Source: Aciduricibacillus chroicocephali (lineage in GTDB: Bacteria > Bacillota > Bacilli > Bacillales > Amphibacillaceae). From it: a stretch of DNA of 64,000 nt. Positions 1-64,000 of the stretch are shown here, one piece after another. The stretch is taken from positions 2,246,001 to 2,310,000 of the forward strand of contig NZ_CP129113.1 of the NCBI RefSeq assembly GCF_030762805.1, written 5' to 3'. The first letter of the stretch is position 1. Every line of letters begins with the position of its first letter. The translations under genes were made by a program, and so were the position numbers. The notes under the pieces were generated by a model that ran no database searches, was not told where the DNA came from, and saw nothing but the letters and a program-made list of their open reading frames with translations.

Positions 1-164
1 AGCTTGATTGCGGCAATCATTGCTGACATGGAATCGAGGATTGTCTTATTGCCAAGATCGGAGACCCCTTCGAATTTCACTTTTTCCACACCTTCTACCG
101 CAGTCTTCAGTGATTTCACTTCGGCTTCAAAGCCATCTGGATTAAGAAATATCTCATTTGCCAA
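1..164 (-). CDS. Small helical protein, possibly T7SS-associated (partial, runs off left edge)
   Basis: The frame is open from a TTG at 164 to the window edge, 54 codons. The start was chosen because AAGGAGG lies nine bases upstream, and the TTG overlaps the stop of the preceding gene, which suggests translational coupling. The visible part starts with ANEIFLNPDGFEAEVKSLK and continues as an amphipathic, mostly helical stretch without cysteine or a membrane segment. This looks like the short helical proteins that accompany WXG100 and LXG proteins in type VII secretion loci, but no WxG motif is visible in this part. The T7SS link is an inference from the general appearance and from the T7SS island 2-23 kb away. 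The C-terminus is outside the window. Confidence 0.45.
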   Translation of the reverse strand, partial: MANEIFLNPDGFEAEVKSLKTAVEGVEKVKFEGVSDLGNKTILDSMSAMIAAIK

Positions 165-1278
165 CTGCCGCCGCCTCCTTCCGATATGCCAGATAGCCTT
201 CACGTACCTGGTAATTGCTTTTTTCTATCCAATCCTTAAACCTTTCATAATCCATTCCATTCAATTGCTCCAACCATTCATAGACATGAATATGCTGCAT
301 GTAGCACTGTCCAGCCCAAGTGACAAAGTTCATCGTCTTGAAACGAACTTGGGTCTCAAAGTTATTCAACAGACGCTTTTTAGCCTCTTCAAATGATTCT
401 TCCGTCAATGATTCCATTATTTCATATTTATATTTTTTCAAGCCTTTTTTATAAGTGATACTCGCATCAGCCAAATCGACATTGACTTGAGCATGCCCGT
501 TAAATTGAATTTCACCGAGCAATGCAAGAACCGCGTACTCCTTCGTCAAGTCCTCAAGGCTAGCCTTCCGTTCGAACCGGATACAGCCGCATTGCCAGTT
601 CCCCTTGGAAGTCTCTTCATATACTTCATCATCGGCAAAACGGACCTCTCGCGTATTGAATAGCTGCTCTGCATATCCCTTCTCCAGCTCTGGCAGCTTC
701 AGCTCTTGCAAAGCACCCTGTTCAACTTTCCCGTGGACGAAGAGAAACATATTAGCAGGATGGATGACATGATCCCGATATGTGCACATTTGGTCAAAAT
801 CCGCTCCCTGCAAGTCACGGACAAGCGATTCATAACGGTACAATGTATTCTGATGGGCGAACTCCATCATTCTGAAGTGACCTCTGAACGCAAGATCCTT
901 ATAACAATTCTTGAACCGTTTCATGCTCTCCCACTTTTCCGCTTCAAAGAAATCCCTGTCCGGAACACCTTGGAAAAGCAGATCAAGAACTTGCTGAACT
1001 TCAGAAGCACATGCATCTCCTGTCGTTTGCCATACGAGGCTCGTGCAGTGAACAGATGCCAACACTTCCACATCGGGGAATCCAGATTCCTTTAATAACC
1101 GCTTCACGCAATCGGCATACAACTTGGATGAGGCGGAACCGATTCTAATCCGCTCCTCCCCCTTCCCCATCCATTCCGACGCAAATCCGCCACCGATGGC
1201 GAGCGATACATAAGTCCGATTGGACAATTCCACATCATTTAACCAAATGTTCAAGCCATTCGCCTGCAATGCTTTCAT
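154..1278 (-). CDS. M16 (insulinase-fold) family protein without the zinc motif
   Basis: The protein is 374 aa with no signal peptide or membrane segment. Its layout recalls one M16 peptidase unit: a strand with a glycine-rich turn near residues 25-33 (VSLAIGGGF), a central region like the M16 linker, a strand MFLFVHGKVE near 180-190 that matches the usual 'nnm-lvvvGdv' strand, and a long C-terminal helical part. The catalytic HxxEH motif expected just after the first strand is absent: that place reads GKGEERIRIG. If the fold assignment holds, the protein is not a metallopeptidase. It may be a partner or scaffold, as inactive M16 halves often are. A TAAGGGG ribosome binding site precedes the ATG. 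It overlaps the next small gene by 11 bp, so the two are probably co-translated. Confidence 0.5.
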   Translation of the reverse strand: MKALQANGLNIWLNDVELSNRTYVSLAIGGGFASEWMGKGEERIRIGSASSKLYADCVKRLLKESGFPDVEVLASVHCTSLVWQTTGDACASEVQQVLDLLFQGVPDRDFFEAEKWESMKRFKNCYKDLAFRGHFRMMEFAHQNTLYRYESLVRDLQGADFDQMCTYRDHVIHPANMFLFVHGKVEQGALQELKLPELEKGYAEQLFNTREVRFADDEVYEETSKGNWQCGCIRFERKASLEDLTKEYAVLALLGEIQFNGHAQVNVDLADASITYKKGLKKYKYEIMESLTEESFEEAKKRLLNNFETQVRFKTMNFVTWAGQCYMQHIHVYEWLEQLNGMDYERFKDWIEKSNYQVREGYLAYRKEAAAVGK

Positions 1279-1431
1279 CCATAACGCCCCTTATCAAACA
1301 CGAGAACCGCGTTAATCAATTTATACTGAATATTCAAAAACTACTAAACAGAGAACGGCCGCCACTTCCCGATTGTGGCGTGACCGACCGCATATATTTC
1401 ATGGCAATATCAGGTCTATCATGATCGCCGA

Positions 1432-1821
1432 CTACTCTGCCAATAGTTCCTTTTCCTTCTTCGCCAGCAAAGTTTGTATGCCTGCAACGATGAACAGAAT
1501 ACCGACTAAAAAAATCACCGTAAAGAATCCGACAACAATCATAAACACACCTTGAAACGTAGAAGGATGAACCCTTACTTTCTTGCTTATATACAAACCA
1601 ATTATCCCGAAAGCAATTGGCAGCAAAAGAACAATCAGCAAGAATATGAAAGCCCCCGGCTCCGCTGCAAGCTCCCATAGGCGTCCTCTCGTTGTATAGT
1701 CATTCAACGTCACTTCTATCGGAGTGAACATGCTAATTAGCAGTATCATTCCGCCGAACACGATATACAGAATCCCAGCAATCTTTGATAACTTGCTGGC
1801 AAGTTTTGCGCTCCTACCCAT
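1432..1821 (-). CDS. Small integral membrane protein, function unknown
   Basis: The protein is 129 aa. Three hydrophobic segments are visible: about residues 15-33 (AGILYIVFGGMILLISMF), 57-76 and 90-116. The short soluble stretches are basic near the membrane, and the C-terminal tail KKEKELLAE is charged. I do not recognise a family with certainty; small DUF4064-like four-helix proteins look similar. It lies alone between the M16-like gene and a 560-bp spacer, with the same orientation as the T7SS island. It could be a membrane immunity protein of that island, but nothing in the sequence proves this. Confidence 0.6.
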   Translation of the reverse strand: MGRSAKLASKLSKIAGILYIVFGGMILLISMFTPIEVTLNDYTTRGRLWELAAEPGAFIFLLIVLLLPIAFGIIGLYISKKVRVHPSTFQGVFMIVVGFFTVIFLVGILFIVAGIQTLLAKKEKELLAE

Positions 1822-2143
1822 ATGCCTTCAATCCTTTCCAATGATTTTCATTAACTTAAAATTATAAGATCCAACCAAAATATTCATTTTCAAAATAAGC
1901 CTAAAAATTGCTATTCCAGTCCACAAACTACATTATTTCCCTATTATAATTTTAAACGCCACAAGCAAAATTGCAATGCTTCAAAAGCCACCCAACCTTT
2001 ATAAGACAATAGAATCAAACCCAGCCAAAACAACTGCTTTTTCACTGTTTTCACAATTAGCTGTATAGCATAATAGACCTTTTTAATGGAAGATTGAACA
2101 TGTATTGGAGAAAGAGCAAATAATTTGGACGGGAAATGAGTAA

Positions 2144-2186
2144 AGGCAATCCTGCTAAGTGAATTGCAGGATTGCCTAGTTTTTTG
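2144..2186 (+). terminator. Strong rightward terminator with no rightward gene before it
   Basis: A perfect 12-bp inverted repeat (AGGCAATCCTGC and its complement, 2144-2155 and 2166-2177) with a 10-base loop is followed by AGTTTTTT on the plus strand. The surrounding 1822-2382 spacer holds no convincing gene on either strand. It is AT-rich and contains only short open frames. The hairpin may end a short rightward RNA or mark the remains of a deleted gene. Confidence 0.65.
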
Positions 2187-2319
2187 AAGAACAATCAATA
2201 CTTCCATCTATAGTGCACCTCCTAGACTTTATAGATGTGCTTAGCCAAAGACTGCGAATTTCGATGAATATCAGTTCTTCAGCCCAGGAGATACAGCTCT
2301 TTTAAGTATTCTTTAAAAT

Positions 2320-2637
2320 CAGCATTGAGCCTTATATCCAGTCCTTCAATCAAGTTATAATAGATAATAAATATTGTGTTTTTTAAAACCTCATGAAAAT
2401 ATTTGGTATCATAAATGGAATGCTTATGATTATAATTGCGATTGAATAAACCAAATGTACCTTGAAGATCATGTCTTGATAAGGATAATACGAGTCATAT
2501 GCAATCACAATATGGACAAGGAAAAACAATAGAGCTTCTATAAAAATCCCCAGTAATAACACTAACGTTAAAGCACCTGGCGATTGGCGTCCTGTCAGTA
2601 AAGGTCCTCTTAAAGCTTCAAAATCTTCTTCTCTCAT
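2320..2637 (-). pseudogene. Truncated paralog of the downstream membrane protein
   Basis: The open frame encodes 84 aa starting MREEDFEALRGPLLTGRQ. It aligns closely with the first 84 residues of the 259-aa protein encoded at 2841-3620, which starts MLEKDYEVLRGPFLSGRQ. It has the same hydrophobic segments and a shared YPY(Q/K)D motif. After the stop, the same frame still reads KTQYLLS where the intact paralog has KIQYALS, and then meets a second stop. The gene has therefore been cut by nonsense mutations and is a decaying duplicate, or at best encodes a one- or two-helix fragment. Its neighbour and the tail at 3729 show that this family was present in at least three copies. Confidence 0.7.
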
Positions 2638-2840
2638 TCTCTCACCTGTACCTTAAAAACTAAATGGTATTTGAAAAGATTATTGTAAGGGGGAAAGAGT
2701 ACCCCGACATTTATCCTATCTATGTCAAATACACTGAAAATCCCTTGCTCACTCATTTTTTCAAGTAAATATTCATTTTTTTAATGTAAGTACTCTTTCT
2801 TCTTCATATTCATCTGCTCTCTTGCTTTAACTTTGCTATT

Positions 2841-3620
2841 TTATACTTTTACCTTCTTCTTCCTTTTCCCATATTTCTCGTCAAAACCGATCGGATACAA
2901 CTCGCCTCTCCGGTCGAAGCTAAAACTGGAAAAACGAGATTTGCAATAGAGGATGACGAGTTGTTCGGGTAATATGAACACAGTTACATAAGCAATGACA
3001 ATTGCCAGCGATGCAATCATCAAGCTGTTCAAATCACTTGAAGAATTCCGCAAAACATATTGCATTATAAAAACGATCTCCGTTCCGCCAACAATGGCAA
3101 TTCCCTTGAACGATGTCCCTTCTAAACGGCTTCTGACATAATCTCTATCGCTTCCTTTTCTATACTTCCCTGCCTTCAATAGAAAGTAGAAACGGATACA
3201 TACAGCAACAAATATCATAAGCCCTATCCCGATCGATAACCACATGATCCATCTCAGTTCTTCTATGGAAATTCCCATTCCCCCAACCAAAAACAAAAAG
3301 ATTAAGTATGGCGTGATGCAAAATAAATTTTGTGTAACAGCTATACTCAGCGCATATTGTATTTTTTGAAACTTGAGATGAACTTTTGAAAAAACCATCA
3401 AGACAGACATTCCCATAATTGCAGCTGTAATGATAAAATGCAACTTAAATAGTGCGTCTTTATAGGGATATATTGTCTCGTCTGCGGCAACAACATAAAC
3501 ACAGAACAGCATTAATACCTGTAGCGGAATCGCCAACAACATGGTTCCAGCCAACCCATCTGGACGTTGGCGCCCTGAAAGAAAGGGGCCTCTCAGAACT
3601 TCGTAATCTTTTTCCAGCAT
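2841..3620 (-). CDS. Multi-pass membrane protein of the RGP-GRQ paralog group, unknown function
   Basis: The protein is 259 aa with about six hydrophobic segments (near 24-46, 57-78, 90-112, 120-140, 172-190 and 200-222). The N-terminal cytosolic motif is LRGPFLSGRQ, and the C-terminus is very basic (YGKRKKKVKV). I do not recognise the family. It is flanked by a truncated paralog on one side and the basic tail of a third copy on the other, all at the worn end of a toxin-immunity array. Repeated membrane proteins in such arrays are often immunity proteins against membrane-acting toxins, which is a plausible but unproven role. The start ATG at 3620 is preceded by a purine stretch (GGAGGTG). Confidence 0.6.
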   Translation of the reverse strand: MLEKDYEVLRGPFLSGRQRPDGLAGTMLLAIPLQVLMLFCVYVVAADETIYPYKDALFKLHFIITAAIMGMSVLMVFSKVHLKFQKIQYALSIAVTQNLFCITPYLIFLFLVGGMGISIEELRWIMWLSIGIGLMIFVAVCIRFYFLLKAGKYRKGSDRDYVRSRLEGTSFKGIAIVGGTEIVFIMQYVLRNSSSDLNSLMIASLAIVIAYVTVFILPEQLVILYCKSRFSSFSFDRRGELYPIGFDEKYGKRKKKVKV

Positions 3621-3728
3621 CTTTACACCTCCATCTTCTCGAAGCTATGTCGTTTCATAAGTGATGACATCATCAAAAATGAGTGAACGTATTTCAATAC
3701 TCATCTGTTTTTTCTTTCAATTGCTACT

Positions 3729-3956
3729 TTATGCCTTTACCTTCTTCTTCCTTTCCCCCGGTTCCCCCTTATCTGACAGTGTAACCATTGCTTGAAAAAT
3801 CCGCTGCCTGCAAAGCTTCAAATTCAGTTTTAATCTGATTACCATAGAAGTTCTCACCAGCAAGCAGGTCGTCGAGCGAAACAGAATCCTTTTTAACCGT
3901 CTTCTGTCCGAACCCAATAAAAAATCCTGTTTTAAAAATTCAAGCAGGACTGTCAA
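3729..3956 (-). pseudogene. Chimeric remnant: membrane-protein tail joined to an LXG gene fragment
   Basis: This 75-codon frame is not a real gene. Its last codons, ERKKKVKA and the bases after the stop, match the end of the 259-aa membrane protein at 2841 (GKRKKKVKV), so they are the 3' end of a third paralog. The middle (3805-3906) is a copy of 102 bp from inside the LXG toxin gene (10290-10391), read here in a different frame from the toxin. The LXG frame through the patch is closed by stops on both sides. The segment is best explained as recombination debris from the array. Confidence 0.75.
3805..3906 (-). repeat. 102-bp direct copy of an internal LXG toxin segment (other copy 10290-10391)
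   Basis: By eye the two copies are identical over the whole 102 bp, and both flanks are unrelated. In the toxin this segment encodes the part of the LXG domain around DSVSLDDLLAGENFYGNQ. The very high identity says the copy is recent, or kept alike by gene conversion. The direction is the same as the intact gene 6.5 kb away, so recombination between copies would delete everything in between. Confidence 0.9.
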
Positions 3957-3988
3957 ATGCTTTTTTATAATTACTATACTTAATCAAG

Positions 3989-4250
3989 TCAAAAAGCAAA
4001 ATCAATTATGTAACATATCAAGGAATACGGTAAAATTATCCACAATGTAGAATACATTTTCTCTCGCTCTTCAGCCTCTTCCTCTGTTAATCCCTCATCT
4101 TGTATTAATGCTTCTTTTTCCCAAACGTTTTCATGCTCCCCAAAACGACAATTAAATTGTCTTCATGCCCTTTATAGTCAAAGCATACTAATTTCCTGCG
4201 GGGCCAAATGCAAAAGGTATTTATACCTTTAAGGAGTCTATCTTTATCAT
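3989..4250 (-). pseudogene. Decayed SMI1/KNR4 (SUKH)-like immunity gene
   Basis: No single frame is open, but leftward translation across frames gives the typical C-terminal half of a SUKH immunity protein: IPFAFGPAGN in one frame, VCFDYKGHEDNLIVV in the next, then FGEHENVWEKEALIQDEGL and an acidic helix in a third, ending at the stop at 3989-3991. SUKH proteins have exactly this order (a 'pfa-d-gGn' turn, a CFDY strand, an 'iv-w-hE' strand, then a C-terminal helix). At least two frameshifts and a stop separate the parts, and the N-terminal half is not found. Confidence 0.65.
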
Positions 4251-4310
4251 AAAATAATATGGTGGTAAATTTTTTTTCTCTTTATCTACTTGAAATAGTT
4301 AAAACGCGAT

Positions 4311-4348
4311 AAAGCACTTGTTGCCTTTAGTTGACAATCAAGTGCTTT
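4311..4348 (-). repeat. Array hairpin copy 1 (AAAGCACTTG inverted repeat)
   Basis: Arms AAAGCACTTG and CAAGTGCTTT flank an 18-base loop. The same arms and almost the same loop occur at 6298-6334 and 8298-8334. This copy lacks the U-tract that the other two have, so it is probably a weakened terminator after the Syd-like immunity gene. The stretch 4349-4560 between it and that gene is AT-rich and holds no gene. Confidence 0.8.
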
Positions 4349-4560
4349 AAGTTCATATGTTTTTTAGTAGCATAAATTTTGTAGGTCTTAACTTGATTTC
4401 ATATTAAATCTTTCTATAAAAAACAGCAGTCCCATTGTATCTACTCGGCTACACTTTATATCAGGTATTTTTTCATATAAATGTTCTTAGTATATTATTT
4501 TTGTAACTTTAAATTAGCAATTAACTCATCTAAACTATCCGAAATCTCTTCAAACGAACC

Positions 4561-5022
4561 TCATTCAAAATCCTCCAATTCAACCTTACCACTTATATTA
4601 TCTAAAACAACTATCAAACCGTTCCCCTCTACGCCTATTGGAGTCTTATCAACCTTATTATGATTGTTTTTATACCCTTCTAAATTACTTTCGAAGGATT
4701 CCAATTCAATATTTGGTAATACAGGTTCTAGCCTAATATAATGATTACCTATAAATCCATCTAAATCAGCAAACCAATAAGAATTAATATAATCAACAAT
4801 TGAAGTGTGCAGTTTAATCTCAAATCTTTTCTCAATCTTCGTTAAATCATTCTTATTATTTTTTTCAATAGGTTTCCATGAAATTTCTTCTTCATCATCC
4901 ATTTCACCTTGATATATGAATGCATCAACTTCTTCGTTATATGGCGTTTTAAATAAAAAATCTAACCCTTTATCAAAATATTCTTTTCTTAAATTAAAAT
5001 ATTTGCTCATGGCATCCTTCAT
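4561..5022 (-). CDS. Syd-like immunity protein (SUKH superfamily)
   Basis: The protein is about 153 aa from the ATG at 5022. A GTG at 5037 and an ATG at 5010 with a better-placed AAGGA are alternatives. It is soluble and acidic. The central pattern LTKIEKRFEIKLHTSIVDYI, then YWFADLDGFIG, a strand with LEPVLPN, and FESNLEGY, follows the Syd (SecY-interacting protein) fold, in which the corresponding parts read like Y-s-DmdA, LLQVWNE and F-RLQENLIGHL. Syd-like proteins serve as immunity proteins in many polymorphic toxin loci. It begins about 20 bases after the frameshifted toxin tip at 5040-5515, the normal spacing of a toxin-immunity pair, so it presumably neutralises that toxin or its intact relatives. 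Confidence 0.7.
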   Translation of the reverse strand: MKDAMSKYFNLRKEYFDKGLDFLFKTPYNEEVDAFIYQGEMDDEEEISWKPIEKNNKNDLTKIEKRFEIKLHTSIVDYINSYWFADLDGFIGNHYIRLEPVLPNIELESFESNLEGYKNNHNKVDKTPIGVEGNGLIVVLDNISGKVELEDFE

Positions 5023-5039
5023 TACCAAAATAATCACCC

Positions 5040-5515
5040 TTACTTTTCTAAGAATTTTTCTAATAGTTCAGCATATTTTTTGTCATTTCCCCAAACTCCT
5101 GCGCTTTTCTCAGCATTATGAATCCCTCCTAAACCTGGATGTAGCTGTTTTTTTGCCCTTTACCAACATAGGGCATCTCAACAGTTAACCGAGGATCCGC
5201 AGTATACTTAGCCTCTAGCTTACCTAAATCAGCACCACGATATGTTCTAATAGGATCATTAATATCACCTATATTCTTAACCGTTTCACCCGTACCCTTA
5301 GTCCCCAAATTCACATCAAACTTGCTAAGGATATCCTGAACCTTGTTCTCCACAATCCGCTGATTCTCTACAGTCTCTTTTAACACTACGCCTTCAGGAG
5401 TTGAGGGCATGAGACTTGGACTGAGATTTCGGATATTGGTTATGCCCTGGTCGATTACTTTGCTGGCTGCAACTGCACTATTTGCAACTTCTCCTTAAGT
5501 ACCCAAGTCTTGTTA
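5040..5515 (-). pseudogene. Orphan LXG toxin tip with a frameshift in an A7 run
   Basis: The upstream part is a diverged copy of the shared LXG linker (MPSTPEGVVLKETVENQ, then KFDVNLGTKGT). It is followed by a unique domain beginning GETVKNIGDINDPIRTYRG and containing LEAKYTADPRLTVEMPYVG. The frame then reaches GKGQK in seven A residues (T7 at 5148-5154 on the plus strand) and soon hits a stop. Adding one base there gives a fluent continuation, GQKKQLHPGLGGIHNAEKSA, then VWGNDKKYAELLEKFLEK with a stop at 5040-5042, just before the Syd-like gene. A second frame break lies in the linker near 5485-5500. There is no LXG domain upstream. The toxin fold is not recognised. Confidence 0.75.
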
Positions 5516-5548
5516 ACCGTACTATTCAAAAGAGATGATGTATTAAAA

Positions 5549-5581
5549 AGACCCCATGATGGATGTAACATCATGAGGTCT
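5549..5581 (-). terminator. Leftward terminator after the GAD-like immunity gene
   Basis: Leftward reading gives AGACCTCATGATG, a 7-base loop, CATCATGGGGTCT and then TTTTT. It closes the transcription unit of the gene ending at 5656 and separates it from the orphan toxin tip that begins near 5515. Confidence 0.8.
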
Positions 5582-5655
5582 CTATTTCACGCAAGCTATT
5601 ACATACAAGGAATTACCTGATCATGTGATGCAATCAATTTATTTGAAAATCAATC

Positions 5656-6198
5656 TTATTCAACGGGTCCCATAAATTCAGTAATAAGAAGAATATGTTC
5701 CTTCAGTTTAACTTTTTTTAGATTCTCTACTTTTTCTGCTCCACCTAAACCTAATAGAGGTGTATAGCCAAAACACTCATCATAATCCAACTCACTATAT
5801 TGTTTAAGGGCTTCGGGATATGGTTGCCAAGACAAATCTTCATCTTTGAATTCCAAATCGTTAATATTTTGAAAGAAAAATTCAAATGTAAACATAATTG
5901 TCTTTACCACACCATACCTGTAATTAAGTAGTCTAACATATCCATCTGAACAAATAACCAGATCACCCATACCTGTAGCAAACAACACAACTGAATCCTT
6001 GTATCTTTGACTACTCATTCCCAAAATCTCTTTAAAATCCTCTGGATTTACACTTTTAAAATACCCTTGCATAAACGTACCAAATCCATAGTTACACCAT
6101 AAATCTATAATTTCATTTGGTACCAGCTGCCTATATTTTTCAATGATTTCACTCGGTACTTTATTATACAATTTGAAATCTGTTAAGCATTTTTCCAT
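5656..6198 (-). CDS. GAD-like / DUF1851 (Tdi1-type) immunity protein
   Basis: The protein is 180 aa and soluble. It shows the order of the GAD-like plus DUF1851 family: PSEIIEKYRQLVPNEIIDLW near residues 15-34, the signature YGFGTFMQGYFKSVNP next to it, a strand pair VVLFATGMGDLVIC, then a YRYG turn and a C-terminal region. Members of this family are immunity proteins of contact-dependent toxins (Tdi1 in T6SS loci). A clear GGGAGGAG site precedes the ATG. It stands alone between two terminators with no toxin tip beside it. It is therefore an orphan immunity gene, useful to a cell that meets toxins from relatives. Confidence 0.72.
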   Translation of the reverse strand: MEKCLTDFKLYNKVPSEIIEKYRQLVPNEIIDLWCNYGFGTFMQGYFKSVNPEDFKEILGMSSQRYKDSVVLFATGMGDLVICSDGYVRLLNYRYGVVKTIMFTFEFFFQNINDLEFKDEDLSWQPYPEALKQYSELDYDECFGYTPLLGLGGAEKVENLKKVKLKEHILLITEFMGPVE

Positions 6199-6297
6199 TT
6201 AAACTCCTCCCACTAATGTGTTAATTTTATATTCAAATAAGTATTTTTCAGTTGTTCTGATGTCATACTTTTTGCTAATTCCTCGCTAAAAGTAAAA

Positions 6298-6334
6298 AAA
6301 GCACTTGTTGCCATAATAGACAAATAAGTGCTTT
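6298..6334 (-). terminator. Array hairpin copy 2, leftward terminator after the Imm47-like gene
   Basis: Arms AAAGCACTTA and CAAGTGCTTT are followed in leftward direction by seven T residues. This is the second of three related hairpins (4311, 6298, 8298). The spacer 6335-6523 upstream of it has no gene but resembles the spacers beside the other copies, for example in TATTTTCAAACA near 6462 and TATATTCAAACA near 8540. The 6199-6297 stretch is plain AT-rich leader for the GAD-like gene. Confidence 0.8.
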
Positions 6335-6523
6335 GGTTAAATATATATGTCATGTAATTATCTTTACCGCCGAGTAAGATGTTATATTGTCTAAGCTCGT
6401 ACTTTATTTTCTATTCTAGCATTGTATAATACTTCCTGATGGTTCAACCCTCATGAAGTATGTATTTTCAAACAACCTTCTTCCTAACCACTTCATATAT
6501 GCTTTATTTTTCATATGTTATAG

Positions 6524-7336
6524 TTAAAGCTTACATCCGTAAAAGTATTTTTGTCCCTTCTCCCAGTTTTCAGTTGAAAGCTTGTTTATATAGTTAATAA
6601 AATCTTTATAATTACTTGGACTAATAATAGTGTTGTAGTCAGCAGGTACTTCTTCACCAGTCCAAATTGATAATAAAGATGGTATTAATTCCATTTTTAA
6701 TGGCTCCTCTTTATTTGCAGCAAGCATAACACGCTGTATCAACTTTTTGGCTAAGTCTCCAGGAAAAGCTAAGTTCTGTTGAAAATAATAACTATTTGTA
6801 TCGTTTTCCTTACAAAACTTAAGATAAAATTCTCCAATTTCATCTATAGTAGCATCTTCCCCGATTTCTTCTTCAAAATTAATAAAAGAATCAATAGAGT
6901 CTCTTATAATAGTAGCTGTATCACTAACTTCCTCCCACTCTTCAAGTAAAGCCAATAAATATGGAATTACCTCAAGCGAAAGCGAGGTGATAGCTGCTGA
7001 TGCAAAGGTGTCTACTATTTCTTCAGTTCCCTCACTAAGAAAACGGAGATTATTTGAATCCCTTAAGTCTTCATGTGTTGCGATAGATAAAAATACCCTA
7101 ATACATAAATTCAGGACTGCTTCATCTTTAGTCTGATTCATTAATTGAACTAATAATGTTTTTTGAGAAAAATCTCCCGCTTTAAATAGTTCTATTACAT
7201 TAAATAAAACTTCAGTTTCTGTTAAAGACTTTAAAATCTTTTCTTTTATTTCTGACTTCGCTAAATTTGTTTTTTCTCCAAACCATATACTATTCATAAG
7301 ATTTCCTGTTTCCCCCACAAGTGCACCTACTTTCAT
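6524..7336 (-). CDS. Imm47-like immunity protein (helical repeat)
   Basis: The protein is 270 aa, acidic, with no membrane segment. The N-terminal motif NSIWFGEKTN and the following helical pairs (TETEVLFNVIELFKAGDFSQ, LVQLMNQTKDEAVLNLCIRV) resemble immunity-47 family proteins, which are all-helical and HEAT-like. The start at 7336 lies 4 bp after the toxin stop. An internal ATG at 7297 (MNSIWFG) preceded by AGGAAA would give the length more usual for the family. It directly follows the orphan GHH/HNH-like toxin tip and is its likely antidote. The family name is from memory of the pattern, not from a search. Confidence 0.68.
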   Translation of the reverse strand: MKVGALVGETGNLMNSIWFGEKTNLAKSEIKEKILKSLTETEVLFNVIELFKAGDFSQKTLLVQLMNQTKDEAVLNLCIRVFLSIATHEDLRDSNNLRFLSEGTEEIVDTFASAAITSLSLEVIPYLLALLEEWEEVSDTATIIRDSIDSFINFEEEIGEDATIDEIGEFYLKFCKENDTNSYYFQQNLAFPGDLAKKLIQRVMLAANKEEPLKMELIPSLLSIWTGEEVPADYNTIISPSNYKDFINYINKLSTENWEKGQKYFYGCKL

Positions 7337-7340
7337 TTAA

Positions 7341-8222
7341 CTATCTCTTTCCACTTTCTCGTTGCCATTTCAGAACTTTATTCTGAAAAACAGTAACCTC
7401 AGTATGTTTTGGATTATTACCAAATACAATAATCCCCTTTTCATTCTCATGTATTTTTAGTACTTTAGCATTTTCTTTACCATAACCCATTTCATGATAA
7501 AATTCTAAATCCATATCATCAATTTGTTCTCGCCGAATAGTTGATTCTCCTGTATTCTTTATATTGGAACTTGTATTCTCTCCTCCAAAAGATAAGCCTT
7601 GTACATGGTGACCTTTTTCAAGTTCCCCTCTTCTAACCAACGCTTGATAGTCTGCTCGTGCTTCTTTCAGTTCTTTGTCCTTTACTATTGTAGATTCATC
7701 AGGGTTAGGATACCAATCCGGGTTAGTTTCGTGTAATTTTTTTGCCTCATCATAATAAGGTCCATAAACATCCTTACTTGAAGAATTACTAACCGTACCC
7801 TTAGTCCCCAAATTCACATCAAACTTGCTAAGTATATCCTGAACCTTGTTCTCCACAATCCGCTCATTCTCAACAGTCTCTTTTAACACTACGCCTTCAG
7901 GAGTTGAGGGCATGAGATTTGGACTGAGATTCCGGATATTGGTTATGCCCTGGTCGATCACTTTGCTGGCTGCTACTGCACCATGTGCAGCTTTTTCCTT
8001 AAGTACCCTCGTTCCATCCTCAAATGCGTGCTTGGCATTTCGCATACGGGCAGCGGATTGGCTTGCTGATTCTTTTACCAGGGTTTCAGTCTGGCGGATT
8101 CCTGTGTCTATCTGCTGCCAGCCTTGGACGAAAGGTTTCGAAGCTTGCTTACGTCAGCCAGCTTATCCTCAGCAGATAATATCTTGCTGAAACTTTTTAC
8201 GCCCTTTGCAATGGAGCAAGAC
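7341..8222 (-). pseudogene. Orphan LXG toxin tip with GHH/HNH-like nuclease domain
   Basis: An open frame of 234 codons runs from the ATG at 8045. Sequence matching the intact LXG gene continues upstream to about 8222, but a one-base loss near 8115 breaks the frame, and the whole LXG domain is missing. The first 85 codons are nearly identical to the intact toxin's linker (9562-9815). After KFDVNLGTKGT the sequence is unique: a helical spacer, then EKGHHVQGLSFGGEN with later SNIKNTGE, the G-H-H, GG and N-x(n)-N pattern of HNH/Endo VII-type toxins. The nuclease tip itself is intact and followed by its immunity gene. It is a silent cassette rather than a functional effector, unless it is expressed from an internal start. 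Confidence 0.75.
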
Positions 8223-8297
8223 TGCCTGAGAAGCTTCATACTGTATTCACTTATAAAATTATGTTTTACCAACTAATTTTCTATGCTAAAGTACAAA

Positions 8298-8334
8298 AAA
8301 GCACTTGTTGCCTTTAATTGACAATCAAGTGCTT
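8298..8334 (-). terminator. Array hairpin copy 3, leftward terminator after the LXG-YezG pair
   Basis: Arms AAAGCACTTG and CAAGTGCTT flank a loop nearly identical to copy 1 and are followed leftward by six T residues. It ends the transcription unit that comes from the T7SS operon through the toxin and its immunity gene. The spacer 8335-8573 holds no gene. Confidence 0.85.
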
Positions 8335-8573
8335 CAGGTTAATGGTTTCCAATTAGCATTAAATTTGCAAGTTTATAATAACAGTATAACAACTACTATA
8401 TTCAAGCTTACGAGTCCGTTAGTGAATATACAATCCATATGTTTGTGTTCGTCGCCCCGTAAGTCATCTCGCCTGCTACGTATTCTCTTCTATCATTGAA
8501 CCTAGCACTATATAATGGGAAACCATCATGGATGTGTATATTCAAACACCTTTATCTATAACTCTAGTAGATA

Positions 8574-9059
8574 TTATTTTTGTGTATTAATATATTCTCT
8601 AATTAGTTCCACATCACTTTTTCTCTTTTCATTAGGAGAAATCCCTAATTTTTTATACTTCCATATAATTAATCTCTCATAATGATTATAATTATTTTCT
8701 TCCTCCAATAAAGTATAATCAAATTCAACGTCAAACTTACCAGTAGAATATAACTCAAATGTTAAATTAGTCCAAGGTTCCTGCTTATTTCTTTTGAATT
8801 CTTCCCATAATTCTCTAAAGATACTATCGAGAATATTTAATTGACGATCTGTCTTGTCTTCATCGACACCTTCCATATCTTCAATATCTAAACTGTATAT
8901 CGGTTCCTGCTTATTTTTGGGATAGTAGAAAAATACCGTCGAATCACTATATTCATCAACTTCTGAATATACCATTATTTTTTCCCATGGCTCTGGAATA
9001 ATACTGTTTAAATGAATAGCTATTTTTTGATAAATATTTTCCAAGTTCCCTGTATTCAT
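8574..9059 (-). CDS. yezG: YezG-family (DUF600) immunity protein
   Basis: The protein is 161 aa, very acidic and soluble. The N-terminal IYQKIAIHLNSIIPEPWEKI, the strand VFFYYPKN, the segment ILDSIFRELWEEFKRNKQEP and LTFELYSTGKFDVEFDYT are the family signature. The family protects Bacillus cells against LXG toxins with nuclease tips, such as YeeF. Its ATG directly follows the TAA of the LXG gene, and the ribosome binding site GGAGGAAAG is made by the toxin's last Gly-Gly-Lys codons, so translation is coupled. The acidic surface fits a DNA mimic that binds the toxin active site. Confidence 0.88.
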   Translation of the reverse strand: MNTGNLENIYQKIAIHLNSIIPEPWEKIMVYSEVDEYSDSTVFFYYPKNKQEPIYSLDIEDMEGVDEDKTDRQLNILDSIFRELWEEFKRNKQEPWTNLTFELYSTGKFDVEFDYTLLEEENNYNHYERLIIWKYKKLGISPNEKRKSDVELIREYINTQK

Positions 9060-10805
9060 TTACTTTCCTCCATATACATTTTTCAAGCTAGCTTTAAATT
9101 TTTCTCCATCAACTGTATATTTTATTTTAAAGCTAACGGGTCTTACAGAATTCCCTTCATATACAGGTCTAATATCCACTATAACTTCCCGCTTATCTCT
9201 TAAAGCTTTTGCCCAAGCAGATTCCAACTTTTTATAAGCACTTACATTAACATTACCATTCATTGCAACTATATTATCAATAAGCGGAGATCCATTAAAT
9301 TGTGTACCAATTAAATGTCCACCATGATCTCCTTGAGTACTAGGAGCTTTAACTCGGTCTTCCCCTCCAGCAGCTAACTGATGCTTACTATTACGTTCTC
9401 CCATTTCTAACGTTAATTCTCCAGAAGCTCTCTCAATTCTTCCCATTTCATCTGTTTGATATAGATATCCATTCGTTTCATATTTTACATTAGGTTTCAA
9501 TTTAAATTCATCTAAAAAGTGACTACCATCTTTAACTATATCATCAAGAGCCTTACTATAATTACCCGTACCCTTATTACCCAAATTCACATCAAACTTG
9601 CTAAGTATATCCTGAACCTTGTTCTCCACAATCCGCTCATTCTCAACAGTCTCTTTTAACACTACGCCTTCAGGAGTTGAGGGCATGAGATTTGGACTGA
9701 GATTCCGGATATTGGTTATGCCCTGGTCGATCACTTTGCTGGCTGCTACTGCGCCATGTGCAGCTTTTTCCTTCAGCACCCTCGTTCCATCCTCAAATGC
9801 GTGCTTGGCATCTCGCATACGGGCAGCGGATTGGCTTGCTGCTTCTTTCACCAGGGTTTCAGTCTGGCGGATTCCTGTGTCCAAATGTTGTTTCGCCTTG
9901 GAAGACAGGTTGCGGATATGGCTTACGTCGATCAGCTTATCTCCCGCGGATAATGCCTTGCCGAAGCTCTTCACGCCTTTTGCACCGGGAATAATATCAA
10001 GCGGGGCTAGGGCGCCTCGTACCCATCTTTCCTGCGTATCCAGCTCACGGCCTGAAACAAGATCTTTACCTGCTATGGCAGAGCCAAGCTGTGACGCGCC
10101 ATAGATTCCTCCGAGAGCGAGACCTGCAGGTGGGCAGATTAGAGTCGCTCCCACTACAACAACAAGCGCTGCGATATCGACCCAGAATTCTTTCTGCAAC
10201 TGCTGATCTTTAATGGAATCGTACTCAAAGGCTCTTGTATTCATCGCCGCTTGGCGGTATTCCGCTTCAGTGAAATCCTGGTGACCTTTTGCCTGCAAAG
10301 CTTCAAATTCAGTTTTAATCTGATTACCATAGAAGTTCTCACCAGCAAGCAGGTCGTCGAGCGAAACAGAATCCTTTTTAACCGTCTTCTGCTCCACATC
10401 ATACATTCCATGTACAAGGGTTTCAACCTTGGTTGTTCCCAGTAGGTTATCTGTAGTGTATCCTTCTATTCTTTCATCACGAATGGCTTCTACAAAACCA
10501 TCAATATCCTTATGGAATGGTTCGTCTATTGTGTCTTTAACAATATCTCCTACTTTTCCCGTGAAATCAAACAATACCTCGAACTGCTCAAAGAGTTTGT
10601 TATATTTTCCTTCATGGTCCACATGTGAAAAGCTGATGGCATGATCACTGTCCAGATCTTTAATATCTGCTTCTGCATCTTCAAGGTTCTTTGTTGCGTC
10701 TTTCAGGTCATCTATGGCTCCTTTTCCCCAAACCCCTTTTCCAATCAGTTCACCAATTCCGTCCTTCATTTTATCCCAGTCTGATTTCAGGTATTTGACA
10801 TCCAT
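9060..10805 (-). CDS. LXG toxin with C-terminal DNA/RNA non-specific endonuclease domain
   Basis: The protein is 581 aa. Residues 1 to about 200 form the helical LXG targeting domain used for type VII export. Next is a hydrophobic stretch (ALVVVVGATLICPPAGLALG, about 212-231) with GRELDTQERWVRGALAPLD, which looks like a pre-toxin (PT-TG) segment. The linker PSTPEGVVLKETVEN follows near 385. The last 140 residues are an NS_2-type endonuclease: TNGYLYQTDEMGRI, then the catalytic D493-H-G-G-H497 with LIGTQFNG and NIVAMN. The D-x-G-H core and Asn are intact, so the toxin should be active. It is the last effector of the T7SS operon and is followed at once by yezG. The linker and tip are the recombining part of the array downstream. 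Confidence 0.92.
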   Translation of the reverse strand: MDVKYLKSDWDKMKDGIGELIGKGVWGKGAIDDLKDATKNLEDAEADIKDLDSDHAISFSHVDHEGKYNKLFEQFEVLFDFTGKVGDIVKDTIDEPFHKDIDGFVEAIRDERIEGYTTDNLLGTTKVETLVHGMYDVEQKTVKKDSVSLDDLLAGENFYGNQIKTEFEALQAKGHQDFTEAEYRQAAMNTRAFEYDSIKDQQLQKEFWVDIAALVVVVGATLICPPAGLALGGIYGASQLGSAIAGKDLVSGRELDTQERWVRGALAPLDIIPGAKGVKSFGKALSAGDKLIDVSHIRNLSSKAKQHLDTGIRQTETLVKEAASQSAARMRDAKHAFEDGTRVLKEKAAHGAVAASKVIDQGITNIRNLSPNLMPSTPEGVVLKETVENERIVENKVQDILSKFDVNLGNKGTGNYSKALDDIVKDGSHFLDEFKLKPNVKYETNGYLYQTDEMGRIERASGELTLEMGERNSKHQLAAGGEDRVKAPSTQGDHGGHLIGTQFNGSPLIDNIVAMNGNVNVSAYKKLESAWAKALRDKREVIVDIRPVYEGNSVRPVSFKIKYTVDGEKFKASLKNVYGGK

Positions 10806-10808
10806 AGA

Positions 10809-11153
10809 TTACACCTTCAAGTTCCCAATAATTCTTTCGGCAACCGCTTCATCATTTTCCATCATTTCATTTAATGAAAAAGTGATAAGTGTGGAAGCTC
10901 TGTTATAATGGTCTACCAATTCCAGGAATTTCTCATTAGCTTCACCAAGTGTATCTACCGTTTTCTTCGCTTCACCAGCCGTATAAAATGTATTGTCTTT
11001 AATTTTATTAATATAGAAATTCAGATGCAAATTCAGGTCTTCAAACATTGTATTAAGTTGGTTATAAACTTCGGTCAGTTCATCTGCTTTAACATGAATC
11101 TTTTCAGATGTGCTTCCTGCGCTACCTCCGCCAAAACTCGCCATTTCAACCAT
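10809..11153 (-). CDS. Small helical LXG-partner protein (Lap/DUF3130-type)
   Basis: The protein is 114 aa. A glycine-serine-rich start (ASFGGGSAGSTSE) is followed by three long amphipathic helices (DELTEVYNQLNTMFEDLNLH, then AGEAKKTVDTLGEANEKFLE). It has no WxG motif and no signal peptide. Proteins of this kind, encoded immediately before an LXG gene, bind the LXG domain and guide it to the secretion machine. Its stop lies three bases before the LXG start, and GGGGGCGAAG precedes its ATG. The targeting-factor role is inferred from position and shape. Confidence 0.65.
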   Translation of the reverse strand: MVEMASFGGGSAGSTSEKIHVKADELTEVYNQLNTMFEDLNLHLNFYINKIKDNTFYTAGEAKKTVDTLGEANEKFLELVDHYNRASTLITFSLNEMMENDEAVAERIIGNLKV

Positions 11154-11864
11154 TTACTTCGCCCCCTGATAAGGAAATTCCAAATGATCAAACAACACTT
11201 TAAGAAACCCGTGCTGACTTGCATGATAATATTTCTTTTCTACTGGATTAATCATGATTAAACGTTGTTCTTGTTCAAATACAAGCCACTGCATATATGC
11301 TTTATCGTTGCGCGACTCCAAAGCTCCTTTTCCAGAACAAAAGACTTCCAAGTTCATAATCTTTTCTGGCTCGAATTCATTTATATGATGACGTTCTTGG
11401 TGTGTAAGAAGAGTTTTGAGAAAAGTTCTTTCCTTCTCTTCTGGTTCTCTTAATACAACAGGAAAGAAAGATGCAAGCAGATCGAATGCCTTAGCCTTAG
11501 ATACTACAAATAATTTATACTTTTTTTGTCTTTCTACTTCTACAAGGAGGATTAGTTCATCCTGTTCATCCGGCATAAAAGCGAACATCATATTATTAAT
11601 TCGGACATATTTATTACTTTGGTGATATGCTTGCAAAGTTTTAATTATAATTGCTCCGCCCTTTGTCAGCTTACCCTCATCGGTCAAAATATTCTTCTCG
11701 ATCAGCCTCTCATATGCGCCCTCGAACACCTCATCTCCTTGCAGCTGATATATTTCCTTATCAGGCAATCCGAAAAGAATCTTTCCATCAAAAGCTTCGG
11801 CCAGCAAGTACAGCTCTGGAACGTTAAAGAAATCAGTAGTCTGTTCAATCGTTTGCTGACTCAC
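11154..11864 (-). CDS. DUF5081-like T7SS accessory protein (EspG-like candidate)
   Basis: The protein is 236 aa, soluble, from a GTG start overlapping the previous stop (CTGTGAG), with AAGGAAGG upstream. Features are FFNVPELYLLAEAFDGKILF near the N-terminus, a winged-helix-like segment with LTDEGKLTKGGAI near 60, and strand-rich halves (MFAFMPDEQDELILLVEVE). The start pattern 'vpEl-ll-e-l-g-l-p' and the later order recall mycobacterial EspG, the chaperone of PE/PPE substrates. DUF5081 proteins sit in the same place in other Firmicute T7SS loci. A role as chaperone of the neighbouring WXG-like or LXG proteins is an inference. Confidence 0.6.
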   Translation of the reverse strand: MSQQTIEQTTDFFNVPELYLLAEAFDGKILFGLPDKEIYQLQGDEVFEGAYERLIEKNILTDEGKLTKGGAIIIKTLQAYHQSNKYVRINNMMFAFMPDEQDELILLVEVERQKKYKLFVVSKAKAFDLLASFFPVVLREPEEKERTFLKTLLTHQERHHINEFEPEKIMNLEVFCSGKGALESRNDKAYMQWLVFEQEQRLIMINPVEKKYYHASQHGFLKVLFDHLEFPYQGAK

Positions 11865-12163
11865 AGATTTCTCACCTTCCTTACCTCTCCATTCGCATGG
11901 TAATCATCAAAATAATCAAGAAGATTATTCAAAGCTTCAACTTGTTTCTTGGAAATGTCATGCAATGAACCATGGAATTGCTCAAGGATATTGAGATAAG
12001 TATAAAACGCATCACGGTTCTTGCCGCTCCATTCAGCCGAGGCTACATAAGATTGCAGCGTTTTGCACTGTGTATGTGTTCTGGAAAGGCAATCTTGGAT
12101 ACCTTTGGCAGCAGCTCTGATTCCGTTTAATTCACTTTCATTAATTTCAACTTTATCTGCCAC
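11861..12163 (-). CDS. WXG100-like small secreted protein
   Basis: The protein is 100 aa from a GTG with GGAGGG upstream. It has two helices joined by the turn AEWSGKNRDAF (W45-S-G47), the W-x-G hairpin of the WXG100 superfamily. Two cysteines (C24 and C33) in the first helix are unusual. It overlaps the DUF5082-like gene by 11 bp and the DUF5081-like gene by 4 bp. It is probably a heterodimer partner or co-substrate for the LXG effector module and is distinct from the operon's first gene, which is the canonical EsxA/YukE. Confidence 0.75.
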   Translation of the reverse strand: MADKVEINESELNGIRAAAKGIQDCLSRTHTQCKTLQSYVASAEWSGKNRDAFYTYLNILEQFHGSLHDISKKQVEALNNLLDYFDDYHANGEVRKVRNL

Positions 12164-12545
12164 CTGTTATCCCTCCAATAAAGCTTTCGATCTTATCCAT
12201 CATCGCTTTATGACGTGCTCTCGCTTCCTCTTCTGCAATTCGTTTATAATGCAAATATTTCTCATAAGCTGTATTTTTAGCATTTGTTAAATCGGACGTT
12301 TTGCTTTTTTCATATTCAAAATATTTATTTAGCAGAGCCGTTTTTTCTTCACGTTTTGGCTCAAAATCATCAGAAGGTATCTTATCTGACGACAGTGCAG
12401 GAATTGCGGCCTGATATCCGTTGATTGCAGCCTGTATATCTTTTATATATTTATTGTGATCGGTTAGGGCATCCTCCAATTTACCATGAAGCCTCTTATA
12501 CTCATCCCTTTTCCGCTCCGCCTCTGTTCCACCAAATAACCACAT
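12153..12545 (-). CDS. YwqH-like (DUF5082) T7SS accessory protein
   Basis: The protein is 130 aa, nearly all helical and charged, with coiled-coil character (AERKRDEYKRLHGKLEDALT, later YHYKRIAEEEARARHKAMMD-like repeats) and a glycine-rich end (GGITGGR). This is the layout of DUF5082/YwqH proteins, which are encoded between the T7SS core and LXG toxins in Bacillus. It has no signal peptide. It starts 18 bp after essC ends and so belongs to the same operon. The probable role is an LXG-binding or export-adapter protein. Confidence 0.65.
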   Translation of the reverse strand: MWLFGGTEAERKRDEYKRLHGKLEDALTDHNKYIKDIQAAINGYQAAIPALSSDKIPSDDFEPKREEKTALLNKYFEYEKSKTSDLTNAKNTAYEKYLHYKRIAEEEARARHKAMMDKIESFIGGITGGR

Positions 12546-12563
12546 TCCAGACCACGTCCTTCC

Positions 12564-15500
12564 CTAGTATGGAGTTGCAATTTTAATTTTTTCGTACTTA
12601 CCGCGTTTGACATAATAGGCCTCATAACGCTGCAGGCTCTTCTCTTTATAAGGAGGCTGCAAAACGTCGAGCATATTCTGATCAGCAATTCTGCCGATAA
12701 TTATGCCTGATTTGAATTTCTTGATCGCATTTGCTACCTCGTCATAGTTTCTGTCAATTGCGCCATTCATGGCACCAATGACAAAATGCATACCCATACG
12801 TGAACCTGCATCAATGAGTTTTGCCAGCTTTTCCTGTGCTGTCATTGATAAACTCTCAATTGTGAAACCGGCGTCTGTAAGAATGATAAGAAGCGGGCGG
12901 ATTCCTTTCATGAAGTCTGCCAAAGTCGCTCTGCCATCAGTATTTGACTGGACTTCTCTGAAGGCGTCTTCTCTCGCTTCAAATAATGCTTGCAATCTTT
13001 CCAACATCTCTTCCAATGTGGCTCCGTCATTAGCATACAGGTCTGCTTTCTCCTTCCGAGAAGCAAATCCGGACGTAGCATTGTCCATCAATGCGATGTC
13101 AATCTGGTCATTATGCATTTTTGTTTCAAGAATGGTCATAAAGGCATTCTCAATTATCTCGGCATCCTCACCGATGACTAGAAGATTCTGGTCGTTTCTA
13201 TAATCCAACTCAACAGGCTCAACCTCTTCAAAATCAACTGCAAACGGGATACCGCCATCTTTCAAAATGGCCGCTGTCTGATCTTTCCCAAGCAGTTCCT
13301 TGAATGTAATTTTCTCCGGAACCATTGGGATTGGTCGAGGTGTGCTTCCTGTCCACGAATGTGCCATTTCCTCTGCTTCAGCTTTGATTGCTTCGACGAT
13401 TTCCAATGTGTCAGATCCGCTCGCCGGGAGGGCTGTCTGGAATGATACGGGGTCATCCAGCTTGATAAGCCCGCGACCCGGGATTTCGTCGATAGGCAAA
13501 GCTGTTCTGCCAACGACAGAGCGTACTTCTGTGTCATCAATCTGGTAGAGGGAAATCTGCGTCTTGATGTTAGCTAGAAGCTGAGCTCTCATCGCGTTCT
13601 GTCTGCCGGCCGTGATAACGAGATGCATTCCGACGCTTGCACCTTCCCTTGCAATCTGGACAGCAATGGCATCGAAGCTTTCCTTATAACTCGTATCTGC
13701 TGCCGAATCAAATGTATCTATCATGACGATAATATGCGGTACTTCTTCACCGCTCGCCCGTTCATACATCTCCATAGAGGCGACCCCATAATCACTCAGC
13801 TTTTGTTTCCGTTCTTTCAGCTCTTTGCTCAAGCGTCGGAACAGCTTCTCCATTTTCGCTTCTTCATCAACACGGATTGCATCGGCTGTATGAGGGAGAT
13901 TTCTCAATGGAAGCAGACCGTTCGTCCCCAAATCCAGCAAGTAGAGATGCAGTTTTTCCGGGCTGTGCTTTCTCGCGAGGTCCATTGCGATAGTCTGAAG
14001 CATCGTTGATTTTCCATAACCAGGACTGGCGATTATCACCATATGGCCATCTTTTGTAAGATTAATATCCAACGGCTCCTGTTTTTGCATCTCAGGAATA
14101 TCGACCATACCGATTGTTGCGATTAACGGTTGCTTTTTCACATGCCAAAGTGACTTGTAATCCACAGGGGACAAATTGGAAAGGAAAATCTCTCTTTCCA
14201 ACGGCGGCAACCAAGGCCTCGGTAATCTCTCAATCTTTCTTTCTTCCGCAAAGTCATGAATATGACCAATGACTGCTTCCAACTCTGTTTCGGTCTTCTG
14301 TACCTTTTCTTGCCTATCCAACCCACTCAGGTCTTCTGTCAAAATGTCATACTGACCGAGATCATTAATTGCGTAGATTGTCGTGTCGAGATAGCTTGAG
14401 TCATCTTTGTCCTTCACATAGTCCGCTCCGCTCCATGCACTCTGGAACAGTTCATAAATTTCGTTGTTGCCGACTTGCAAGTACGCTCGGCCCGGCAATG
14501 TAATCTCTGCAGCGTCCGGTGTCTTAAGGATTTCGTTCGAATCACTCGCGTTCTGCACTTTCAAGGCGAGCTTGAATTTCGAGTTGGACCAGATTTGATC
14601 GTCGACAACACCGCTCGGCTTCTGTGTTGCTAGGATGAGATGAATCCCAAGTGAGCGTCCAATCCGGGCAGTCGAGACGAGCTCTTTCATGAAGTCCGGC
14701 TGTTCTGCTTTTAGCTCGGCGAATTCATCTGAGATGAGGAATAGATGCGGCATCGCTTCCTCGGCTTTCCCTTCTTTATATAGCTTCTGATACTGGTTGA
14801 TGTGGTTCACATCATGCTCTCCGAAGAGTCGCTGGCGCTTTTGCAATTCTGCTTTGATCGAAGCGAGCGCGCGCATTGACTGAGCTCCATCCAAGTTCGT
14901 GATCGTCCCCATCAGATGAGGGAGATTTTTGAAAAGATTCGCCATGCCCCCACCTTTGTAGTCAATAAGAAGGAAGCCGACTTCATAAGGGTGGAAATTG
15001 ACGGCCAGTGACAGTATATAAGACTGGATGATTTCCGATTTACCAGATCCTGTCGTACCGGCGACAAGCCCGTGAGGTCCATGTGCTTTTTCATGAAGGT
15101 TCAGCTGGACGATGTCATCTTTTCCTCTCATACCGAGGGGAACGGCAAGGCTCTTATATGTCTCATTCTGTTGCCAGCGTTCAGCGATCTGCAATTCTTC
15201 CACCTGTTCAGCCCCATACATTTCCAAGAACGTCACTGCTTCGGGAATGGAGTTCTTCAAAGATTGCAGATGATTAAGTGGTGCAAGCGCACGAGAAACA
15301 TCTTCTTTATTAAAGCCTCCCGGGAAGTGATCGAGGTCGAACCTCCGATTCACAAGTTCTCCTTCCTCCAGAAGGATATTACCTGTCTGTGCGTCCCGGA
15401 TATCGACTACTGTCGTCACATGCTCTGGCAATGATTCAAGTACGTCCTGTACGAAAACAAGCGATACGCCCAGCTCTTGCGGATCTTCATTGAAGAATTC

Positions 15501-17066
15501 CATGATCGAATGGTCGAGCATGATTTTTTCATCTGTAAGAAAAACGACGAAATGAGGCGTGAAATATGTCTTTTCATTCTTGTTCTGTTTCTCATCCAGA
15601 ACGAGCTTGCGTTCTTTCAGCACTTGGTAGAGTGAAGACAGTACTTGGTCGCGTGAGCGCTCATGATAGACAAAACCACGCACATTCACGCCTGGCAGAC
15701 TGGCATGTGGCAGCCATCGCATCCATTCCCATTCACGCTTCTCTTCTTCCGGAAAAACAGAGATGAATCTCACATCATGATAGCTGTGGAAAAGTGCGAT
15801 CTGCATAGCAAGCTGCTGCAGCTGTTCGACAACGAGAGATCGCTTGCCGATATAGCCGACTGGCCCTTTCATAAGGGAAGTAACGATTGGCACTTGCTCC
15901 AGTTCGCTGAATTCATTTCTTAGTTTCCTTGCGGCCAGGACCAATTCATCCTTGTCCTGGGTGAATTCTTCTTCGTTGAAATCTATTTCAAAACTTGTCG
16001 GTTCTGTGCCGAGGCCCGCTCTAATATTGAGGAAATCATGGTGGTGCATTGCTTTTTCATAGATGCGCGCATCTACGCTTTTTGCCATGTGACGGATTTT
16101 TGAAGCATCTGGATAATGAAAGAGTAAGGCATGACGCTGTTCTTCCCGTGCATGATGAAGTTCGGCGGCTTTATCAAGCAGATAGGCCTTGTAGCTCTCT
16201 TCCCGCTCCTTCGTATCAATCCGGTACTGTTTAACACTCTTGATGTAAGATGTGACGGAGAAAATGATTGTCACAATGGTCACAGAAAGCATGGCGATGA
16301 TGTAGATGCCCCGCGGCTGGAAGATCGAGATGATCACAAGGGCTGCAATCATCACGAGAGGCGGCACAATCGTGCGTGCCAGTTGTTCGCTCGGCTTCGA
16401 AGGCTTATTCGAAGGCTTGGCGATAATTTTCTTCTCCACAGGTTCACGGTGGATAATTCTCGGTGAACGGTGGTAATCCGGATATTCATTCCGATATGGA
16501 GAGCCAAGGCCGATCAGCTCAGGGCGCTTTGCAGTGAACTGATCGGGTGCTGATTGGATTTCAATCTTATCCTTTCGGGCAACAATCAGGATGCCATCAA
16601 AGAAAAGATGGTCCCCCGCAGCCAGCTTAGCCTGCCCATGGACACGGGCATAGTTGTGATATAGTTCTCCTGCAAATACTTCGACTTCATAGCCGTCTGG
16701 AATTGGCTGCAGAAGAAAGTCCGCGTCCGAGTCTTTCAAGACGATGTCATGATATTCCGCTGTTCCGAATGAGAGACTTGTTCCCGCAGAAGTGTCATAT
16801 TCCATCTCTGTCACTTGCTCGAGGACATGGAGCTGTACAGTTTTCTCACCAATTGATAAGCGTCTGGATTGACCAGTTGGAATGTCTGTGTCAGCAATAT
16901 GAAGCGACATTCCATCCCAACTTCCCTCCAGTCGCTCTGTCATATCAAGGGTTCTGACCGTATCTGTCCGCTGAGATCCGATTGTAAATCTCTTTTCTTC
17001 CCCCTTTGGCAGGCGGCATTTATGCAGTTCTTCATCACAGCTGATCATAAGCAAGGGATCTGCCAT
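12564..17066 (-). CDS. essC: T7SS motor ATPase EssC/YukBA
   Basis: The protein is 1500 aa, the full length of the family. Two FHA-like beta domains occupy about residues 1-185. Two membrane helices lie at about 233-250 and 254-271. Three FtsK/SpoIIIE ATPase domains follow. The first has Walker A GTTGSGKS (670-677) and Walker B HLFLISDE. The second has SPGYGKST (1014-1021) and IIVMIDTFD. The third is degenerate (VIGEDAEIIE in the Walker A position), as is normal. It is the inner-membrane motor that recognises WXG100/LXG substrates and drives export. A clean GGAGG site precedes the ATG, 35 bp after essB. The very C-terminal domain of EssC varies between strains together with the adjacent effector module. 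Confidence 0.97.
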   Translation of the reverse strand: MADPLLMISCDEELHKCRLPKGEEKRFTIGSQRTDTVRTLDMTERLEGSWDGMSLHIADTDIPTGQSRRLSIGEKTVQLHVLEQVTEMEYDTSAGTSLSFGTAEYHDIVLKDSDADFLLQPIPDGYEVEVFAGELYHNYARVHGQAKLAAGDHLFFDGILIVARKDKIEIQSAPDQFTAKRPELIGLGSPYRNEYPDYHRSPRIIHREPVEKKIIAKPSNKPSKPSEQLARTIVPPLVMIAALVIISIFQPRGIYIIAMLSVTIVTIIFSVTSYIKSVKQYRIDTKEREESYKAYLLDKAAELHHAREEQRHALLFHYPDASKIRHMAKSVDARIYEKAMHHHDFLNIRAGLGTEPTSFEIDFNEEEFTQDKDELVLAARKLRNEFSELEQVPIVTSLMKGPVGYIGKRSLVVEQLQQLAMQIALFHSYHDVRFISVFPEEEKREWEWMRWLPHASLPGVNVRGFVYHERSRDQVLSSLYQVLKERKLVLDEKQNKNEKTYFTPHFVVFLTDEKIMLDHSIMEFFNEDPQELGVSLVFVQDVLESLPEHVTTVVDIRDAQTGNILLEEGELVNRRFDLDHFPGGFNKEDVSRALAPLNHLQSLKNSIPEAVTFLEMYGAEQVEELQIAERWQQNETYKSLAVPLGMRGKDDIVQLNLHEKAHGPHGLVAGTTGSGKSEIIQSYILSLAVNFHPYEVGFLLIDYKGGGMANLFKNLPHLMGTITNLDGAQSMRALASIKAELQKRQRLFGEHDVNHINQYQKLYKEGKAEEAMPHLFLISDEFAELKAEQPDFMKELVSTARIGRSLGIHLILATQKPSGVVDDQIWSNSKFKLALKVQNASDSNEILKTPDAAEITLPGRAYLQVGNNEIYELFQSAWSGADYVKDKDDSSYLDTTIYAINDLGQYDILTEDLSGLDRQEKVQKTETELEAVIGHIHDFAEERKIERLPRPWLPPLEREIFLSNLSPVDYKSLWHVKKQPLIATIGMVDIPEMQKQEPLDINLTKDGHMVIIASPGYGKSTMLQTIAMDLARKHSPEKLHLYLLDLGTNGLLPLRNLPHTADAIRVDEEAKMEKLFRRLSKELKERKQKLSDYGVASMEMYERASGEEVPHIIVMIDTFDSAADTSYKESFDAIAVQIAREGASVGMHLVITAGRQNAMRAQLLANIKTQISLYQIDDTEVRSVVGRTALPIDEIPGRGLIKLDDPVSFQTALPASGSDTLEIVEAIKAEAEEMAHSWTGSTPRPIPMVPEKITFKELLGKDQTAAILKDGGIPFAVDFEEVEPVELDYRNDQNLLVIGEDAEIIENAFMTILETKMHNDQIDIALMDNATSGFASRKEKADLYANDGATLEEMLERLQALFEAREDAFREVQSNTDGRATLADFMKGIRPLLIILTDAGFTIESLSMTAQEKLAKLIDAGSRMGMHFVIGAMNGAIDRNYDEVANAIKKFKSGIIIGRIADQNMLDVLQPPYKEKSLQRYEAYYVKRGKYEKIKIATPY

Positions 17067-17101
17067 CTTTATTCCTCCTTATTCCTGATGCCTCGGACCT
17101 T

Positions 17102-18400
17102 CTATTTCTTCTTCTCTTCGGCTTTCTTTTTCTCTTCGGATTTTTTCTGTTCTTGCTGTTTCTTTTCTTCTTGCTGCTGTTCTTTTACTGAATTCTGATC
17201 GGCGCTTTCAGCTTGCTGCCCTTCGGCTGCTTCGCTATCTTCTTCCAAACCGTATTCCTCACGGTAGCGGCGCAGTTCGTCCTCTGCTTTGCGAACACGT
17301 TCATCACGTTCTTCACCTTTTAGTTCCGGATTGTTTTTATCTTGTTCGATTTTATTGATCAGTCCATAAATGATCAGACGCGGATCATCAAGCAATTTCG
17401 CCAGGTCGATTGACTTTTCAAAATCTCCCCGTCCGCTATATATCCAATAAAGCAAGTAATCCTTGTCACTTTTCAAACTGATGTTCTTCAGAATGACTTC
17501 TCTTTCCGCCGGCTTCAGATCAGCTGTCCTCACATAGGCATTTGCCAATATGTACTTTGCCGGGTCAGGCAGTTTTTCGGGATTTGCTTTTTGCAATGAT
17601 GTGATGACCCCATCATAGTCAGAGGCAAGATTATTCCGGTGAGCCTCCAGCAAATGCTGCTCAAATGGTTGTTTGACAATCAGGAAGTAGCCGAGTGGTA
17701 CAGCGAGAAGTACGGCAAGAGCAATCATGGAGAACGCAAGCCATTTAAATAACTTAAAACGTGAAGCAGGAACGAGTTGCATCATCTTGTCCGATTTGTC
17801 CTGTTCCTCCCGATAGCTCTCCTTCAGAAAAGCAGCCAATTCGCCAATACTATTCATCTCATTTACTTTTCGTTCGAATTCCGTCTCTGTCGCATTTGCG
17901 AGTGAACCGTTGTAGAGCTGGTCGAACGTAAGCTCTTTTGCAAATAATGCGATGGCAAGGCACTTGTACTGTTTCAGCAAATGCTCCTCATCCATCTCCA
18001 TCGGTGGCATCAAATCGCGTATTCCCCTATATACGGAGAGTGGCATCAGATTTTCATTGAATAGTAGATTGTCCGGATGGAGAAAATATGTAATGCGCGC
18101 CGGTAATCCATGAAAGTAGGCGGAGATATTTCCGAGTAGGCGCAGCTTCTCAGCGCGGGTGCGCTTTTTCACTTGAGCCCATGTTTTCCAATCTTCCTGT
18201 ACGATGAAGTGGAAAGAATAATGGTCTCCCGTCTCAGTAACACGTACTGGAACGAAGCGGTCCGCTGTCTCGTTCAAAATGCCGAATTGGCGGATATCCT
18301 TGACGCGTGTATCGGCTTTACGAATCTGCGTCTGCCATTCGTTCTGATCCATTTGGAATTCAAGCTGTAGTCCGTCCATTTCAATCTTCTTTTCTTTCAT
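17102..18400 (-). CDS. essB: T7SS membrane component EssB/YukC
   Basis: The protein is 432 aa. The N-terminal half is a pseudokinase-like cytosolic domain (to about 200). One membrane helix follows (about 219-242, WLAFSMIALAVLLAVPLGYF), then an extracytoplasmic helical domain. The last 40 residues are a Lys/Glu/Gln coiled coil (KEQQQEEKKQQEQKKSEEKK). EssB dimerises and bridges the motor EssC with other core subunits. Its ATG overlaps the yukD stop (ATGA), so the two are translationally coupled. The length is close to the Bacillus YukC protein. Confidence 0.95.
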   Translation of the reverse strand: MKEKKIEMDGLQLEFQMDQNEWQTQIRKADTRVKDIRQFGILNETADRFVPVRVTETGDHYSFHFIVQEDWKTWAQVKKRTRAEKLRLLGNISAYFHGLPARITYFLHPDNLLFNENLMPLSVYRGIRDLMPPMEMDEEHLLKQYKCLAIALFAKELTFDQLYNGSLANATETEFERKVNEMNSIGELAAFLKESYREEQDKSDKMMQLVPASRFKLFKWLAFSMIALAVLLAVPLGYFLIVKQPFEQHLLEAHRNNLASDYDGVITSLQKANPEKLPDPAKYILANAYVRTADLKPAEREVILKNISLKSDKDYLLYWIYSGRGDFEKSIDLAKLLDDPRLIIYGLINKIEQDKNNPELKGEERDERVRKAEDELRRYREEYGLEEDSEAAEGQQAESADQNSVKEQQQEEKKQQEQKKSEEKKKAEEKKK

Positions 18401-18699
18401 CTTGTCTCGTTCCTTTCTTCAAGAGACAAATCTGCTCCAGCCCGGACAGGTGCGAGGACGACAAGCACGTCCCCGTCCGTCACCGGATAATCTGTCAGTC
18501 TGTCATCACCAGTGAGGACCAGCTCCTTTGTAGCTATCTTTATAGCCTGGGAAATGATCGCTTCGTCAAGGTTTAGCGTTTCTGCCAGATTGGCAAGCAG
18601 CTGTGTGACCGTCTGATGCACAGGAATCCTGAGATCCAGCTTTCTGCCCCCATGCATATGCAAATCCAACGTTATGTCTATATGTGATTTTCCAGCCAT
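18397..18699 (-). CDS. yukD: Ubiquitin-like T7SS protein EsaB/YukD
   Basis: The protein is 100 aa with a beta-grasp pattern: HIDITLDLHMHGGRKLDLRI as the first hairpin, the helix VTQLLANLAETLN, and DGDVLVVLAPV as the last strand. EsaB/YukD resembles ubiquitin but lacks the C-terminal di-glycine, as here. It is a cytosolic accessory or regulator of T7SS. It is preceded by GGAGG and lies 12 bp after essA. Confidence 0.93.
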   Translation of the reverse strand: MAGKSHIDITLDLHMHGGRKLDLRIPVHQTVTQLLANLAETLNLDEAIISQAIKIATKELVLTGDDRLTDYPVTDGDVLVVLAPVRAGADLSLEERNETR

Positions 18700-18711
18700 T
18701 GCGACTGCCTC

Positions 18712-19170
18712 CTATGCAATCTTGCGGAATGTCCAGAAGAGAAGAGCGATCATTGCAGCGCCAAAAACTCCTAGTGCCGCAATGATCAAAATGCTGAATG
18801 GACCTTCTCTATCTGTTTCTTCTTCCGATTTTCTCTCTGGTGCTGTGTAATCTGCTGAAAATAATTGCTCAGTCAGCTTGTCTTGATTGTTATCAAATCG
18901 TCCGCTCTCTTCGAACAGTTTGTCCTGAAGCGAACGTATATCCGACTCCTTCTGTTTCTGATGACGCTTTATCGTCTTTTCCGTCTCCGGCTTGAATAAT
19001 TCAGGGAAGCGTTTGTCCAGTTCTGTCTCAACAGAGTTGCTTCCTTTCTCTCCTTCACCGATACGGTCAATCTGGATTTTCAGTTTCCCTTCATCTTCAG
19101 CTTCCGCATTTACAGCATAGGGAGTGAGGATGAGAAGAAGAAGCAGAAGGCTAAATAGCTTCGTGCGCAT
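18712..19170 (-). CDS. essA: T7SS membrane protein EssA
   Basis: The protein is 152 aa. The start was placed at the ATG at 19170 (MRTKLFSLLLLLLILTPYAV) because GGAGGAAG lies seven bases upstream; a longer frame to 19209 has no such site. It has an N-terminal signal-like hydrophobic segment, an acidic and basic helical outer region with KRHQKQKESDIRSLQDKL, and a C-terminal membrane helix (FSILIIAALGVFGAAMIALL). It overlaps the end of the esaA/yueB gene by 20 bp. This fits EssA, a core membrane subunit of the apparatus. Confidence 0.85.
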   Translation of the reverse strand: MRTKLFSLLLLLLILTPYAVNAEAEDEGKLKIQIDRIGEGEKGSNSVETELDKRFPELFKPETEKTIKRHQKQKESDIRSLQDKLFEESGRFDNNQDKLTEQLFSADYTAPERKSEEETDREGPFSILIIAALGVFGAAMIALLFWTFRKIA

Positions 19171-22100
19171 CTTCTTCCTCCATCTCAGGCTGTTGGCGAT
19201 GACGAACAAAGAGATTCAGCACAGCTCCTGCCAGCGCAAGCACTACAAGAACCGTTGTGATTTTCCATGTCCCTTCTGAAGCTGAGGCTAGCAGACCTGC
19301 ATAGTTTTCAAGGTAGTTAAGTGGCGAGTACGCCTGCATATTGCTGCCTAGTCCGATTCCACTTCCACCGTTTGCTGTGAGCAGATAGAGACTGAATACG
19401 CCAAGCAGGATGAACATGCCGATCATCTTCAGTTGTCTCAACAAATATGTCGAGACAAGAACCATCGCAAGCATCATTAACATCACTGCAAGTGTCCACC
19501 AGATTGCCTCTGTCTGTTCCGCCTCCAAATAGTAGGCTGATAGAATGCCCATTAGCAGCCCTTCGACGAGTGCCGCTCCTGCCGCAATCACGGCAAATGG
19601 AAGGTTGGCACGATACAACGGCACTTCTCCAGATTCAAATTTGTCGATCGCTTTGCGTCCTGCTTTCAATGTTGAGATTGCATAAGCAGTGAACAAGGAT
19701 ACGATGAAGCCAATCAAAATAAGATACTGCGGTACAGATTCCTTAGCCAATTCCTTAGGATCATTGAATATCGTTCCACTATTCTTCGTTTGTACTGGAT
19801 TGGATAGGAAGTTGAACAGATTCTCATTCAACTTGTCACCGACACGGCTATTGGCGAGTACATCTTTGAAATTATGAGCGAACTGCTTATCTTTCAGCAC
19901 TTTGTCCGTCATGTTCTTGGAAAGGTTGTTCGCCTCGTCTACGAGATCCGTTCCCGACTTCTGGATAGCGGAAGCCTGGCTATCAATCTGTTCGAATGTT
20001 CCATAGACAGATTCTGCTGAAGCAAGCTGGAAGTTCGAGCGGCTCGCTACAGATTCACTTGCAGTAAGCAGATCATTGAACCCGCCATCGAAATTCATTG
20101 TCGCTGTCTGTCCATTTGCATCCTGGAGTTTTTTCTTTTCGTCAAGCAGCTTCAGGCTTTCTTCTCTCCAGGCTTCAGCAGCAGCCATCTGTTCATCAAG
20201 GGCTTTGCTCACTGACAGTGCTTCCTCAGTCGCACTTCTGACTTTATCTGCAAGCTGATCCGCCTGCTCGTCCGTTTTGTTCACAAGATCATTGTAAGCG
20301 TTGATTTCTCCTGTAAGTTCTTGCAAAGGCTCTTCCAATTTGCCTGCGAGATTATCTGCGATCTGCGCAATCGCATACTGCTTGAACATACCGCCGATAT
20401 CTTTGTTGTTGAATAGATAATATAGAGAGTTCTCTGTTGCAAGACTTTTCAAGTTGCTGTCTTTAAGCTCGCTTTGCAAATTGCCTGCATTCATATTAAG
20501 ACCGAAGTAGCTTTCATATAGGGAAGCCAGCTGCTCATATGAATTAAGACTATCCACTGCTTCTTCAACAACATCTTCTGCTGACCCGTCGAAGATCGGT
20601 ATTTGTACTTTGTGACGGATTGTATTGTTGTTAATTTCCTTTTGAGGTTCGGAAGGCTCTTCTTTTGAAGGTACTTTTTCTTCCTCTTTTTGCTGTTTGT
20701 CTTCTTTGTCCTTCTGATCTGATTCTTTCTCTTGCTCTTGCTTGGCAGGTGTTTCTTCTTTGTCTTTCTCAGTTGTTTCGGACTTATCTTGTTCAGAGGC
20801 AGGATCTGCTGACTGATTTTCTTCTTCCTTCGGCTCAGTCGTTGCAGGATCTTCTGTTGTTGTTTCTTCAACCCCGTTGTTCAAACGGGTGAAGACAATC
20901 TTGCCTCCTGGCGCATTGACCTGTTCAGCTGTTCCGGATTCCTCAGAACCTGCATCTCCTGTATCCTTCTGTTCCAATGTCCAGCCCCACTCGAGCGGCT
21001 TCAGCACATCGAGGTCCATATTGCGATCATCCAGTTTGAAAGTCGCACGAACACTCATCTGGCCAGCTTCACTCGCCGGCAATGTAAGCACACTGCTTGA
21101 TGAATTAATTGAGGATCCGCCTGGAAGCGATACATTAAGCTGCGTAACAGAGAACCCCTTCGGTACGATGAGGACAAATTTCTGTCCGCCATTCTCATTT
21201 TTATCGATACGAACTGTATCCGTAACATCGATTCCATCCGCAACGAGACGATCCTTTATCTTTTCCACCTGTTCCGGAAGCAGTGTTACATCTCCATTTC
21301 CGCCATTTGAAACTTCACCAAAATCCTCTTTATAGCTCTTGGTCACAGCAATCGTGTTGAGGATTCTGCGCTCTGTTTCATCCGACAGTCCTGAAGCCTC
21401 AATTGCATCAGGGGAAAGCGTCGGCAGTTTGCGAATATGCTTCTCAATCAGTTGCCTTGATTTCTTATCAGGATCTTCAAAGAGGACAGAAAGATTCATC
21501 CCCTTATCAGCAAACGCTTCATCAAAGCTGTCCGCGAGCTGTTCCTTCACCTGCTTCTCGATTCCATCATGCAAAGTCGATTCGAGATGGGTGTTCAACT
21601 TCTGAACAGCGCTGAATCGCTCTTGCAAATAGCCTCTGATCGTATCAACATTCGCCTGGATGCCCGCTTCCGGGTTTTCAGGTGTTCCTTGAAGTTTGGA
21701 TAGCATCCATTCATTTTGCAGCTTCGCTTGCGCCATTACGCCACCCGGATCTGACTGCAACTGTTCATTCATCGCATTTTGTTGCTGGAAATAATCTACG
21801 TATAATAGCTCATTATTCTTTTGACTGTTTAGTGCATCCATTAGCTTTGGAAGCTGATTTCTTTTCGCTTCCGAATCTGCTGCGAGCTGGTCATTAAATG
21901 ATAAAAGACCCTTTCGGAAGTCCCCGAAGCTCTGCTTTGACTGCTTCGTATAGTCTCTTACAAGTTTGAATTGACCAGTGTAGCCTGCAAGCGGGCTTCT
22001 CACAGATTGGTTATAAGCATTTGTATACTTCTCGCTTTTGTTGACAATTTGTCCTACATTGTCCTGTGCCTGCTGCAGATTGCCGACTATGCTTGCAAAA

Positions 22101-22573
22101 TAGACATCAATGACACGCTTGTTAATATCATTGAGAATGCGGCTTGCCGCTTCTTCAGCCTCCGCCTTGGCACTTGTGCTGCCAGTGGCGTTGATTTTAT
22201 ATGGAAGAGAGACAGCATCTGGTCTTTTTTCATTGATGGCGAGTGCTTTTTGAGAGAAATCACTCGGTATGACGACCATCAGATTATATGTATTGTTCTT
22301 CAACCCGTTCTCTGCGATACTGCGGCTGACAACATGCCAGTCATGCGTATTATCTCTCTCAATGCTTTTGACGAAAGCATCGCCAAACCCAATATGTTCA
22401 TTATTAAATCCAGTTCCATAATCTTCATTAACAAGGGCTACAGACATAACCTTGCCCTGACGCGGTGCTTTTCTATCTTTTGTTTTATCATTAAAAGCAA
22501 GATATGAGAGGCCGGACACAAATACTAGAATGAGTGCAAGGAAGATTGCTATGCGGCCATATGTTTTATTCAT
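19151..22573 (-). CDS. esaA: T7SS membrane protein EsaA/YueB
   Basis: The protein is 1140 aa from the ATG at 22573, chosen over the one at 22582 because AGGAG is at the right distance. One membrane helix lies at the N-terminus (IAIFLALILVFVSGLSYLAF), then about 900 extracellular residues rich in helices, including a very hydrophilic Glu/Lys/Asp stretch near 560-650 (for example EEENQSADPASEQDKSETTE), then five or six membrane helices at the C-terminus. EsaA/YueB forms the part of the machine that reaches through the cell wall, and in Bacillus subtilis YueB is the receptor of phage SPP1. The position right after the WXG100 gene matches the Staphylococcus order rather than that of B. subtilis, where yueB is downstream of yukBA. 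Confidence 0.93.
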   Translation of the reverse strand: MNKTYGRIAIFLALILVFVSGLSYLAFNDKTKDRKAPRQGKVMSVALVNEDYGTGFNNEHIGFGDAFVKSIERDNTHDWHVVSRSIAENGLKNNTYNLMVVIPSDFSQKALAINEKRPDAVSLPYKINATGSTSAKAEAEEAASRILNDINKRVIDVYFASIVGNLQQAQDNVGQIVNKSEKYTNAYNQSVRSPLAGYTGQFKLVRDYTKQSKQSFGDFRKGLLSFNDQLAADSEAKRNQLPKLMDALNSQKNNELLYVDYFQQQNAMNEQLQSDPGGVMAQAKLQNEWMLSKLQGTPENPEAGIQANVDTIRGYLQERFSAVQKLNTHLESTLHDGIEKQVKEQLADSFDEAFADKGMNLSVLFEDPDKKSRQLIEKHIRKLPTLSPDAIEASGLSDETERRILNTIAVTKSYKEDFGEVSNGGNGDVTLLPEQVEKIKDRLVADGIDVTDTVRIDKNENGGQKFVLIVPKGFSVTQLNVSLPGGSSINSSSSVLTLPASEAGQMSVRATFKLDDRNMDLDVLKPLEWGWTLEQKDTGDAGSEESGTAEQVNAPGGKIVFTRLNNGVEETTTEDPATTEPKEEENQSADPASEQDKSETTEKDKEETPAKQEQEKESDQKDKEDKQQKEEEKVPSKEEPSEPQKEINNNTIRHKVQIPIFDGSAEDVVEEAVDSLNSYEQLASLYESYFGLNMNAGNLQSELKDSNLKSLATENSLYYLFNNKDIGGMFKQYAIAQIADNLAGKLEEPLQELTGEINAYNDLVNKTDEQADQLADKVRSATEEALSVSKALDEQMAAAEAWREESLKLLDEKKKLQDANGQTATMNFDGGFNDLLTASESVASRSNFQLASAESVYGTFEQIDSQASAIQKSGTDLVDEANNLSKNMTDKVLKDKQFAHNFKDVLANSRVGDKLNENLFNFLSNPVQTKNSGTIFNDPKELAKESVPQYLILIGFIVSLFTAYAISTLKAGRKAIDKFESGEVPLYRANLPFAVIAAGAALVEGLLMGILSAYYLEAEQTEAIWWTLAVMLMMLAMVLVSTYLLRQLKMIGMFILLGVFSLYLLTANGGSGIGLGSNMQAYSPLNYLENYAGLLASASEGTWKITTVLVVLALAGAVLNLFVRHRQQPEMEEEDAHEAI

Positions 22574-22643
22574 GGTGATCATCTCCTAAATTACGTATCC
22601 CGCAATTATTACGGGAGAAATAAGGGGTTTTTGAAAGAAGAGA

Positions 22644-22670
22644 AGCCACACAACAAGAAGTCGCGTGGCT
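22644..22670 (-). terminator. Hairpin between esxA and esaA (likely partial terminator)
   Basis: Leftward reading gives AGCCACGC, an 11-base loop and GTGTGGCT, followed by a pyrimidine stretch TCTCTTCTTTC and then more T. It lies in the 116-bp gap between the first and second genes of the operon. A leaky terminator or 3' RNA stabiliser here would give much more WXG100 mRNA than machine mRNA, as expected for an abundant substrate. Confidence 0.55.
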
Positions 22671-22689
22671 ATGTATTAAGGCTAGTTGA

Positions 22690-22986
22690 TCAGGAAAGAC
22701 CGAAGTTGCGTGATAGCGCTTCATCCTGCTGTGCAACTGCTTCAGCTGTCTTGTTCAATTGTTCATTGATTTCCTGCATCAAATGAGCGAAATCACGTAC
22801 TTTTGGTTCCAACTGAGTGAACTGAACATCAAACTGTTCGAAAGCGCGACCTTTCCACTCTGCACTCAATTGTGATTGAAGACTCTTCAAACGTGATAGA
22901 ATTCCTTCGATTTCCTGTGAACTCTGTCCATATGTTCTTGCTCTCGACTTCAGCTCTTCCGGCGTCATCATAATTTGGCCTGACAT
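22690..22986 (-). CDS. esxA: WXG100 protein EsxA/YukE
   Basis: The protein is 98 aa from the ATG at 22986, which has AGGAG upstream; the longer open frame to 23121 has no start signal. It shows the classic helix-turn-helix with SAEWKGRAFEQF (W44-K-G46) and a C-terminal helix ending EALSRNFGLS. The export signal YxxxD/E is not obvious; the tail carries AVAQQDEAL instead. It is the first gene of the T7SS operon and the general secreted substrate and activator of the machine. It forms a homodimer in relatives. Confidence 0.94.
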   Translation of the reverse strand: MSGQIMMTPEELKSRARTYGQSSQEIEGILSRLKSLQSQLSAEWKGRAFEQFDVQFTQLEPKVRDFAHLMQEINEQLNKTAEAVAQQDEALSRNFGLS

Positions 22987-23059
22987 GTGATCATCTCCTC
23001 TTAATGATTTTGCTTTGAAAGAAGGGAATTTCCAAAAAGATAGACCCTGCTCAGTATCT

Positions 23060-23088
23060 ACCATAGCAATAAAGCAGAGAACTTTCAA
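23060..23088 (-). promoter_or_regulatory. Candidate sigma-A promoter of the T7SS operon
   Basis: Leftward reading gives TTGAAA, a 17-base spacer and TATGGT, about 75 bases before the esxA start. The rest of 22987-23323 is AT-rich and shows no gene. No two-component or other operator could be recognised. Confidence 0.55.
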
Positions 23089-23323
23089 CCATAAAATTAC
23101 ATTATTAGTAATTAGATACAAATCCCTATTATAAATTAACTAATATACTCCAGTAAATTCCATGTTATATATCAAATTAATTAATTTTCATTTTACTAAG
23201 CAGTACACAAGTCTTGGAAATCCGACAAAAATCCGCTCCTAAGAGACTTTTCCTGTTTAAGAAAATTCAGTAGATAGTATAGTACAGACTTTTGATAGAT
23301 TATTAATCAGATCAAAATAGTAA

Positions 23324-23352
23324 AGCAGCCCCGTGCATTTGCCGGGACTGCT
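23324..23352 (-). terminator. Leftward terminator of the LtaS-family gene
   Basis: The stem is AGCAGTCCCG with CGGGGCTGCT (one G-T pair), with a 9-base loop and then TTTACTATTTT in leftward reading. It insulates the T7SS operon from the gene ending at 23396. Confidence 0.75.
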
Positions 23353-23395
23353 CTATTATTTGGTGATATTCATATATTTCAGTGCTCTGCAATCC

Positions 23396-25252
23396 CTAAG
23401 ATTTGATTTCCGAAAAGAAGGTATCGCCAAGCCAATGATTACCAAACAATGCATCATACTCTATGAGATGATAGTCATGAATCATTTCTCGCAAATCATT
23501 AGGGAGTTCATAATTGGGAACTTTTCCTTTCTCCGTAACAACGTAATCCATCCCTATTCGTTTAACCCCTTTACTCAAAAGTTCGTCCATTAGACTATGG
23601 AATGCAGATAAACGATAGTTGCCTTCTTGGAGAAGAGCTGGAACGATGAAGGCTGGCGATAACCCTTCAAGATGCTGTCCCCCTTGACTCCTCACATGAT
23701 TCATGTAGATAAACCATGGTGTTTCATGCAGTTTATCCGTACCGAATCTATCTTCCATACCGGTAAACACTCCAGGTAGATGGTCTCCATAGAAGACGAT
23801 ATTCACTTCTTGGCGAGACGCCTTCAATTTCTTTATCATCGTTTCAATCGCTTTGTCTGATGCGTGAATTCCCTGCAGATAGTTTATGAGTTCTTTTCTC
23901 TTTTCCTTAGGATAGACATTTAGATTGATTTTTGGCTGATAACCCATTTCCGGAATAGTCCCATCGTATGGAACATGATTCTGCATGGACAACACATGAA
24001 TAAGCCCGGGATTCTTTTCTGCTACCATTTCAAGCACTTCTTCAGTCAATGATTCATCAGATATACGATGGTGTGTCCCGAGCTTCTTCGTATACTTGAT
24101 TCCATGATTCAAATAAAGAAACTCATCAAAACCCATAACATTGTAAACTGTCTTCCTATTATATAGCTCTGCCGTATAAGGGTGGATGGCTACCTTCTGA
24201 CGGTCGTAGTAACTAAGCACGGTATTATGATTTCTCGAACCGGCGAAGAAATCTGCATATGGTGTGACTATAAGCGGCTCCCGAAAGTCCTCCAGACTGA
24301 AAGAAGTCAAAATCGACCACTCCACGTTTGCCGTACCTCCCCCAATGTACGGGCTGTACATTGTACCTCCAATATGTTCTCTCGCCATTTTTGAGATATA
24401 AGGAATCGGCGTTTCATTTAACAGCAAATCAGGAAGCTGTTTAGGGTCCATTAGTGACTCGCTTAAATAGAGTATCGTCTGCGAATCATTAAGTGACTTA
24501 TTGCGTTTCTCATTCTTATCTTTTGCAACATCTTTGTATTTACGGGAAATCTCCAATAAATTTTCCTTTTTATAACTGGATGGTTTATCCATATAATTCG
24601 GTTTCATCGTATGGATAAAACTCGGTACAAAGCCATCTCTATGCGCCCGGTACATCGGGTCCCAATTATGAAGATGCGGCTCTTTGTATTTCAAAATATA
24701 CGCGTTATAAGCATTCGGTTTAACGCATATCGCGGAAAGACATAAAAGAGAGATGAGGAACAAAGTGATTCTCGATTTTCCATTAGGCCACAGATCCAGT
24801 CGTTTCAAGAGTTTTCTCGCCAGCCATTGTAAAAGGACGAATAACATAAAAGCAGCAATAATAAACAATGCGGCAGTTCGGAACGATATATTTATGAATG
24901 ACAATAGTTCCCCTGGTGTAGCAACTGTCCGCAAGTCCGAATAAGTGATAAATTCATTCCGCTGCTCAACTTTTATATGATTTGCGATGACCAAACCTAC
25001 CATAAGCCCATCTGTCACAACTATACTCATGGCAGTGCTCCCAAGAATTGCATAAATTAAAATAGTAATTAGGAAAATTAGTGAGGCACCATGATTAAAA
25101 GACTCATTAATCTCAGATTTGTTTACTATTGTGTAATCTATGAACATGCTTTTGTTCAGCCAGTCAACGACCAAAGCCGAATTTAATCCAATAGCAATCG
25201 CTGCCACTATAATATATAAAGCTATAACCCATTTCTTTTTTGTTAAAGACAT
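23396..25252 (-). CDS. LTA-synthase family (sulfatase-fold) membrane enzyme
   Basis: The protein is 618 aa. The N-terminal membrane domain has about four or five helices (for example 8-30, 55-90 and 124-147), then a linker and an extracellular sulfatase-like domain from about 255. Catalytic features are LYLSESLMDP (E265 for the metal), GGGTANVEWS with the nucleophile T307, and HLPGV after YGD near 485. LtaS-family enzymes transfer glycerol phosphate from phosphatidylglycerol to lipoteichoic acid, its primer, or other glycans. The sequence around the nucleophile (GGTANVEW) differs from classical LtaS (GKTSDAEF), so it is an LtaS-like paralog whose acceptor is unknown. Confidence 0.85.
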   Translation of the reverse strand: MSLTKKKWVIALYIIVAAIAIGLNSALVVDWLNKSMFIDYTIVNKSEINESFNHGASLIFLITILIYAILGSTAMSIVVTDGLMVGLVIANHIKVEQRNEFITYSDLRTVATPGELLSFINISFRTAALFIIAAFMLFVLLQWLARKLLKRLDLWPNGKSRITLFLISLLCLSAICVKPNAYNAYILKYKEPHLHNWDPMYRAHRDGFVPSFIHTMKPNYMDKPSSYKKENLLEISRKYKDVAKDKNEKRNKSLNDSQTILYLSESLMDPKQLPDLLLNETPIPYISKMAREHIGGTMYSPYIGGGTANVEWSILTSFSLEDFREPLIVTPYADFFAGSRNHNTVLSYYDRQKVAIHPYTAELYNRKTVYNVMGFDEFLYLNHGIKYTKKLGTHHRISDESLTEEVLEMVAEKNPGLIHVLSMQNHVPYDGTIPEMGYQPKINLNVYPKEKRKELINYLQGIHASDKAIETMIKKLKASRQEVNIVFYGDHLPGVFTGMEDRFGTDKLHETPWFIYMNHVRSQGGQHLEGLSPAFIVPALLQEGNYRLSAFHSLMDELLSKGVKRIGMDYVVTEKGKVPNYELPNDLREMIHDYHLIEYDALFGNHWLGDTFFSEIKS

Positions 25253-25386
25253 TCTACCCCTCTTCCTTCAAATTTTCCGACTGTATCAATTCGGCTTGAG
25301 CCCCATAATTCTCTTTCGCATTTATACGCTATAAAACTTAACCAGTCAACCTGTCTGACTTTAGCCATTGCGATTAGAAACAAAAA

Positions 25387-25413
25387 ACAGCCGTGGCAAT
25401 GTGCCAAGGCTGT
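25387..25413 (-). terminator. Leftward terminator of the DUF488 gene
   Basis: Leftward reading gives ACAGCCTTGGCA, a 3-base loop, TGCCACGGCTGT and then TTTTTG. One mismatch lies in the stem. Confidence 0.85.
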
Positions 25414-25421
25414 TCATTCTG

Positions 25422-25793
25422 TCAATCTTCCGTATGCTGCCGATCGAGAATCTCCTTCAGGACCTGTGCCTGATTATGTTTCTCATTCTTAGCTGCATAG
25501 AGAAGTGTTACTTCCTTATTATGCTGTTTCACAACTTCCTTCAGTTCTTCCAGCTCCTTTCGCTGGTCTCCCTGCTTGAGTTCTTCCTTATATCTTCTTT
25601 TGAACTCCGGAAATTGATCCGCCTCATGATTGAACCATTTGCGAAGCTCCACAGACGGTGCCACGTCCTTTGCCCATATGTCGAGAGCTGCAGCTTCCTT
25701 CGATACACCCCGGGGCCAAACTCTGTCGACGAGAATGCGCACGCCGTCTTCAGCAGATTTCTCCTCATATATGCGTTTAACAGAAACCGGCAT
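25422..25793 (-). CDS. DUF488 family protein (YeaO-like)
   Basis: The protein is 123 aa from the ATG at 25793, which has AAGGAG nine bases upstream. The family signature is clear: VKRIYEEKSAEDGVRILVDR, then VWPRGVSKE, ELRKWFNHEADQFPEFKRRY and, near the end, VTLLYAAKNEKHNQAQVLKE. The function of DUF488/YeaO proteins is not established. The conserved Arg, Trp and His residues suggest a small-molecule or nucleic-acid binding pocket. It stands alone between the TerC gene and a terminator, in the same direction, and may be read through from terC (57-bp gap). Confidence 0.85.
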   Translation of the reverse strand: MPVSVKRIYEEKSAEDGVRILVDRVWPRGVSKEAAALDIWAKDVAPSVELRKWFNHEADQFPEFKRRYKEELKQGDQRKELEELKEVVKQHNKEVTLLYAAKNEKHNQAQVLKEILDRQHTED

Positions 25794-25850
25794 CGTACAT
25801 TTCTCCTTGATCAAATATCTTCAGAGACCGATACCCCTATCACGAAAGAA

Positions 25851-26630
25851 TTAAGCTTGTTCTGACTTCTCTTCTTTCAATCCTCTTCCGGACGCAAACC
25901 AGCCAATGACGGCAATTCCGACAAGGACAACATAGAACGTCACTTTCCAGATGGCTGAATGCGGGAAGTGTTCCGGAATCCAGCCGACTGCAGGATGAGC
26001 AAGTGTCATAATTCCAAGCTTCACCCCAACCCAACCGACGATCAGGAATGCAGCGATTTCAAGCCCAGGGCGTTTGTGAAGAATTTCAACGAAAATATTT
26101 GCAGCGAATCGCATGATGATCAGTCCGATCATACCACCGGCGAAAACGACGAAGAACTGGGCACCATCAAGACTTCCGATATTCGGGAAGCTCGTTTTCG
26201 GCAAAGCCACGGCAAGAGCAATAGCCGCAAGAATCGAGTCAATCGCGAACGCCAGGTCCGCAAATTCTACTTTCACAACAGTCATCCAGAAGCCGCTTCC
26301 GGCCTTTTTTGCCTTTTCCAGATCTCCCGGCTTTGGCTGCCGTGTTTTATCATAAAGATGCTTGATGGACATAAGCAGTAAGTACGCCGCTCCCAAACCT
26401 TGAATCCACCAGAAGTCGACGAGTAGAGAAATGACGAACAACGAACCGAAACGAAGGACGAATGCCCCAACTAATCCATAAAAGAGTGCTTTCTTTCGTT
26501 CTTTTTCTGGCAGGTGCTTAACCATAAGCGCAAGTACGAGTGCATTATCCGCGGCCAGCAATCCTTCCAGGGCGACCAGTATGAGCAAGACCCATCCATA
26601 CTCCAATATCAGGTTTAAATCCATAAACAT
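25851..26630 (-). CDS. TerC-family membrane protein (probable manganese exporter)
   Basis: The protein is 259 aa with seven or eight membrane helices. The family residues are present: LEGLLAADNALVLALMVKHL near 20-40 (the E, D and N thought to bind metal) and VEFADLAFAIDSILAAIALA near 135. The second motif has the matching D residues. A loop TRQPKPGDLEKAKK lies between. TerC proteins of the YkoY/YceF type export Mn(II) or load it into secreted enzymes. The yybP-ykoY riboswitch about 150 bp upstream supports manganese as the signal, since this element switches on expression when Mn(II) binds. It could supply manganese to the LtaS-family enzyme encoded nearby. Confidence 0.9.
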   Translation of the reverse strand: MFMDLNLILEYGWVLLILVALEGLLAADNALVLALMVKHLPEKERKKALFYGLVGAFVLRFGSLFVISLLVDFWWIQGLGAAYLLLMSIKHLYDKTRQPKPGDLEKAKKAGSGFWMTVVKVEFADLAFAIDSILAAIALAVALPKTSFPNIGSLDGAQFFVVFAGGMIGLIIMRFAANIFVEILHKRPGLEIAAFLIVGWVGVKLGIMTLAHPAVGWIPEHFPHSAIWKVTFYVVLVGIAVIGWFASGRGLKEEKSEQA

Positions 26631-26745
26631 GCTCCTTTTGTTTTGAACGAGCTTTTTACAAGCTTATCCAAAGTATTATCCGGGTAAACTGCTACAGCCG
26701 CTTTCCCGTCATCATCTGCATCTTGTCCACCCCGGACATAGAAAA

Positions 26746-26773
26746 GGTCCTGCCCGAAAATACGAGCAGGACC
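26746..26773 (-). terminator. Second terminator hairpin of the terC leader
   Basis: Leftward reading gives GGTCCTGC, a 12-base loop, GCAGGACC and TTTTCT. It follows the first hairpin of the riboswitch by only ten bases, so the leader carries two intrinsic terminators in tandem. Confidence 0.75.
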
Positions 26774-26782
26774 AAAAGAAAA

Positions 26783-26899
26783 GAGACCTTACCCGCAAAG
26801 TGGTAAAGGTCTCGCTAACAACGCCGTTCGTTGCCAACCGAGCCGGGGAATTCAAGATTCCCGTAATGACGACTCGAGCTGTACAGCTACTCCCCTTTA
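26783..26899 (-). promoter_or_regulatory. yybP-ykoY (Mn2+) riboswitch controlling terC
   Basis: Leftward reading begins CTAAAGGGGAGTAGCTG, the hallmark of this class. It continues with GAGTCGTCATTACGGG, a paired arm (GCTCGG...CCGGC region) and GGTTGGCAACG, and closes with TTAGCGAGACCTTTACC. P1 forms between AAAGG (5') and CCTTT (3'). The same 3' strand can instead pair downstream: GAGACCTTTACC with GGTAAGGTCTC (26783-26813), followed by TTTTCTTTT, an intrinsic terminator. Metal-bound P1 and the terminator are therefore mutually exclusive, which predicts an ON switch with Mn(II). The downstream gene is terC, as in many bacteria. Confidence 0.92.
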
Positions 26900-26959
26900 G
26901 AAGAAGCATATGATGTTATTTTTAATTAAAACGGATTTCTCCATGACTGTCAACCTTTT

Positions 26960-27139
26960 TTAGTCAGCGAGCTCTTCAAGCCTTTTATTAATTTCTGCGA
27001 TTTCCTTTTCAAGACGAATAAGCTGCTCTTCAGCCGCTGAAACACGGCCTTTGACATACTCCAGCTTATCCATATCTCCCTGGATTCTCACATAATCTGA
27101 CTTCGCTTCGGCCAGTTTGCCTTCCAACGTCTTCCTCAC
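26960..27139 (-). CDS. Small coiled-coil protein (SE1832-like)
   Basis: The protein is 59 aa from a GTG at 27139 with AGGAGG eight bases upstream; the longer frame to 27169 has no site. The sequence is one charged coiled coil: KLAEAKSDYVRIQGDMDKLE, then VSAAEEQLIRLEKEIAEINK. Short conserved Firmicute proteins with a K-x-DYVRIQGDM-KLE pattern, known only as the SE1832 type, look alike, but the function is unknown. It is 49 bp downstream of the antiporter gene in the same direction, so the two are probably cotranscribed. Confidence 0.7.
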   Translation of the reverse strand: MRKTLEGKLAEAKSDYVRIQGDMDKLEYVKGRVSAAEEQLIRLEKEIAEINKRLEELAD

Positions 27140-27188
27140 TAATATCCGCCTCCTGGCTTTTGCGGGCAAGCCGCATTATTTTTTATTT

Positions 27189-29024
27189 TCAATCCTGCTT
27201 CTGCTCCAAACGCTCTTGGATCTTAATTTGTTCTTTTTCCGGTGAAGTTAGGCTGAACACACGATCACCCGGTTCAGCTGTTATTTCTGAATCACTGGCA
27301 TAAAAAAGAATCTGACCGGATGGCTTCAAGATGCACAAGTAGACAGTATCTTCATGTTTGTCATTCACATATTGTTCGTAGTCATATTGTCTGGTTATGG
27401 CGGTCTCACTAAATTTAAAGCCTTCTTTGAGCCGTTCATTCAATTCAGTCATCGTAATGTCTGCACCGAACAAGTGTCTGCCGCCCACATTAACAGCAAG
27501 GTCATTCCTATTCTGATCATTCTTTTCATATGGGACGATTCGGAACATATTACGCCTGCCATACTCAGGAACAAAAGTAGTCCCTATAAGAGCATTATAC
27601 GAGTCAAAGTCGGTTGCTGCAATTAAATAGTCATATGGCATTGTGTCCAATTGGTATTCTGTTTGCTCCGAAAGCATCTCGCCGTGATAAAAAGGGATTC
27701 CAAGGTCACGTGCATGCTTAAGCCTTTCCCATGACGAATCTACTATGAGTACTGGTATCTTCTCTCGAGCAAGAGCGGATGCGAAGCCGGCTGAAAATCT
27801 GCTGCTTCCTATGAACAGCACACCGGGATTACCGACCATGGACAAATCCAGTTTCCGCGCCAGCCACCCCATCGAGAAACCATGAATGATAACTGTGAAA
27901 ATGACAAGACCAAATGTCAGTGTCGTCAGAATATGTGCATCTTCATATCCCGCCTCAACGAATACATTGGCGAAATAACCTGAAACTGTAAGTGCCACAA
28001 TCCCCCGTGGAGCAATCCAGCCGACAAGCGTCTTTTCTCTCAATGTCAAATTCGTGCCGATGGTCGAAAGGAATATTGATAGCGGACGCACAACAATCAT
28101 CATTAATACAACATAGCCAATGACACGGGGTGTAAATACTTGTTGGATCGTTTCCATATCCAATGATGCGGCAAGCATGATAAAAATCGCCGAAATAAGC
28201 AAAATTGATATATTTTCTTTGAAATGACGCATATCGGCTAATGAACTGATCTGCATATTGGCGAGTGTAATACCCATCGCCGTAACTGAGAGCAATCCTG
28301 TCTGCAAAACGATTGCATCGGGTACAGCAAAGCAGAAAATAACAGCCACGAATACAACCGGGGATTTCAGATATTCCGGCATTCTACCCGTTTCGAACAA
28401 CCATCCGACAAGCCTACCGCAGATCCAGCCGAAGAAAGCCGCAAATATGGAAGCCGCGAAAAACGTGAGTAGTTTTCTTAAGCTGGGATCTTCAGCCGAG
28501 AAGAAGGCGATAATTTCGAATGCGAATACTGCTAGTAGCGCACCGAGCGGATCTACAACGATACTTTCCCACTTCAGGATTTTGGCAGGTCGAGGTTTCA
28601 ATTTTGACTGGCGAAGGAGCGGAAGGATAACTGTCGGGCCTGTCACGATGAATAAAGCCCCGATTGTAAATGCAACCGCCCAGGAGAGCCCAGCTATATA
28701 GTGAGCTGTAAGAGAACCAAGGAGCCAGGCAATAAGCGCACCGAGCGTTGAAATTCTGAAAACCGGTTTCTCCAATTCGCCAAGCTCTTTGAAACTCAAA
28801 TTCACACTTCCTGCGAATAAGATGATCGCAACAGCTGCAGAAGTGATTGGCTTATAAAGTTCTCCGAAGTCCTCTTGAGGGTTCATTAGACCGAGCACTG
28901 GACCAATCAGCAATCCCATCGCGGCCATCGCCACAATTGCCGGAAACTTAAAGCGCCAGGCAAGCCACTGCGAGCCGATCCCCAGAACACCGATCAGCAT
29001 GAATTCAAACAGAATGGATGGCAT
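27189..29024 (-). CDS. CPA1-type cation:proton antiporter with TrkA-N-like domain
   Basis: The protein is 611 aa from the ATG at 29024 (AAAGGGG upstream); the frame extends to 29210 without start signals. Residues 1 to about 400 hold 12 or so membrane helices, with the Na+/H+ exchanger features GLLIGPVLGL, ALFIVTGPTVILPLL and VVDPLGALLAVFAFE. A cytosolic nucleotide-binding (RCK/TrkA-N-like) domain follows (GNPGVLFIGSSRFSAGFASA, then PVLIVDSSWERLKHARDLGI), and the last 80 residues resemble a TrkA-C ligand domain (ITAEPGDRVFSLTSPE). It probably exchanges Na+ or K+ for protons under control of a nucleotide bound to the RCK part. Confidence 0.88.
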   Translation of the reverse strand: MPSILFEFMLIGVLGIGSQWLAWRFKFPAIVAMAAMGLLIGPVLGLMNPQEDFGELYKPITSAAVAIILFAGSVNLSFKELGELEKPVFRISTLGALIAWLLGSLTAHYIAGLSWAVAFTIGALFIVTGPTVILPLLRQSKLKPRPAKILKWESIVVDPLGALLAVFAFEIIAFFSAEDPSLRKLLTFFAASIFAAFFGWICGRLVGWLFETGRMPEYLKSPVVFVAVIFCFAVPDAIVLQTGLLSVTAMGITLANMQISSLADMRHFKENISILLISAIFIMLAASLDMETIQQVFTPRVIGYVVLMMIVVRPLSIFLSTIGTNLTLREKTLVGWIAPRGIVALTVSGYFANVFVEAGYEDAHILTTLTFGLVIFTVIIHGFSMGWLARKLDLSMVGNPGVLFIGSSRFSAGFASALAREKIPVLIVDSSWERLKHARDLGIPFYHGEMLSEQTEYQLDTMPYDYLIAATDFDSYNALIGTTFVPEYGRRNMFRIVPYEKNDQNRNDLAVNVGGRHLFGADITMTELNERLKEGFKFSETAITRQYDYEQYVNDKHEDTVYLCILKPSGQILFYASDSEITAEPGDRVFSLTSPEKEQIKIQERLEQKQD

Positions 29025-29123
29025 GCTGCAAACCCCTTTCTTTACCAACTTTTCGATAGTTACGGACATTCTATATGGCACATCCAGAAAAGTAAAACGA
29101 TAGCCAGCGGGGCCAAAATCGTG

Positions 29124-29162
29124 CGTCTTACTCTGTGCTGACGTGCGAGTAAGACGTTTTTT
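29124..29162 (+). terminator. Rightward terminator upstream of recQ
   Basis: CGTCTTACTC, a 13-base loop, GAGTAAGACG, then TTTTTT on the plus strand. The hairpin lies between the divergent antiporter and recQ genes with no rightward gene before it. It would end a short leader or small RNA started near 29030-29100, or attenuate recQ. Confidence 0.65.
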
Positions 29163-29286
29163 CGTGCGTTTACCTGGCGCCATTTGCGAGCGCCGTATTC
29201 TCGGTCGCAACTCTTATTTTACCAAGCGCAAGTCGGTTTCCTTCTAAAATTTATGTTAAGATAAAAGTCGAAACGAGGTGTCCTAT

Positions 29287-31449
29287 TTGTTAACAACGGA
29301 AACAAAACTGCTGCAGCAATATTACGGCTATGATTCTTTTCGCCCCGGACAAGAGGATGTCATCCAGAAAGCTGTGGGCCATCTTAATACTCTCGCCGTC
29401 ATGCCAACTGGTGGAGGCAAATCAATCTGCTATCAAATTCCCGGTCTGGCACTTGATGGAACCGCCATTATCATCTCTCCGCTGATTTCCCTCATGAAAG
29501 ACCAGGTCGATTCACTTCTCGCATTAGGGATACCCGCAACATGCATCAACAGCTCTGTCTCATCCAGTGAACTTCGACAGCGTCTATCCGACATAAATCG
29601 CGGCCGTTATAAATTTGTCTATGTTGCACCAGAACGATTCGAATCGGAAATGTTCATGAATATCTTGCGTTCAATCCGGATATCTCTTATTGCATTCGAT
29701 GAAGCGCATTGTATCTCCCAATGGGGACACGATTTCCGTCCGAGCTACCGCTCCATCATCCCCAATCTCAAGACGCTGACAAATGTGCCGTTCGTCATGG
29801 CCCTGACTGCTACAGCAACAGAAACGGTTATACAAGATATTTGTGACTTGCTTCATATTGAAACGGCGAATGTCGTGAAAACCGGATTTGCCCGTGATAA
29901 TCTATCATTCTTCCTTGTTAAAGGAAAGAACAAGGACGACTATATCCGGGATTTCCTGAAGAAAAACTCAGATCAATCGGGCATCATTTATACGGCAACG
30001 CGCAAACGGGTCGATGCATTGCACAATTATTTGGAAAGCCGTGGTTTCCCCGTTAGCAAATATCATGCTGGACTGTCTGAGATAGAGCGACAAGATGCAC
30101 AGGATGCTTTTATTCGCGATGAAATTCCAATTATGATTGCGACGAATGCATTTGGAATGGGAATTGATAAATCCAACGTCCGCTTTGTCATTCATGATGC
30201 GATGCCGATGAACATCGAATCCTATTATCAGGAGGCTGGGAGAGCTGGTCGTGATGGCGAACCGAGCGACTGTATTCTTCTATTTTCTCCACAAGATATT
30301 CAGCTGCAGAAGTTTTTCATCGAACAATCAGAAATGGATGAAGAGGCCAAACAGCATGAGTACGCCAAGCTCCGCGCCATGACGAACTACTGTCATACGC
30401 AGAACTGCCTAAGTGCTTTCATACTTGATTATTTCGATGATACGGAAAAGGCCGAGCGCTGCGGACATTGCAGTAACTGCTTGCGCGGAAAAGAAAAAGT
30501 CGACATGACAGAAGAAGCGCAGATGATCCTTTCCTGTGTAAAACGTATGGGCGAACGATTCGGTGTCGGCATGACAGCCAAAGTTCTTCGCGGTTCCAAA
30601 GACAAGAAAATTCTCGACTTCGGTCTGCACAAACTGAGCACATACGGCATCATGAATGCCTACACCGAAAAAGAGTTGACCGAATTCATCCAGTTTCTTG
30701 TCGCGGAGCAGCTTCTTTCCATGGAAGATGGCAAGTTCCCACTCCTGAAACTGAACAGCAAATCTGTTGATGTGCTGAAAGGACAAGAACAAGTTTTCAT
30801 GCATGTCGTAACTGTTCCACAGACAGAGGAACTCGGCGAACATGCAGAGCTATTCGATCTACTTCGCCAGCTGCGTAAGAAAATCGCTGACGAAAAAAAT
30901 CTGCCGCCATATGTCCTTTTCTCCGACGCGACTTTAAAAGATATGAGCCGCTACTTGCCCGACTCTGAAGAAGAAATGCTCGGAATCAAAGGGGTCGGCC
31001 GTAAAAAATATCAAGACTATGGCGAAGTCTTCCTTGAAGTCGTTAGCAAGTGGAGTGCGGAACATCCTGATGTCAAACCGGCAACCCGGATTTCCTCCGG
31101 ATCCTCTATGACAAAGCGGGAACGCACAGCGAAGTCATCAGATGAGCGGTCTAGTCACCGGATCAGCTATGACTTGTTCCAGAGTGGCAAGTCCATTACA
31201 GAAATCGCCGCCATGCGCGACATGTCTCCACAGACAATTGAAAGCCATATTTTCAAGACAGCCTCAATGGGCTATCCAATTAGCTGGAATCTGTTCTTTA
31301 CAGATAAGGAGGAAAAAATGGTACTCGCCGCACGCGAACAATTTGATGAACCCCCGAAGCTGAAAGAATTGCGCGACGCCCTCCCTGAGGAATGCAGCTA
31401 TACTGCAATCAAAGGTGTCCTTGTGAAAAATAAATTAATGGAAGCATAA
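29287..31449 (+). CDS. recQ: ATP-dependent DNA helicase RecQ with C-terminal HTH domain
   Basis: The protein is 720 aa. A TTG start at 29287 with GAGGTG six bases upstream is preferred over the GTG at 29278, because it gives the usual RecQ N-terminus (LTTETKLLQQYYGYDSFRPG). Helicase motifs are PTGGGKS (K45), ISPLISLMKDQ, DEAH (136-139), ALTATA, IIYTATRKRV, FGMGIDKSNVRFVIH and YYQEAGRAGRDG. A zinc-binding cysteine cluster (CHTQNC...CGHCSNC) follows, then the RQC winged helix, an HRDC domain with LPPYVLFSDATLKDMSRYLP, and an HTH_40-type end (SGKSITEIAAMRDMSPQTIE). It unwinds DNA 3' to 5' in recombination repair. The added HTH makes it longer than the Escherichia coli RecQ. Confidence 0.96.
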   Translation: MLTTETKLLQQYYGYDSFRPGQEDVIQKAVGHLNTLAVMPTGGGKSICYQIPGLALDGTAIIISPLISLMKDQVDSLLALGIPATCINSSVSSSELRQRLSDINRGRYKFVYVAPERFESEMFMNILRSIRISLIAFDEAHCISQWGHDFRPSYRSIIPNLKTLTNVPFVMALTATATETVIQDICDLLHIETANVVKTGFARDNLSFFLVKGKNKDDYIRDFLKKNSDQSGIIYTATRKRVDALHNYLESRGFPVSKYHAGLSEIERQDAQDAFIRDEIPIMIATNAFGMGIDKSNVRFVIHDAMPMNIESYYQEAGRAGRDGEPSDCILLFSPQDIQLQKFFIEQSEMDEEAKQHEYAKLRAMTNYCHTQNCLSAFILDYFDDTEKAERCGHCSNCLRGKEKVDMTEEAQMILSCVKRMGERFGVGMTAKVLRGSKDKKILDFGLHKLSTYGIMNAYTEKELTEFIQFLVAEQLLSMEDGKFPLLKLNSKSVDVLKGQEQVFMHVVTVPQTEELGEHAELFDLLRQLRKKIADEKNLPPYVLFSDATLKDMSRYLPDSEEEMLGIKGVGRKKYQDYGEVFLEVVSKWSAEHPDVKPATRISSGSSMTKRERTAKSSDERSSHRISYDLFQSGKSITEIAAMRDMSPQTIESHIFKTASMGYPISWNLFFTDKEEKMVLAAREQFDEPPKLKELRDALPEECSYTAIKGVLVKNKLMEA

Positions 31450-31451
31450 AG

Positions 31452-31489
31452 AAAACCCTCTGTGCCAAGCTCGGTACAGAGGGTTTTTT
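31452..31489 (+). terminator. Terminator of recQ
   Basis: AAAACCCTCTGT and ACAGAGGGTTTTTT form a long stem with a 12-base loop and U-tract. The near-symmetric A/T flanks mean it could also stop leftward transcripts. Confidence 0.9.
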
Positions 31490-31645
31490 ATTTGGGCATA
31501 TTCTATTGTGTTTAATTTTTGTGTGTATTCTACTGCTTTCCACCCAGATTCAATGCTTCACACGCTTTATTCCAACACTTTTTGCCGGGATTCCAACAAC
31601 TTTCCCGATTATTCAGCATGTCTGAAAAAGCAGACAAGCCCGGCG

Positions 31646-31823
31646 TACTTATGAGCTGCGTTTCTGGACGAGTTGTTTTCACACTTCGTCTGTCCGGTTC
31701 AGATGGCTAGAAGTTTGCGTCATAAGTAGCCTTGCTACAGGCTTGGAAAAGCTTTAGCCTTACGCAATTCTACTTATGAGCTGCACTTCTGATCAAGCCA
31801 TCTTCACACTTCCGACGTACAGG
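31646..31823. repeat. Intergenic direct repeats (about 52 bp, period 125) with an inverted core
   Basis: TACTTATGAGCTGC with a following TTCACACTTC block occurs at 31646-31697 and again at 31771-31823. About 70 percent of the positions agree by eye. Between them the inverse GTCATAAGTAG (31719-31729) can pair with CTACTTATGA of the second copy. The 412-bp gap between recQ and the aminopeptidase (31450-31861) holds no gene. The pattern looks like a REP-type or miniature element, but no terminal duplication could be fixed. Confidence 0.55.
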
Positions 31824-31861
31824 AAGTACTAGTGCAATCGTTGCGACAGGACGTCGCGAAT

Positions 31862-33097
31862 TTAGATTGTAATTGCCCAAGTTCCGTTTCGGAATACGGC
31901 TTCGGTTGTTCCGTCGGGTTTAACGCCGTCGATATCGAGCTTTTCGGAACCGATCATGAAGTCGACGTGGTTAAGGCTATCGTTGACGCCGTGCTTGTCG
32001 AGTTCTTCTTCATTCATGGATGAGCCGCCTTCGATGTTTGTCGGGTAGGCTTTGCCAAGTGCGATATGGCATGATGCGTTCTCATCGAACAATGTATTGT
32101 AGAAAATTAAGCCAGACTGAGAGACTGGAGACTCGTGCGGTACGAGTGCCACTTCACCAAGACGGCGTGATCCTTCATCTGTGTTCAGCAAATGCTCAAG
32201 CACCTTTTCTCCTTGTTCAGCTTTGAAATCAACTACCTTGCCATCTTTGAATGTCAGGCTGAAGTTGTCGATCAGGCTGCCGCCGTAGTTGAGCGGCTTA
32301 GTGCTTGCAACGGTGCCATTGACACCATATTTATGCGGCATGGAGAACACTTCTTCAGTCGGGATGTTCGGATTGAACTCAATACCCTTTTCAGAAATGG
32401 CAGAGCCACCTTTCCAAATATGTCCTTCAGGTAGTTCAAGTTCAAGGTCTGTGCCAGGTGCCTTGAAGATTAGCTTTTTATAAGCTTTCTCGTTCAGGAT
32501 ACCGCGAGCTTTCTCCAGCTTCGCATTATGCTTATTCCACGCTTCAATCGGATCATCCTGGTCAACACGAACAATTTTAAAGATGGCTTCCCAAAGGTTG
32601 TCAACTGCTTCTTCCTTAGACTGACCAGGGAAAATCTTTTGTGCCCAGTCCCCTGTTGGAATGGCGACGATGGACCATGTGATACGGTCATTCATCGTAT
32701 ATTGGCGGAAGTTCTTCATCGCTTCTCCTGCCGCCTTTGAAGCCATGGCAACACGTTCAGGATCTACGCCGCCGAGCAGGTCCGGATTCGTTCCCCTGAT
32801 AGAAAGGACTGCTCCCCGCTCCTCCGTAATCCAGTCATGAAGTTTCACACGCCACTCCGGTACATTCTTCAAAACTTCTTCCGGTGCATTCTCATATTTA
32901 AGTAATGTTAATTCATCATCTGCCCAGTTCACGAGGACATCTTTTGCACCAAGTTCATACGCCTTTCTCACAACGATGCGGGCAAAATCAGCCCCTTCGA
33001 TTGGCGCATTGATCATCAATGCCTGGTCCTTTTGCAAATTGACACCTTTTACAAGCGCCAACTCTGCATACTTTTCCAGAATTTCTTTACTTGGCAT
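31862..33097 (-). CDS. ampS: M29-family metallo-aminopeptidase (AmpS/PepS)
   Basis: The protein is 411 aa from the ATG at 33097, with GGGAGGG upstream. It is a typical cytosolic M29 enzyme. The N-terminal half starts PSKEILEKYAELALVKGVNL with DQALMINAPIEGADFARIVV. The C-terminal half carries the ligand motifs LGEVALVPHESPVSQSGLIF, ENASCHIALGKAY, HGVNDSLNHVDFMIGS and the last strand GTWAI. These residues hold two metal ions (Co or Zn in relatives). It removes N-terminal residues from peptides for amino-acid recovery. It is a single-gene unit, divergent from the glycosyltransferase. Confidence 0.93.
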   Translation of the reverse strand: MPSKEILEKYAELALVKGVNLQKDQALMINAPIEGADFARIVVRKAYELGAKDVLVNWADDELTLLKYENAPEEVLKNVPEWRVKLHDWITEERGAVLSIRGTNPDLLGGVDPERVAMASKAAGEAMKNFRQYTMNDRITWSIVAIPTGDWAQKIFPGQSKEEAVDNLWEAIFKIVRVDQDDPIEAWNKHNAKLEKARGILNEKAYKKLIFKAPGTDLELELPEGHIWKGGSAISEKGIEFNPNIPTEEVFSMPHKYGVNGTVASTKPLNYGGSLIDNFSLTFKDGKVVDFKAEQGEKVLEHLLNTDEGSRRLGEVALVPHESPVSQSGLIFYNTLFDENASCHIALGKAYPTNIEGGSSMNEEELDKHGVNDSLNHVDFMIGSEKLDIDGVKPDGTTEAVFRNGTWAITI

Positions 33098-33356
33098 ATT
33101 TGATACCCTCCCAAAATAAATCTTCTCATCTATATTATCCCACAAAAAGGCATTTCTAATGAAAGAGGATGCTCATATTCTTAACAAACATTTTAAAGTG
33201 GCTAAATTGTTTATATTTACTCCGTTTGGTAAACTATAACAGTCCAATAATAACTTTTCATAAAAGCCATTTTATATCGAGGAATGATTTTCTCGGGGGC
33301 AGGTTATTAACTACTATGACGTAAAATTGCTGTTTTTTAGATTCGGAGGAGAAATA

Positions 33357-34892
33357 ATGGCTTTGCTGAGCAACAAATTGAATTATATGTTCATGGATAA
33401 AGAGAAATTCTTAAAACGCATCAAGTACAACAATGAAGGCTATTATATACACTACAAAATTAGAGGAGATTATAAGGTTACGGTCGTCATGCCCGTTTAT
33501 AACGCTGAACAAACAATCGCAAGGACAATTGATTCCATCATTGCCCAGACAATCGGATTCGAGAACATTCAGCTACTTATAATAGATGACCTATCTACAG
33601 ACTCTTCAAGAGAAATCATCCTGGATTACAGCAAAGACTATCCCAACATCTTCCCTGTCTTCCTTAAGGAGAATTCCGGCTCTCCGGCAACTCCCAGGAA
33701 TCTCGGCATACAGCTTGCAACGGGAAAATATATTACATTCATTGACTCAGATGACTGGTTCCACGGAGCTGGAATAGAAGTGCTATACAATTTGCTCGAA
33801 AAGACAAACGACCAGTATGCTGTAGGCAAGACAATCAAAGTAGATGACAAAGGCGAATACATCATCGGTGAATACAACAACTGGGCAGACAGAGAGTCCA
33901 TCGACCCGTATTCCATCGACCGGATATTCCACCATTTGGGTCCGACAGCCAGAATGATGAACACCGCTTTTCTTCAAGAGAGAAACATTCAATTCCCTAA
34001 CATGAAATTCGCCGAAGATAAGCAGTTTTTCATAGACGTTATTACACAGTGCAAAACGATCTCGACTTCAAAAGAAATCATCTATTATGCCAACCGCTAC
34101 AGCGATAATATGAGTCTGACAACAACAACGACTATTTTCGAGAAAACCGATACAAATATATCTCTAATCAATTATGTAAAACGCAAGAACCTCCCTGTTC
34201 AATTGGAAAAGATGGTACTGAATAGATTGTATGAATTTGACTGTATTACGCGTCTATTCGACAGAGGTCATTTCCTCCGTTCGACCGAGAAGGAAAAATA
34301 CTATGAGAAATTCCAGGAAGTTCTCGACACTACAAAAGATCTCCGTTATGAATTTTTGGATAGCTTCTACGAGCCTTGGCACAAGAGACTCATCGAGCTG
34401 TTCAGAATGGATGCCTATGATGACCTTGTAAAATTGATTGAATGGAACCGGAATGTCAGTACGAAGGATTTCTATATTGAAAACAGCTTGCCTTATTATC
34501 ATTTGCCTCTGAATAAAATCAAATCGGCTCGGATCAATATGCTCGCACTTCACCATGCAACAATCACAGAATCAGACAGGCTGCTTCTTCAATACAGAAT
34601 TTACGGAGATTTTAAGGACGAAATCCAGACACTTGTGTTCAGACAGCGACATAACGATTTGAATGAGCTAGAATTCCCAATCAAATTCGTCGGGGACAAT
34701 CTCTATGAAACTTCCATACCTTATGAACATATTAGTAAAATCGGCTCAGCCAGCTATTCCGTTTATATCAAATACCGTAATTATATGAAGCTGCCCGTCA
34801 GAATGAATTCCAGGGAAATCATTAAATATGATGAGAAAAAACTGGATTTCTATGTGACGGTTTCGGATAATTTCGGCTTCACCTTAAAATAA
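33357..34892 (+). CDS. Family 2 glycosyltransferase (GT-A fold)
   Basis: The protein is 511 aa from the ATG at 33357 with GGAGGAG upstream; the open frame begins ten codons earlier. GT-A hallmarks are VTVVMPVYNAEQTIARTIDS near 40-60, LLIIDDLSTDSSREI near 75, and ATPRNLGIQLATGKYITFID with the metal-binding DSDDWF near 135. Further features are RMMNTAFLQERNIQFPNMKF and AEDKQFF, where a catalytic ED is expected. The C-terminal 200 residues are a helical plus beta extension as in TarS/TarQ-like wall-polymer glycosyltransferases. No membrane segment is seen, so it should act on the cytosolic face, possibly on teichoic acid or another envelope glycan. The acceptor is not deducible. It is monocistronic. 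Confidence 0.85.
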   Translation: MALLSNKLNYMFMDKEKFLKRIKYNNEGYYIHYKIRGDYKVTVVMPVYNAEQTIARTIDSIIAQTIGFENIQLLIIDDLSTDSSREIILDYSKDYPNIFPVFLKENSGSPATPRNLGIQLATGKYITFIDSDDWFHGAGIEVLYNLLEKTNDQYAVGKTIKVDDKGEYIIGEYNNWADRESIDPYSIDRIFHHLGPTARMMNTAFLQERNIQFPNMKFAEDKQFFIDVITQCKTISTSKEIIYYANRYSDNMSLTTTTTIFEKTDTNISLINYVKRKNLPVQLEKMVLNRLYEFDCITRLFDRGHFLRSTEKEKYYEKFQEVLDTTKDLRYEFLDSFYEPWHKRLIELFRMDAYDDLVKLIEWNRNVSTKDFYIENSLPYYHLPLNKIKSARINMLALHHATITESDRLLLQYRIYGDFKDEIQTLVFRQRHNDLNELEFPIKFVGDNLYETSIPYEHISKIGSASYSVYIKYRNYMKLPVRMNSREIIKYDEKKLDFYVTVSDNFGFTLK

Positions 34893-34918
34893 GCAGCCCT
34901 TACAAGGCTGCCTATTCC
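34893..34918 (+). terminator. Terminator of the glycosyltransferase gene
   Basis: GCAGCC, a 7-base loop, GGCTGC and then CTATTCCTTTTTC, starting right at the stop codon. The stem is short but GC-rich. Confidence 0.65.
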
Positions 34919-35059
34919 TTTTTCACCAATACTTCTATTCGAAAAAAATGTTCTATTGGGATTTTCATATCCCAAAAAATGTGGTATGCTTTATCAATTA
35001 AATAGTCTAATTATTCTTAATGTTTTAAAGCAATTATTCCATAAGAGGGGGGATTTCTG

Positions 35060-35389
35060 GTGCAAGAACATCTCTGTAAGAAACTCGAAAGCGCCATGCA
35101 TCTTATCAGTAAGCGCTGGGTCGGCCTCATACTCTTTGAGCTGTGCAAAGGCCCTAGGCGATTCTCTGAAATGGAAGCAAATCTTCCGATCAGCGGAAGG
35201 CTGCTCTCCGAACGTTTGAAAATGCTTGAACGCGAGGAAATGGTGAATCGTTCCGTGTATACGGAATACCCCGTCCGAATAGAATATTCACTTACTGAAA
35301 AAGGACATGCTATCCAGCCTGTCATCGGGGAACTTGAAAAGTGGGCCGAAGAATGGGTACAAACCGAGGAACATGAATATTCGAGCTGA
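35060..35389 (+). CDS. HxlR-family winged-helix transcriptional regulator
   Basis: The protein is 109 aa from a GTG with AGAGGGGGG upstream. The family pattern is complete: C-LESAMHLISKRWVGLILF, ELCKGPRRFSEMEANLPIS, the recognition-helix segment GRLLSERLKMLEREEMVNR, the wing SVYTEYPVRIEYSLTEKG, and the C-terminal helix for dimerisation (LEKWAEEW). The first cysteine (CKKLE) is in the place where redox- or aldehyde-sensing HxlR proteins keep their reactive Cys. No target gene adjoins in a clear way: the upstream glycosyltransferase is separated by a terminator and the downstream cls is convergent. Confidence 0.92.
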   Translation: MQEHLCKKLESAMHLISKRWVGLILFELCKGPRRFSEMEANLPISGRLLSERLKMLEREEMVNRSVYTEYPVRIEYSLTEKGHAIQPVIGELEKWAEEWVQTEEHEYSS

Positions 35390-35433
35390 AGCAAGAAATG
35401 TAATGACATATCTTGCTTTTTTTCTTTCAAAAA

Positions 35434-35460
35434 AGCGCCCCTCCTGTCGGAAGAGGCGCT
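35434..35460 (-). terminator. Leftward terminator of cls
   Basis: Leftward reading gives AGCGCCTCTTCC, a short loop, AGGAGGGGCGCT and TTTTTTG. It overlaps the end zone of the convergent hxlR-type gene and may serve both. Confidence 0.8.
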
Positions 35461-35466
35461 CTGTTT

Positions 35467-36921
35467 TTATAATATTGGTGATAACAGCCGCGATACAGAC
35501 TCTTTAAACTTGATTCCGATGGAACGTTTTGCATAAAGCTTCTTCGTCATCTGAGTCGACAGCTTCACATCTTCATGAAAAGCCGTGCAGAGCTTCTGCG
35601 CCAGATGATCATCATATAGGAAGGCATTTACTTCAAAGTTCAGGCGGAAGCTTCGCACATCAATATTCGCAGTTCCGACTGAAGCGACCTTACCATCAAT
35701 GACAATTGTCTTCGCATGGAGAAAACCGTTCTGATAAATATAAATCTCCGCTCCCGCATTGAGCATGTCCCCTATATAGGACAATGTAGCCCAATAGACA
35801 AAAGGATGATCTGGCTTGTTCGGAATCATGATTTTTACATCAACTCCTGATAGCGCAGCAATCCTGACAGCATCACTCAAGCTCTCGTCCGGAATGAAGT
35901 AAGGAGTCTGGATATAAATACTTTCTTTCGCTGACAAAATCATTTTCAGATAGCCATATTTGATCTGTTCCCAGTCTGAATCGGGACCGCTCGATACAAT
36001 TTGGACACCTGTATCGCCTGATGGAACCGAAGCATAATAGCGTTCCTCGTGAAGCATCTCATTCCTTGAAGCCTGGTTCCAGTCAAGAATGAAGCGCGTC
36101 TGCATATGGCGAACAGCATCACCGCTAATCCGCAGATGTGTATCACGCCAATAGCCGAACTTCGGATCCTTCCCAAGGTATTCATCTCCGATATTGAATC
36201 CTCCGATATAACCTGTCGCTCCATCAATAATCGCGAGTTTTCTATGATTGCGGAAATTGATCTTGAAGTTGATCTTCGGAATGACTGGAGGGAAAAACGC
36301 CTCCACCTTCGCCCCTGCATCACGTAGTCTTTGAATGAACTTCCTGCTTAGCGTGCGCGAGCCCATATCATCATAAAGGACACGCACTTCGACACCTTCC
36401 TGCGCCTTTTTTACAAGCACATCCGCAAGCCGCTTGCCAAGCTCATCATTACGAATAATATAGTAAAGCAAGTGGATATGGTCTTTCGCTTGACTCAAGT
36501 CCTCTATAAGAGCATTAAATTTTTTCTCGCCATCCGTATACACTTCAACCTTATTATCCTGTGTAAAGAGCGCATCATTATTGCGTAAATGCAAGTAGAC
36601 AAGGTCTTTGTAATCAGAAAGGAAATCTTTCTTATATATGAAAAGATCATTTTCGATGGTCCTTCTTTGGAAATTGACAGCCTTCTTAACGCCAAGACGA
36701 TTCTTCAAGTCCCAGGTGAAGATTTTCTTGTGACGCAAGCTTTTCCCAAAAATCAGGTAGAGGATGAAACCGGCGATCGGTATGAAGAACAGAACCATGA
36801 GCCAGGCCCATGTCGAGCTTGCATCTTTGCGTTCCAGGAAAATGATTGTGAACGCTAGAACCAGGTTGAAAACCATAATCGCTGTAAGTATGTAAGGCAT
36901 GATGTGTATGTGCAGCTGCAT
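35467..36921 (-). CDS. cls: Cardiolipin synthase
   Basis: The protein is 484 aa. Two N-terminal membrane helices (about 9-30 and 38-58) are followed by two phospholipase-D-like domains. The HKD motifs are intact: H226-R-K-L-A-I-I-D with GYIGGFN after it, and H402-A-K-T-I-V-I-D with SVGTAN after it. It condenses two phosphatidylglycerol molecules to cardiolipin and glycerol at the membrane. Length and order match the main Bacillus cls. AAGGGGG precedes the ATG at some distance. It is monocistronic and divergent from the RarD-type transporter gene. Confidence 0.96.
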   Translation of the reverse strand: MQLHIHIMPYILTAIMVFNLVLAFTIIFLERKDASSTWAWLMVLFFIPIAGFILYLIFGKSLRHKKIFTWDLKNRLGVKKAVNFQRRTIENDLFIYKKDFLSDYKDLVYLHLRNNDALFTQDNKVEVYTDGEKKFNALIEDLSQAKDHIHLLYYIIRNDELGKRLADVLVKKAQEGVEVRVLYDDMGSRTLSRKFIQRLRDAGAKVEAFFPPVIPKINFKINFRNHRKLAIIDGATGYIGGFNIGDEYLGKDPKFGYWRDTHLRISGDAVRHMQTRFILDWNQASRNEMLHEERYYASVPSGDTGVQIVSSGPDSDWEQIKYGYLKMILSAKESIYIQTPYFIPDESLSDAVRIAALSGVDVKIMIPNKPDHPFVYWATLSYIGDMLNAGAEIYIYQNGFLHAKTIVIDGKVASVGTANIDVRSFRLNFEVNAFLYDDHLAQKLCTAFHEDVKLSTQMTKKLYAKRSIGIKFKESVSRLLSPIL

Positions 36922-37145
36922 GAACTGGATGTCCCCCTTCCTACCCGAACTATTTGCTCATTCCAATATAGCATATTCATATAAAGAAAGGCAGGGAATG
37001 GATTGCTTGCATATTATATTTCCCCTATGAGACGGTTGCCATTCCTCTTCTCTATCTGTAAAATTGCTCTATTGTCCATATTTCCAAATGGAAAAACTGT
37101 TTTCGCTTCTATTGTAAAACTTATTTATGCAAGGAGGCTCGCATC

Positions 37146-38051
37146 ATGGAGCGAAACACGAATATGAATTATGGCATTCTCATCACATTTATCTCTTATA
37201 TCATATGGGGGCTTCTGCCACTTTATTGGAAGCTGCTCGGTGACGTATCTCCTGATCAGATCCTTGCGGCAAGAATCGTCTGGTCATTTGTCTTCATGCT
37301 TATCGCACTTACAGTAAGTGGCGGCTGGAAGAAGTTCACTACTGAAGCGAGAATGCTATTGCATGACAAACGAAACTTGGCGAAAATCGTCATTGCTGCT
37401 TTTGTCATCACTCTGAACTGGCTCACATATATATGGGCAGTGAACACAGAGCATGTTATCCAGGCAAGCCTCGGTTACTACATCAATCCGCTCGTCAGCA
37501 TCCTTCTCGGTATTGTCATTTTGAAGGAATCATTGACACGCAGGCAGACCGCAGCGGTCATTCTTGCTGTCGTGGGCGTACTCTACATGGCTTTTGACTT
37601 CGGAAAGTTCCCATGGATTTCCCTCGTCCTTGCCTTCAGCTTCGGCATTTATGGCCTTCTGAAGAAAACAGTCAACTTAAGCGCGATGACAGGTCTCACT
37701 ATTGAAACACTCGTCGTCACCCCAATTGCGCTCATTTACTTATGGTTAGCGCCTACTAGCAGCGGTTTTACATTTACCGAACTGACTGAACGCGACCTGC
37801 TCTTAATTGGGACAGGCATTGCTACAGCAGTACCTCTGCTATTGTTCGCTACCGGTGCCAAACATATCCCGCTCGCACTGATCGGTTTCATCCAGTATGT
37901 GGCACCGACATTGATGCTTCTGCTCGGCGTATTCCTGTATCATGAACCATTTACAAGAGCACATGCAGTTGCCTTCGCTTTGATTTGGGCAGCTCTCTTC
38001 CTTTATATGAGTTCATTGATGCGCGGAAGGAAAAGGCGCAAGCAAAATTAG
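37146..38051 (+). CDS. rarD: EamA-family transporter, RarD type
   Basis: The protein is 301 aa with ten membrane helices in two EamA halves. RarD features are YIIWGLLPLYWKLLGDVSPD at the start, ILAARIVWSFVFMLIAL, LNWLTYIWAVNTEHVIQASL and GYYINPLVSILLGIVILKE, ending with a basic RGRKRRKQN. RarD proteins are drug/metabolite transporters whose substrate is mostly unknown; chloramphenicol sensitivity was noted in relatives. AAGGAGG precedes the ATG. The S-box unit that follows starts from its own promoter. Confidence 0.93.
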   Translation: MERNTNMNYGILITFISYIIWGLLPLYWKLLGDVSPDQILAARIVWSFVFMLIALTVSGGWKKFTTEARMLLHDKRNLAKIVIAAFVITLNWLTYIWAVNTEHVIQASLGYYINPLVSILLGIVILKESLTRRQTAAVILAVVGVLYMAFDFGKFPWISLVLAFSFGIYGLLKKTVNLSAMTGLTIETLVVTPIALIYLWLAPTSSGFTFTELTERDLLLIGTGIATAVPLLLFATGAKHIPLALIGFIQYVAPTLMLLLGVFLYHEPFTRAHAVAFALIWAALFLYMSSLMRGRKRRKQN

Positions 38052-38053
38052 AA

Positions 38054-38082
38054 TTGACTTATTAAATTCTGACTGTTAAAAT
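38054..38082 (+). promoter_or_regulatory. Sigma-A promoter of the S-box unit
   Basis: TTGACT, a 17-base spacer and TAAAAT begin right after the rarD stop. The predicted RNA start lies about 15-20 bases before the riboswitch. Confidence 0.7.
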
Positions 38083-38106
38083 TGTTTTTAAATTCAAAAT
38101 CATATA

Positions 38107-38285
38107 TCTCTTATTAAGAGTGGTGGAGGGATTAGGCCCTGTGAAGCCCGGCAACCTGGAATCGGGAGACATCTCATTTTTCATGGTGCCAAATCCTACA
38201 GATGTGCATGCACAACTGACAGATAAGAGGCGGACGGACTTAAAAGCGCATCCCCTCTTCCACGTGAAGACAGGTGCGCTTTTTT
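38107..38285 (+). promoter_or_regulatory. SAM-I (S-box) riboswitch with terminator
   Basis: All conserved parts are present: CTCTTAT at the 5' side of P1, AGAGTGGTGGAGGGA, GGCCCTGTGAAGCCCGGCAACC, GGTGCCAAATCCTACAGA, and the 3' side ATAAGAG at 38223-38229. The terminator is AAAAGCGCA (38242) pairing with TGCGCTTTTTT (38275-38285). The antiterminator partner is CCTCTT at 38254, which can pair with AAGAGG of the 3' P1 strand. SAM binding therefore keeps P1 and lets the terminator form, which turns off the sulfhydrylase gene behind it when methionine/SAM is plentiful. Confidence 0.97.
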
Positions 38286-38333
38286 CATAAATCGGTCCAA
38301 TTCCCTCAAAACAATTCAAAGGAGGATCATTTC

Positions 38334-40010
38334 ATGAGTTCATTCAATTTCCAACATCCGGAGACACAGCTTCTCCACGGCGGTCAGATCGCTGACCCGA
38401 CTACCGGTTCACGTGCGGTGCCGATCTATCAGACTACTTCCTACGTTTTCAAAGATACAGAGCATGCCCAGAACCTATTCGCACTTGCCGAACCAGGTAA
38501 CATTTACACTCGAATCGGCAACCCGACAGTTGATGCCTTCGAACAGCGTGTTGCGCTTCTTGAAGACGGTTCTGCTGCTGTCGCTTTCTCTTCCGGAATG
38601 GCTGCAATCTCAATGGCCATTATGAATATTGCGGGTGCAGGAGATGAAATTATCGCTGACAGCAACCTTTACGGCGGTACATACAATCTTTTCGTACATA
38701 CATTGCCGAAATACGGCATTAACGTAAAGTTCGTCGATGGTGGAGATCTTGAAGCGATTGAAAACGCAATTACAGATAAGACGAAGGCAATTTTCGGAGA
38801 AGTCATTACGAATCCCAGTCTGAACGTATTCAATATTGAAGGTGTCGCACAAGTTGCTCACAAGCACGGTGTACCACTTATTATTGATAACACATTTGCA
38901 ACGCCTTATGTATGCAAGCCAGCCCAATGGGGTGCAGATATCATCGTTCACTCTGCAACGAAATGGATGGGCGGACATGGTACAGCAATCGGCGGCGTAG
39001 TCGTAGACAGTGGACGTTTCGACTGGGCAGCAAGCGGACGTTTCCCTGAATTCACTGAAGCAGACGAAAGCTATCACGGATTGAAATATGCAGACCTTGG
39101 ACCTGTTGCCTATGCAATCAAAGTACGCGTCCAACTGCTTCGCGATATCGGTGCTTGCATCAGCCCGCAGAACGCTTTCCTCCTTCTACAAGGCTTGGAA
39201 ACATTGCATTTGCGCATTGAGCGCCATAACGACAATGCAATTAAAGTCGCTGAATATTTGAATGGCCATCCGAGCGTTGAATGGGTGAACTTCCCTGGAC
39301 TTGAGAATCATCCTTCACATGCCGCTGCGAAGAAATACTTTAAATCCGGCTTCGGTTCTGTCATTACTTTCGGTATTAAAGGCGGACGCGAAGCAGGACG
39401 CAAGCTAATAGACAACATTGAATTGTGGTCCCATGTTGCAAACGTTGGTGATGCAAAATCTCTTATCATCCACCCTGCTTCTACAACACATCAGCAGTTG
39501 AATGAGGAAGGTCTCAAGAAAAGCGGCGTAACAGAAGAGCTTGTCCGTCTTGCGGTTGGTCTCGAATCAACAGAAGATACATTGCGTGATCTGGACCAGG
39601 CGATTGCCAAAGCTACAGGAACAGAACCGCAGCTGCCACATAATGAGGAATCTGTATCCAAATGGCTCCTTACTTCCCCGTTTGATCGTGCTGACGGCGG
39701 CCTTCGCCAAAAGTCCATCGCCGTAATCGGTGCAGATGATGTACGTGAAGAAGTGGAAGGTCTTAAAGCACTTGGCTTCGGAATCCAGGAAGTCGAGCTC
39801 GCTTCCAAGGTTGACGAACAGACAGATGCCATCTGGTTCGCTAACAAAGAAATCGCAGGATGCGCTGTCAACAAGATTGGCGATAAGCAAGTCAAAGTTA
39901 TTTTTGGCACAGGCGAAGCAGCCGACAGCTATCGCAATGCAGGTTATACAGTCATCCAGAACAAAACACCATTTGAATTAGCCAAAGCACTGCGCAATGA
40001 TCGCAGCTAA
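38334..40010 (+). CDS. O-acetylhomoserine sulfhydrylase with extra C-terminal domain
   Basis: The protein is 558 aa from the ATG at 38334 (GGAGG upstream). Residues 1-425 are a full Cys/Met-metabolism PLP enzyme: YTRIGNPTVDAFEQRVALLE, SSGMAAISMA, DNTFATPYVC and the PLP lysine in HSATK210WMGGHG. The motif NPSLNVFNIE and the length agree with O-acetylhomoserine sulfhydrylases, which make homocysteine or methionine precursors from O-acetylhomoserine and sulfide. About 130 further residues follow (SPFDRADGGLRQKSIAVIGA, later VKVIFGTGEAADSYRNAGYT) that resemble a shortened CoA-binding Rossmann domain of the YccU type. Family members normally stop near 430. The S-box leader upstream confirms the methionine connection. 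Confidence 0.93.
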   Translation: MSSFNFQHPETQLLHGGQIADPTTGSRAVPIYQTTSYVFKDTEHAQNLFALAEPGNIYTRIGNPTVDAFEQRVALLEDGSAAVAFSSGMAAISMAIMNIAGAGDEIIADSNLYGGTYNLFVHTLPKYGINVKFVDGGDLEAIENAITDKTKAIFGEVITNPSLNVFNIEGVAQVAHKHGVPLIIDNTFATPYVCKPAQWGADIIVHSATKWMGGHGTAIGGVVVDSGRFDWAASGRFPEFTEADESYHGLKYADLGPVAYAIKVRVQLLRDIGACISPQNAFLLLQGLETLHLRIERHNDNAIKVAEYLNGHPSVEWVNFPGLENHPSHAAAKKYFKSGFGSVITFGIKGGREAGRKLIDNIELWSHVANVGDAKSLIIHPASTTHQQLNEEGLKKSGVTEELVRLAVGLESTEDTLRDLDQAIAKATGTEPQLPHNEESVSKWLLTSPFDRADGGLRQKSIAVIGADDVREEVEGLKALGFGIQEVELASKVDEQTDAIWFANKEIAGCAVNKIGDKQVKVIFGTGEAADSYRNAGYTVIQNKTPFELAKALRNDRS

Positions 40011-40023
40011 TTAAGCAACAGTG

Positions 40024-40054
40024 AAGAACCGTCTCTGCCGCAGGGACGGTTCTT
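40024..40054 (+). terminator. Terminator of the sulfhydrylase gene
   Basis: AAGAACCGTCTCTG and CAGGGACGGTTCTT form a 14-bp stem with a very short loop, followed by CTTTCCCTTCT. Confidence 0.85.
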
Positions 40055-40185
40055 CTTTCCCTTCTAACATTTTCATTACATGGAATTGATTCATTTACAG
40101 TTATTCCGGGAAATATAGTATGATGTACTAATAAAAACTGTTCGCATCCTGAATGCGAAAATACGGAACAGCAAGGTGATTATCC

Positions 40186-41043
40186 ATGAAACGAAGATTC
40201 CTAATCGGAATAAGTTTAGCGATTTTGTTCATTGCCGGCATTGGACTCTATGCAGTTCTCAAACCAGGTGATGACTCTAGAAATGTAAAGCCTGACCCGA
40301 CCCAAATCCAACAGAACAGCGCCAGGCAACAAGCAATGGCGAAGCCGAGAGACCCTGAACAATCAGGACCCGAAGCAAAGGCAGTGGTCGGCAGGAAGGG
40401 ATTTTTATCAAGAAAAAGTACAAGAGTTGTAGCACTTGGGGATTCCTTGACACAGGGTGTAGGTGACAGTACGAAATCAGGCGGATATATCGGCATTCTC
40501 GATCGTAAAGTGAATGGAGATCGGAAAAAAGTCCGCTTTGACAACTTCGGTCATGCTGGTGACCGTACTGACCAGTTATATAGGAAGATACAAGACCCGA
40601 AAGTTTCAACCGCGATTGCCGACAGTGACATCGTGCTGATTACAATTGGGGCCAATGATATTATGAAAATAGTAAAGAGCAACATTACGAACCTCAATTA
40701 TGATGACTTCACTGAAGAACGTGGACAATATGAAGAAAGGCTTCAGCGTGTCTTCAATGAGCTTCAGAAAATCAATCCTGATGCAAAGATCTACCTTCTC
40801 GGGTTCTATAACCCATTCCTGAAATACTTCCACGATATACCGGAGCTGAACGATATCGTCAAAATGTGGAACAAAACAAGTGAGATGGTAACAGAAGAGA
40901 ATGAAAATATTCATTACATCCCGACAAAGGATCTCTTTGATAAATCAAGAGGAAATGTTTTCTATGAAGATAATTTCCACCCGAACGATAAAGGTTATCA
41001 GATGATGGCCGACCGTGTGCTGAAATACGTCAATTTCAAATAA
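40186..41043 (+). CDS. ypmR: SGNH/GDSL-family lipase-like hydrolase (YpmR)
   Basis: The protein is 285 aa. The N-terminal membrane anchor (FLIGISLAILFIAGIGLYAV) places the catalytic domain outside. SGNH blocks are VVALGDSLTQG (S87), the G in FGHAGDRT, GANDIM (N157) and EDNFHPNDKGY with D262 and H265. The pairing with ypmS 30 bp downstream is conserved in Bacillus. It is an esterase or lipase of unknown substrate at the cell surface; O-deacetylation of envelope polymers is possible. AAGGTG precedes the ATG. Confidence 0.88.
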   Translation: MKRRFLIGISLAILFIAGIGLYAVLKPGDDSRNVKPDPTQIQQNSARQQAMAKPRDPEQSGPEAKAVVGRKGFLSRKSTRVVALGDSLTQGVGDSTKSGGYIGILDRKVNGDRKKVRFDNFGHAGDRTDQLYRKIQDPKVSTAIADSDIVLITIGANDIMKIVKSNITNLNYDDFTEERGQYEERLQRVFNELQKINPDAKIYLLGFYNPFLKYFHDIPELNDIVKMWNKTSEMVTEENENIHYIPTKDLFDKSRGNVFYEDNFHPNDKGYQMMADRVLKYVNFK

Positions 41044-41073
41044 TATAATAGACTGAAAAGAGGTGAACGGCTC

Positions 41074-41691
41074 GTGCCCCGACAGGACAGAAGCAAACGC
41101 ATCAAATGGAAGACCCTCTTTATCATCCTTGCAGCAATCAACATCGTTGCTATTTTGACTCTGGCCGTACTTATCTTCTGGCCAGTGAAAGAGGAGACTT
41201 ACCCTGAATATGAACAACAAAAGGAATCAAACAGCTCTCAATTCATTGTTAGAACAACGAAGAAGAACATTAATGAGATGATTGCGGCTTATCTCGCCAA
41301 TGTCTCCCAGGACAACAAGTACAACTTTAAGGTAAGGCTGGAGGAAGATGTCCATCTTCGGGGTGAACTCCCTGTCTTCTCATCATCAGTCCCGCTCTCC
41401 GTTCACCTGGATCCAATCGTACAGGAAAATGGAGACGCCATACTGAAGGTGAAGACCATTTCAGTAGGAATGCTAGAGTTGCCAAACAAGAACATCATGG
41501 AGTATATACGCGACCACCTTCCAATGCCTGAATGGGTCAAAGTGAACCCTAGAGGCGAAGAAATCTATGTGGCACTTACAAAGATGGATATCAAGAGTAA
41601 CTTCCGTGTGCAAGCTGCCCATATCGATTTGCCAGAAAACAATATAGCTTTCAAAATTTCCGTTCCATACGATACAATCGGGCTTGACTGA
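41074..41691 (+). CDS. ypmS: YpmS-family (DUF2140) membrane-anchored protein
   Basis: The protein is 205 aa from a GTG with GAGGTG upstream. A basic start (RQDRSKRIKWK) and one membrane helix (TLFIILAAINIVAILTLAVL) are followed by a beta-rich outer domain (VRLEEDVHLRGELPVFSSSV, PLSVHLDPIVQENGDAILKV). The pattern is that of YpmS/DUF2140, found next to ypmR. The function is unknown. The fold suggests lipid or polymer binding, and the linkage suggests that YpmR and YpmS work together. Confidence 0.88.
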   Translation: MPRQDRSKRIKWKTLFIILAAINIVAILTLAVLIFWPVKEETYPEYEQQKESNSSQFIVRTTKKNINEMIAAYLANVSQDNKYNFKVRLEEDVHLRGELPVFSSSVPLSVHLDPIVQENGDAILKVKTISVGMLELPNKNIMEYIRDHLPMPEWVKVNPRGEEIYVALTKMDIKSNFRVQAAHIDLPENNIAFKISVPYDTIGLD

Positions 41692-41720
41692 GAAACCTTT
41701 CAAGATAGCATGATAAAAAT

Positions 41721-41761
41721 AAAGACTGAACTGGGGTGAATCTTATTCCAGTTCAGTCTTT
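41721..41761. terminator. Bidirectional terminator between ypmS and the WYL gene
   Basis: AAAGACTGAACTGG and CCAGTTCAGTCTTT form a perfect 14-bp stem with a 13-base loop. The stop codon of the convergent WYL gene (41753) lies inside the right arm. Confidence 0.9.
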
Positions 41762-42712
41762 ATATATTGCCTGCATGTCGGCAATCTCTTTTTTTATAGC
41801 ATTACGAAGGGATTCAGGCTTAAGAACTTCTGCTTCCCCGCCCCATTCCAGAATCCAGCTTTTCAGCAGATCTTGCCTTAATGTGTGCAAACGAACGATT
41901 ATTTCTCCATCCTTCTCTCTTTCAATTGAAACAGATGGTCCAAATTCATCAATTAGCTTCGGATAAAGATGTGCCGCAAAGCGAATCTCGACTTCTGTTC
42001 CTTCCCTTGAAAAGCGTAAAAAATGTTGTTCCGTATAAAGCTGTAAATTGAATTTATCCTTTTCGAATGTCTCTTCAAGAATTTCGATACTGGTCAAGCA
42101 ATCAACTCGAAAATGCTGAAGCGTTCCCGTATCTATACATTTGCCGACAAGATAGCAAAAATCATCTTGCCAAGTGAGAACATACGGGGCAAAGCTTTTT
42201 ACATTTTCCTTTTCTTCAAGTTTCCGATATACGAATTGGATTTGTCTATTTCCGTTCATAGCATTTTGCAGTGTTTGAACTTGAAGCTGCACTCTGTCGA
42301 ACAGCCAACTCGGCCCATTTTTGTCAAGAAGGACATCCGGCAAGGTTCTTGCCATTGGCCTGCTGACAAGGGTTTTCAGCTTGCCCACTATTCGCTGCTT
42401 TTCCTTTTGTGGAAGGAAATTTGCCGCAAATACAGTATCGAGAAGAATGCGAAGCTCAGTATTACTGAATAGTCTTTCTCCTCTGCTATAGAGCAATTTT
42501 CCGAACTTGCCTTTTTCACTGTAAATACTAAAGGCAGTTGCATCAAGCGCCTGAAGGTCTGCTCGGATTGTTCTTGCATCCATCTTCATTTGCGGTAGCG
42601 AGGCTTTAAGTCTTTCGATGATTTCCTGAATGCTGATCTTATTTTCATAGTCTGTTTCTTCATCAATCAGTTTCCTTAGTAATAACAATCGACGCTGGTT
42701 ACTTTGCACCAT
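41753..42712 (-). CDS. WYL-domain transcriptional regulator
   Basis: The protein is 319 aa from the ATG at 42712, with AGGAG eight bases upstream. The N-terminal winged helix has QSNQRRLLLLRKLIDEETD and the segment MDARTIRADLQALDAT. A middle helical part contains FSNTELRILLDTVFAANFLP. The C-terminal WYL-type ligand domain has IQFVYRKLEE, SFAPYVLTWQDDFCYLVGKC (WQDDFYLVG-like core) and HFRVDCLTSIEIL, then a WCX-like end. Such regulators bind nucleotides or single-stranded DNA and often govern stress or defence genes. Its target is not evident. The ABC-F gene is divergent, 258 bp away, and is a possible target. Confidence 0.88.
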   Translation of the reverse strand: MVQSNQRRLLLLRKLIDEETDYENKISIQEIIERLKASLPQMKMDARTIRADLQALDATAFSIYSEKGKFGKLLYSRGERLFSNTELRILLDTVFAANFLPQKEKQRIVGKLKTLVSRPMARTLPDVLLDKNGPSWLFDRVQLQVQTLQNAMNGNRQIQFVYRKLEEKENVKSFAPYVLTWQDDFCYLVGKCIDTGTLQHFRVDCLTSIEILEETFEKDKFNLQLYTEQHFLRFSREGTEVEIRFAAHLYPKLIDEFGPSVSIEREKDGEIIVRLHTLRQDLLKSWILEWGGEAEVLKPESLRNAIKKEIADMQAIYKD

Positions 42713-42970
42713 ATCAATCACTCCTAATTACCATCCTATATCCCTACATGATATAGTGTAAAAGGACTATTATCAAACATTAAGTAGAGTTTAAGATACA
42801 TTTTTCTACAAATTGAACAATTCTCTCCCAGCCCAGCCCATGCATATTGACGAAACCGCTTAAATCCCGTAAGCTTAACCCTAAAGTGTATAATCATGCC
42901 GTCTTCATGCCATGCTGTTTTGGACATGTAGATTTGCAATTTAAAGATATATTGGAGGTTCATAATTTAC

Positions 42971-44605
42971 ATGATTACCGTTAACAATGTAAGTTTACGA
43001 TATGGTGACAAGAAACTGTTCGAAGATGTGAATCTCAAGTTCACTCCAGGCAACTGCTACGGAGTAATCGGTGCAAATGGTGCCGGTAAATCAACATTCC
43101 TGAAGGTCCTTTCTGGAGAAATCGAGCCGAATAGCGGCAATGTCTCACTTTCACCAGGTGAACGTCTTACATTCCTTAAGCAGGATCACTTTGCTTATGA
43201 AGATGTTCAAGTCTTGGAAACTGTTCTCATTGGACATGAAAAGCTATATAAAGTGAAACAGGAAAAAGATGCAATTTATATGAAGGCCGACTTCACTGAA
43301 GAAGATGGCATGCGTGCTGCCGAACTTGAAGGCGAATTCGCCGAGTTGAACGGTTGGGAAGCGGAATCAGATGCAGCCATCCTTTTAAAGGGTCTCGGTG
43401 TAGATGAGTCCAAACATGATTTGAAGATGGAGCAGCTTGCAGAAGATGATAAAGTAAAAGTACTTCTTGCACAGGCTCTGTTCGGCAACCCTGATATCCT
43501 TCTACTGGATGAGCCGACAAACGGTCTCGACATCCAGGCAATCCAATGGCTTGAAGAATTCCTGATCAACTTTGAAAACACGGTCATCGTTGTTTCCCAC
43601 GACCGTTATTTCCTAAATAAAGTTTGTACACATATTGCTGATGTTGACTTTGGCAAAATCCAAATCTACATCGGTAACTATGATTTCTGGTATGAGTCCA
43701 GTCAGCTTGCACAGCGCATGGCTCAAGAACAGAACAAGAAGAAAGAAGAAAAAATCAAGGAATTGCAAGCATTCGTTGCTCGTTTTAGCGCCAATGCATC
43801 CAAATCCAAACAGGCGACTTCCCGTAAGAAGATGCTCGACAACATCACACTTGATGATATCAAGCCTTCTTCCCGCAAGTACCCTTACATTGCTTTTACA
43901 CCAGAGCGTGAGATTGGTAACGACCTCCTTCGTGTAGAAGGGCTAAGTAAAACAATCAACGGCAAGAAAGTGCTTAACAATGTAAGCTTTACAATTAATA
44001 AGGATGATAAAGTTGCGTTCCTTGGTCGTGATGATATCGCTAAGACAACACTTTTCCGCATTCTAATGGGTGAGTTGGAACCTGATGAGGGAACGTTCAA
44101 ATGGGGCGTAACGACGTCACAGTCATACTTCCCTAAGGATAATTCCGAGTACTTTGAAGAAGAACCGAAGCCGCTCGTTGACTGGTTACGTCAATATTCC
44201 CCTGAAGATGAAACAGAAACATTCCTGCGCGGATTCCTTGGCAGAATGCTCTTCTCAGGCGAGCAGGCACTCAAGAAGTCCAACGTCCTTTCCGGTGGAG
44301 AAAAAGTACGCTGCATGCTTGCTAAAATGATGCTCAGCAATGCCAATGTACTTGTCATGGATGAGCCGACAAACCACCTTGACCTGGAGTCCATCACATC
44401 ACTTAACAACGGTCTGATCACTTTCAAAGGTTCCATACTGTTCTCCTCTCATGACCATGAGTTCGTTAACAGTATTGCTAACCGCTTGATCGAAATCACA
44501 CCGACTGGCATCATCGATAAGGAAATCAGCTACGATGAGTATGCCCGTGATAAAGACTTGCAGAAAAAGATTAGCAGCATGTACGCTGTTGCTGAAGCAC
44601 AATAA
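42971..44605 (+). CDS. ykpA: ABC-F family ATPase (YkpA/YbiT type)
   Basis: The protein is 544 aa with two ABC domains and no membrane segment. Domain 1 has an intact Walker A (GANGAGKST) and DEPTNGLDIQ, but a poor signature (LAEDDKVK). A linker with ARFSANASKSKQATSRKKML follows. Domain 2 has a degenerate Walker A (GRDDIAKTT) but an intact LSGGEKVR and DEPTNHLDLES. In the folded dimer this leaves one proper ATP site (Walker A of 1 with signature of 2) and one defective site, as in YkpA itself. ABC-F proteins act on the ribosome, as translation factors or antibiotic protection proteins; this subtype is usually housekeeping. It is followed by a terminator and is monocistronic. Confidence 0.92.
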   Translation: MITVNNVSLRYGDKKLFEDVNLKFTPGNCYGVIGANGAGKSTFLKVLSGEIEPNSGNVSLSPGERLTFLKQDHFAYEDVQVLETVLIGHEKLYKVKQEKDAIYMKADFTEEDGMRAAELEGEFAELNGWEAESDAAILLKGLGVDESKHDLKMEQLAEDDKVKVLLAQALFGNPDILLLDEPTNGLDIQAIQWLEEFLINFENTVIVVSHDRYFLNKVCTHIADVDFGKIQIYIGNYDFWYESSQLAQRMAQEQNKKKEEKIKELQAFVARFSANASKSKQATSRKKMLDNITLDDIKPSSRKYPYIAFTPEREIGNDLLRVEGLSKTINGKKVLNNVSFTINKDDKVAFLGRDDIAKTTLFRILMGELEPDEGTFKWGVTTSQSYFPKDNSEYFEEEPKPLVDWLRQYSPEDETETFLRGFLGRMLFSGEQALKKSNVLSGGEKVRCMLAKMMLSNANVLVMDEPTNHLDLESITSLNNGLITFKGSILFSSHDHEFVNSIANRLIEITPTGIIDKEISYDEYARDKDLQKKISSMYAVAEAQ

Positions 44606-44611
44606 TAAAAA

Positions 44612-44646
44612 AAGGTTCCGCTGCATTTGCAGCGGAACCTTTTTTA
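44612..44646 (+). terminator. Terminator of the ABC-F gene
   Basis: AAGGTTCCGCTGC and GCAGCGGAACCTT form a perfect stem with a short loop and TTTTTT. Upstream A residues make it possibly bidirectional. Confidence 0.9.
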
Positions 44647-44698
44647 TGTATATGCATAGCCTAGGATATAGTAAATGGACGTCCAGATCGTTTATATC

Positions 44699-44785
44699 GG
44701 ATACAAGTTTGCCTCATACGCCACCAGACTTAGATCTTAACCAACTCATACAGAAACGGTTACAGGAGACGCTTAACTTGTATCC
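44699..44785. other. 87-bp element closed by 11-bp perfect inverted arms
   Basis: GGATACAAGTT (44699-44709) and AACTTGTATCC (44775-44785) are perfect complements. Inside, read leftward, TAACC and GGTTA can form a second helix, and TATGAG occurs twice. It has no recognisable tRNA T-arm or D-arm pattern. It may be a structured RNA, a miniature mobile element, or the end of a lost gene. I cannot assign it. Confidence 0.4.
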
Positions 44786-44844
44786 TCTCACAAAAACAAT
44801 TTAACTCCAATAACAGCTTTCAAACTCTGAACCTTTCTCAACCC

Positions 44845-45067
44845 AAAAAGGGAAAACTGACGGCTCGACTCCGCAGTTCTCCCTATAGCAATATGTATAT
44901 GTAAGATTTTTGGCATATTTGAATAGACATGGCATGCACTGCTCATGTGTTTGAAATTTACTGATAGGTTAAGTGTGTTTCCTCCAGGTTCATAAACGGG
45001 GGCAGTCCTTGCCCCTGGAACCTGTGGTTAAACCGGCCATCTCAATACGGGAGTTGGCCACGTTTAA
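44845..45067 (-). ncRNA. Candidate structured RNA or structured 3' UTR downstream of the LysM-3D gene
   Basis: Read leftward, there are three hairpins. (1) TTAAAC and GTTTAA with inner GGCCA/TGGCC (45028-45067). (2) CAGGTTC and GAACCTG with inner GGGGCA/TGCCCC (44985-45024). (3) A terminator GGGAGAACTG...CAGTTTTCCC (44850-44883) with inner CGG/CCG and TTTTT. No open frame of interest exists here, and the density of paired GC blocks is much above the AT-rich surroundings. It either forms the long structured 3' end of the LysM-3D mRNA or is its own small RNA. No known RNA family was recognised. Confidence 0.45.
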
Positions 45068-45109
45068 TACACAATTGATTGGGAAAGTCTTATAGTATGC
45101 GAGAATGTT

Positions 45110-45949
45110 TTACTGTACAACTGTTACTGTTACAGATTTGCGGCCCCAGTTATAGGCTTGGCTCTTAGATGGTACGTGAACATCAATGCGGTTACCTTTA
45201 ATTGCGCCACCAGTATCTGCTGCAATTGCAGTACCGTAACCAGGAACGTATACTTTAGAACCTAGTGGAATAACACTTGGATCAACTGCGATTACTTTAG
45301 CGTTACGATTAGCTTTCAAGTTAACACCTGTTGCTGTTACACCAGAGCATCCAGCACAATCGGCAGTATACGCTGTTGATTGAACAGTGATCTGCTTGCC
45401 TTGTGGGTTGCTAGTTTGCTTAGCCTGTGGCTGAGCTTGTTGTGTTTGAGCTGGTGCCTGCTGTTTTTGTACAGGAGCTTGTTGTTTTTGAACTGGTGCT
45501 TGCTGTTGGCTAGCAGATTGCTGCACTGGAGCCTGTTGTGGCTGTGCTTGAGCCGGCTGCTGAACTTGACCTGAAAGGCTCAATTTCTGACCTACTACGA
45601 TCAAATCACCAGAAAGATTGTTCCACTGCTTCAATGTTCCAACAGATACACCATTCGCTTTGGCGATCTTGAATAGAGTATCTCCGGATTTTACTGTATA
45701 TGAACCGTTGTTTTGTGCAACTTGAGTGTTGGAGCTTCCGCCACCAACTGAAAGTGTTTGGTTTGGATAGATGATTGTACCCTTCAAACCATTATTTTTA
45801 ATAATTGAATCAACCGATGTATTGTGAGTCTGAGCTATATTCCAGAGAGTGTCTCCCGCTTTTACCTGATAATCTGCGGCTGATACGCTTGTTGCCGCCG
45901 TTCCAGTAATAACGATTCCTGTAGCTACTGCTGCTACCATTTTCTTCAT
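45110..45949 (-). CDS. LysM-3D cell-wall protein (YocH-like)
   Basis: The protein is 279 aa from the ATG at 45949, with AAGGAGG upstream. A Sec signal peptide (MKKMVAAVATGIVITGTAAT, cut after VSA) is followed by two LysM domains (YQVKAGDTLWNIAQTHNTSV and YTVKSGDTLFKIAKANGVSV), then a Gln/Pro/Ala spacer with repeated QAPVQK units, and a C-terminal 3D domain (TAYTADCAGCSG, DPSVIPLGSKVYVPG, AADTGGAIKGNRIDVHV). The three conserved Asp residues are present. YocH-like proteins bind peptidoglycan and act as lytic transglycosylase-type hydrolases. B. subtilis yocH belongs to the WalKR regulon. The low-complexity spacer is spelled with an uneven codon repeat, typical of recent expansion. Confidence 0.93.
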   Translation of the reverse strand: MKKMVAAVATGIVITGTAATSVSAADYQVKAGDTLWNIAQTHNTSVDSIIKNNGLKGTIIYPNQTLSVGGGSSNTQVAQNNGSYTVKSGDTLFKIAKANGVSVGTLKQWNNLSGDLIVVGQKLSLSGQVQQPAQAQPQQAPVQQSASQQQAPVQKQQAPVQKQQAPAQTQQAQPQAKQTSNPQGKQITVQSTAYTADCAGCSGVTATGVNLKANRNAKVIAVDPSVIPLGSKVYVPGYGTAIAADTGGAIKGNRIDVHVPSKSQAYNWGRKSVTVTVVQ

Positions 45950-46064
45950 GTGAAAATGACCTCCTTGAATTTCTGACATTGCCTATACTATCACATGGAC
46001 AGGTGCAGTACAGTTACAGCAAGGTTAAGAACATGTTACAGGAAACCCGTTTTCAGCGTCTTGA

Positions 46065-46090
46065 TGTTACTTTCCATGTAATCTTGTAAC
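46065..46090. promoter_or_regulatory. Possible WalR-type sites upstream of the LysM-3D gene
   Basis: TGTTAC, TGTAAT and TGTAAC lie at 46065, 46077 and 46085. WalR boxes are two TGTWAH units spaced 11 bp; here the first two are 12 apart and the next 8, so the match is imperfect. Further TGTAAC/TGTTAC words occur at 46034 and near 46010. The gap 45950-46310 contains no gene. A candidate -10 (TAGTAT) lies near 45990. Confidence 0.3.
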
Positions 46091-46310
46091 ATTATTGAAA
46101 TATAAGCTATTATGCATGTTTGTAAGCGGTTTCCATGGTAATATTTGTGTCCTCTGCGTAAAGTTTGTAACAAACAAATCCCACGTTTTTTTGTGTTTCT
46201 TTGAATTTAAACGTGGAATTTTTTCTTGCTTTCTTTTATAAATCGCAAAGGACAAGGGTTTTTATTATTAAACACTCATTTTCTTTGTCGTGTTTCTTCT
46301 ATATATAGAA

Positions 46311-46343
46311 AAAAGTCTTGCGCTCTTTTGCGCAAGACTTTTA
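46311..46343 (-). terminator. Leftward terminator of the DUF1002 gene
   Basis: AAAAGTCTTGCGC and GCGCAAGACTTTT form a perfect 13-bp stem with a six-base loop, with TTTTTT on the leftward side. Confidence 0.92.
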
Positions 46344-46347
46344 TGCT

Positions 46348-47277
46348 TTAACCAAACAAACCTTTAAAGAAGTCGACGATTGCCTGGAAGAAAGATTTGA
46401 AGAAAGCAACAACCTTCTCCCAGAATCCCTGATCGATGCCGAGTTCATCCATTTTATCTTTCAGCTTCCCTGTCAGATCGTTTAACTGCGTTTTAACTTT
46501 ACTGAAGTCAATGTTCAAGTTACGCATCTTATCAAACAGATCGATGAGCAGCTGACGGTCTTTATCACTTAGTGAGATTTCCAGTTTATTAACCTGGTCG
46601 TTTACAATCTGTTCGACATCTTCTCTCGTTGCCGGCTTCTTGTCAGCGATTTCCTTTTTAATATCTGTCATGAGCTGAGTCGCTTTTTCGCTGTTCATGC
46701 CATCTTTTTTGGCAAGATCAGTCGTTACATCCAACTCCTCATTCGCCAATTCCATACGGTCTTTGTTCAAATCAGCACCAGCTGCATCATACGCCTTGTA
46801 TATACCTGTGAGTGCTGAGTGGCCCGTAACTTTAACCGGTGAGGAAACATCTACGTTCGCATCTTCCACCCCGGCTGTAAGCATCGCGTTCGCATACATT
46901 TCACTCGTTACTTCAGTAATGTTATCTGGTGTGACGATATTGATATTAATGCCTTTGCCTTTATCTTGGCGGGTAATCTTCGCAGATGAGAACATACGTG
47001 AAGACGGGTCACCATTGATATATTTTTGTATATCCTGTCCGGTTACAGTGTATTCTTTTGTATTCGCCGGATCTTTGATATCCAGCTGTTGGCGCACTTG
47101 CTCTTTCTGATCTGCTGTCAGTGAACCGCCATAAACGACGATCGGCACACCAAGCTTCTCGTTAATGACATCTGTATCCGCGTTGCTGCCATCGGATGCG
47201 AATGCCGGCAATGCCGTTCCAAGTGTCATGAAAAATGCAAGCAGCGACACCAATGTAAGTTGCATAGTTCTTTTCAT
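46348..47277 (-). CDS. Exported DUF1002 protein
   Basis: The protein is 309 aa from the ATG at 47277, with AAAGGAG upstream. The signal peptide MKRTMQLTLVSLLAFFMTLG ends at AFA-SDG. The mature part starts NEKLGVPIVVYGGSLTADQK, followed by the strand and helix pattern of DUF1002 (ITEVTSEMYANAMLTAGVED, then DVSSPVKVTGHSALTGIYKA), a long helical part, and a hydrophobic C-terminal helix (FWEKVVAFFKSFFQAIVDFF) that may lie on the membrane. The function of DUF1002 is unknown. It is a single-gene unit. Confidence 0.88.
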   Translation of the reverse strand: MKRTMQLTLVSLLAFFMTLGTALPAFASDGSNADTDVINEKLGVPIVVYGGSLTADQKEQVRQQLDIKDPANTKEYTVTGQDIQKYINGDPSSRMFSSAKITRQDKGKGININIVTPDNITEVTSEMYANAMLTAGVEDANVDVSSPVKVTGHSALTGIYKAYDAAGADLNKDRMELANEELDVTTDLAKKDGMNSEKATQLMTDIKKEIADKKPATREDVEQIVNDQVNKLEISLSDKDRQLLIDLFDKMRNLNIDFSKVKTQLNDLTGKLKDKMDELGIDQGFWEKVVAFFKSFFQAIVDFFKGLFG

Positions 47278-47496
47278 AATCAATCTCCTTTTTCCCACAT
47301 GCTATGAAATCAAGCATGTCAGACGGTGAATTGCATTCTGTTCGTGCTTACGGATTATTATAACGGCAATTGTCCAATAATAGAAATGTTATGTGCACTT
47401 TTTTACCGAACGCAGTTCAATCGAGTGACGTGATTTCAGTTAGAGTATATAATTAAGAGATGGGCCTCATTCCCTTATCCACTAAGAAAGAATGTG

Positions 47497-47751
47497 ATGT
47501 ACATGGGGATTGTCGTTGTTGAAATATGTGATGGCAATATGATTACCGTTATTGATCTTGAATCCATTCTTGAGGGAGAATTCCCGGAAGTGGCAGTTCT
47601 GATGAGTGACTGTCTCTCCTTTTGCGGTATGTGCGCCGTCCGTCCATACGCCATAGTGAACAATAAGCGCATCTATGGAAAAACGCCGGAAGAAGCTCTT
47701 GAGAAAATCAGACAAGCGATCCGCGATGAACTCGCACAATATGATATATAA
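47497..47751 (+). CDS. DUF1450 (YuzB-like) small protein
   Basis: The protein is about 84 aa. The start is uncertain among GTG 47494, ATG 47497 and ATG 47503, since only a weak AAGAAAG lies upstream. The C-terminal half has the family pattern SDCLSFCGMCAVRPYAIVNN, followed by GKTPEEALEKI. The C-x5-C-x2-C-like arrangement suggests a thioredoxin-like or metal-binding site, and relatives (YuzB) are placed among ferredoxin-like small proteins. The function is unknown. It lies divergent from the DUF1002 gene and convergent with ridA. Confidence 0.8.
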   Translation: MYMGIVVVEICDGNMITVIDLESILEGEFPEVAVLMSDCLSFCGMCAVRPYAIVNNKRIYGKTPEEALEKIRQAIRDELAQYDI

Positions 47752-47786
47752 AAAATCCTCCACCCGGCTTGAGTGGAGGATTTTTT
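47750..47786. terminator. Bidirectional terminator between the DUF1450 gene and ridA
   Basis: AAAAAATCCTCCAC and GTGGAGGATTTTTT are perfect complements with a 9-base loop, with A/T runs on both sides. Confidence 0.93.
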
Positions 47787-47790
47787 CTTA

Positions 47791-48168
47791 TTATTTAAGG
47801 TAAGCGACAACGTCCATTTCAACAAGAACATCTTTTGGAAGACGTGCTACTTCAACAGTCGCTCGTGCCGGATAAGGCTTCTCGAGGTAGTTGCCATAAA
47901 TTTCATTGATTGTCGCAAAGTCGTTCATATCTTTAATGAAGATTGTGAACTTCGCTACTTTGGAGAAATCTGTGCCTGCTTCAGTAAGGATTGCTTTCAG
48001 ATTTTCAAGAACTTGTTTTGTCTGGTTCTCGATACCTTCTACAACTTCTCCAGTTGACGGATCAAGTGGAATCTGACCGGAAACATATAGGAAGTCTCCT
48101 GCCTGAATTGCTTGAGAGTATGGACCGATCGCTGCTGGTGCTTTGCTTGTATTGATTTCTTTCAACAT
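47791..48168 (-). CDS. ridA: RidA family enamine/imine deaminase (YabJ)
   Basis: The protein is 125 aa from the ATG at 48168, with GGAGGAA upstream. The family signature is complete: NTSKAPAAIGPYSQAIQAGD, FLYVSGQIPLDPSTGEVVEG, IENQTKQVLENLKAILTEAG and YPARATVEVARLPKDVLVEM, with the catalytic Arg in PARAT. It hydrolyses reactive 2-aminoacrylate-type enamines made by PLP enzymes. It is a trimeric cytosolic protein. The PLP enzyme encoded at 38334 is not adjacent but is the kind of source it serves. Confidence 0.96.
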   Translation of the reverse strand: MLKEINTSKAPAAIGPYSQAIQAGDFLYVSGQIPLDPSTGEVVEGIENQTKQVLENLKAILTEAGTDFSKVAKFTIFIKDMNDFATINEIYGNYLEKPYPARATVEVARLPKDVLVEMDVVAYLK

Positions 48169-48363
48169 TGGTAATTCCTCCTCGGTGAAATACAAATTGT
48201 ACATGTTATCTTACCATTTTTCCAAAGATTCTTGCATCTGTTGCGTATCAATTTTAAATATATTTTTATTGAGTCGTTCCAATAAGTGTGGCTAAGACCT
48301 CTGAATTTACGACTTCCATCTACAAAGGAAAGAAACTTGATATTCGAAGACCGGCACTACTCT

Positions 48364-49017
48364 CTAGCTTTCCGACGCTATTGCAGGACGGTAAGCCATC
48401 ACCGACTTCACATAATAGATATCTCCGTAACATGCATCGAATTTCTTGGAGTCCGGTCTGATACACCGGTATTTCTCCTTGTCCTTTACTTTGGCGTACA
48501 TCTTTTTCGAAAAATCTATCGCCGTATCCTGAGTATACCCGCCCGACTCCTTCTTGGCATAAGTGATGAAGCCGCGGCCGAAGTTGTAGGATTGCACAGC
48601 AAGCTCAAGATCTCCATCCGCATCATTCAACATGTTCGCAAAATGGGCAACCCCGGCTTTGATTGACTGATCAGGATTCTTGATACAGCCTCGTTTACCG
48701 CAACTGCTTTCAGATGATTGCATTGGATCCTTTCCCCGGCCGCCAGATTCCTGCATAATAATCGCCAGAAGGACATCTGTATACTCTGAAACCCCTTTTT
48801 CCTTTGCATAACGGGCTACGAGTGGCTCATACTCCAAGACTTGTTCACTCACACGCTGAGAACGCGTTTCTTCTCTTGGATTAAAGTTCAAAGCAGAATC
48901 CAAAACCCAATTCACCAACGCGATAAGACCCGCAAACAAAAATACAGCAAAAACTAACGAACGAAAGACGCGCAGTTTACGTTTTTTCAACTGGACCAAA
49001 TCCCTTTCACCGAACAT
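48364..49017 (-). CDS. Lysozyme-like (CwlT N-domain type) muramidase
   Basis: The protein is 217 aa. A TTG about ten codons in with GAAAGGG upstream is an alternative start. The N-terminal membrane helix (VFAVFLFAGLIALVNWVLDS) anchors an outer domain with YTDVLLAIIMQESGGRGKDP (catalytic E in MQESGG), SIKAGVAHFANMLNDADGDL and ELAVQSYNFGRGFITYAKKE. This order is that of PF13702-type lysozymes. Four Cys residues (for example SSCGKRGC and YRCIRP...DACYG) could form disulfides. It probably cleaves peptidoglycan near the membrane. The 159-bp gap to ridA has no gene. Confidence 0.85.
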   Translation of the reverse strand: MFGERDLVQLKKRKLRVFRSLVFAVFLFAGLIALVNWVLDSALNFNPREETRSQRVSEQVLEYEPLVARYAKEKGVSEYTDVLLAIIMQESGGRGKDPMQSSESSCGKRGCIKNPDQSIKAGVAHFANMLNDADGDLELAVQSYNFGRGFITYAKKESGGYTQDTAIDFSKKMYAKVKDKEKYRCIRPDSKKFDACYGDIYYVKSVMAYRPAIASES

Positions 49018-49098
49018 TTTGATCCTACCATACTAGCATACTCCTGTCGGAAGTAGGAACTAATAAAAATAACCAAAAAGATACGAACTTGCATAAAA

Positions 49099-49128
49099 AA
49101 TAGACCGCTCCATTTGGAACAGTCTATT
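49099..49128 (-). terminator. Leftward terminator of the TRAP operon
   Basis: Leftward reading gives AATAGACTGTTCC, a short loop, GGAGCGGTCTATT and TTTT. Two G-T or mismatched positions. Confidence 0.8.
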
Positions 49129-49141
49129 TTCACTTTACTTA

Positions 49142-51322
49142 TTAACTTCCTGCAGCCTCAGGCTGTTCAATATAGCTGCCACCATCCCGCTTCCGCTTCC
49201 AAAGCTGGTAGACGATAATTACAGCAAACAGCCCCATTCCGATGAAATCGGTCCAGAGTCTCGTATTGATAAAAACGAGAGCCGCTGCAACAGCGAGTAC
49301 CCTTTCAATCCATCCATATTTCGTTAACAGATAGCCTTGGATGAATGTCGACCACATAATAATGCCAACAAATGCTGTAGCGATACTCCAAATGATTTGG
49401 ATGAGTGTTGCATCTGGGTCCTGTAATATTAAAATCGGATTCATCGTGAAGGCAAACGGCAACAGCAAGGCGCCCATATCGAACTTGAAGCCTTGGAACC
49501 CAGTCTTCACAGGATCTGCATTGGCAATCCCTGCTGTCGCATATGCCGGCAAGTTGATTGGCGGCGTATCATCCGCAAGAATACCATAATAGAATACGAA
49601 CAGATGCGCAGCGAGGACCGGAATGCCGATCTGGATAAGTGCCGGCGCCATGACAGCCGCGAGCACAATATACGTCGCTGTTGTCGGTAGCCCCATACCC
49701 ATGATGATACAGGCAATCATCGTAAACAGAAGAACAAGAATGACCTGGTTGTTCGCAAGGTCAAGAATCATGCTGGAAAGGATTGGACCAAGTCCAGTCA
49801 TTGTTACGACGCCTGTAAGAATACCGGCTGTCGCACAAGCCGCGACGACGCTAAGTGCATTTTTCGCACCAAGTTCAAGCGCCTTGAAAAATTCCTTCCA
49901 GCCGAATTCCAATGAGCGTTCAACATGCATTCTCTTTTTTAAAGCGTACCAGATTAAAGCGAATAGCAGACTTCCTGCCGCAACAATGGTTACATATGGG
50001 TTCAGGCCAAATATTAAATGGGCAACATAAGCCGCTCCAATAAAGACAAATGCGACGAGGAACCCTTGGCCCAAACTCTTCTGCATTCTATAAGAAAAGA
50101 GTGCAATTGTAATTGCTCCGACAATCGCCATGAACGAAGCGAGAATTGGTGTCATCCTCATAACGAGGAGTACGACAATCGCAATAATCGGCAGCATAAG
50201 GAACCCGCGGCTTGCTAATACCTTTAAGAGTGAAGGCAGCTCCTTGCGCGGAATTCCCTTCAAATTGTACTTGCTCGCCTCAAGATGGACCATGAACAGT
50301 ATCGCCGTATAGCTCAGTAATGCCGGAACAGCAGCTGCAGTTGCAATTTCCAAATAAGGAATACCAGTGAAATCTGCCATGATAAAGGCAGCCGCTCCCA
50401 TGACAGGTGGCAGGAATTGGCCGCTGGAAGACGCAGCTACTTCTACTCCTCCAGCAACATGCGGTCGGAATCCTGTTCTTTTCATAAGAGGAATTGTGAA
50501 CGTCCCTGTCGTTACCGCGTTGGCAACGGAACTTCCCGAGATCGAGCCCATCATGCCTGATGAGACAACAGCGGCTTTCGCTGGTCCGCCTTTCATTGAA
50601 CCGACGATCGACATGGCAAGGTCAATGAACATCCTGCCCGCTCCCGTAACTTCAAGAAAAGCCCCGAACAGAATGAAAATGAATACATACTGTGCCGATA
50701 CCGTAATCGGCGTTCCGAAGATCCCTTCATTCGAAAGATACATGAATTCTGCAATCTCACGCCACGAAAAACCAAAATGGTTAATCGTATCTGGCAAAAC
50801 TGCACGACCTCCTAGGAAACCTGGCAAGTACTTATCACCAAGATAAGCATAAAGCATAAACAAAAATGCCAGGATTACGAGTGGCTTGCCGACAACACGC
50901 CTTGTCGCTTCCATAACGAGAAGCAGACAGACGAAAGACATAACCGTATCAAAGATCGTCGGGTTCCCTACTTTTCCAAGCAAATCCCCTGAAACCGCCA
51001 CAATATAAATTCCTGTTGAAGCTCCTAGAGCCGAGAGTATGAGATCATAGATTGGAATCTTCGTCTGACCCAATTTCTTTTTATAAGGAAAAATTAAAAA
51101 TACAAGTGTTAATGCAAATCCAAGATGGATGGCATTTTGCTGCATGCGCGGTAAAGTGCCCACTCCTGCTGTATACAGATGGAAAAGAGACATAGCGACT
51201 GCTACTATAAGCGCCAGTATCGCCATCCAGCCGAACAGTTTTCGGTCACTGCCCTCCAATTCATCTAATCTGTCATTCATCTCTTGGAGTGAGTCATTGC
51301 CCGCAAGATTTGATTCCACCAT
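49142..51322 (-). CDS. TRAP transporter fused permease (TAXI type)
   Basis: The protein is 726 aa from the ATG at 51322, with AAAGGAGGG upstream. It is a fusion of the small (DctQ-like) and large (DctM-like) TRAP subunits with about 17-18 membrane helices. DctM hallmarks are AKAAVVSSGMMGSISGSSVA, VEVAASSSGQFLPPVMGAAA and IIMGMGLPTTATYIVLAAVM. TAXI-type TRAP systems use the ion gradient to import organic acids such as glutamate or 2-oxoglutarate; the exact substrate is not deducible. Operon: TAXI binding protein, DUF1850, then this gene, all leftward with gaps of 1-30 bp. Confidence 0.95.
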   Translation of the reverse strand: MVESNLAGNDSLQEMNDRLDELEGSDRKLFGWMAILALIVAVAMSLFHLYTAGVGTLPRMQQNAIHLGFALTLVFLIFPYKKKLGQTKIPIYDLILSALGASTGIYIVAVSGDLLGKVGNPTIFDTVMSFVCLLLVMEATRRVVGKPLVILAFLFMLYAYLGDKYLPGFLGGRAVLPDTINHFGFSWREIAEFMYLSNEGIFGTPITVSAQYVFIFILFGAFLEVTGAGRMFIDLAMSIVGSMKGGPAKAAVVSSGMMGSISGSSVANAVTTGTFTIPLMKRTGFRPHVAGGVEVAASSSGQFLPPVMGAAAFIMADFTGIPYLEIATAAAVPALLSYTAILFMVHLEASKYNLKGIPRKELPSLLKVLASRGFLMLPIIAIVVLLVMRMTPILASFMAIVGAITIALFSYRMQKSLGQGFLVAFVFIGAAYVAHLIFGLNPYVTIVAAGSLLFALIWYALKKRMHVERSLEFGWKEFFKALELGAKNALSVVAACATAGILTGVVTMTGLGPILSSMILDLANNQVILVLLFTMIACIIMGMGLPTTATYIVLAAVMAPALIQIGIPVLAAHLFVFYYGILADDTPPINLPAYATAGIANADPVKTGFQGFKFDMGALLLPFAFTMNPILILQDPDATLIQIIWSIATAFVGIIMWSTFIQGYLLTKYGWIERVLAVAAALVFINTRLWTDFIGMGLFAVIIVYQLWKRKRDGGSYIEQPEAAGS

Positions 51323-51352
51323 TGAACGCCCTCCTTTCAAAAGGTTCAGTTA

Positions 51353-51871
51353 TTATTTCAGCAAATATTCCGCTAAGCTCATCCTGCCTGTTTTCAAAGT
51401 AAAAGTTCTGCCTTCAAACGGTTCCTTATACAAATCCCACGTCTTATTACGAACCATCAATCTCTGCTTTGCAATAGCTACCGGGTGAAATTGAATTTCA
51501 TTGAATTGCTGATTAATTCCTTTAATTTTGTAATAGCCATTTTCGAAGCTGCCTGTCGTTCCTTCAGGTAAAGAAGATTCAATGCCTGCTCCAAAATTAC
51601 AGTTCCAGCTCTCTTTCAGCAAAATGTCCAAATTATGATTAACTTTGAATCTTTCTTTCATCGGGCATTTCTCTACTGAATGAACATATTCCGAGATTAG
51701 CTCGTCACCAGGGCTCACTCGTTTTTTCAGAAGGACCTCCCCTTCTTCGTCAATACCATAGATGACTGGTACCCTGATGAGCAGCATACTTGCCAAAGCT
51801 AAGATAAAAAGAACCAGCAACACGAGAATTCGGCCTCGCCGCCTCCGCATTGCTGGTGATTTCACTGTCAT
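51353..51871 (-). CDS. DUF1850 protein of the TRAP operon
   Basis: The protein is 172 aa. The basic N-terminus (MRRRRGRI) and a membrane helix (LVLLVLFILALASMLLI) are followed by an outer beta-rich domain with SPGDELISEYVHSVEKCPMK, the 'y-HSVe--pv-E' motif of DUF1850. Such proteins are found between TAXI binding proteins and fused permeases and are presumably needed by the transporter. The ATG shares its A with the TAA of the upstream gene (TAATG), so translation is coupled. Confidence 0.88.
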   Translation of the reverse strand: MTVKSPAMRRRRGRILVLLVLFILALASMLLIRVPVIYGIDEEGEVLLKKRVSPGDELISEYVHSVEKCPMKERFKVNHNLDILLKESWNCNFGAGIESSLPEGTTGSFENGYYKIKGINQQFNEIQFHPVAIAKQRLMVRNKTWDLYKEPFEGRTFTLKTGRMSLAEYLLK

Positions 51872-52884
51872 TATTTTTGTTTGATACCTTTCTCATCGAA
51901 GTACTTCTTCGCACCAGGATGCAAATCGATGGACATGCCATCAAGTGCTGTATCGAGTGATACGTCCGCACCTCTTGCATGTGCACTTTCCAATTTGTCC
52001 TTTTTCTCGAACAGATCCTTTGTCATGTTGTAGACAACGTCTTCAGGAAGATTTTTGTCCACGATGAGGATCGCCATAACGGCCACTGTTTTAATATCTT
52101 CTTTCTGTCCGTAATCACCATAAGTCTTCGCAGGGATATCACGCTCTGTGTAATAAGGGTATTTGTCTGTAAGTTTTTTTATAATATCTTCATCCAAAGA
52201 GAGTACATTCACTTTCTTGCTTGCACCAAGTTCCTGGATTGCACTAGTCGGCGCTCCTGCTGTGATGAATGCTGCATCAATCGTTCCATTTTGTAATCCT
52301 TGTGAAGCATCGCCAAAACCGAGATATTCAGCTTTAAAATCTTTATACGTAATGCCAGCTGCATCAAGAATCTGACGTGCGTTCGCTTCTGCACCGCTTC
52401 CCTGGTCTCCAACTGCAACCTTCTTACCTTTCAAATCATCCAAAGTTTTGATTTTACTGTCAGCAGTTGTGACAATCTGAACATCTTCTGGATAAAGTGA
52501 AGTGAGTCCTGCAATATTGTCGACTTTCTTACCTTCAAAGTCTTTAAGCGTTTCACCTTTCATCCCATAATAAGCAATATCATTTTGTACGAGTGCCAAT
52601 TGGTATTTACCCGAGCCCATCTCCTGTACATTCGTTACCGATGCACCAGTTGAGACAGCATTCGCTTTGGAAACACCTTCAGTTTTTGTGAAAATCTGCT
52701 GAGCCATTGCTACGCCGAGCGGGTAGTATGTACCGCTTGTGCCGCCAGTACCGATCGTAATACGTTCACCTTTACCAGCTGAATTAGAAGAGCCGCCACC
52801 TTTTTTGTCTGATGAGTCTTTCGCACTTCCACAGCCTGCCAGAACGAGCACGATTGCAAATAGCAGAACAATCAGTTTTTTCAT
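51871..52884 (-). CDS. TAXI-family solute-binding lipoprotein
   Basis: The protein is 337 aa. The lipoprotein signal MKKLIVLLFAIVLVLAGC has the lipidated C18, then a Gly/Ser/Lys spacer. The binding domain follows the family: ITIGTGGTSGTYYPLGVAMA, STGASVTNVQEMGSGKYQLA, LVQNDIAYYGMKGE, LDDLKGKKVAVGDQGSGAEA and GTIDAAFITAGAPTSAIQEL. It captures the substrate outside and hands it to the permease. It is the first gene of the operon, with a cre-containing promoter in front. Confidence 0.95.
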   Translation of the reverse strand: MKKLIVLLFAIVLVLAGCGSAKDSSDKKGGGSSNSAGKGERITIGTGGTSGTYYPLGVAMAQQIFTKTEGVSKANAVSTGASVTNVQEMGSGKYQLALVQNDIAYYGMKGETLKDFEGKKVDNIAGLTSLYPEDVQIVTTADSKIKTLDDLKGKKVAVGDQGSGAEANARQILDAAGITYKDFKAEYLGFGDASQGLQNGTIDAAFITAGAPTSAIQELGASKKVNVLSLDEDIIKKLTDKYPYYTERDIPAKTYGDYGQKEDIKTVAVMAILIVDKNLPEDVVYNMTKDLFEKKDKLESAHARGADVSLDTALDGMSIDLHPGAKKYFDEKGIKQK

Positions 52885-52922
52885 GAACCATCTGCCCCCT
52901 TTTTAATTGTAAAGCCAATGTA

Positions 52923-52951
52923 AATGTAAGCACTTACACAATATTTGTCAA
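52923..52951 (-). promoter_or_regulatory. Promoter of the TAXI-TRAP operon
   Basis: Leftward TTGACA (52946-52951), a 17-base spacer and TACATT (52923-52928). The proximal cre-like palindrome overlaps the -10 box and spacer. Confidence 0.75.
52925..52938. promoter_or_regulatory. Proximal cre-like operator
   Basis: TGTAAGCACTTACA has perfect six-base arms around a CA centre. It differs from the CcpA cre consensus (TGWAARCGYTWNCW) at the central G only. Binding here would block RNA polymerase directly. Confidence 0.65.
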
Positions 52952-52975
52952 GACTCTGCCTGTCCATCTTTATAT

Positions 52976-52989
52976 TGTAATCGCTTACA
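52976..52989. promoter_or_regulatory. Distal cre-like operator
   Basis: TGTAATCGCTTACA matches the cre consensus except for one position. Its centre is 51 bp (about five helical turns) from the proximal site, on the same face of the DNA, which suits cooperative binding or looping. Confidence 0.65.
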
Positions 52990-53090
52990 TATTATTGAAA
53001 AACAGACATTCTAAAAATCTAAACTCTTCGCTTGATTTCCCTTTAACTTCCTGGGATAAACTTTCCCTGTTTTTCTTTTCTCAGCACAAA

Positions 53091-53124
53091 AAGCTCTCCT
53101 TGCGCTTTTGTGCAAGGAGAGCTT
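53091..53124 (-). terminator. Leftward terminator of the SNF2 helicase gene
   Basis: AAGCTCTCCTTGC and GCAAGGAGAGCTT form a perfect 13-bp stem with an eight-base loop, then TTTTTGTG in leftward reading. Confidence 0.9.
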
Positions 53125-53134
53125 AATTTAATAA

Positions 53135-56100
53135 TCATATACTGAGCAATTCCCGAACATCGTCTTCAGTAATGCCGGTCAGTGCTGCTTCACCCGGCTG
53201 GATGACAGCATCAATAAGTTCACGTTTTTTCTGTTGGAGTGCATAAATCTTTTCTTCAATCGTTCCTTCAGCAATTAAACGCATTACTTGGACAACATTC
53301 TTCTGTCCGAATCGATGCGCCCTGCCTGCCGCCTGATCCTCAATTGCCGGATTCCACCAAAGGTCGTACAAGATAACCGTATCGGCTCCAGTCAGATTCA
53401 ATCCGGTACCTCCCGCTTTTAACGAGATTAGGAAAATACTGTTTTCCCCATTGTTGAATCGTTCACAGATTTCAACGCGTTCCTTTGATTTTGTCTGGCC
53501 ATGAAGATAAAAATAACCGATGCCACGCTTATCAAGAATCTTCGCGATCAGTTCGTGCATACTAGTGAACTGCGAGAAGATGAGCATTCTCTTGCCACTT
53601 TCCATTAAGGTTTCGATGAGCTGTATCAGTTGTTCTAGCTTCCCTGCAGTTCCTTCATAATTCTCGAGGAATAAAGAAGGGTGACAGCAAATCTGGCGCA
53701 GTCTCGTCAGTCCTGCAAGGATTTTCATCCTGTTCTCACGGAAGCTGCCAGTGCGCAGTGAATTTGCAGTTTCCTGACGCAGTTCATTCAAGTACCCGAT
53801 ATAAAGCTCCTTCTGTTCCTTTGTCAGTTCAGAGATCTGGACGGATTCTATTTTCTCCGGAAGTTCAGTTAGCACCTCTGTCTTGAGGCGGCGCAGAATG
53901 AACGGACGAGTCATGCGTGCAATTTTCTCATGGGAGAGCTCTTTGAATTTACGATGATTCGGCATAAGTCCCGGCATGATCACTTGGAATATCGCCCATA
54001 ATTCATCAATTGAGTTCTCAATTGGTGTTCCAGAAAGAGCGAATTTCCTAGAGGCTTTCACTTCACGCATCGCTTTTGACGTCTTCGTCTGGTAATTCTT
54101 TATATACTGTGCTTCATCAAGTATCAAAGTCTGGAACTGTAACTCACGATAAAGTTCAATATCCTGGCGTAATGTCTGATAGGAAGTAATCCAGATATCC
54201 AGCTCATTGCCTTCCTGAATCTTCTCTTCACGTTCTTGAGGTGTTCCCGTCATTACAGCGACACGCAAATGCGGAGCGAATTTCTCGACTTCGTTTTTCC
54301 AATTATAAATAACCGAAGACGGCGCTACTATGAGATGCGGTTTGTCACTATCTATGGATGCAATATAAGCAATTGACTGAAGTGTCTTACCGAGTCCCAT
54401 ATCATCCGCAAGAATGCCTCCGAAATGATAATCAGACAGGGATCGGAACCATTGATATCCCGTTTCCTGGTAGGATCGAAGCTCCGCATTCAGTTGTTCA
54501 GGCAGCGGATAGTCCTGCCGCTCCGGCGACTGCAAATGTCCTAATAATTTATGGAATGCATGATCATACACTTTCTTCGTATCTATCAGTTCGTCTACTT
54601 CCATGCCGCGGAACATCGGTAAGGAGAGACGACCATTCACCGTATCTGCAGCTGTCAGGTCCATTTCCGCAAAGAAGTGCTGCACCGACTGGAACTCCTC
54701 TCCGCCAAGCGAAAGGAATGCCCCTGATTGCAAGCGGTAGAATCGTTTCTTCTCAATAACTGCGGCAAGTACTGCTTCGACTTCATCTTGGCTAACCCCT
54801 TCGATGGAGAAACCGATATCAAGAAGATTCGCTGATTCATCAACACGGATATTCGTAGCTGCTTCAGGCGGCGTATCCACGAGGAACTGGCGCAGTTCAT
54901 TCGTCATAAGTACTTCAAGATGTCGGCTCATCTGAGGTAATACTTCATAAAGGAAATTATATAGAGTATCATCATCCGCTTCGATGTATAATTCCTTGCC
55001 ATTGAAACGGAAATTCGCATGCTCGATCAAATTCATGATTTTCTGTTCCTTGGCAGCATCTCGGAGAATAAGCTGATTTCCAGTTTTTCTCCCTGCAAAA
55101 GGTTCAATCACTTCTTTGCCGTAATGATATTCAAGCCTGCCGCCAATGACCGTCTCCTTCATCTCAAGGTAGAGCTTTGCTTCGAGTGGTTTGTCGATAA
55201 TCTCTTCAGATATTTCCTCGGCAATATTCACTTTCCCTACGTTCTTCAGTGAAGGCAGTACTTCTGAGAGGAAGAGATCCGCTCTTTCCTTCTGAACCGG
55301 CATCCTCTTGACACCCTGTGAGAAGCGAAGCATCTCACCAATGATCGGCAGCTGTTTTTTATTAGGGAAATAAAATATTCCATCTTGAAATACAAGATCA
55401 TAATTGCGATAAAATTTAGCCCCATCTGTTCCTTCCAGTGTGAAGACGAGATCGTTACCTGTATCCTCCCTTTCCAGAACAAATTGGAAAGGCAGCTGGT
55501 CCTCGCTAATTGCAATTTCTGTATATTCTTTTTGTCCTTCTATTAAAACGAAGTTCAGTTTGCTAAGCTTTGCAATCAAGTCCTTCATTGCATAAGGAGG
55601 TACGACGACGTAGCGTTTATCACGCAATTCATCATGATAGTAGTTAAAAGATGGCTGGTCATAAATCTCGCTGTTGCGCTGAATTCCATGAAGCACTTCC
55701 AGCATTTCCATATCTTCCGGTCTGAAATAGTGAACCTGCCCATCATAGGTGAATTTTTTTGTGAATTCATGTTCTTCCCCTTCAAACACATCGTCGAGGA
55801 ATTCACCAAGGTTGCGCACAACGTATCGACGTTTGACACCTGTTTTCATTTCCAGATAGAACAATCGTCCATACGTCCATCTGCCAATATATTCAACTTG
55901 CATCTGCTCTTTTGCAGGGCCAGCTTCATTCACTGTCTCCTGATGCCCCGCCTCCGCGATGGAGTTCATAAAATAGGCCGCGATATCATAATCACGTTTG
56001 CTGAACGCATGCTCATCCGCCGCCTCTGCCTCGTTATATTCAGCAATGGCGAGCAACACCGCTACTTCATGCTTGCACTCTCCGTACAGATCAAAAGGCG

Positions 56101-56314
56101 GGCAATCGCAATGGCTAGTGAACTGGTTCTCCCCCTCTGTAAAACGGACTTCCACAAAGTACTTCTCCGAACCTTCCACTTGCGCATTCCAGATCTGATT
56201 GTTGCGATCATAGATCAGTTCCTGGACGTGATTCTTCTCATAGCAGGCCAAGCCCCGTCTATATAAATTTGAAGGAAAAATTTTTGGTATCAACGCTCGA
56301 TCAATTGTTTTCAA
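53135..56314 (-). CDS. ywqA: SNF2-family helicase with SWIM zinc finger (YwqA-like)
   Basis: The protein is 1059 aa. An N-terminal SWIM finger has CDC near 69-71 and C80-K-H82. A long bacterial SNF2-associated middle part (about 100-600) follows, then the motor: DDMGLGKT (K644), IVAPSSVIYNWKNEVEKFAP, the DEAQ box in LILDEAQYIKNYQTKTSKAM, ALSGTPIENSIDELWAIFQV, and the second lobe with LIFSQFTSMHELIAKIL, ISLKAGGTGLNLTGADTVIL and DQAAGRAHRFGQ. It is a double-stranded DNA translocase; bacterial members are tied to transcription recycling or DNA repair. It is a single gene between two terminators. Confidence 0.95.
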   Translation of the reverse strand: MKTIDRALIPKIFPSNLYRRGLACYEKNHVQELIYDRNNQIWNAQVEGSEKYFVEVRFTEGENQFTSHCDCPPFDLYGECKHEVAVLLAIAEYNEAEAADEHAFSKRDYDIAAYFMNSIAEAGHQETVNEAGPAKEQMQVEYIGRWTYGRLFYLEMKTGVKRRYVVRNLGEFLDDVFEGEEHEFTKKFTYDGQVHYFRPEDMEMLEVLHGIQRNSEIYDQPSFNYYHDELRDKRYVVVPPYAMKDLIAKLSKLNFVLIEGQKEYTEIAISEDQLPFQFVLEREDTGNDLVFTLEGTDGAKFYRNYDLVFQDGIFYFPNKKQLPIIGEMLRFSQGVKRMPVQKERADLFLSEVLPSLKNVGKVNIAEEISEEIIDKPLEAKLYLEMKETVIGGRLEYHYGKEVIEPFAGRKTGNQLILRDAAKEQKIMNLIEHANFRFNGKELYIEADDDTLYNFLYEVLPQMSRHLEVLMTNELRQFLVDTPPEAATNIRVDESANLLDIGFSIEGVSQDEVEAVLAAVIEKKRFYRLQSGAFLSLGGEEFQSVQHFFAEMDLTAADTVNGRLSLPMFRGMEVDELIDTKKVYDHAFHKLLGHLQSPERQDYPLPEQLNAELRSYQETGYQWFRSLSDYHFGGILADDMGLGKTLQSIAYIASIDSDKPHLIVAPSSVIYNWKNEVEKFAPHLRVAVMTGTPQEREEKIQEGNELDIWITSYQTLRQDIELYRELQFQTLILDEAQYIKNYQTKTSKAMREVKASRKFALSGTPIENSIDELWAIFQVIMPGLMPNHRKFKELSHEKIARMTRPFILRRLKTEVLTELPEKIESVQISELTKEQKELYIGYLNELRQETANSLRTGSFRENRMKILAGLTRLRQICCHPSLFLENYEGTAGKLEQLIQLIETLMESGKRMLIFSQFTSMHELIAKILDKRGIGYFYLHGQTKSKERVEICERFNNGENSIFLISLKAGGTGLNLTGADTVILYDLWWNPAIEDQAAGRAHRFGQKNVVQVMRLIAEGTIEEKIYALQQKKRELIDAVIQPGEAALTGITEDDVRELLSI

Positions 56315-56389
56315 AACATGATTCCCAACTTTCCGCTTTCATTTCTATCAGAATATTGTACCCTAAATTCCTCAAGGAGGAAAATTAAC

Positions 56390-57586
56390 TCACGCAGATT
56401 TTTGAGTTGCTTTCCGGTCACTCATGAAGAAGAACAGATAAACAATCATCGAAAATGCGACTGAACCTGCTGCCGCAATATAGATTGATCCATAGCCGAA
56501 CCATCCTGCCAACTGGCCGAAGATCATTGCTCCGACCCCAACACCGAGGTCAAAGAACGAGAACAGCGTTGCATTCGCCATCCCTTTGCGGTTCGGGGCA
56601 GCCTTTTCAACTGACCATGCTTGGAGTGCAGGCTGTACAGAGCCGAATCCTAATCCGTACAATGCAGCGGCAACAAGCATGACAGTCGTGCTTGGCAACC
56701 AGGAAAGTAAAATCATTGCTGCAGTGATTAGTGCGGCACCTGGAAGATAAATGTACAGATGACCTCTTTTGTCATATATTTTGCCCGCAAACAGACGAGA
56801 TATAAGGAGGAAAAGCGCATAGATGAAGAAGTAGAATTCAATGCCCTCTATGTGTTTTTGCTGGGCATATAGGGGCAGGAATGATGCAATCCCTCCGAAT
56901 GTAGCTGTAATGAAGAACATGAGGATTGCTGGCTTTAAAGCCGTTTTTTCAAAGATATCTAACCCGACTGTCGTCGCCCGTTCTTCTTGCTTCTCGACTT
57001 TTTTGTAATGAATTTGCGTGGACAGGATAAAAGCCATGAGTCCTAACGCACCACATGCGAGGAAGAGTACTTTGAATGTTGTTGTGCCAGCAAGGAAAAG
57101 TCCAAGCGAAGGGCCAAAGGCGAGTGCCAGGTTCCCGCTCAAGCCGAAATAACCCATTCCTTCTCCCCTTCGTGAGGGCGGGATAAGGTCTGTTGCAATG
57201 GTTCCGGAAGCAGTTGTCGACATCCCCCAGCCAACCCCTTGTACAATCCGCATTGCAAACAAGAAGAAGATGCTCCCGATGAAAGCATAAGACCCTACTG
57301 AAATGACAAAGATGAACAAACCAATCATGTATACGATACCGCGGCCGCGTGATTCCAAAGCATGTCCGGCAATCGGGCGCAACACAAGAGCTGAAAGCGT
57401 GAAAATCCCAATTACGAATCCGATGAGCTGGTCACTGCCCCCAAGGTCTTCAACAAGAAGCGGCAGTGTCGGCAGCGTCATCTGGAAGCCCATAAACAGG
57501 AACATATTCGTCAAACAGATCAGTACGAAGTCACGCGTCCAGATTTTTGGCCTTTGCTGTTGGGATCGTTCTCTTGAAGTGTTCAT
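56390..57586 (-). CDS. MFS transporter (drug or sugar efflux type)
   Basis: The protein is 398 aa from the ATG at 57586, with GAAGGG upstream. Twelve membrane helices are visible. Motif A-like elements are GIFTLSALVLRPIAGHALES with the following RGRGIVY, and motif C-like GLSGNLALAFGPSLGLFLAG. The order resembles YfhI/YwoG-type efflux proteins. The substrate is unknown. It stands 75 bp upstream of the SNF2 gene in the same direction, with no terminator between them, so the helicase may be cotranscribed. Confidence 0.9.
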   Translation of the reverse strand: MNTSRERSQQQRPKIWTRDFVLICLTNMFLFMGFQMTLPTLPLLVEDLGGSDQLIGFVIGIFTLSALVLRPIAGHALESRGRGIVYMIGLFIFVISVGSYAFIGSIFFLFAMRIVQGVGWGMSTTASGTIATDLIPPSRRGEGMGYFGLSGNLALAFGPSLGLFLAGTTTFKVLFLACGALGLMAFILSTQIHYKKVEKQEERATTVGLDIFEKTALKPAILMFFITATFGGIASFLPLYAQQKHIEGIEFYFFIYALFLLISRLFAGKIYDKRGHLYIYLPGAALITAAMILLSWLPSTTVMLVAAALYGLGFGSVQPALQAWSVEKAAPNRKGMANATLFSFFDLGVGVGAMIFGQLAGWFGYGSIYIAAAGSVAFSMIVYLFFFMSDRKATQKSA

Positions 57587-57673
57587 CAATATGCCACCCT
57601 TCCAAGAAATAGTCTATCTTTCAGTATAACGCTGTTCAATCTAATTATCATTGTTCTCGCTCAGCGACAAAAA

Positions 57674-57700
57674 ACGACTGCTCCGTTTGGCAGCAGCCGT
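57674..57700 (-). terminator. Leftward terminator of the superoxide dismutase gene
   Basis: Leftward reading gives ACGGCTGCTGCC, a short loop, GGAGCAGTCGT and TTTTTTG. Confidence 0.85.
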
Positions 57701-57720
57701 CCGATTTTCATATTAGGATA

Positions 57721-58338
57721 TTACTTGATTTCCGCACAGGCAATACGTTCTCCCGCATTTCCTGCAGGCTGTGATTTATTGTCGTCCGGGTCTTTATGAA
57801 TAACAAGTGCTGTACCGCCTTCTTTCAAAAGGGAATTCTCAAGTCCCTTTTCAAGCGTTACAGTCTCTGCCTTCAAATCTTCCTTTACTGTTCCGTCTTC
57901 ACTAACCTTCAAATTTGGCAAGTCCCCTGCGTGTGGGCCTTCTGGGTTTTCAATTCCATGCTTCTTATGCGTTGGGTTGAAGTGATCCCCTGCTGACTTG
58001 AAATCTGGCGGGGTACAAGTTCCTTTCTCATGGATATGGAATCCATGCTCACCTGGAGGCAAGTTCTGGAGGTCTAGTTTGATCTCTACTCCATGATCCG
58101 CCTGCATAATCGTTGCCGTACCAGCTTCCTTGCCATCGCTGTTCTTGAAAGTTGTCTCTACTTTCTCTGGCTGTTCCTTCCCTTCGGAAGCAGTTTCGTT
58201 CTTATCCTGATTTTCAATTGCTTCTTGATTTTTGGAAACTTCCTTAGCCGGTTTTTCGCCAGTTGCATCATCATTTCCACAAGCAGCTAGCACAGTGACG
58301 ATTAGAATCATGGCAATCCACAATATTCGCTTTTTCAC
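57721..58338 (-). CDS. sodC: Cu/Zn superoxide dismutase lipoprotein (YojM-like)
   Basis: The protein is 205 aa from a GTG at 58338, with GGAGGG upstream. The lipoprotein signal ends in VLAAC (C20). A Glu/Lys-rich spacer follows, then the SOD fold: [20 protein letters not shown] (two metal His), [13 protein letters not shown] (His ligands), [10 protein letters not shown] (His and Asp) and [10 protein letters not shown] (His), ending in [14 protein letters not shown] residues in GTC and ACA can form the usual disulfide. All expected copper and zinc ligands appear present, so it may be active, although B. subtilis YojM has lost a copper ligand. It protects the outer face of the membrane. Confidence 0.9.
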
Positions 58339-58430
58339 TATGTATAGTCCCTCCAATAATTTATTCTTTTCAATATTGCATTATTGCCTAATGGAGATTT
58401 GGTAAACCCTTTATTTGCCTTTAAAAATTA

Positions 58431-58461
58431 AAGAAGGCCTCCCTAATTGGAAAGCCTTCTT
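58431..58461 (-). terminator. Leftward terminator of the PLD-like gene
   Basis: Leftward reading gives AAGAAGGCTTTCC, a short loop, GGGAGGCCTTCTT and TAATTTTTA. Confidence 0.8.
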
Positions 58462-58467
58462 CATTTA

Positions 58468-59898
58468 TCAGTAAGTCGTCAAGCCTGTCGCTTTCTGCAC
58501 CCAGTATGTCGCTTCGAGAAGAGGGGTCAGGTCGTTTTCATATTTACTATAATCTGCCGTAATTTTACCGCCTTTATTATTCCATATCCGATCAAAGTAT
58601 TGATCAATATCTTTCATAACCGGCTTATCCAGTGGAGCTTCGATCTTCAAGTCACTTTCCAGATTAAGATCCCCCAAGTTACGGGCAGTAAAGTTCGCTG
58701 ATCCGCCAATTACCGTCGCTCGCTTTCCTTGCTTAATGAACATCATCTTCGTATGGAATTGATTCTTATTCGAATCATACCAGCGAATGCCGATACCCCC
58801 ATGCTTCTTCAACTCTCTCGCTATCGGCAAATTCGGAAGCCCTGTCTTGCCATGGCCAAAGGCGATTTTATTCGGGTCGAGTATGAGACGTACTTTAACG
58901 CCTCTTTCCTCAGCCTCTTTAAGTCTGTCAACGACCGCTCTTTCTGCGAGATAGAACATCGCCATATCAATTTCATCGCCTTTTTTTGTGTGATCCAGTG
59001 CCTGAAGGACGTGCTTTTCAATTTTCCCTTCTGTCAGATACTGTACAGCAATATCTCCTTTTCCAGCAGATTTCACCTTACCTTGATGATGCACCTTTGT
59101 CTTGCCGCCAGAATAATCAATAACTGCTTGTTCCGCTTCTACAATTTCATGAATAATATCTCCTTTGACGGCAAAACCAACGTTCGAAAAGTATCCGCTT
59201 GCGTCATGAGCATTTCCTGATGTGACAAGTGCTTCTTTTTCAGTGACGAACACTTTGCGGTGATTCGCCTTGACATTCAGAAGCAAAGCATAGGATCGTG
59301 CTGTAATCTTAGGCGCTCCGGAAGCGAGTGGATTCGGAAGCCAACCTTCTCCCGCCTGTCCGAACGGCCTCATGAATATGCGCCAAAATGCAGAATATGC
59401 CGGATTCGAGTCGCGCAGCTTGTCCAGATTCGTGACAACGACTTCCACGCCGTTAGCCTCCAGCTTTTTCAAATGTTTATCTTCATAAGAATGATATCCC
59501 GCATTGATCGGATCAGTAATAAGGACTGCTTGCATATCGGGATGTTTCTTTTTCTGTGCTATAAGCTTCTCGGTCAACTGATCCGCCAGTTTTGGAAAAT
59601 CACGTGACTCATCTGTATAGCTATTAAGTAGAAACATATCAACGACTACAAAATGCTGAGCCTGTTCAATCATTTTGAATGCCTTTTGAAAAATTTGCTG
59701 ATCGTGAACAGGTTTTCTGTCCTTTTTATAAGATAGGTTTTGAAGAAATTCAACTTCATCCACATGATGAACGCTTCCTTCCATAGACAATCCTTCCGGT
59801 AAATTCTTGTAATGATTAAACAACATGACAATGACCATGACACCGAGAATTAACGGAATTAGCCAAAGCCACTTTTTAGATAATAAATTATTTCGCAA
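58468..59898 (-). CDS. Phospholipase-D-superfamily protein with altered HKD motifs
   Basis: The protein is 476 aa. An N-terminal membrane anchor (WLWLIPLILGVMVIVMLFNH) is followed by two PLD-like lobes. The active-site motifs are H213-R-K-V-F-V-T-E with SGNAHD after it, and H382-T-K-M-M-F-I-K with GGSANFT after it. His and Lys are kept in both, but the final Asp of HxKx4D is Glu or Lys. The catalytic His pair is intact, so a phosphodiesterase or transferase activity remains possible. It is located outside the cell membrane. The substrate may be a phospholipid (cardiolipin-synthase-like). It is distinct from the full cardiolipin synthase at 35467. Confidence 0.82.
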   Translation of the reverse strand: MRNNLLSKKWLWLIPLILGVMVIVMLFNHYKNLPEGLSMEGSVHHVDEVEFLQNLSYKKDRKPVHDQQIFQKAFKMIEQAQHFVVVDMFLLNSYTDESRDFPKLADQLTEKLIAQKKKHPDMQAVLITDPINAGYHSYEDKHLKKLEANGVEVVVTNLDKLRDSNPAYSAFWRIFMRPFGQAGEGWLPNPLASGAPKITARSYALLLNVKANHRKVFVTEKEALVTSGNAHDASGYFSNVGFAVKGDIIHEIVEAEQAVIDYSGGKTKVHHQGKVKSAGKGDIAVQYLTEGKIEKHVLQALDHTKKGDEIDMAMFYLAERAVVDRLKEAEERGVKVRLILDPNKIAFGHGKTGLPNLPIARELKKHGGIGIRWYDSNKNQFHTKMMFIKQGKRATVIGGSANFTARNLGDLNLESDLKIEAPLDKPVMKDIDQYFDRIWNNKGGKITADYSKYENDLTPLLEATYWVQKATGLTTY

Positions 59899-60064
59899 AC
59901 CTTGTTCCTCCTCAAATAAGTCCAGTCTCTCTTGCTACCACCTTGCTGGTCTTTTGAAACTTCTTGCTTGCTAAATGCATAATTTGTTTATTTTTTCAGA
60001 CATCAGGGAAAAGGTTTTATGTTGAATTTTTACGGATATTGTCACTTAAAGGAGTGGACTGATA

Positions 60065-61288
60065 ATGCGCAAGAGGATTTTGTTTATTTCCGACCATGGG
60101 GATCCGCTTCAGACATTGGGCGGAAAACAGGCAGGTGGACAGAACAACTATGTGAGACAACTGGCCCTGGCATTATCTGATATGAATTATGCTGTTGATG
60201 TCGTGACTCATTGGAGCGACCCTAAGACTAAAAGAGTCGAGTATTTTGGCAAGGTCAATCGTGTAATCCGCATCGAAGCTGGTTATAAAGGTTTTGTTTC
60301 AAAAAATGATATGTACGGAATGCTCCCCAGATTTTATGATGAAATTGCAAATACACTTGATCTAAACGCTTATGATGCCATCCATTCTCATTACTGGCTT
60401 TCAGGTTTGCTCGGCTTGAAGATCGCTGAAAAGTACAATTTGCCCCTTATTCACACCTCTCATTCACTTGGCATCGCGAAGGCACATGCAACCGGCAAGC
60501 GGGACGAGCGCAGGCTTGCGGCTGAACGTCATATTTTGAGAAACGCCGACCAGATTATTGCTACAACGAAGAGCGAGAAAGAATTGATTGAGCAGTTCGC
60601 AAAGGGACATGCACCTGTTCATGTTATTTCCATCGGAGTGGACAAGGTATTTGAACCGGAATTAAGCAAAGCATCCAGCGGACAGGAACCCCTTTTCGTC
60701 TATGCCGGACGTTTGGAAGAGACAAAAGGGATTCATACACTGCTAAAAGCATTCAGTATTTTGAAGAAGAAGAATCCTGGCAATCGTGCAAAACTTATTC
60801 TCGCTGGTGGTGAGGCTTCACAAGTAGACTTGGAAAATGGCCTGCCAACAGTCCCAGCGCTTAAAGAGGCTGTGACTGGCATCGAGGAGGATGTCCGCTT
60901 TATTGGCCCCCAGCCGCCCGAAGTATTGGCTACCCTTTTCAACAAAGCACTTGCTACTGTCGTTCCTTCTTTCTATGAATCATTTGGAATGGTCGCGGCA
61001 GAAGCGCAAAGTTGCGGCTCCCCTGTCATCGCATCCAAAGTAGGTGGTCTAGCAAATATTGTTGTCGATGGAGAAACAGGACTTCTTACAATGCCAAGAG
61101 ATGCAGATGATCTTGCTCTTGCGATGGAAGCTTTCTTGGACAACCAGTTACTAGCAAGAAGAATGGGGCGTAACGCAGCCATTTATGCAAAAAAACATTT
61201 CCGTTGGAAGTCCATTACTGAACAGATTGCCGCATTGTATGAGGAGGGATCAAATCATGCAGAACATATCACATTGTTTGGCAACTGA
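60065..61288 (+). CDS. GT4 glycosyltransferase, sucrose-phosphate-synthase type
   Basis: The protein is 407 aa. GT-B features are GGKQAGGQNNYVRQLALALS near 19-38 (the G-G-Q-x-x-Y motif of sucrose-phosphate synthases and relatives), DAIHSHYWLSGLLG, HTSHSLGIAK, the second-lobe start FVYAGRLEETKGIHTLLKAF, and the EX7E motif in VPSFYESFGMVAAEAQSCGS. It would join UDP- or ADP-glucose to fructose 6-phosphate. The phosphatase-like gene overlaps its end by 32 bp, forming a synthase-phosphatase pair. A mannosylfructose-phosphate or glucosylglycerate-type synthase is an alternative. The upstream AAAGGAG site fits the ATG at 60065. Confidence 0.8.
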   Translation: MRKRILFISDHGDPLQTLGGKQAGGQNNYVRQLALALSDMNYAVDVVTHWSDPKTKRVEYFGKVNRVIRIEAGYKGFVSKNDMYGMLPRFYDEIANTLDLNAYDAIHSHYWLSGLLGLKIAEKYNLPLIHTSHSLGIAKAHATGKRDERRLAAERHILRNADQIIATTKSEKELIEQFAKGHAPVHVISIGVDKVFEPELSKASSGQEPLFVYAGRLEETKGIHTLLKAFSILKKKNPGNRAKLILAGGEASQVDLENGLPTVPALKEAVTGIEEDVRFIGPQPPEVLATLFNKALATVVPSFYESFGMVAAEAQSCGSPVIASKVGGLANIVVDGETGLLTMPRDADDLALAMEAFLDNQLLARRMGRNAAIYAKKHFRWKSITEQIAALYEEGSNHAEHITLFGN

Positions 61289-62012
61289 CCTCGATGGTAC
61301 ATTTGTCGGTGATAGAGAAGCACTTCTGGAATTGCTCAAGCATTATAAGCAATTGCCCGACCGTGTTTTTCTCGTCTACATAACCGGTCGTCATCTTGCA
61401 TCAGCTCTAGAATTGATCAAACAGGAGAATCTGCCAATCCCTGATGTGCTCGCTACAGATATCGGGACAGCAATCTATACATTCGAGAGCGGCAAATGGA
61501 TTGCCGATACGGCATGGGAGAGACAAATGAAAGACAGCTGGTTCCCGGAGCGAATAACAGAGATTGCTGCTGCCTGCCCTGGGCTGGAGAATCAAGGTTT
61601 GCCGGAGAATCGACGTGTATCCTTTTATGCCAGCTCACTGAGCGATGTGGAAGAATTTGAACAATCCCTGATCCATGCAGCTATTCCTCATAATCTAATC
61701 TACAGTTCCGGACGCGATCTGGACATTCTTCCAGAGAATAGCGGCAAAGCTGCAGCGCTTGAGTTCATTCTGAATCGGTATGGTATAGATCATGAACGTC
61801 TTCTCGTTGCAGGAGATTCAGGTAATGATTTTGACATGCTGAATCTTGGCTATCGTTCCGTAGTCGTTGGAAATGGTCTTGATGATCTCGCTGAATTGGA
61901 AGATCGGGAGACACTCTACCGTGCAAAAGCCCGTTGCGCTGGCGGAATTCTCGAAGCCTGGCAGCATTTCTTCCCTTCTCGTGAAAATAAAAAGGTTCCC
62001 GCATCAGAATAA
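61257..62012 (+). CDS. HAD-family sugar phosphatase, sucrose-phosphatase type
   Basis: The protein is 251 aa from the ATG at 61257 with GGAGGGA upstream, located inside the end of the synthase gene. HAD motifs are CLATDLDGTFVGD (D11 and D13), VYITGRHL, a lysine in ENSGKAAALEFILNRYG, and VAGDSGNDFDMLNLGYRSVV. The cap region and length match sucrose-6-phosphate phosphatases (S6PP). It would remove phosphate from the product of the preceding enzyme to pull the reaction forward. Together they would make sucrose or a related disaccharide, probably as compatible solute. Confidence 0.8.
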   Translation: MQNISHCLATDLDGTFVGDREALLELLKHYKQLPDRVFLVYITGRHLASALELIKQENLPIPDVLATDIGTAIYTFESGKWIADTAWERQMKDSWFPERITEIAAACPGLENQGLPENRRVSFYASSLSDVEEFEQSLIHAAIPHNLIYSSGRDLDILPENSGKAAALEFILNRYGIDHERLLVAGDSGNDFDMLNLGYRSVVVGNGLDDLAELEDRETLYRAKARCAGGILEAWQHFFPSRENKKVPASE

Positions 62013-62031
62013 TAGATGAGGGAACCTTTTT
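61990..62031. terminator. Bidirectional terminator between the sugar operon and phnE
   Basis: AAAAGGTTCCC and GGGAACCTTTTT are the outer arms. The phosphatase stop codon lies in the loop, and an inner CATC/GATG can extend the pairing. Confidence 0.88.
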
Positions 62032-62035
62032 ATTT

Positions 62036-62848
62036 TTATATGACACGCTTACGAATACGGGATGAGATTTGTTCTACAGTGATAACAACAACTAGAATCA
62101 TTAAGATGATCATCAACGCTTCGTCGAATTTTCTCAAAGACATTGCTGTGCTCAGTTCGACTCCAATACCACCGGCACCGACCAATCCGAGAATGACCGC
62201 CGAGCGTACTGCCTTCTCTATGGAAAACAAGCTCGTGCCTACAAATGACGGAAATCCTGCTGGCAGAATGGCACCCGCTATGACTCCAAAGCGTGATGCA
62301 CCAGCAGATTCCAAAGCTTCTGCCGGCCCTTTTTCCATTTCCTCAATTCTTTCTGAGAAGAAACGAGCGCAGAAACCGATTGTATCCACTGCTATTGTCA
62401 AAATCCCTGCCAGCGGTCCGAGTCCTACCGAGATAACAAAAATAAGAGCCCAGATGAGGTCTGGAATGGTACGCATGGCCGAAACAGCAGATTTAACCAC
62501 TGTTCTTATGAGTACATTTGAACAAGTATTTCTTGAACAGCACAGCGCAATCGGAATACTTGCCAGAACTCCAATGACCGTACCTACAAGGGCAATTTCA
62601 AATGTTTCCAACATCCGCATCATGATTGGAGTGAACCTGGACGGATCGGGCGGGAAGGCAGTCGCCACAAAGTTCCCCATATTTATGATGCCATTTACAA
62701 GCCGGGACCAATTTAACTCTGCACCTTGGAGCCCCAATCCTAATAAGACAGCAAACAAAATCCATGTAAGAACCGTCAGAGTACCTGGCTTCTTAAAACG
62801 TGGCGGAGCTTCCAAGGAAGGACGTTTCCCTTTCAGTTCATACATCAT
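62036..62848 (-). CDS. phnE: Phosphonate-type ABC transporter permease
   Basis: The protein is 270 aa with about six membrane helices. PhnE features are MRMLETFEIALVGTVIGVLA, SIPIALCCSRN, AMRTIPDLIWALIFVISVGL, the EAA loop in EKGPAEALESAGASRFGVIA, and LVGAGGIGVELSTAM. It imports phosphonate, phosphite or a similar anion together with PhnC and PhnD. The start overlaps the end of phnC by 4 bp. It is the last gene of the operon. Confidence 0.93.
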   Translation of the reverse strand: MMYELKGKRPSLEAPPRFKKPGTLTVLTWILFAVLLGLGLQGAELNWSRLVNGIINMGNFVATAFPPDPSRFTPIMMRMLETFEIALVGTVIGVLASIPIALCCSRNTCSNVLIRTVVKSAVSAMRTIPDLIWALIFVISVGLGPLAGILTIAVDTIGFCARFFSERIEEMEKGPAEALESAGASRFGVIAGAILPAGFPSFVGTSLFSIEKAVRSAVILGLVGAGGIGVELSTAMSLRKFDEALMIILMILVVVITVEQISSRIRKRVI

Positions 62849-63621
62849 GCCCCCTCCCTTTTTGCTTTTGCGAATTCAGACTCAACATCATAGAACCGTT
62901 CCAGTTCATAACGCTCCAATTTCTTGCTTGAAGCATCGAGGACAAGCTGCCCCTCTTTAAGCATCAATATCCTGTCTCCATATTCAAAAGCCAGATCAAT
63001 ATGGTGCAAAATGATTACAACAGCGAGTTTCCTTTCCTTCGCTATATCTGAGAGCAGTTCCATAATCTCTTTTCCGGCTTTCGGATCAAGACTGGCAATC
63101 GGTTCATCAGCAAGAATGACTTCCGGCTTCTGCATGAGCATTCTTGCGATGGCGACTCGCTGTTTTTGTCCTCCAGATAGCTCGTCTGACCGCCGCTCAG
63201 CCAAGTGAGCAAGTCCTACCCGGTCCAGACACTGCATTGCCTCTTTGCGTAAATCGTTTGACGCAAAGAGATTGAATGTATGGAACGCTACCGGCACCCT
63301 CCCTAGTGCCCCGAACAGAACATTTTGGAAGACAGACAAAGTTGGGACAAGGTTGAAGTGCTGAAAGACAATGCCGATTCTCTTCCTCAATTGTCGCAGC
63401 TGCTTTCTGTTCAAATCCGCAATCGGCTCTCCTGCTACTGAGATTTTTCCCTCAGATGGCTTTTCAAGTCCGGACAGACAGCGAAACAATGTGGACTTCC
63501 CCGAACCATTATGTCCCATTAGTATGACGCATTCGCCATTGTCGATAGAAAAGGAAACGTTCTTCAACCCTTGATTGCCATTCGGAAAAATCTTTGATAT
63601 CCCTTCTGTGTGAATCATCAT
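62845..63621 (-). CDS. phnC: Phosphonate-type ABC transporter ATPase
   Basis: The protein is 258 aa. Motifs are Walker A GHNGSGKST (36-44), the Q-loop in RIGIVFQHFNLVPTLSVFQN, DELSGGQKQRVAIARMLMQK, Walker B VILADEPIASLDP and the H-loop in VVIILHHIDLAFEYGDRILM. The phrase AFHTFNLFASNDLRKEAMQC is typical of PhnC rather than other importers. It powers uptake. It lies 8 bp downstream of phnD. Confidence 0.94.
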   Translation of the reverse strand: MMIHTEGISKIFPNGNQGLKNVSFSIDNGECVILMGHNGSGKSTLFRCLSGLEKPSEGKISVAGEPIADLNRKQLRQLRKRIGIVFQHFNLVPTLSVFQNVLFGALGRVPVAFHTFNLFASNDLRKEAMQCLDRVGLAHLAERRSDELSGGQKQRVAIARMLMQKPEVILADEPIASLDPKAGKEIMELLSDIAKERKLAVVIILHHIDLAFEYGDRILMLKEGQLVLDASSKKLERYELERFYDVESEFAKAKREGA

Positions 63622-63629
63622 TGGCCCTC

Positions 63630-64000
63630 CTATTGCAATTCAATTCCGAGCACTTTGTATGTCTCACGCATTTCATCAAAATCGGAATCTTTCACATCAA
63701 TGATCTTTGCCTTTTTATACTTATCATTCTCTTCGGATTGAAGCATTGCCTTTAGCAGCTCATCCTGGTGCTCAAGGAATGTTTCTTTCAACTTTGCACG
63801 CAATGACTCTGGCAGTTTGCTACTTGCAACAAAAGGATCTGCCGGAAGTGGCGGTCCCTCAGCCAAAATACGATAAGACCCTTCTCCGTCTTCTTCAGTC
63901 ATATCATCATAATCTCGTACCCCTGTAGCAAGCGCATCGACATCCCCACCACGCAAAGCTTCTATTCTCGCATCACCAAGCATCTCAATCTTCACATCTT
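63630..64000 (-). CDS. phnD: Phosphonate-type ABC transporter substrate-binding protein (partial)
   Basis: The frame is open from the stop at 63630 to the right edge, 123 codons, so only the C-terminal part is visible. RIEALRGGDVDALATGVRDY, then YRILAEGPPLPADPFVASSK, and a helical end (SLRAKLKETFLEHQDELLKA) are typical of PhnD/PtxB-like proteins: the ADP-G-vDa pattern and the strand-helix return to domain 1. The binding site residues are mostly in the missing part, so the substrate (phosphonate, phosphite or phosphate) remains open. Confidence 0.88.
   Translation of the reverse strand, partial: DVKIEMLGDARIEALRGGDVDALATGVRDYDDMTEEDGEGSYRILAEGPPLPADPFVASSKLPESLRAKLKETFLEHQDELLKAMLQSEENDKYKKAKIIDVKDSDFDEMRETYKVLGIELQ

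Follow-up and report, generated by a model that had tools for sequence, protein, structure and literature searches.

Three hairpins behind a LysM-3D gene of Aciduricibacillus chroicocephali, probably part of a long, structured 3' UTR

Downstream of a gene for a LysM-3D protein, three hairpins are located within 223 nt in the direction of the gene. What is this stretch: the tail of the mRNA, an RNA of its own, or the remnant of an insertion? It was analyzed in a stretch of 64,000 nucleotides (to be referred to as the window), which corresponds to positions 2246001–2310000 in a genome of 2,730,537 bases that consists of a single contig. This is the only genome of the genus in the collection.

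Setting and folding of the hairpins

The LysM-3D gene is a 289-residue open frame on the minus strand (45110–45979), with two LysM stretches (Pfam E value of 5.4e-31) and a 3D domain (E value of 4.3e-24). We take it to be YocH-like, and the tail of its mRNA would carry the hairpins. The gene converges with an ATPase gene on the plus strand (42971–44605), which has two ABC_tran stretches and an ABC_tran_Xtn stretch (Pfam) and, judging from these domains, is presumably of the ABC-F type. The intergenic region (44606–45109) is 504 nt long. A gene for a DUF1002 protein (46348–47298, minus strand, Pfam E value of 2.8e-73) precedes the LysM-3D gene and has the same orientation.

The first-pass annotation described two compound hairpins and a terminator behind the LysM-3D gene, in its own direction, and all three are found there, each more stable than its shuffles. 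Hairpin A (45067–45028, minus strand, as are the features that follow) starts 42 nt past the LysM-3D stop codon. Its folding energy is −15.7 kcal/mol (z score of −3.68), and none of 200 shuffles is as stable. Hairpin B (45027–44981), whose compound stem contains an uneven internal loop, has an energy of −21.2 kcal/mol (z score of −2.45, 5 of 200 shuffles as stable). Next comes a linker of 94 nt (44980–44887), which is unstructured (z score of −0.01, 96 of 200 shuffles as stable), and then the T-tailed hairpin C (44886–44845), with an energy of −20.9 kcal/mol and a z score of −5.07 (0 of 200 shuffles). In the context of 45109–44840, the mean pair probabilities are 0.97 for A, 0.90 for B and 0.98 for C. 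The 223 nt from A to C (to be referred to as the element) fold with −68.5 kcal/mol on the minus strand, compared to a shuffle mean of −50.91 kcal/mol (standard deviation of 4.93, z score of −3.57, 0 of 200 shuffles). For the intergenic stretch folded whole (525 nt), the z score is −4.14.

The opposite strand of the 223 nt also folds well (−71.9 kcal/mol, z score of −3.00), and as a result folding cannot decide the strand. The element is assigned to the minus strand from the direction of the LysM-3D gene and from hairpin C with its T tail. The number of G-U pairs in the best fold of each strand, two for the minus and five for the plus strand, is uninformative as an indicator.

Hairpins A and B together (88 nt) are among the most stable stretches of this length in the window. 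Among 15,978 overlapping windows from the two strands, 10 reach their energy of −37.8 kcal/mol, and at least one of these is the same element on the opposite strand. Structure comparable in strength to that of the entire element is not rare, as z scores of −3.57 or below are found in 7 of 513 tiles of 220 nt (out of 798 in the window, with none of the 513 over the element). The hairpins had also been called GC-rich, which is true relative to their surroundings (55% for A and B, against 39–46% in 200-nt windows) but not in an absolute sense. A putative pairing of the loop of A with the 5' arm of C would have a raw energy of −9.5 kcal/mol. Further along the intergenic region, between hairpin C and the terminator of the ABC-F-type gene, there is a perfect 11-bp inverted repeat (44699–44785) with 65 nt between its arms. 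It has z scores of −2.54 on the minus strand and −2.62 on the plus strand, and a single copy in the genome.

Termination and promoter-like sites

Hairpin C is the only T-tailed hairpin within 300 nt past the LysM-3D stop codon. Five T residues are positioned directly behind its stem, followed by GGG, and it is classed as an intrinsic terminator, probably that of the LysM-3D transcript. A simple terminator scan missed it because the scan pattern does not fit the bulged stem, while a gene-end script with a looser definition of the T tail picked it up. Hairpins A and B have no T run behind their stems and are not classed as intrinsic terminators. The ABC-F-type gene has its own terminator at 44608–44645, a perfect 18-nt inverted repeat that is usable from both sides and is listed by the scan on the minus strand.

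The end of the LysM-3D gene was compared with those of 30 other LysM-3D loci, over 300 nt past each stop codon. The loci are the best 29 besides our own from a family search, with one per genome, and one from Sporosarcina; L036 was left out as it is on the same contig as L040. A T tail was defined loosely, as four T in five or six in eight, behind a stem of at most 55 nt with an energy of −8 kcal/mol or lower. All 30 loci have a T-tailed hairpin, as is the case here. The first one ends 39–100 nt past the stop codon in 29 loci and at 162 nt in the last (L053). In comparison, the first T-tailed hairpin in the window ends at 261 nt, with two extra hairpins lacking a T tail in front of it.

Among the LysM-3D genes found, the nearest comes from Candidatus Avamphibacillus intestinigallinarum (order Caryophanales, incertae sedis). 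This bacterium has the same converging gene pair, and the ABC-F-type protein shares 80% identity with that in the window over the 120 residues compared. However, the two genes are separated by 232 nt there, compared to 504 nt here, and a plain T-tailed hairpin follows the LysM-3D gene. This hairpin and hairpin A both start about 45 nt past the stop codon. Descent of A from the Avamphibacillus terminator was considered and rejected, as the two are no more similar than expected by chance (662 of 1000 mononucleotide shuffles give a score at least as high). For the remaining 29 loci, the same gene pair was not seen within the up to 1500 bases covered beyond each gene (up to 3000 in Sporosarcina), and two of them have distant ABC ATPase matches, with 24–28% identity.

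A promoter scan finds no minus-strand site of 9/12 or better between 45110 and 44845. By eye, a weak, sub-threshold hexamer pair is present on this strand at 45120–45092 (TTGTAC and TACTAT, 17 nt apart, 7/12), and a separate RNA might start from it. The overall number of promoter-like sites in the region is near that expected by chance (6 compared to 4.3, with a standard deviation of 2.2). On the plus strand, a promoter-like site at 45068–45096 (TACACA and TATAGT, 17 nt apart, 9/12) would give an RNA antisense to the LysM-3D gene. For Bacillus amyloliquefaciens FZB42, a candidate RNA antisense to yocH is reported in PMC4634765.

Known families, copies and relatives

The first-pass annotation could not match the element to the conserved cores of SAM, T-box, glmS, M-box, c-di-AMP, 6S, SRP or tmRNA, and a search with 4227 Rfam families, among them T-box, 6S, SRP, tmRNA and the riboswitches, agrees, as none reaches its gathering score over the element. 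A permissive scan of 44840–45100 gives two matches to animal RNAs with E values of 9, which are due to chance. Ten further matches below the gathering score, at 44600–44721, are located on or beside the ABC-F terminator and off the element. The claim that there is no coding sequence stands within the scope of the test. Of the 23 stop-to-stop frames that overlap the intergenic region, six were compared with Pfam, with or without a start codon, and none of the six has a match with an E value below 0.1. A 52-residue frame with an ATG start (44946–44788) has no Shine-Dalgarno-like sequence in front of it, by eye.

The element is present as a single copy in the genome and is thus not a mobile or dispersed repeat by this measure. 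A search of the genome gives five other matches of at most 22 nt, with E values of 4.5 or worse. For the adjoining region 44646–44850, thirteen matches of at most 27 nt are found (E values of 0.49 or worse), and no second copy. There is no blastn match among plasmids. The one phage match (40 nt, E value of 0.5) falls on the ABC-F terminator, and one degenerate pattern of hairpin B has no match in viral contigs.

Relatives were searched for with a covariance model of hairpins A and B (88 positions, 31 pairs), built from one sequence entered twice. Overlapping samples of 159 genomes of the family, 397 of the order and 398 of the class were covered, and the filters are stricter in searches of more than 40 genomes, so that weak matches are lost. 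Besides the element itself, there is one weak match in the family sample (G023, E value of 0.54) and five in the order sample (E values of 0.012–0.30), with nothing further at an E value of 0.01 in the class sample. The six matches are unconvincing. Per-genome E values of this size are to be anticipated in a search of hundreds of genomes. They were rejected as relatives; no LysM-3D or ABC-F gene is found within 3 kb of any of them. Five are inside open frames of at least 226 codons, and for the sixth (G268, L077) the longest frame has 77.

The blastn searches give a similar picture. Among 60 genomes besides our own, 47 have matches with E values of 1 or below, all of only 15–36 nt. For 44646–45109 in the 159 family genomes, with at most four candidates scored per genome, the sequence itself and three matches of 26–36 nt are found. 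The best match, of 36 nt in G022 (E value of 5.4e-4 in the 60 genomes and 8.7e-4 in the 159), is located within an open frame of 175 codons, and the other two in the 159 genomes are in frames of 157 and 251 codons. These three loci were also rejected, as LysM-3D and ABC-F genes are absent within 3 kb. The proposal of a novel RNA family is therefore not borne out: the element is seen in this genome only among the samples of 159, 397 and 398, and there is as a result nothing to align for covariation. As far as the genomes searched show, hairpins A and B and the linker are peculiar to this lineage.

Interpretation of the element

The element is probably a lineage-specific, long, structured 3' UTR of the LysM-3D (YocH-like) mRNA that ends in an ordinary intrinsic terminator, with a probability of roughly 0.75. 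The first-pass annotation had offered a structured 3' UTR as one of three readings, and it is the best supported of them. The hairpins are co-directional with the gene, begin 42 nt past its stop codon and are more stable than their shuffles. The T-tailed hairpin C at 261 nt has its counterpart in the T-tailed hairpins at 39–162 nt in the 30 other loci. Moreover, no minus-strand promoter-like site of 9/12 is present between 45110 and 44845, and in the nearest relative found, the genes of this pair are 232 nt apart and the LysM-3D gene is followed by a plain terminator. The divergence of the tail is also in keeping with the review PMC7821165, in which conservation is described as lost around the stop codon and functional 3' UTRs as often not conserved among close relatives. 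The long, species-specific 3' UTRs of that source likewise combine a conserved gene with a tail that is not, and they are structured and end in a terminator; in contrast to them, the tail in the window is known from its sequence alone.

Several observations speak against the 3' UTR. The plus strand folds too, and hairpin C has only five T before GGG and was missed by the simple scan. The hexamer pair at 45120–45092 may be a weak promoter. In addition, termination alone does not account for two strong hairpins in front of the terminator.

If the element is a 3' UTR, transcription from the LysM-3D gene's own promoter would proceed through hairpins A and B, which should not terminate it, having no T tract. 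The mRNA would stop at hairpin C, near 44845, and the ABC-F terminator (44645–44608) could catch minus-strand transcripts that read through it. Hairpins A and B may passively slow decay of the mRNA, by obstructing exonucleases that work 3'-to-5' or RNase J, which works 5'-to-3', or they may be neutral. That they affect decay at all is a tentative suggestion, with somewhat less than an even chance. A 3' UTR here would matter little, as one more that changed wholly between relatives while the gene stayed.

It is unlikely, though worth considering, that the element gives rise to a 3' UTR-derived sRNA. RNase J would decay the LysM-3D mRNA from its 5' end and be halted by hairpin A, which would leave A, B, the linker and C as a stable RNA of about 220 nt, with an open linker that may pair with other mRNAs. 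The arrangement suits such an RNA, with strong hairpins on the 5' side, an open linker of 94 nt and a terminator at the 3' end. There is also a Gram-positive precedent, since PMC9438474 describes a stable hairpin within the 3' part of an mRNA that blocks 5'-to-3' decay and leaves an sRNA. RsaG and RsaC, 3' UTR-derived sRNAs of Gram-positives in PMC9438474, resemble the element in having a hairpin that stops RNase J (here potentially), a linker and a terminator. The element differs from them in having no relatives in any sample searched that would show a conserved pairing region, and in being known as sequence only. Moreover, the 3' UTR pairs with the 5' region of the LysM-3D gene itself no better than expected by chance, as 38 of 200 shuffles give an equally strong or stronger pairing. 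In a bolder and less probable version, hairpin A would block RNase J on the hydrolase mRNA and the lineage-specific RNA of about 220 nt would regulate other envelope genes in trans, coupling hydrolase expression to a small RNA. If a stable RNA were released, a cell-wall hydrolase would be tied to RNA-based regulation in a little-studied lineage.

There is only a slim chance that the element is an inserted or decayed remnant of a mobile element between the converging genes, with inverted repeats that mimic RNA hairpins. An insertion would be in line with the wider spacing of the genes (504 nt, compared to 232 nt in Ca. Avamphibacillus) and with the further inverted repeat at 44699–44785, but no second copy is found in the genome (matches of at most 27 nt, E values of 0.49 or worse), no plasmid matches, the only phage match is on the ABC-F terminator, and Pfam gives nothing better than 0.1 in the six frames tested. 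It is very improbable that the element is an independent non-coding RNA gene, transcribed from a promoter of its own and encoding a new structured RNA specific to the lineage: three hairpins with a z score of −3.57, an intergenic stretch with −4.14 and the lack of an Rfam match would agree with it, but no minus-strand site of 9/12 is located in front, no relative and hence no covariation is found, and the position and orientation are those of a 3' UTR.

Two known RNA families and a repeat are found elsewhere in the window. A SAM riboswitch (RF00162) is located at 38108–38229 on the plus strand, with 79 bits. Bacillaceae-1 RNA (RF01690) is found at 31816–31883 on the minus strand (48.2 bits, where the gathering score is 35), overlapping the end of a repeated extragenic element (31630–31830). 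This repeat is flanked by genes that, from their translations, we take to be RecQ-like helicase and aminopeptidase-like. The motif ACTTATGAGCTG recurs in it 125 nt apart, and ten further blastn matches in the genome (E values of 0.1 or below, 75–89% identical) are grouped at about 1.595, 1.660, 2.131–2.133 and 2.192 Mb.
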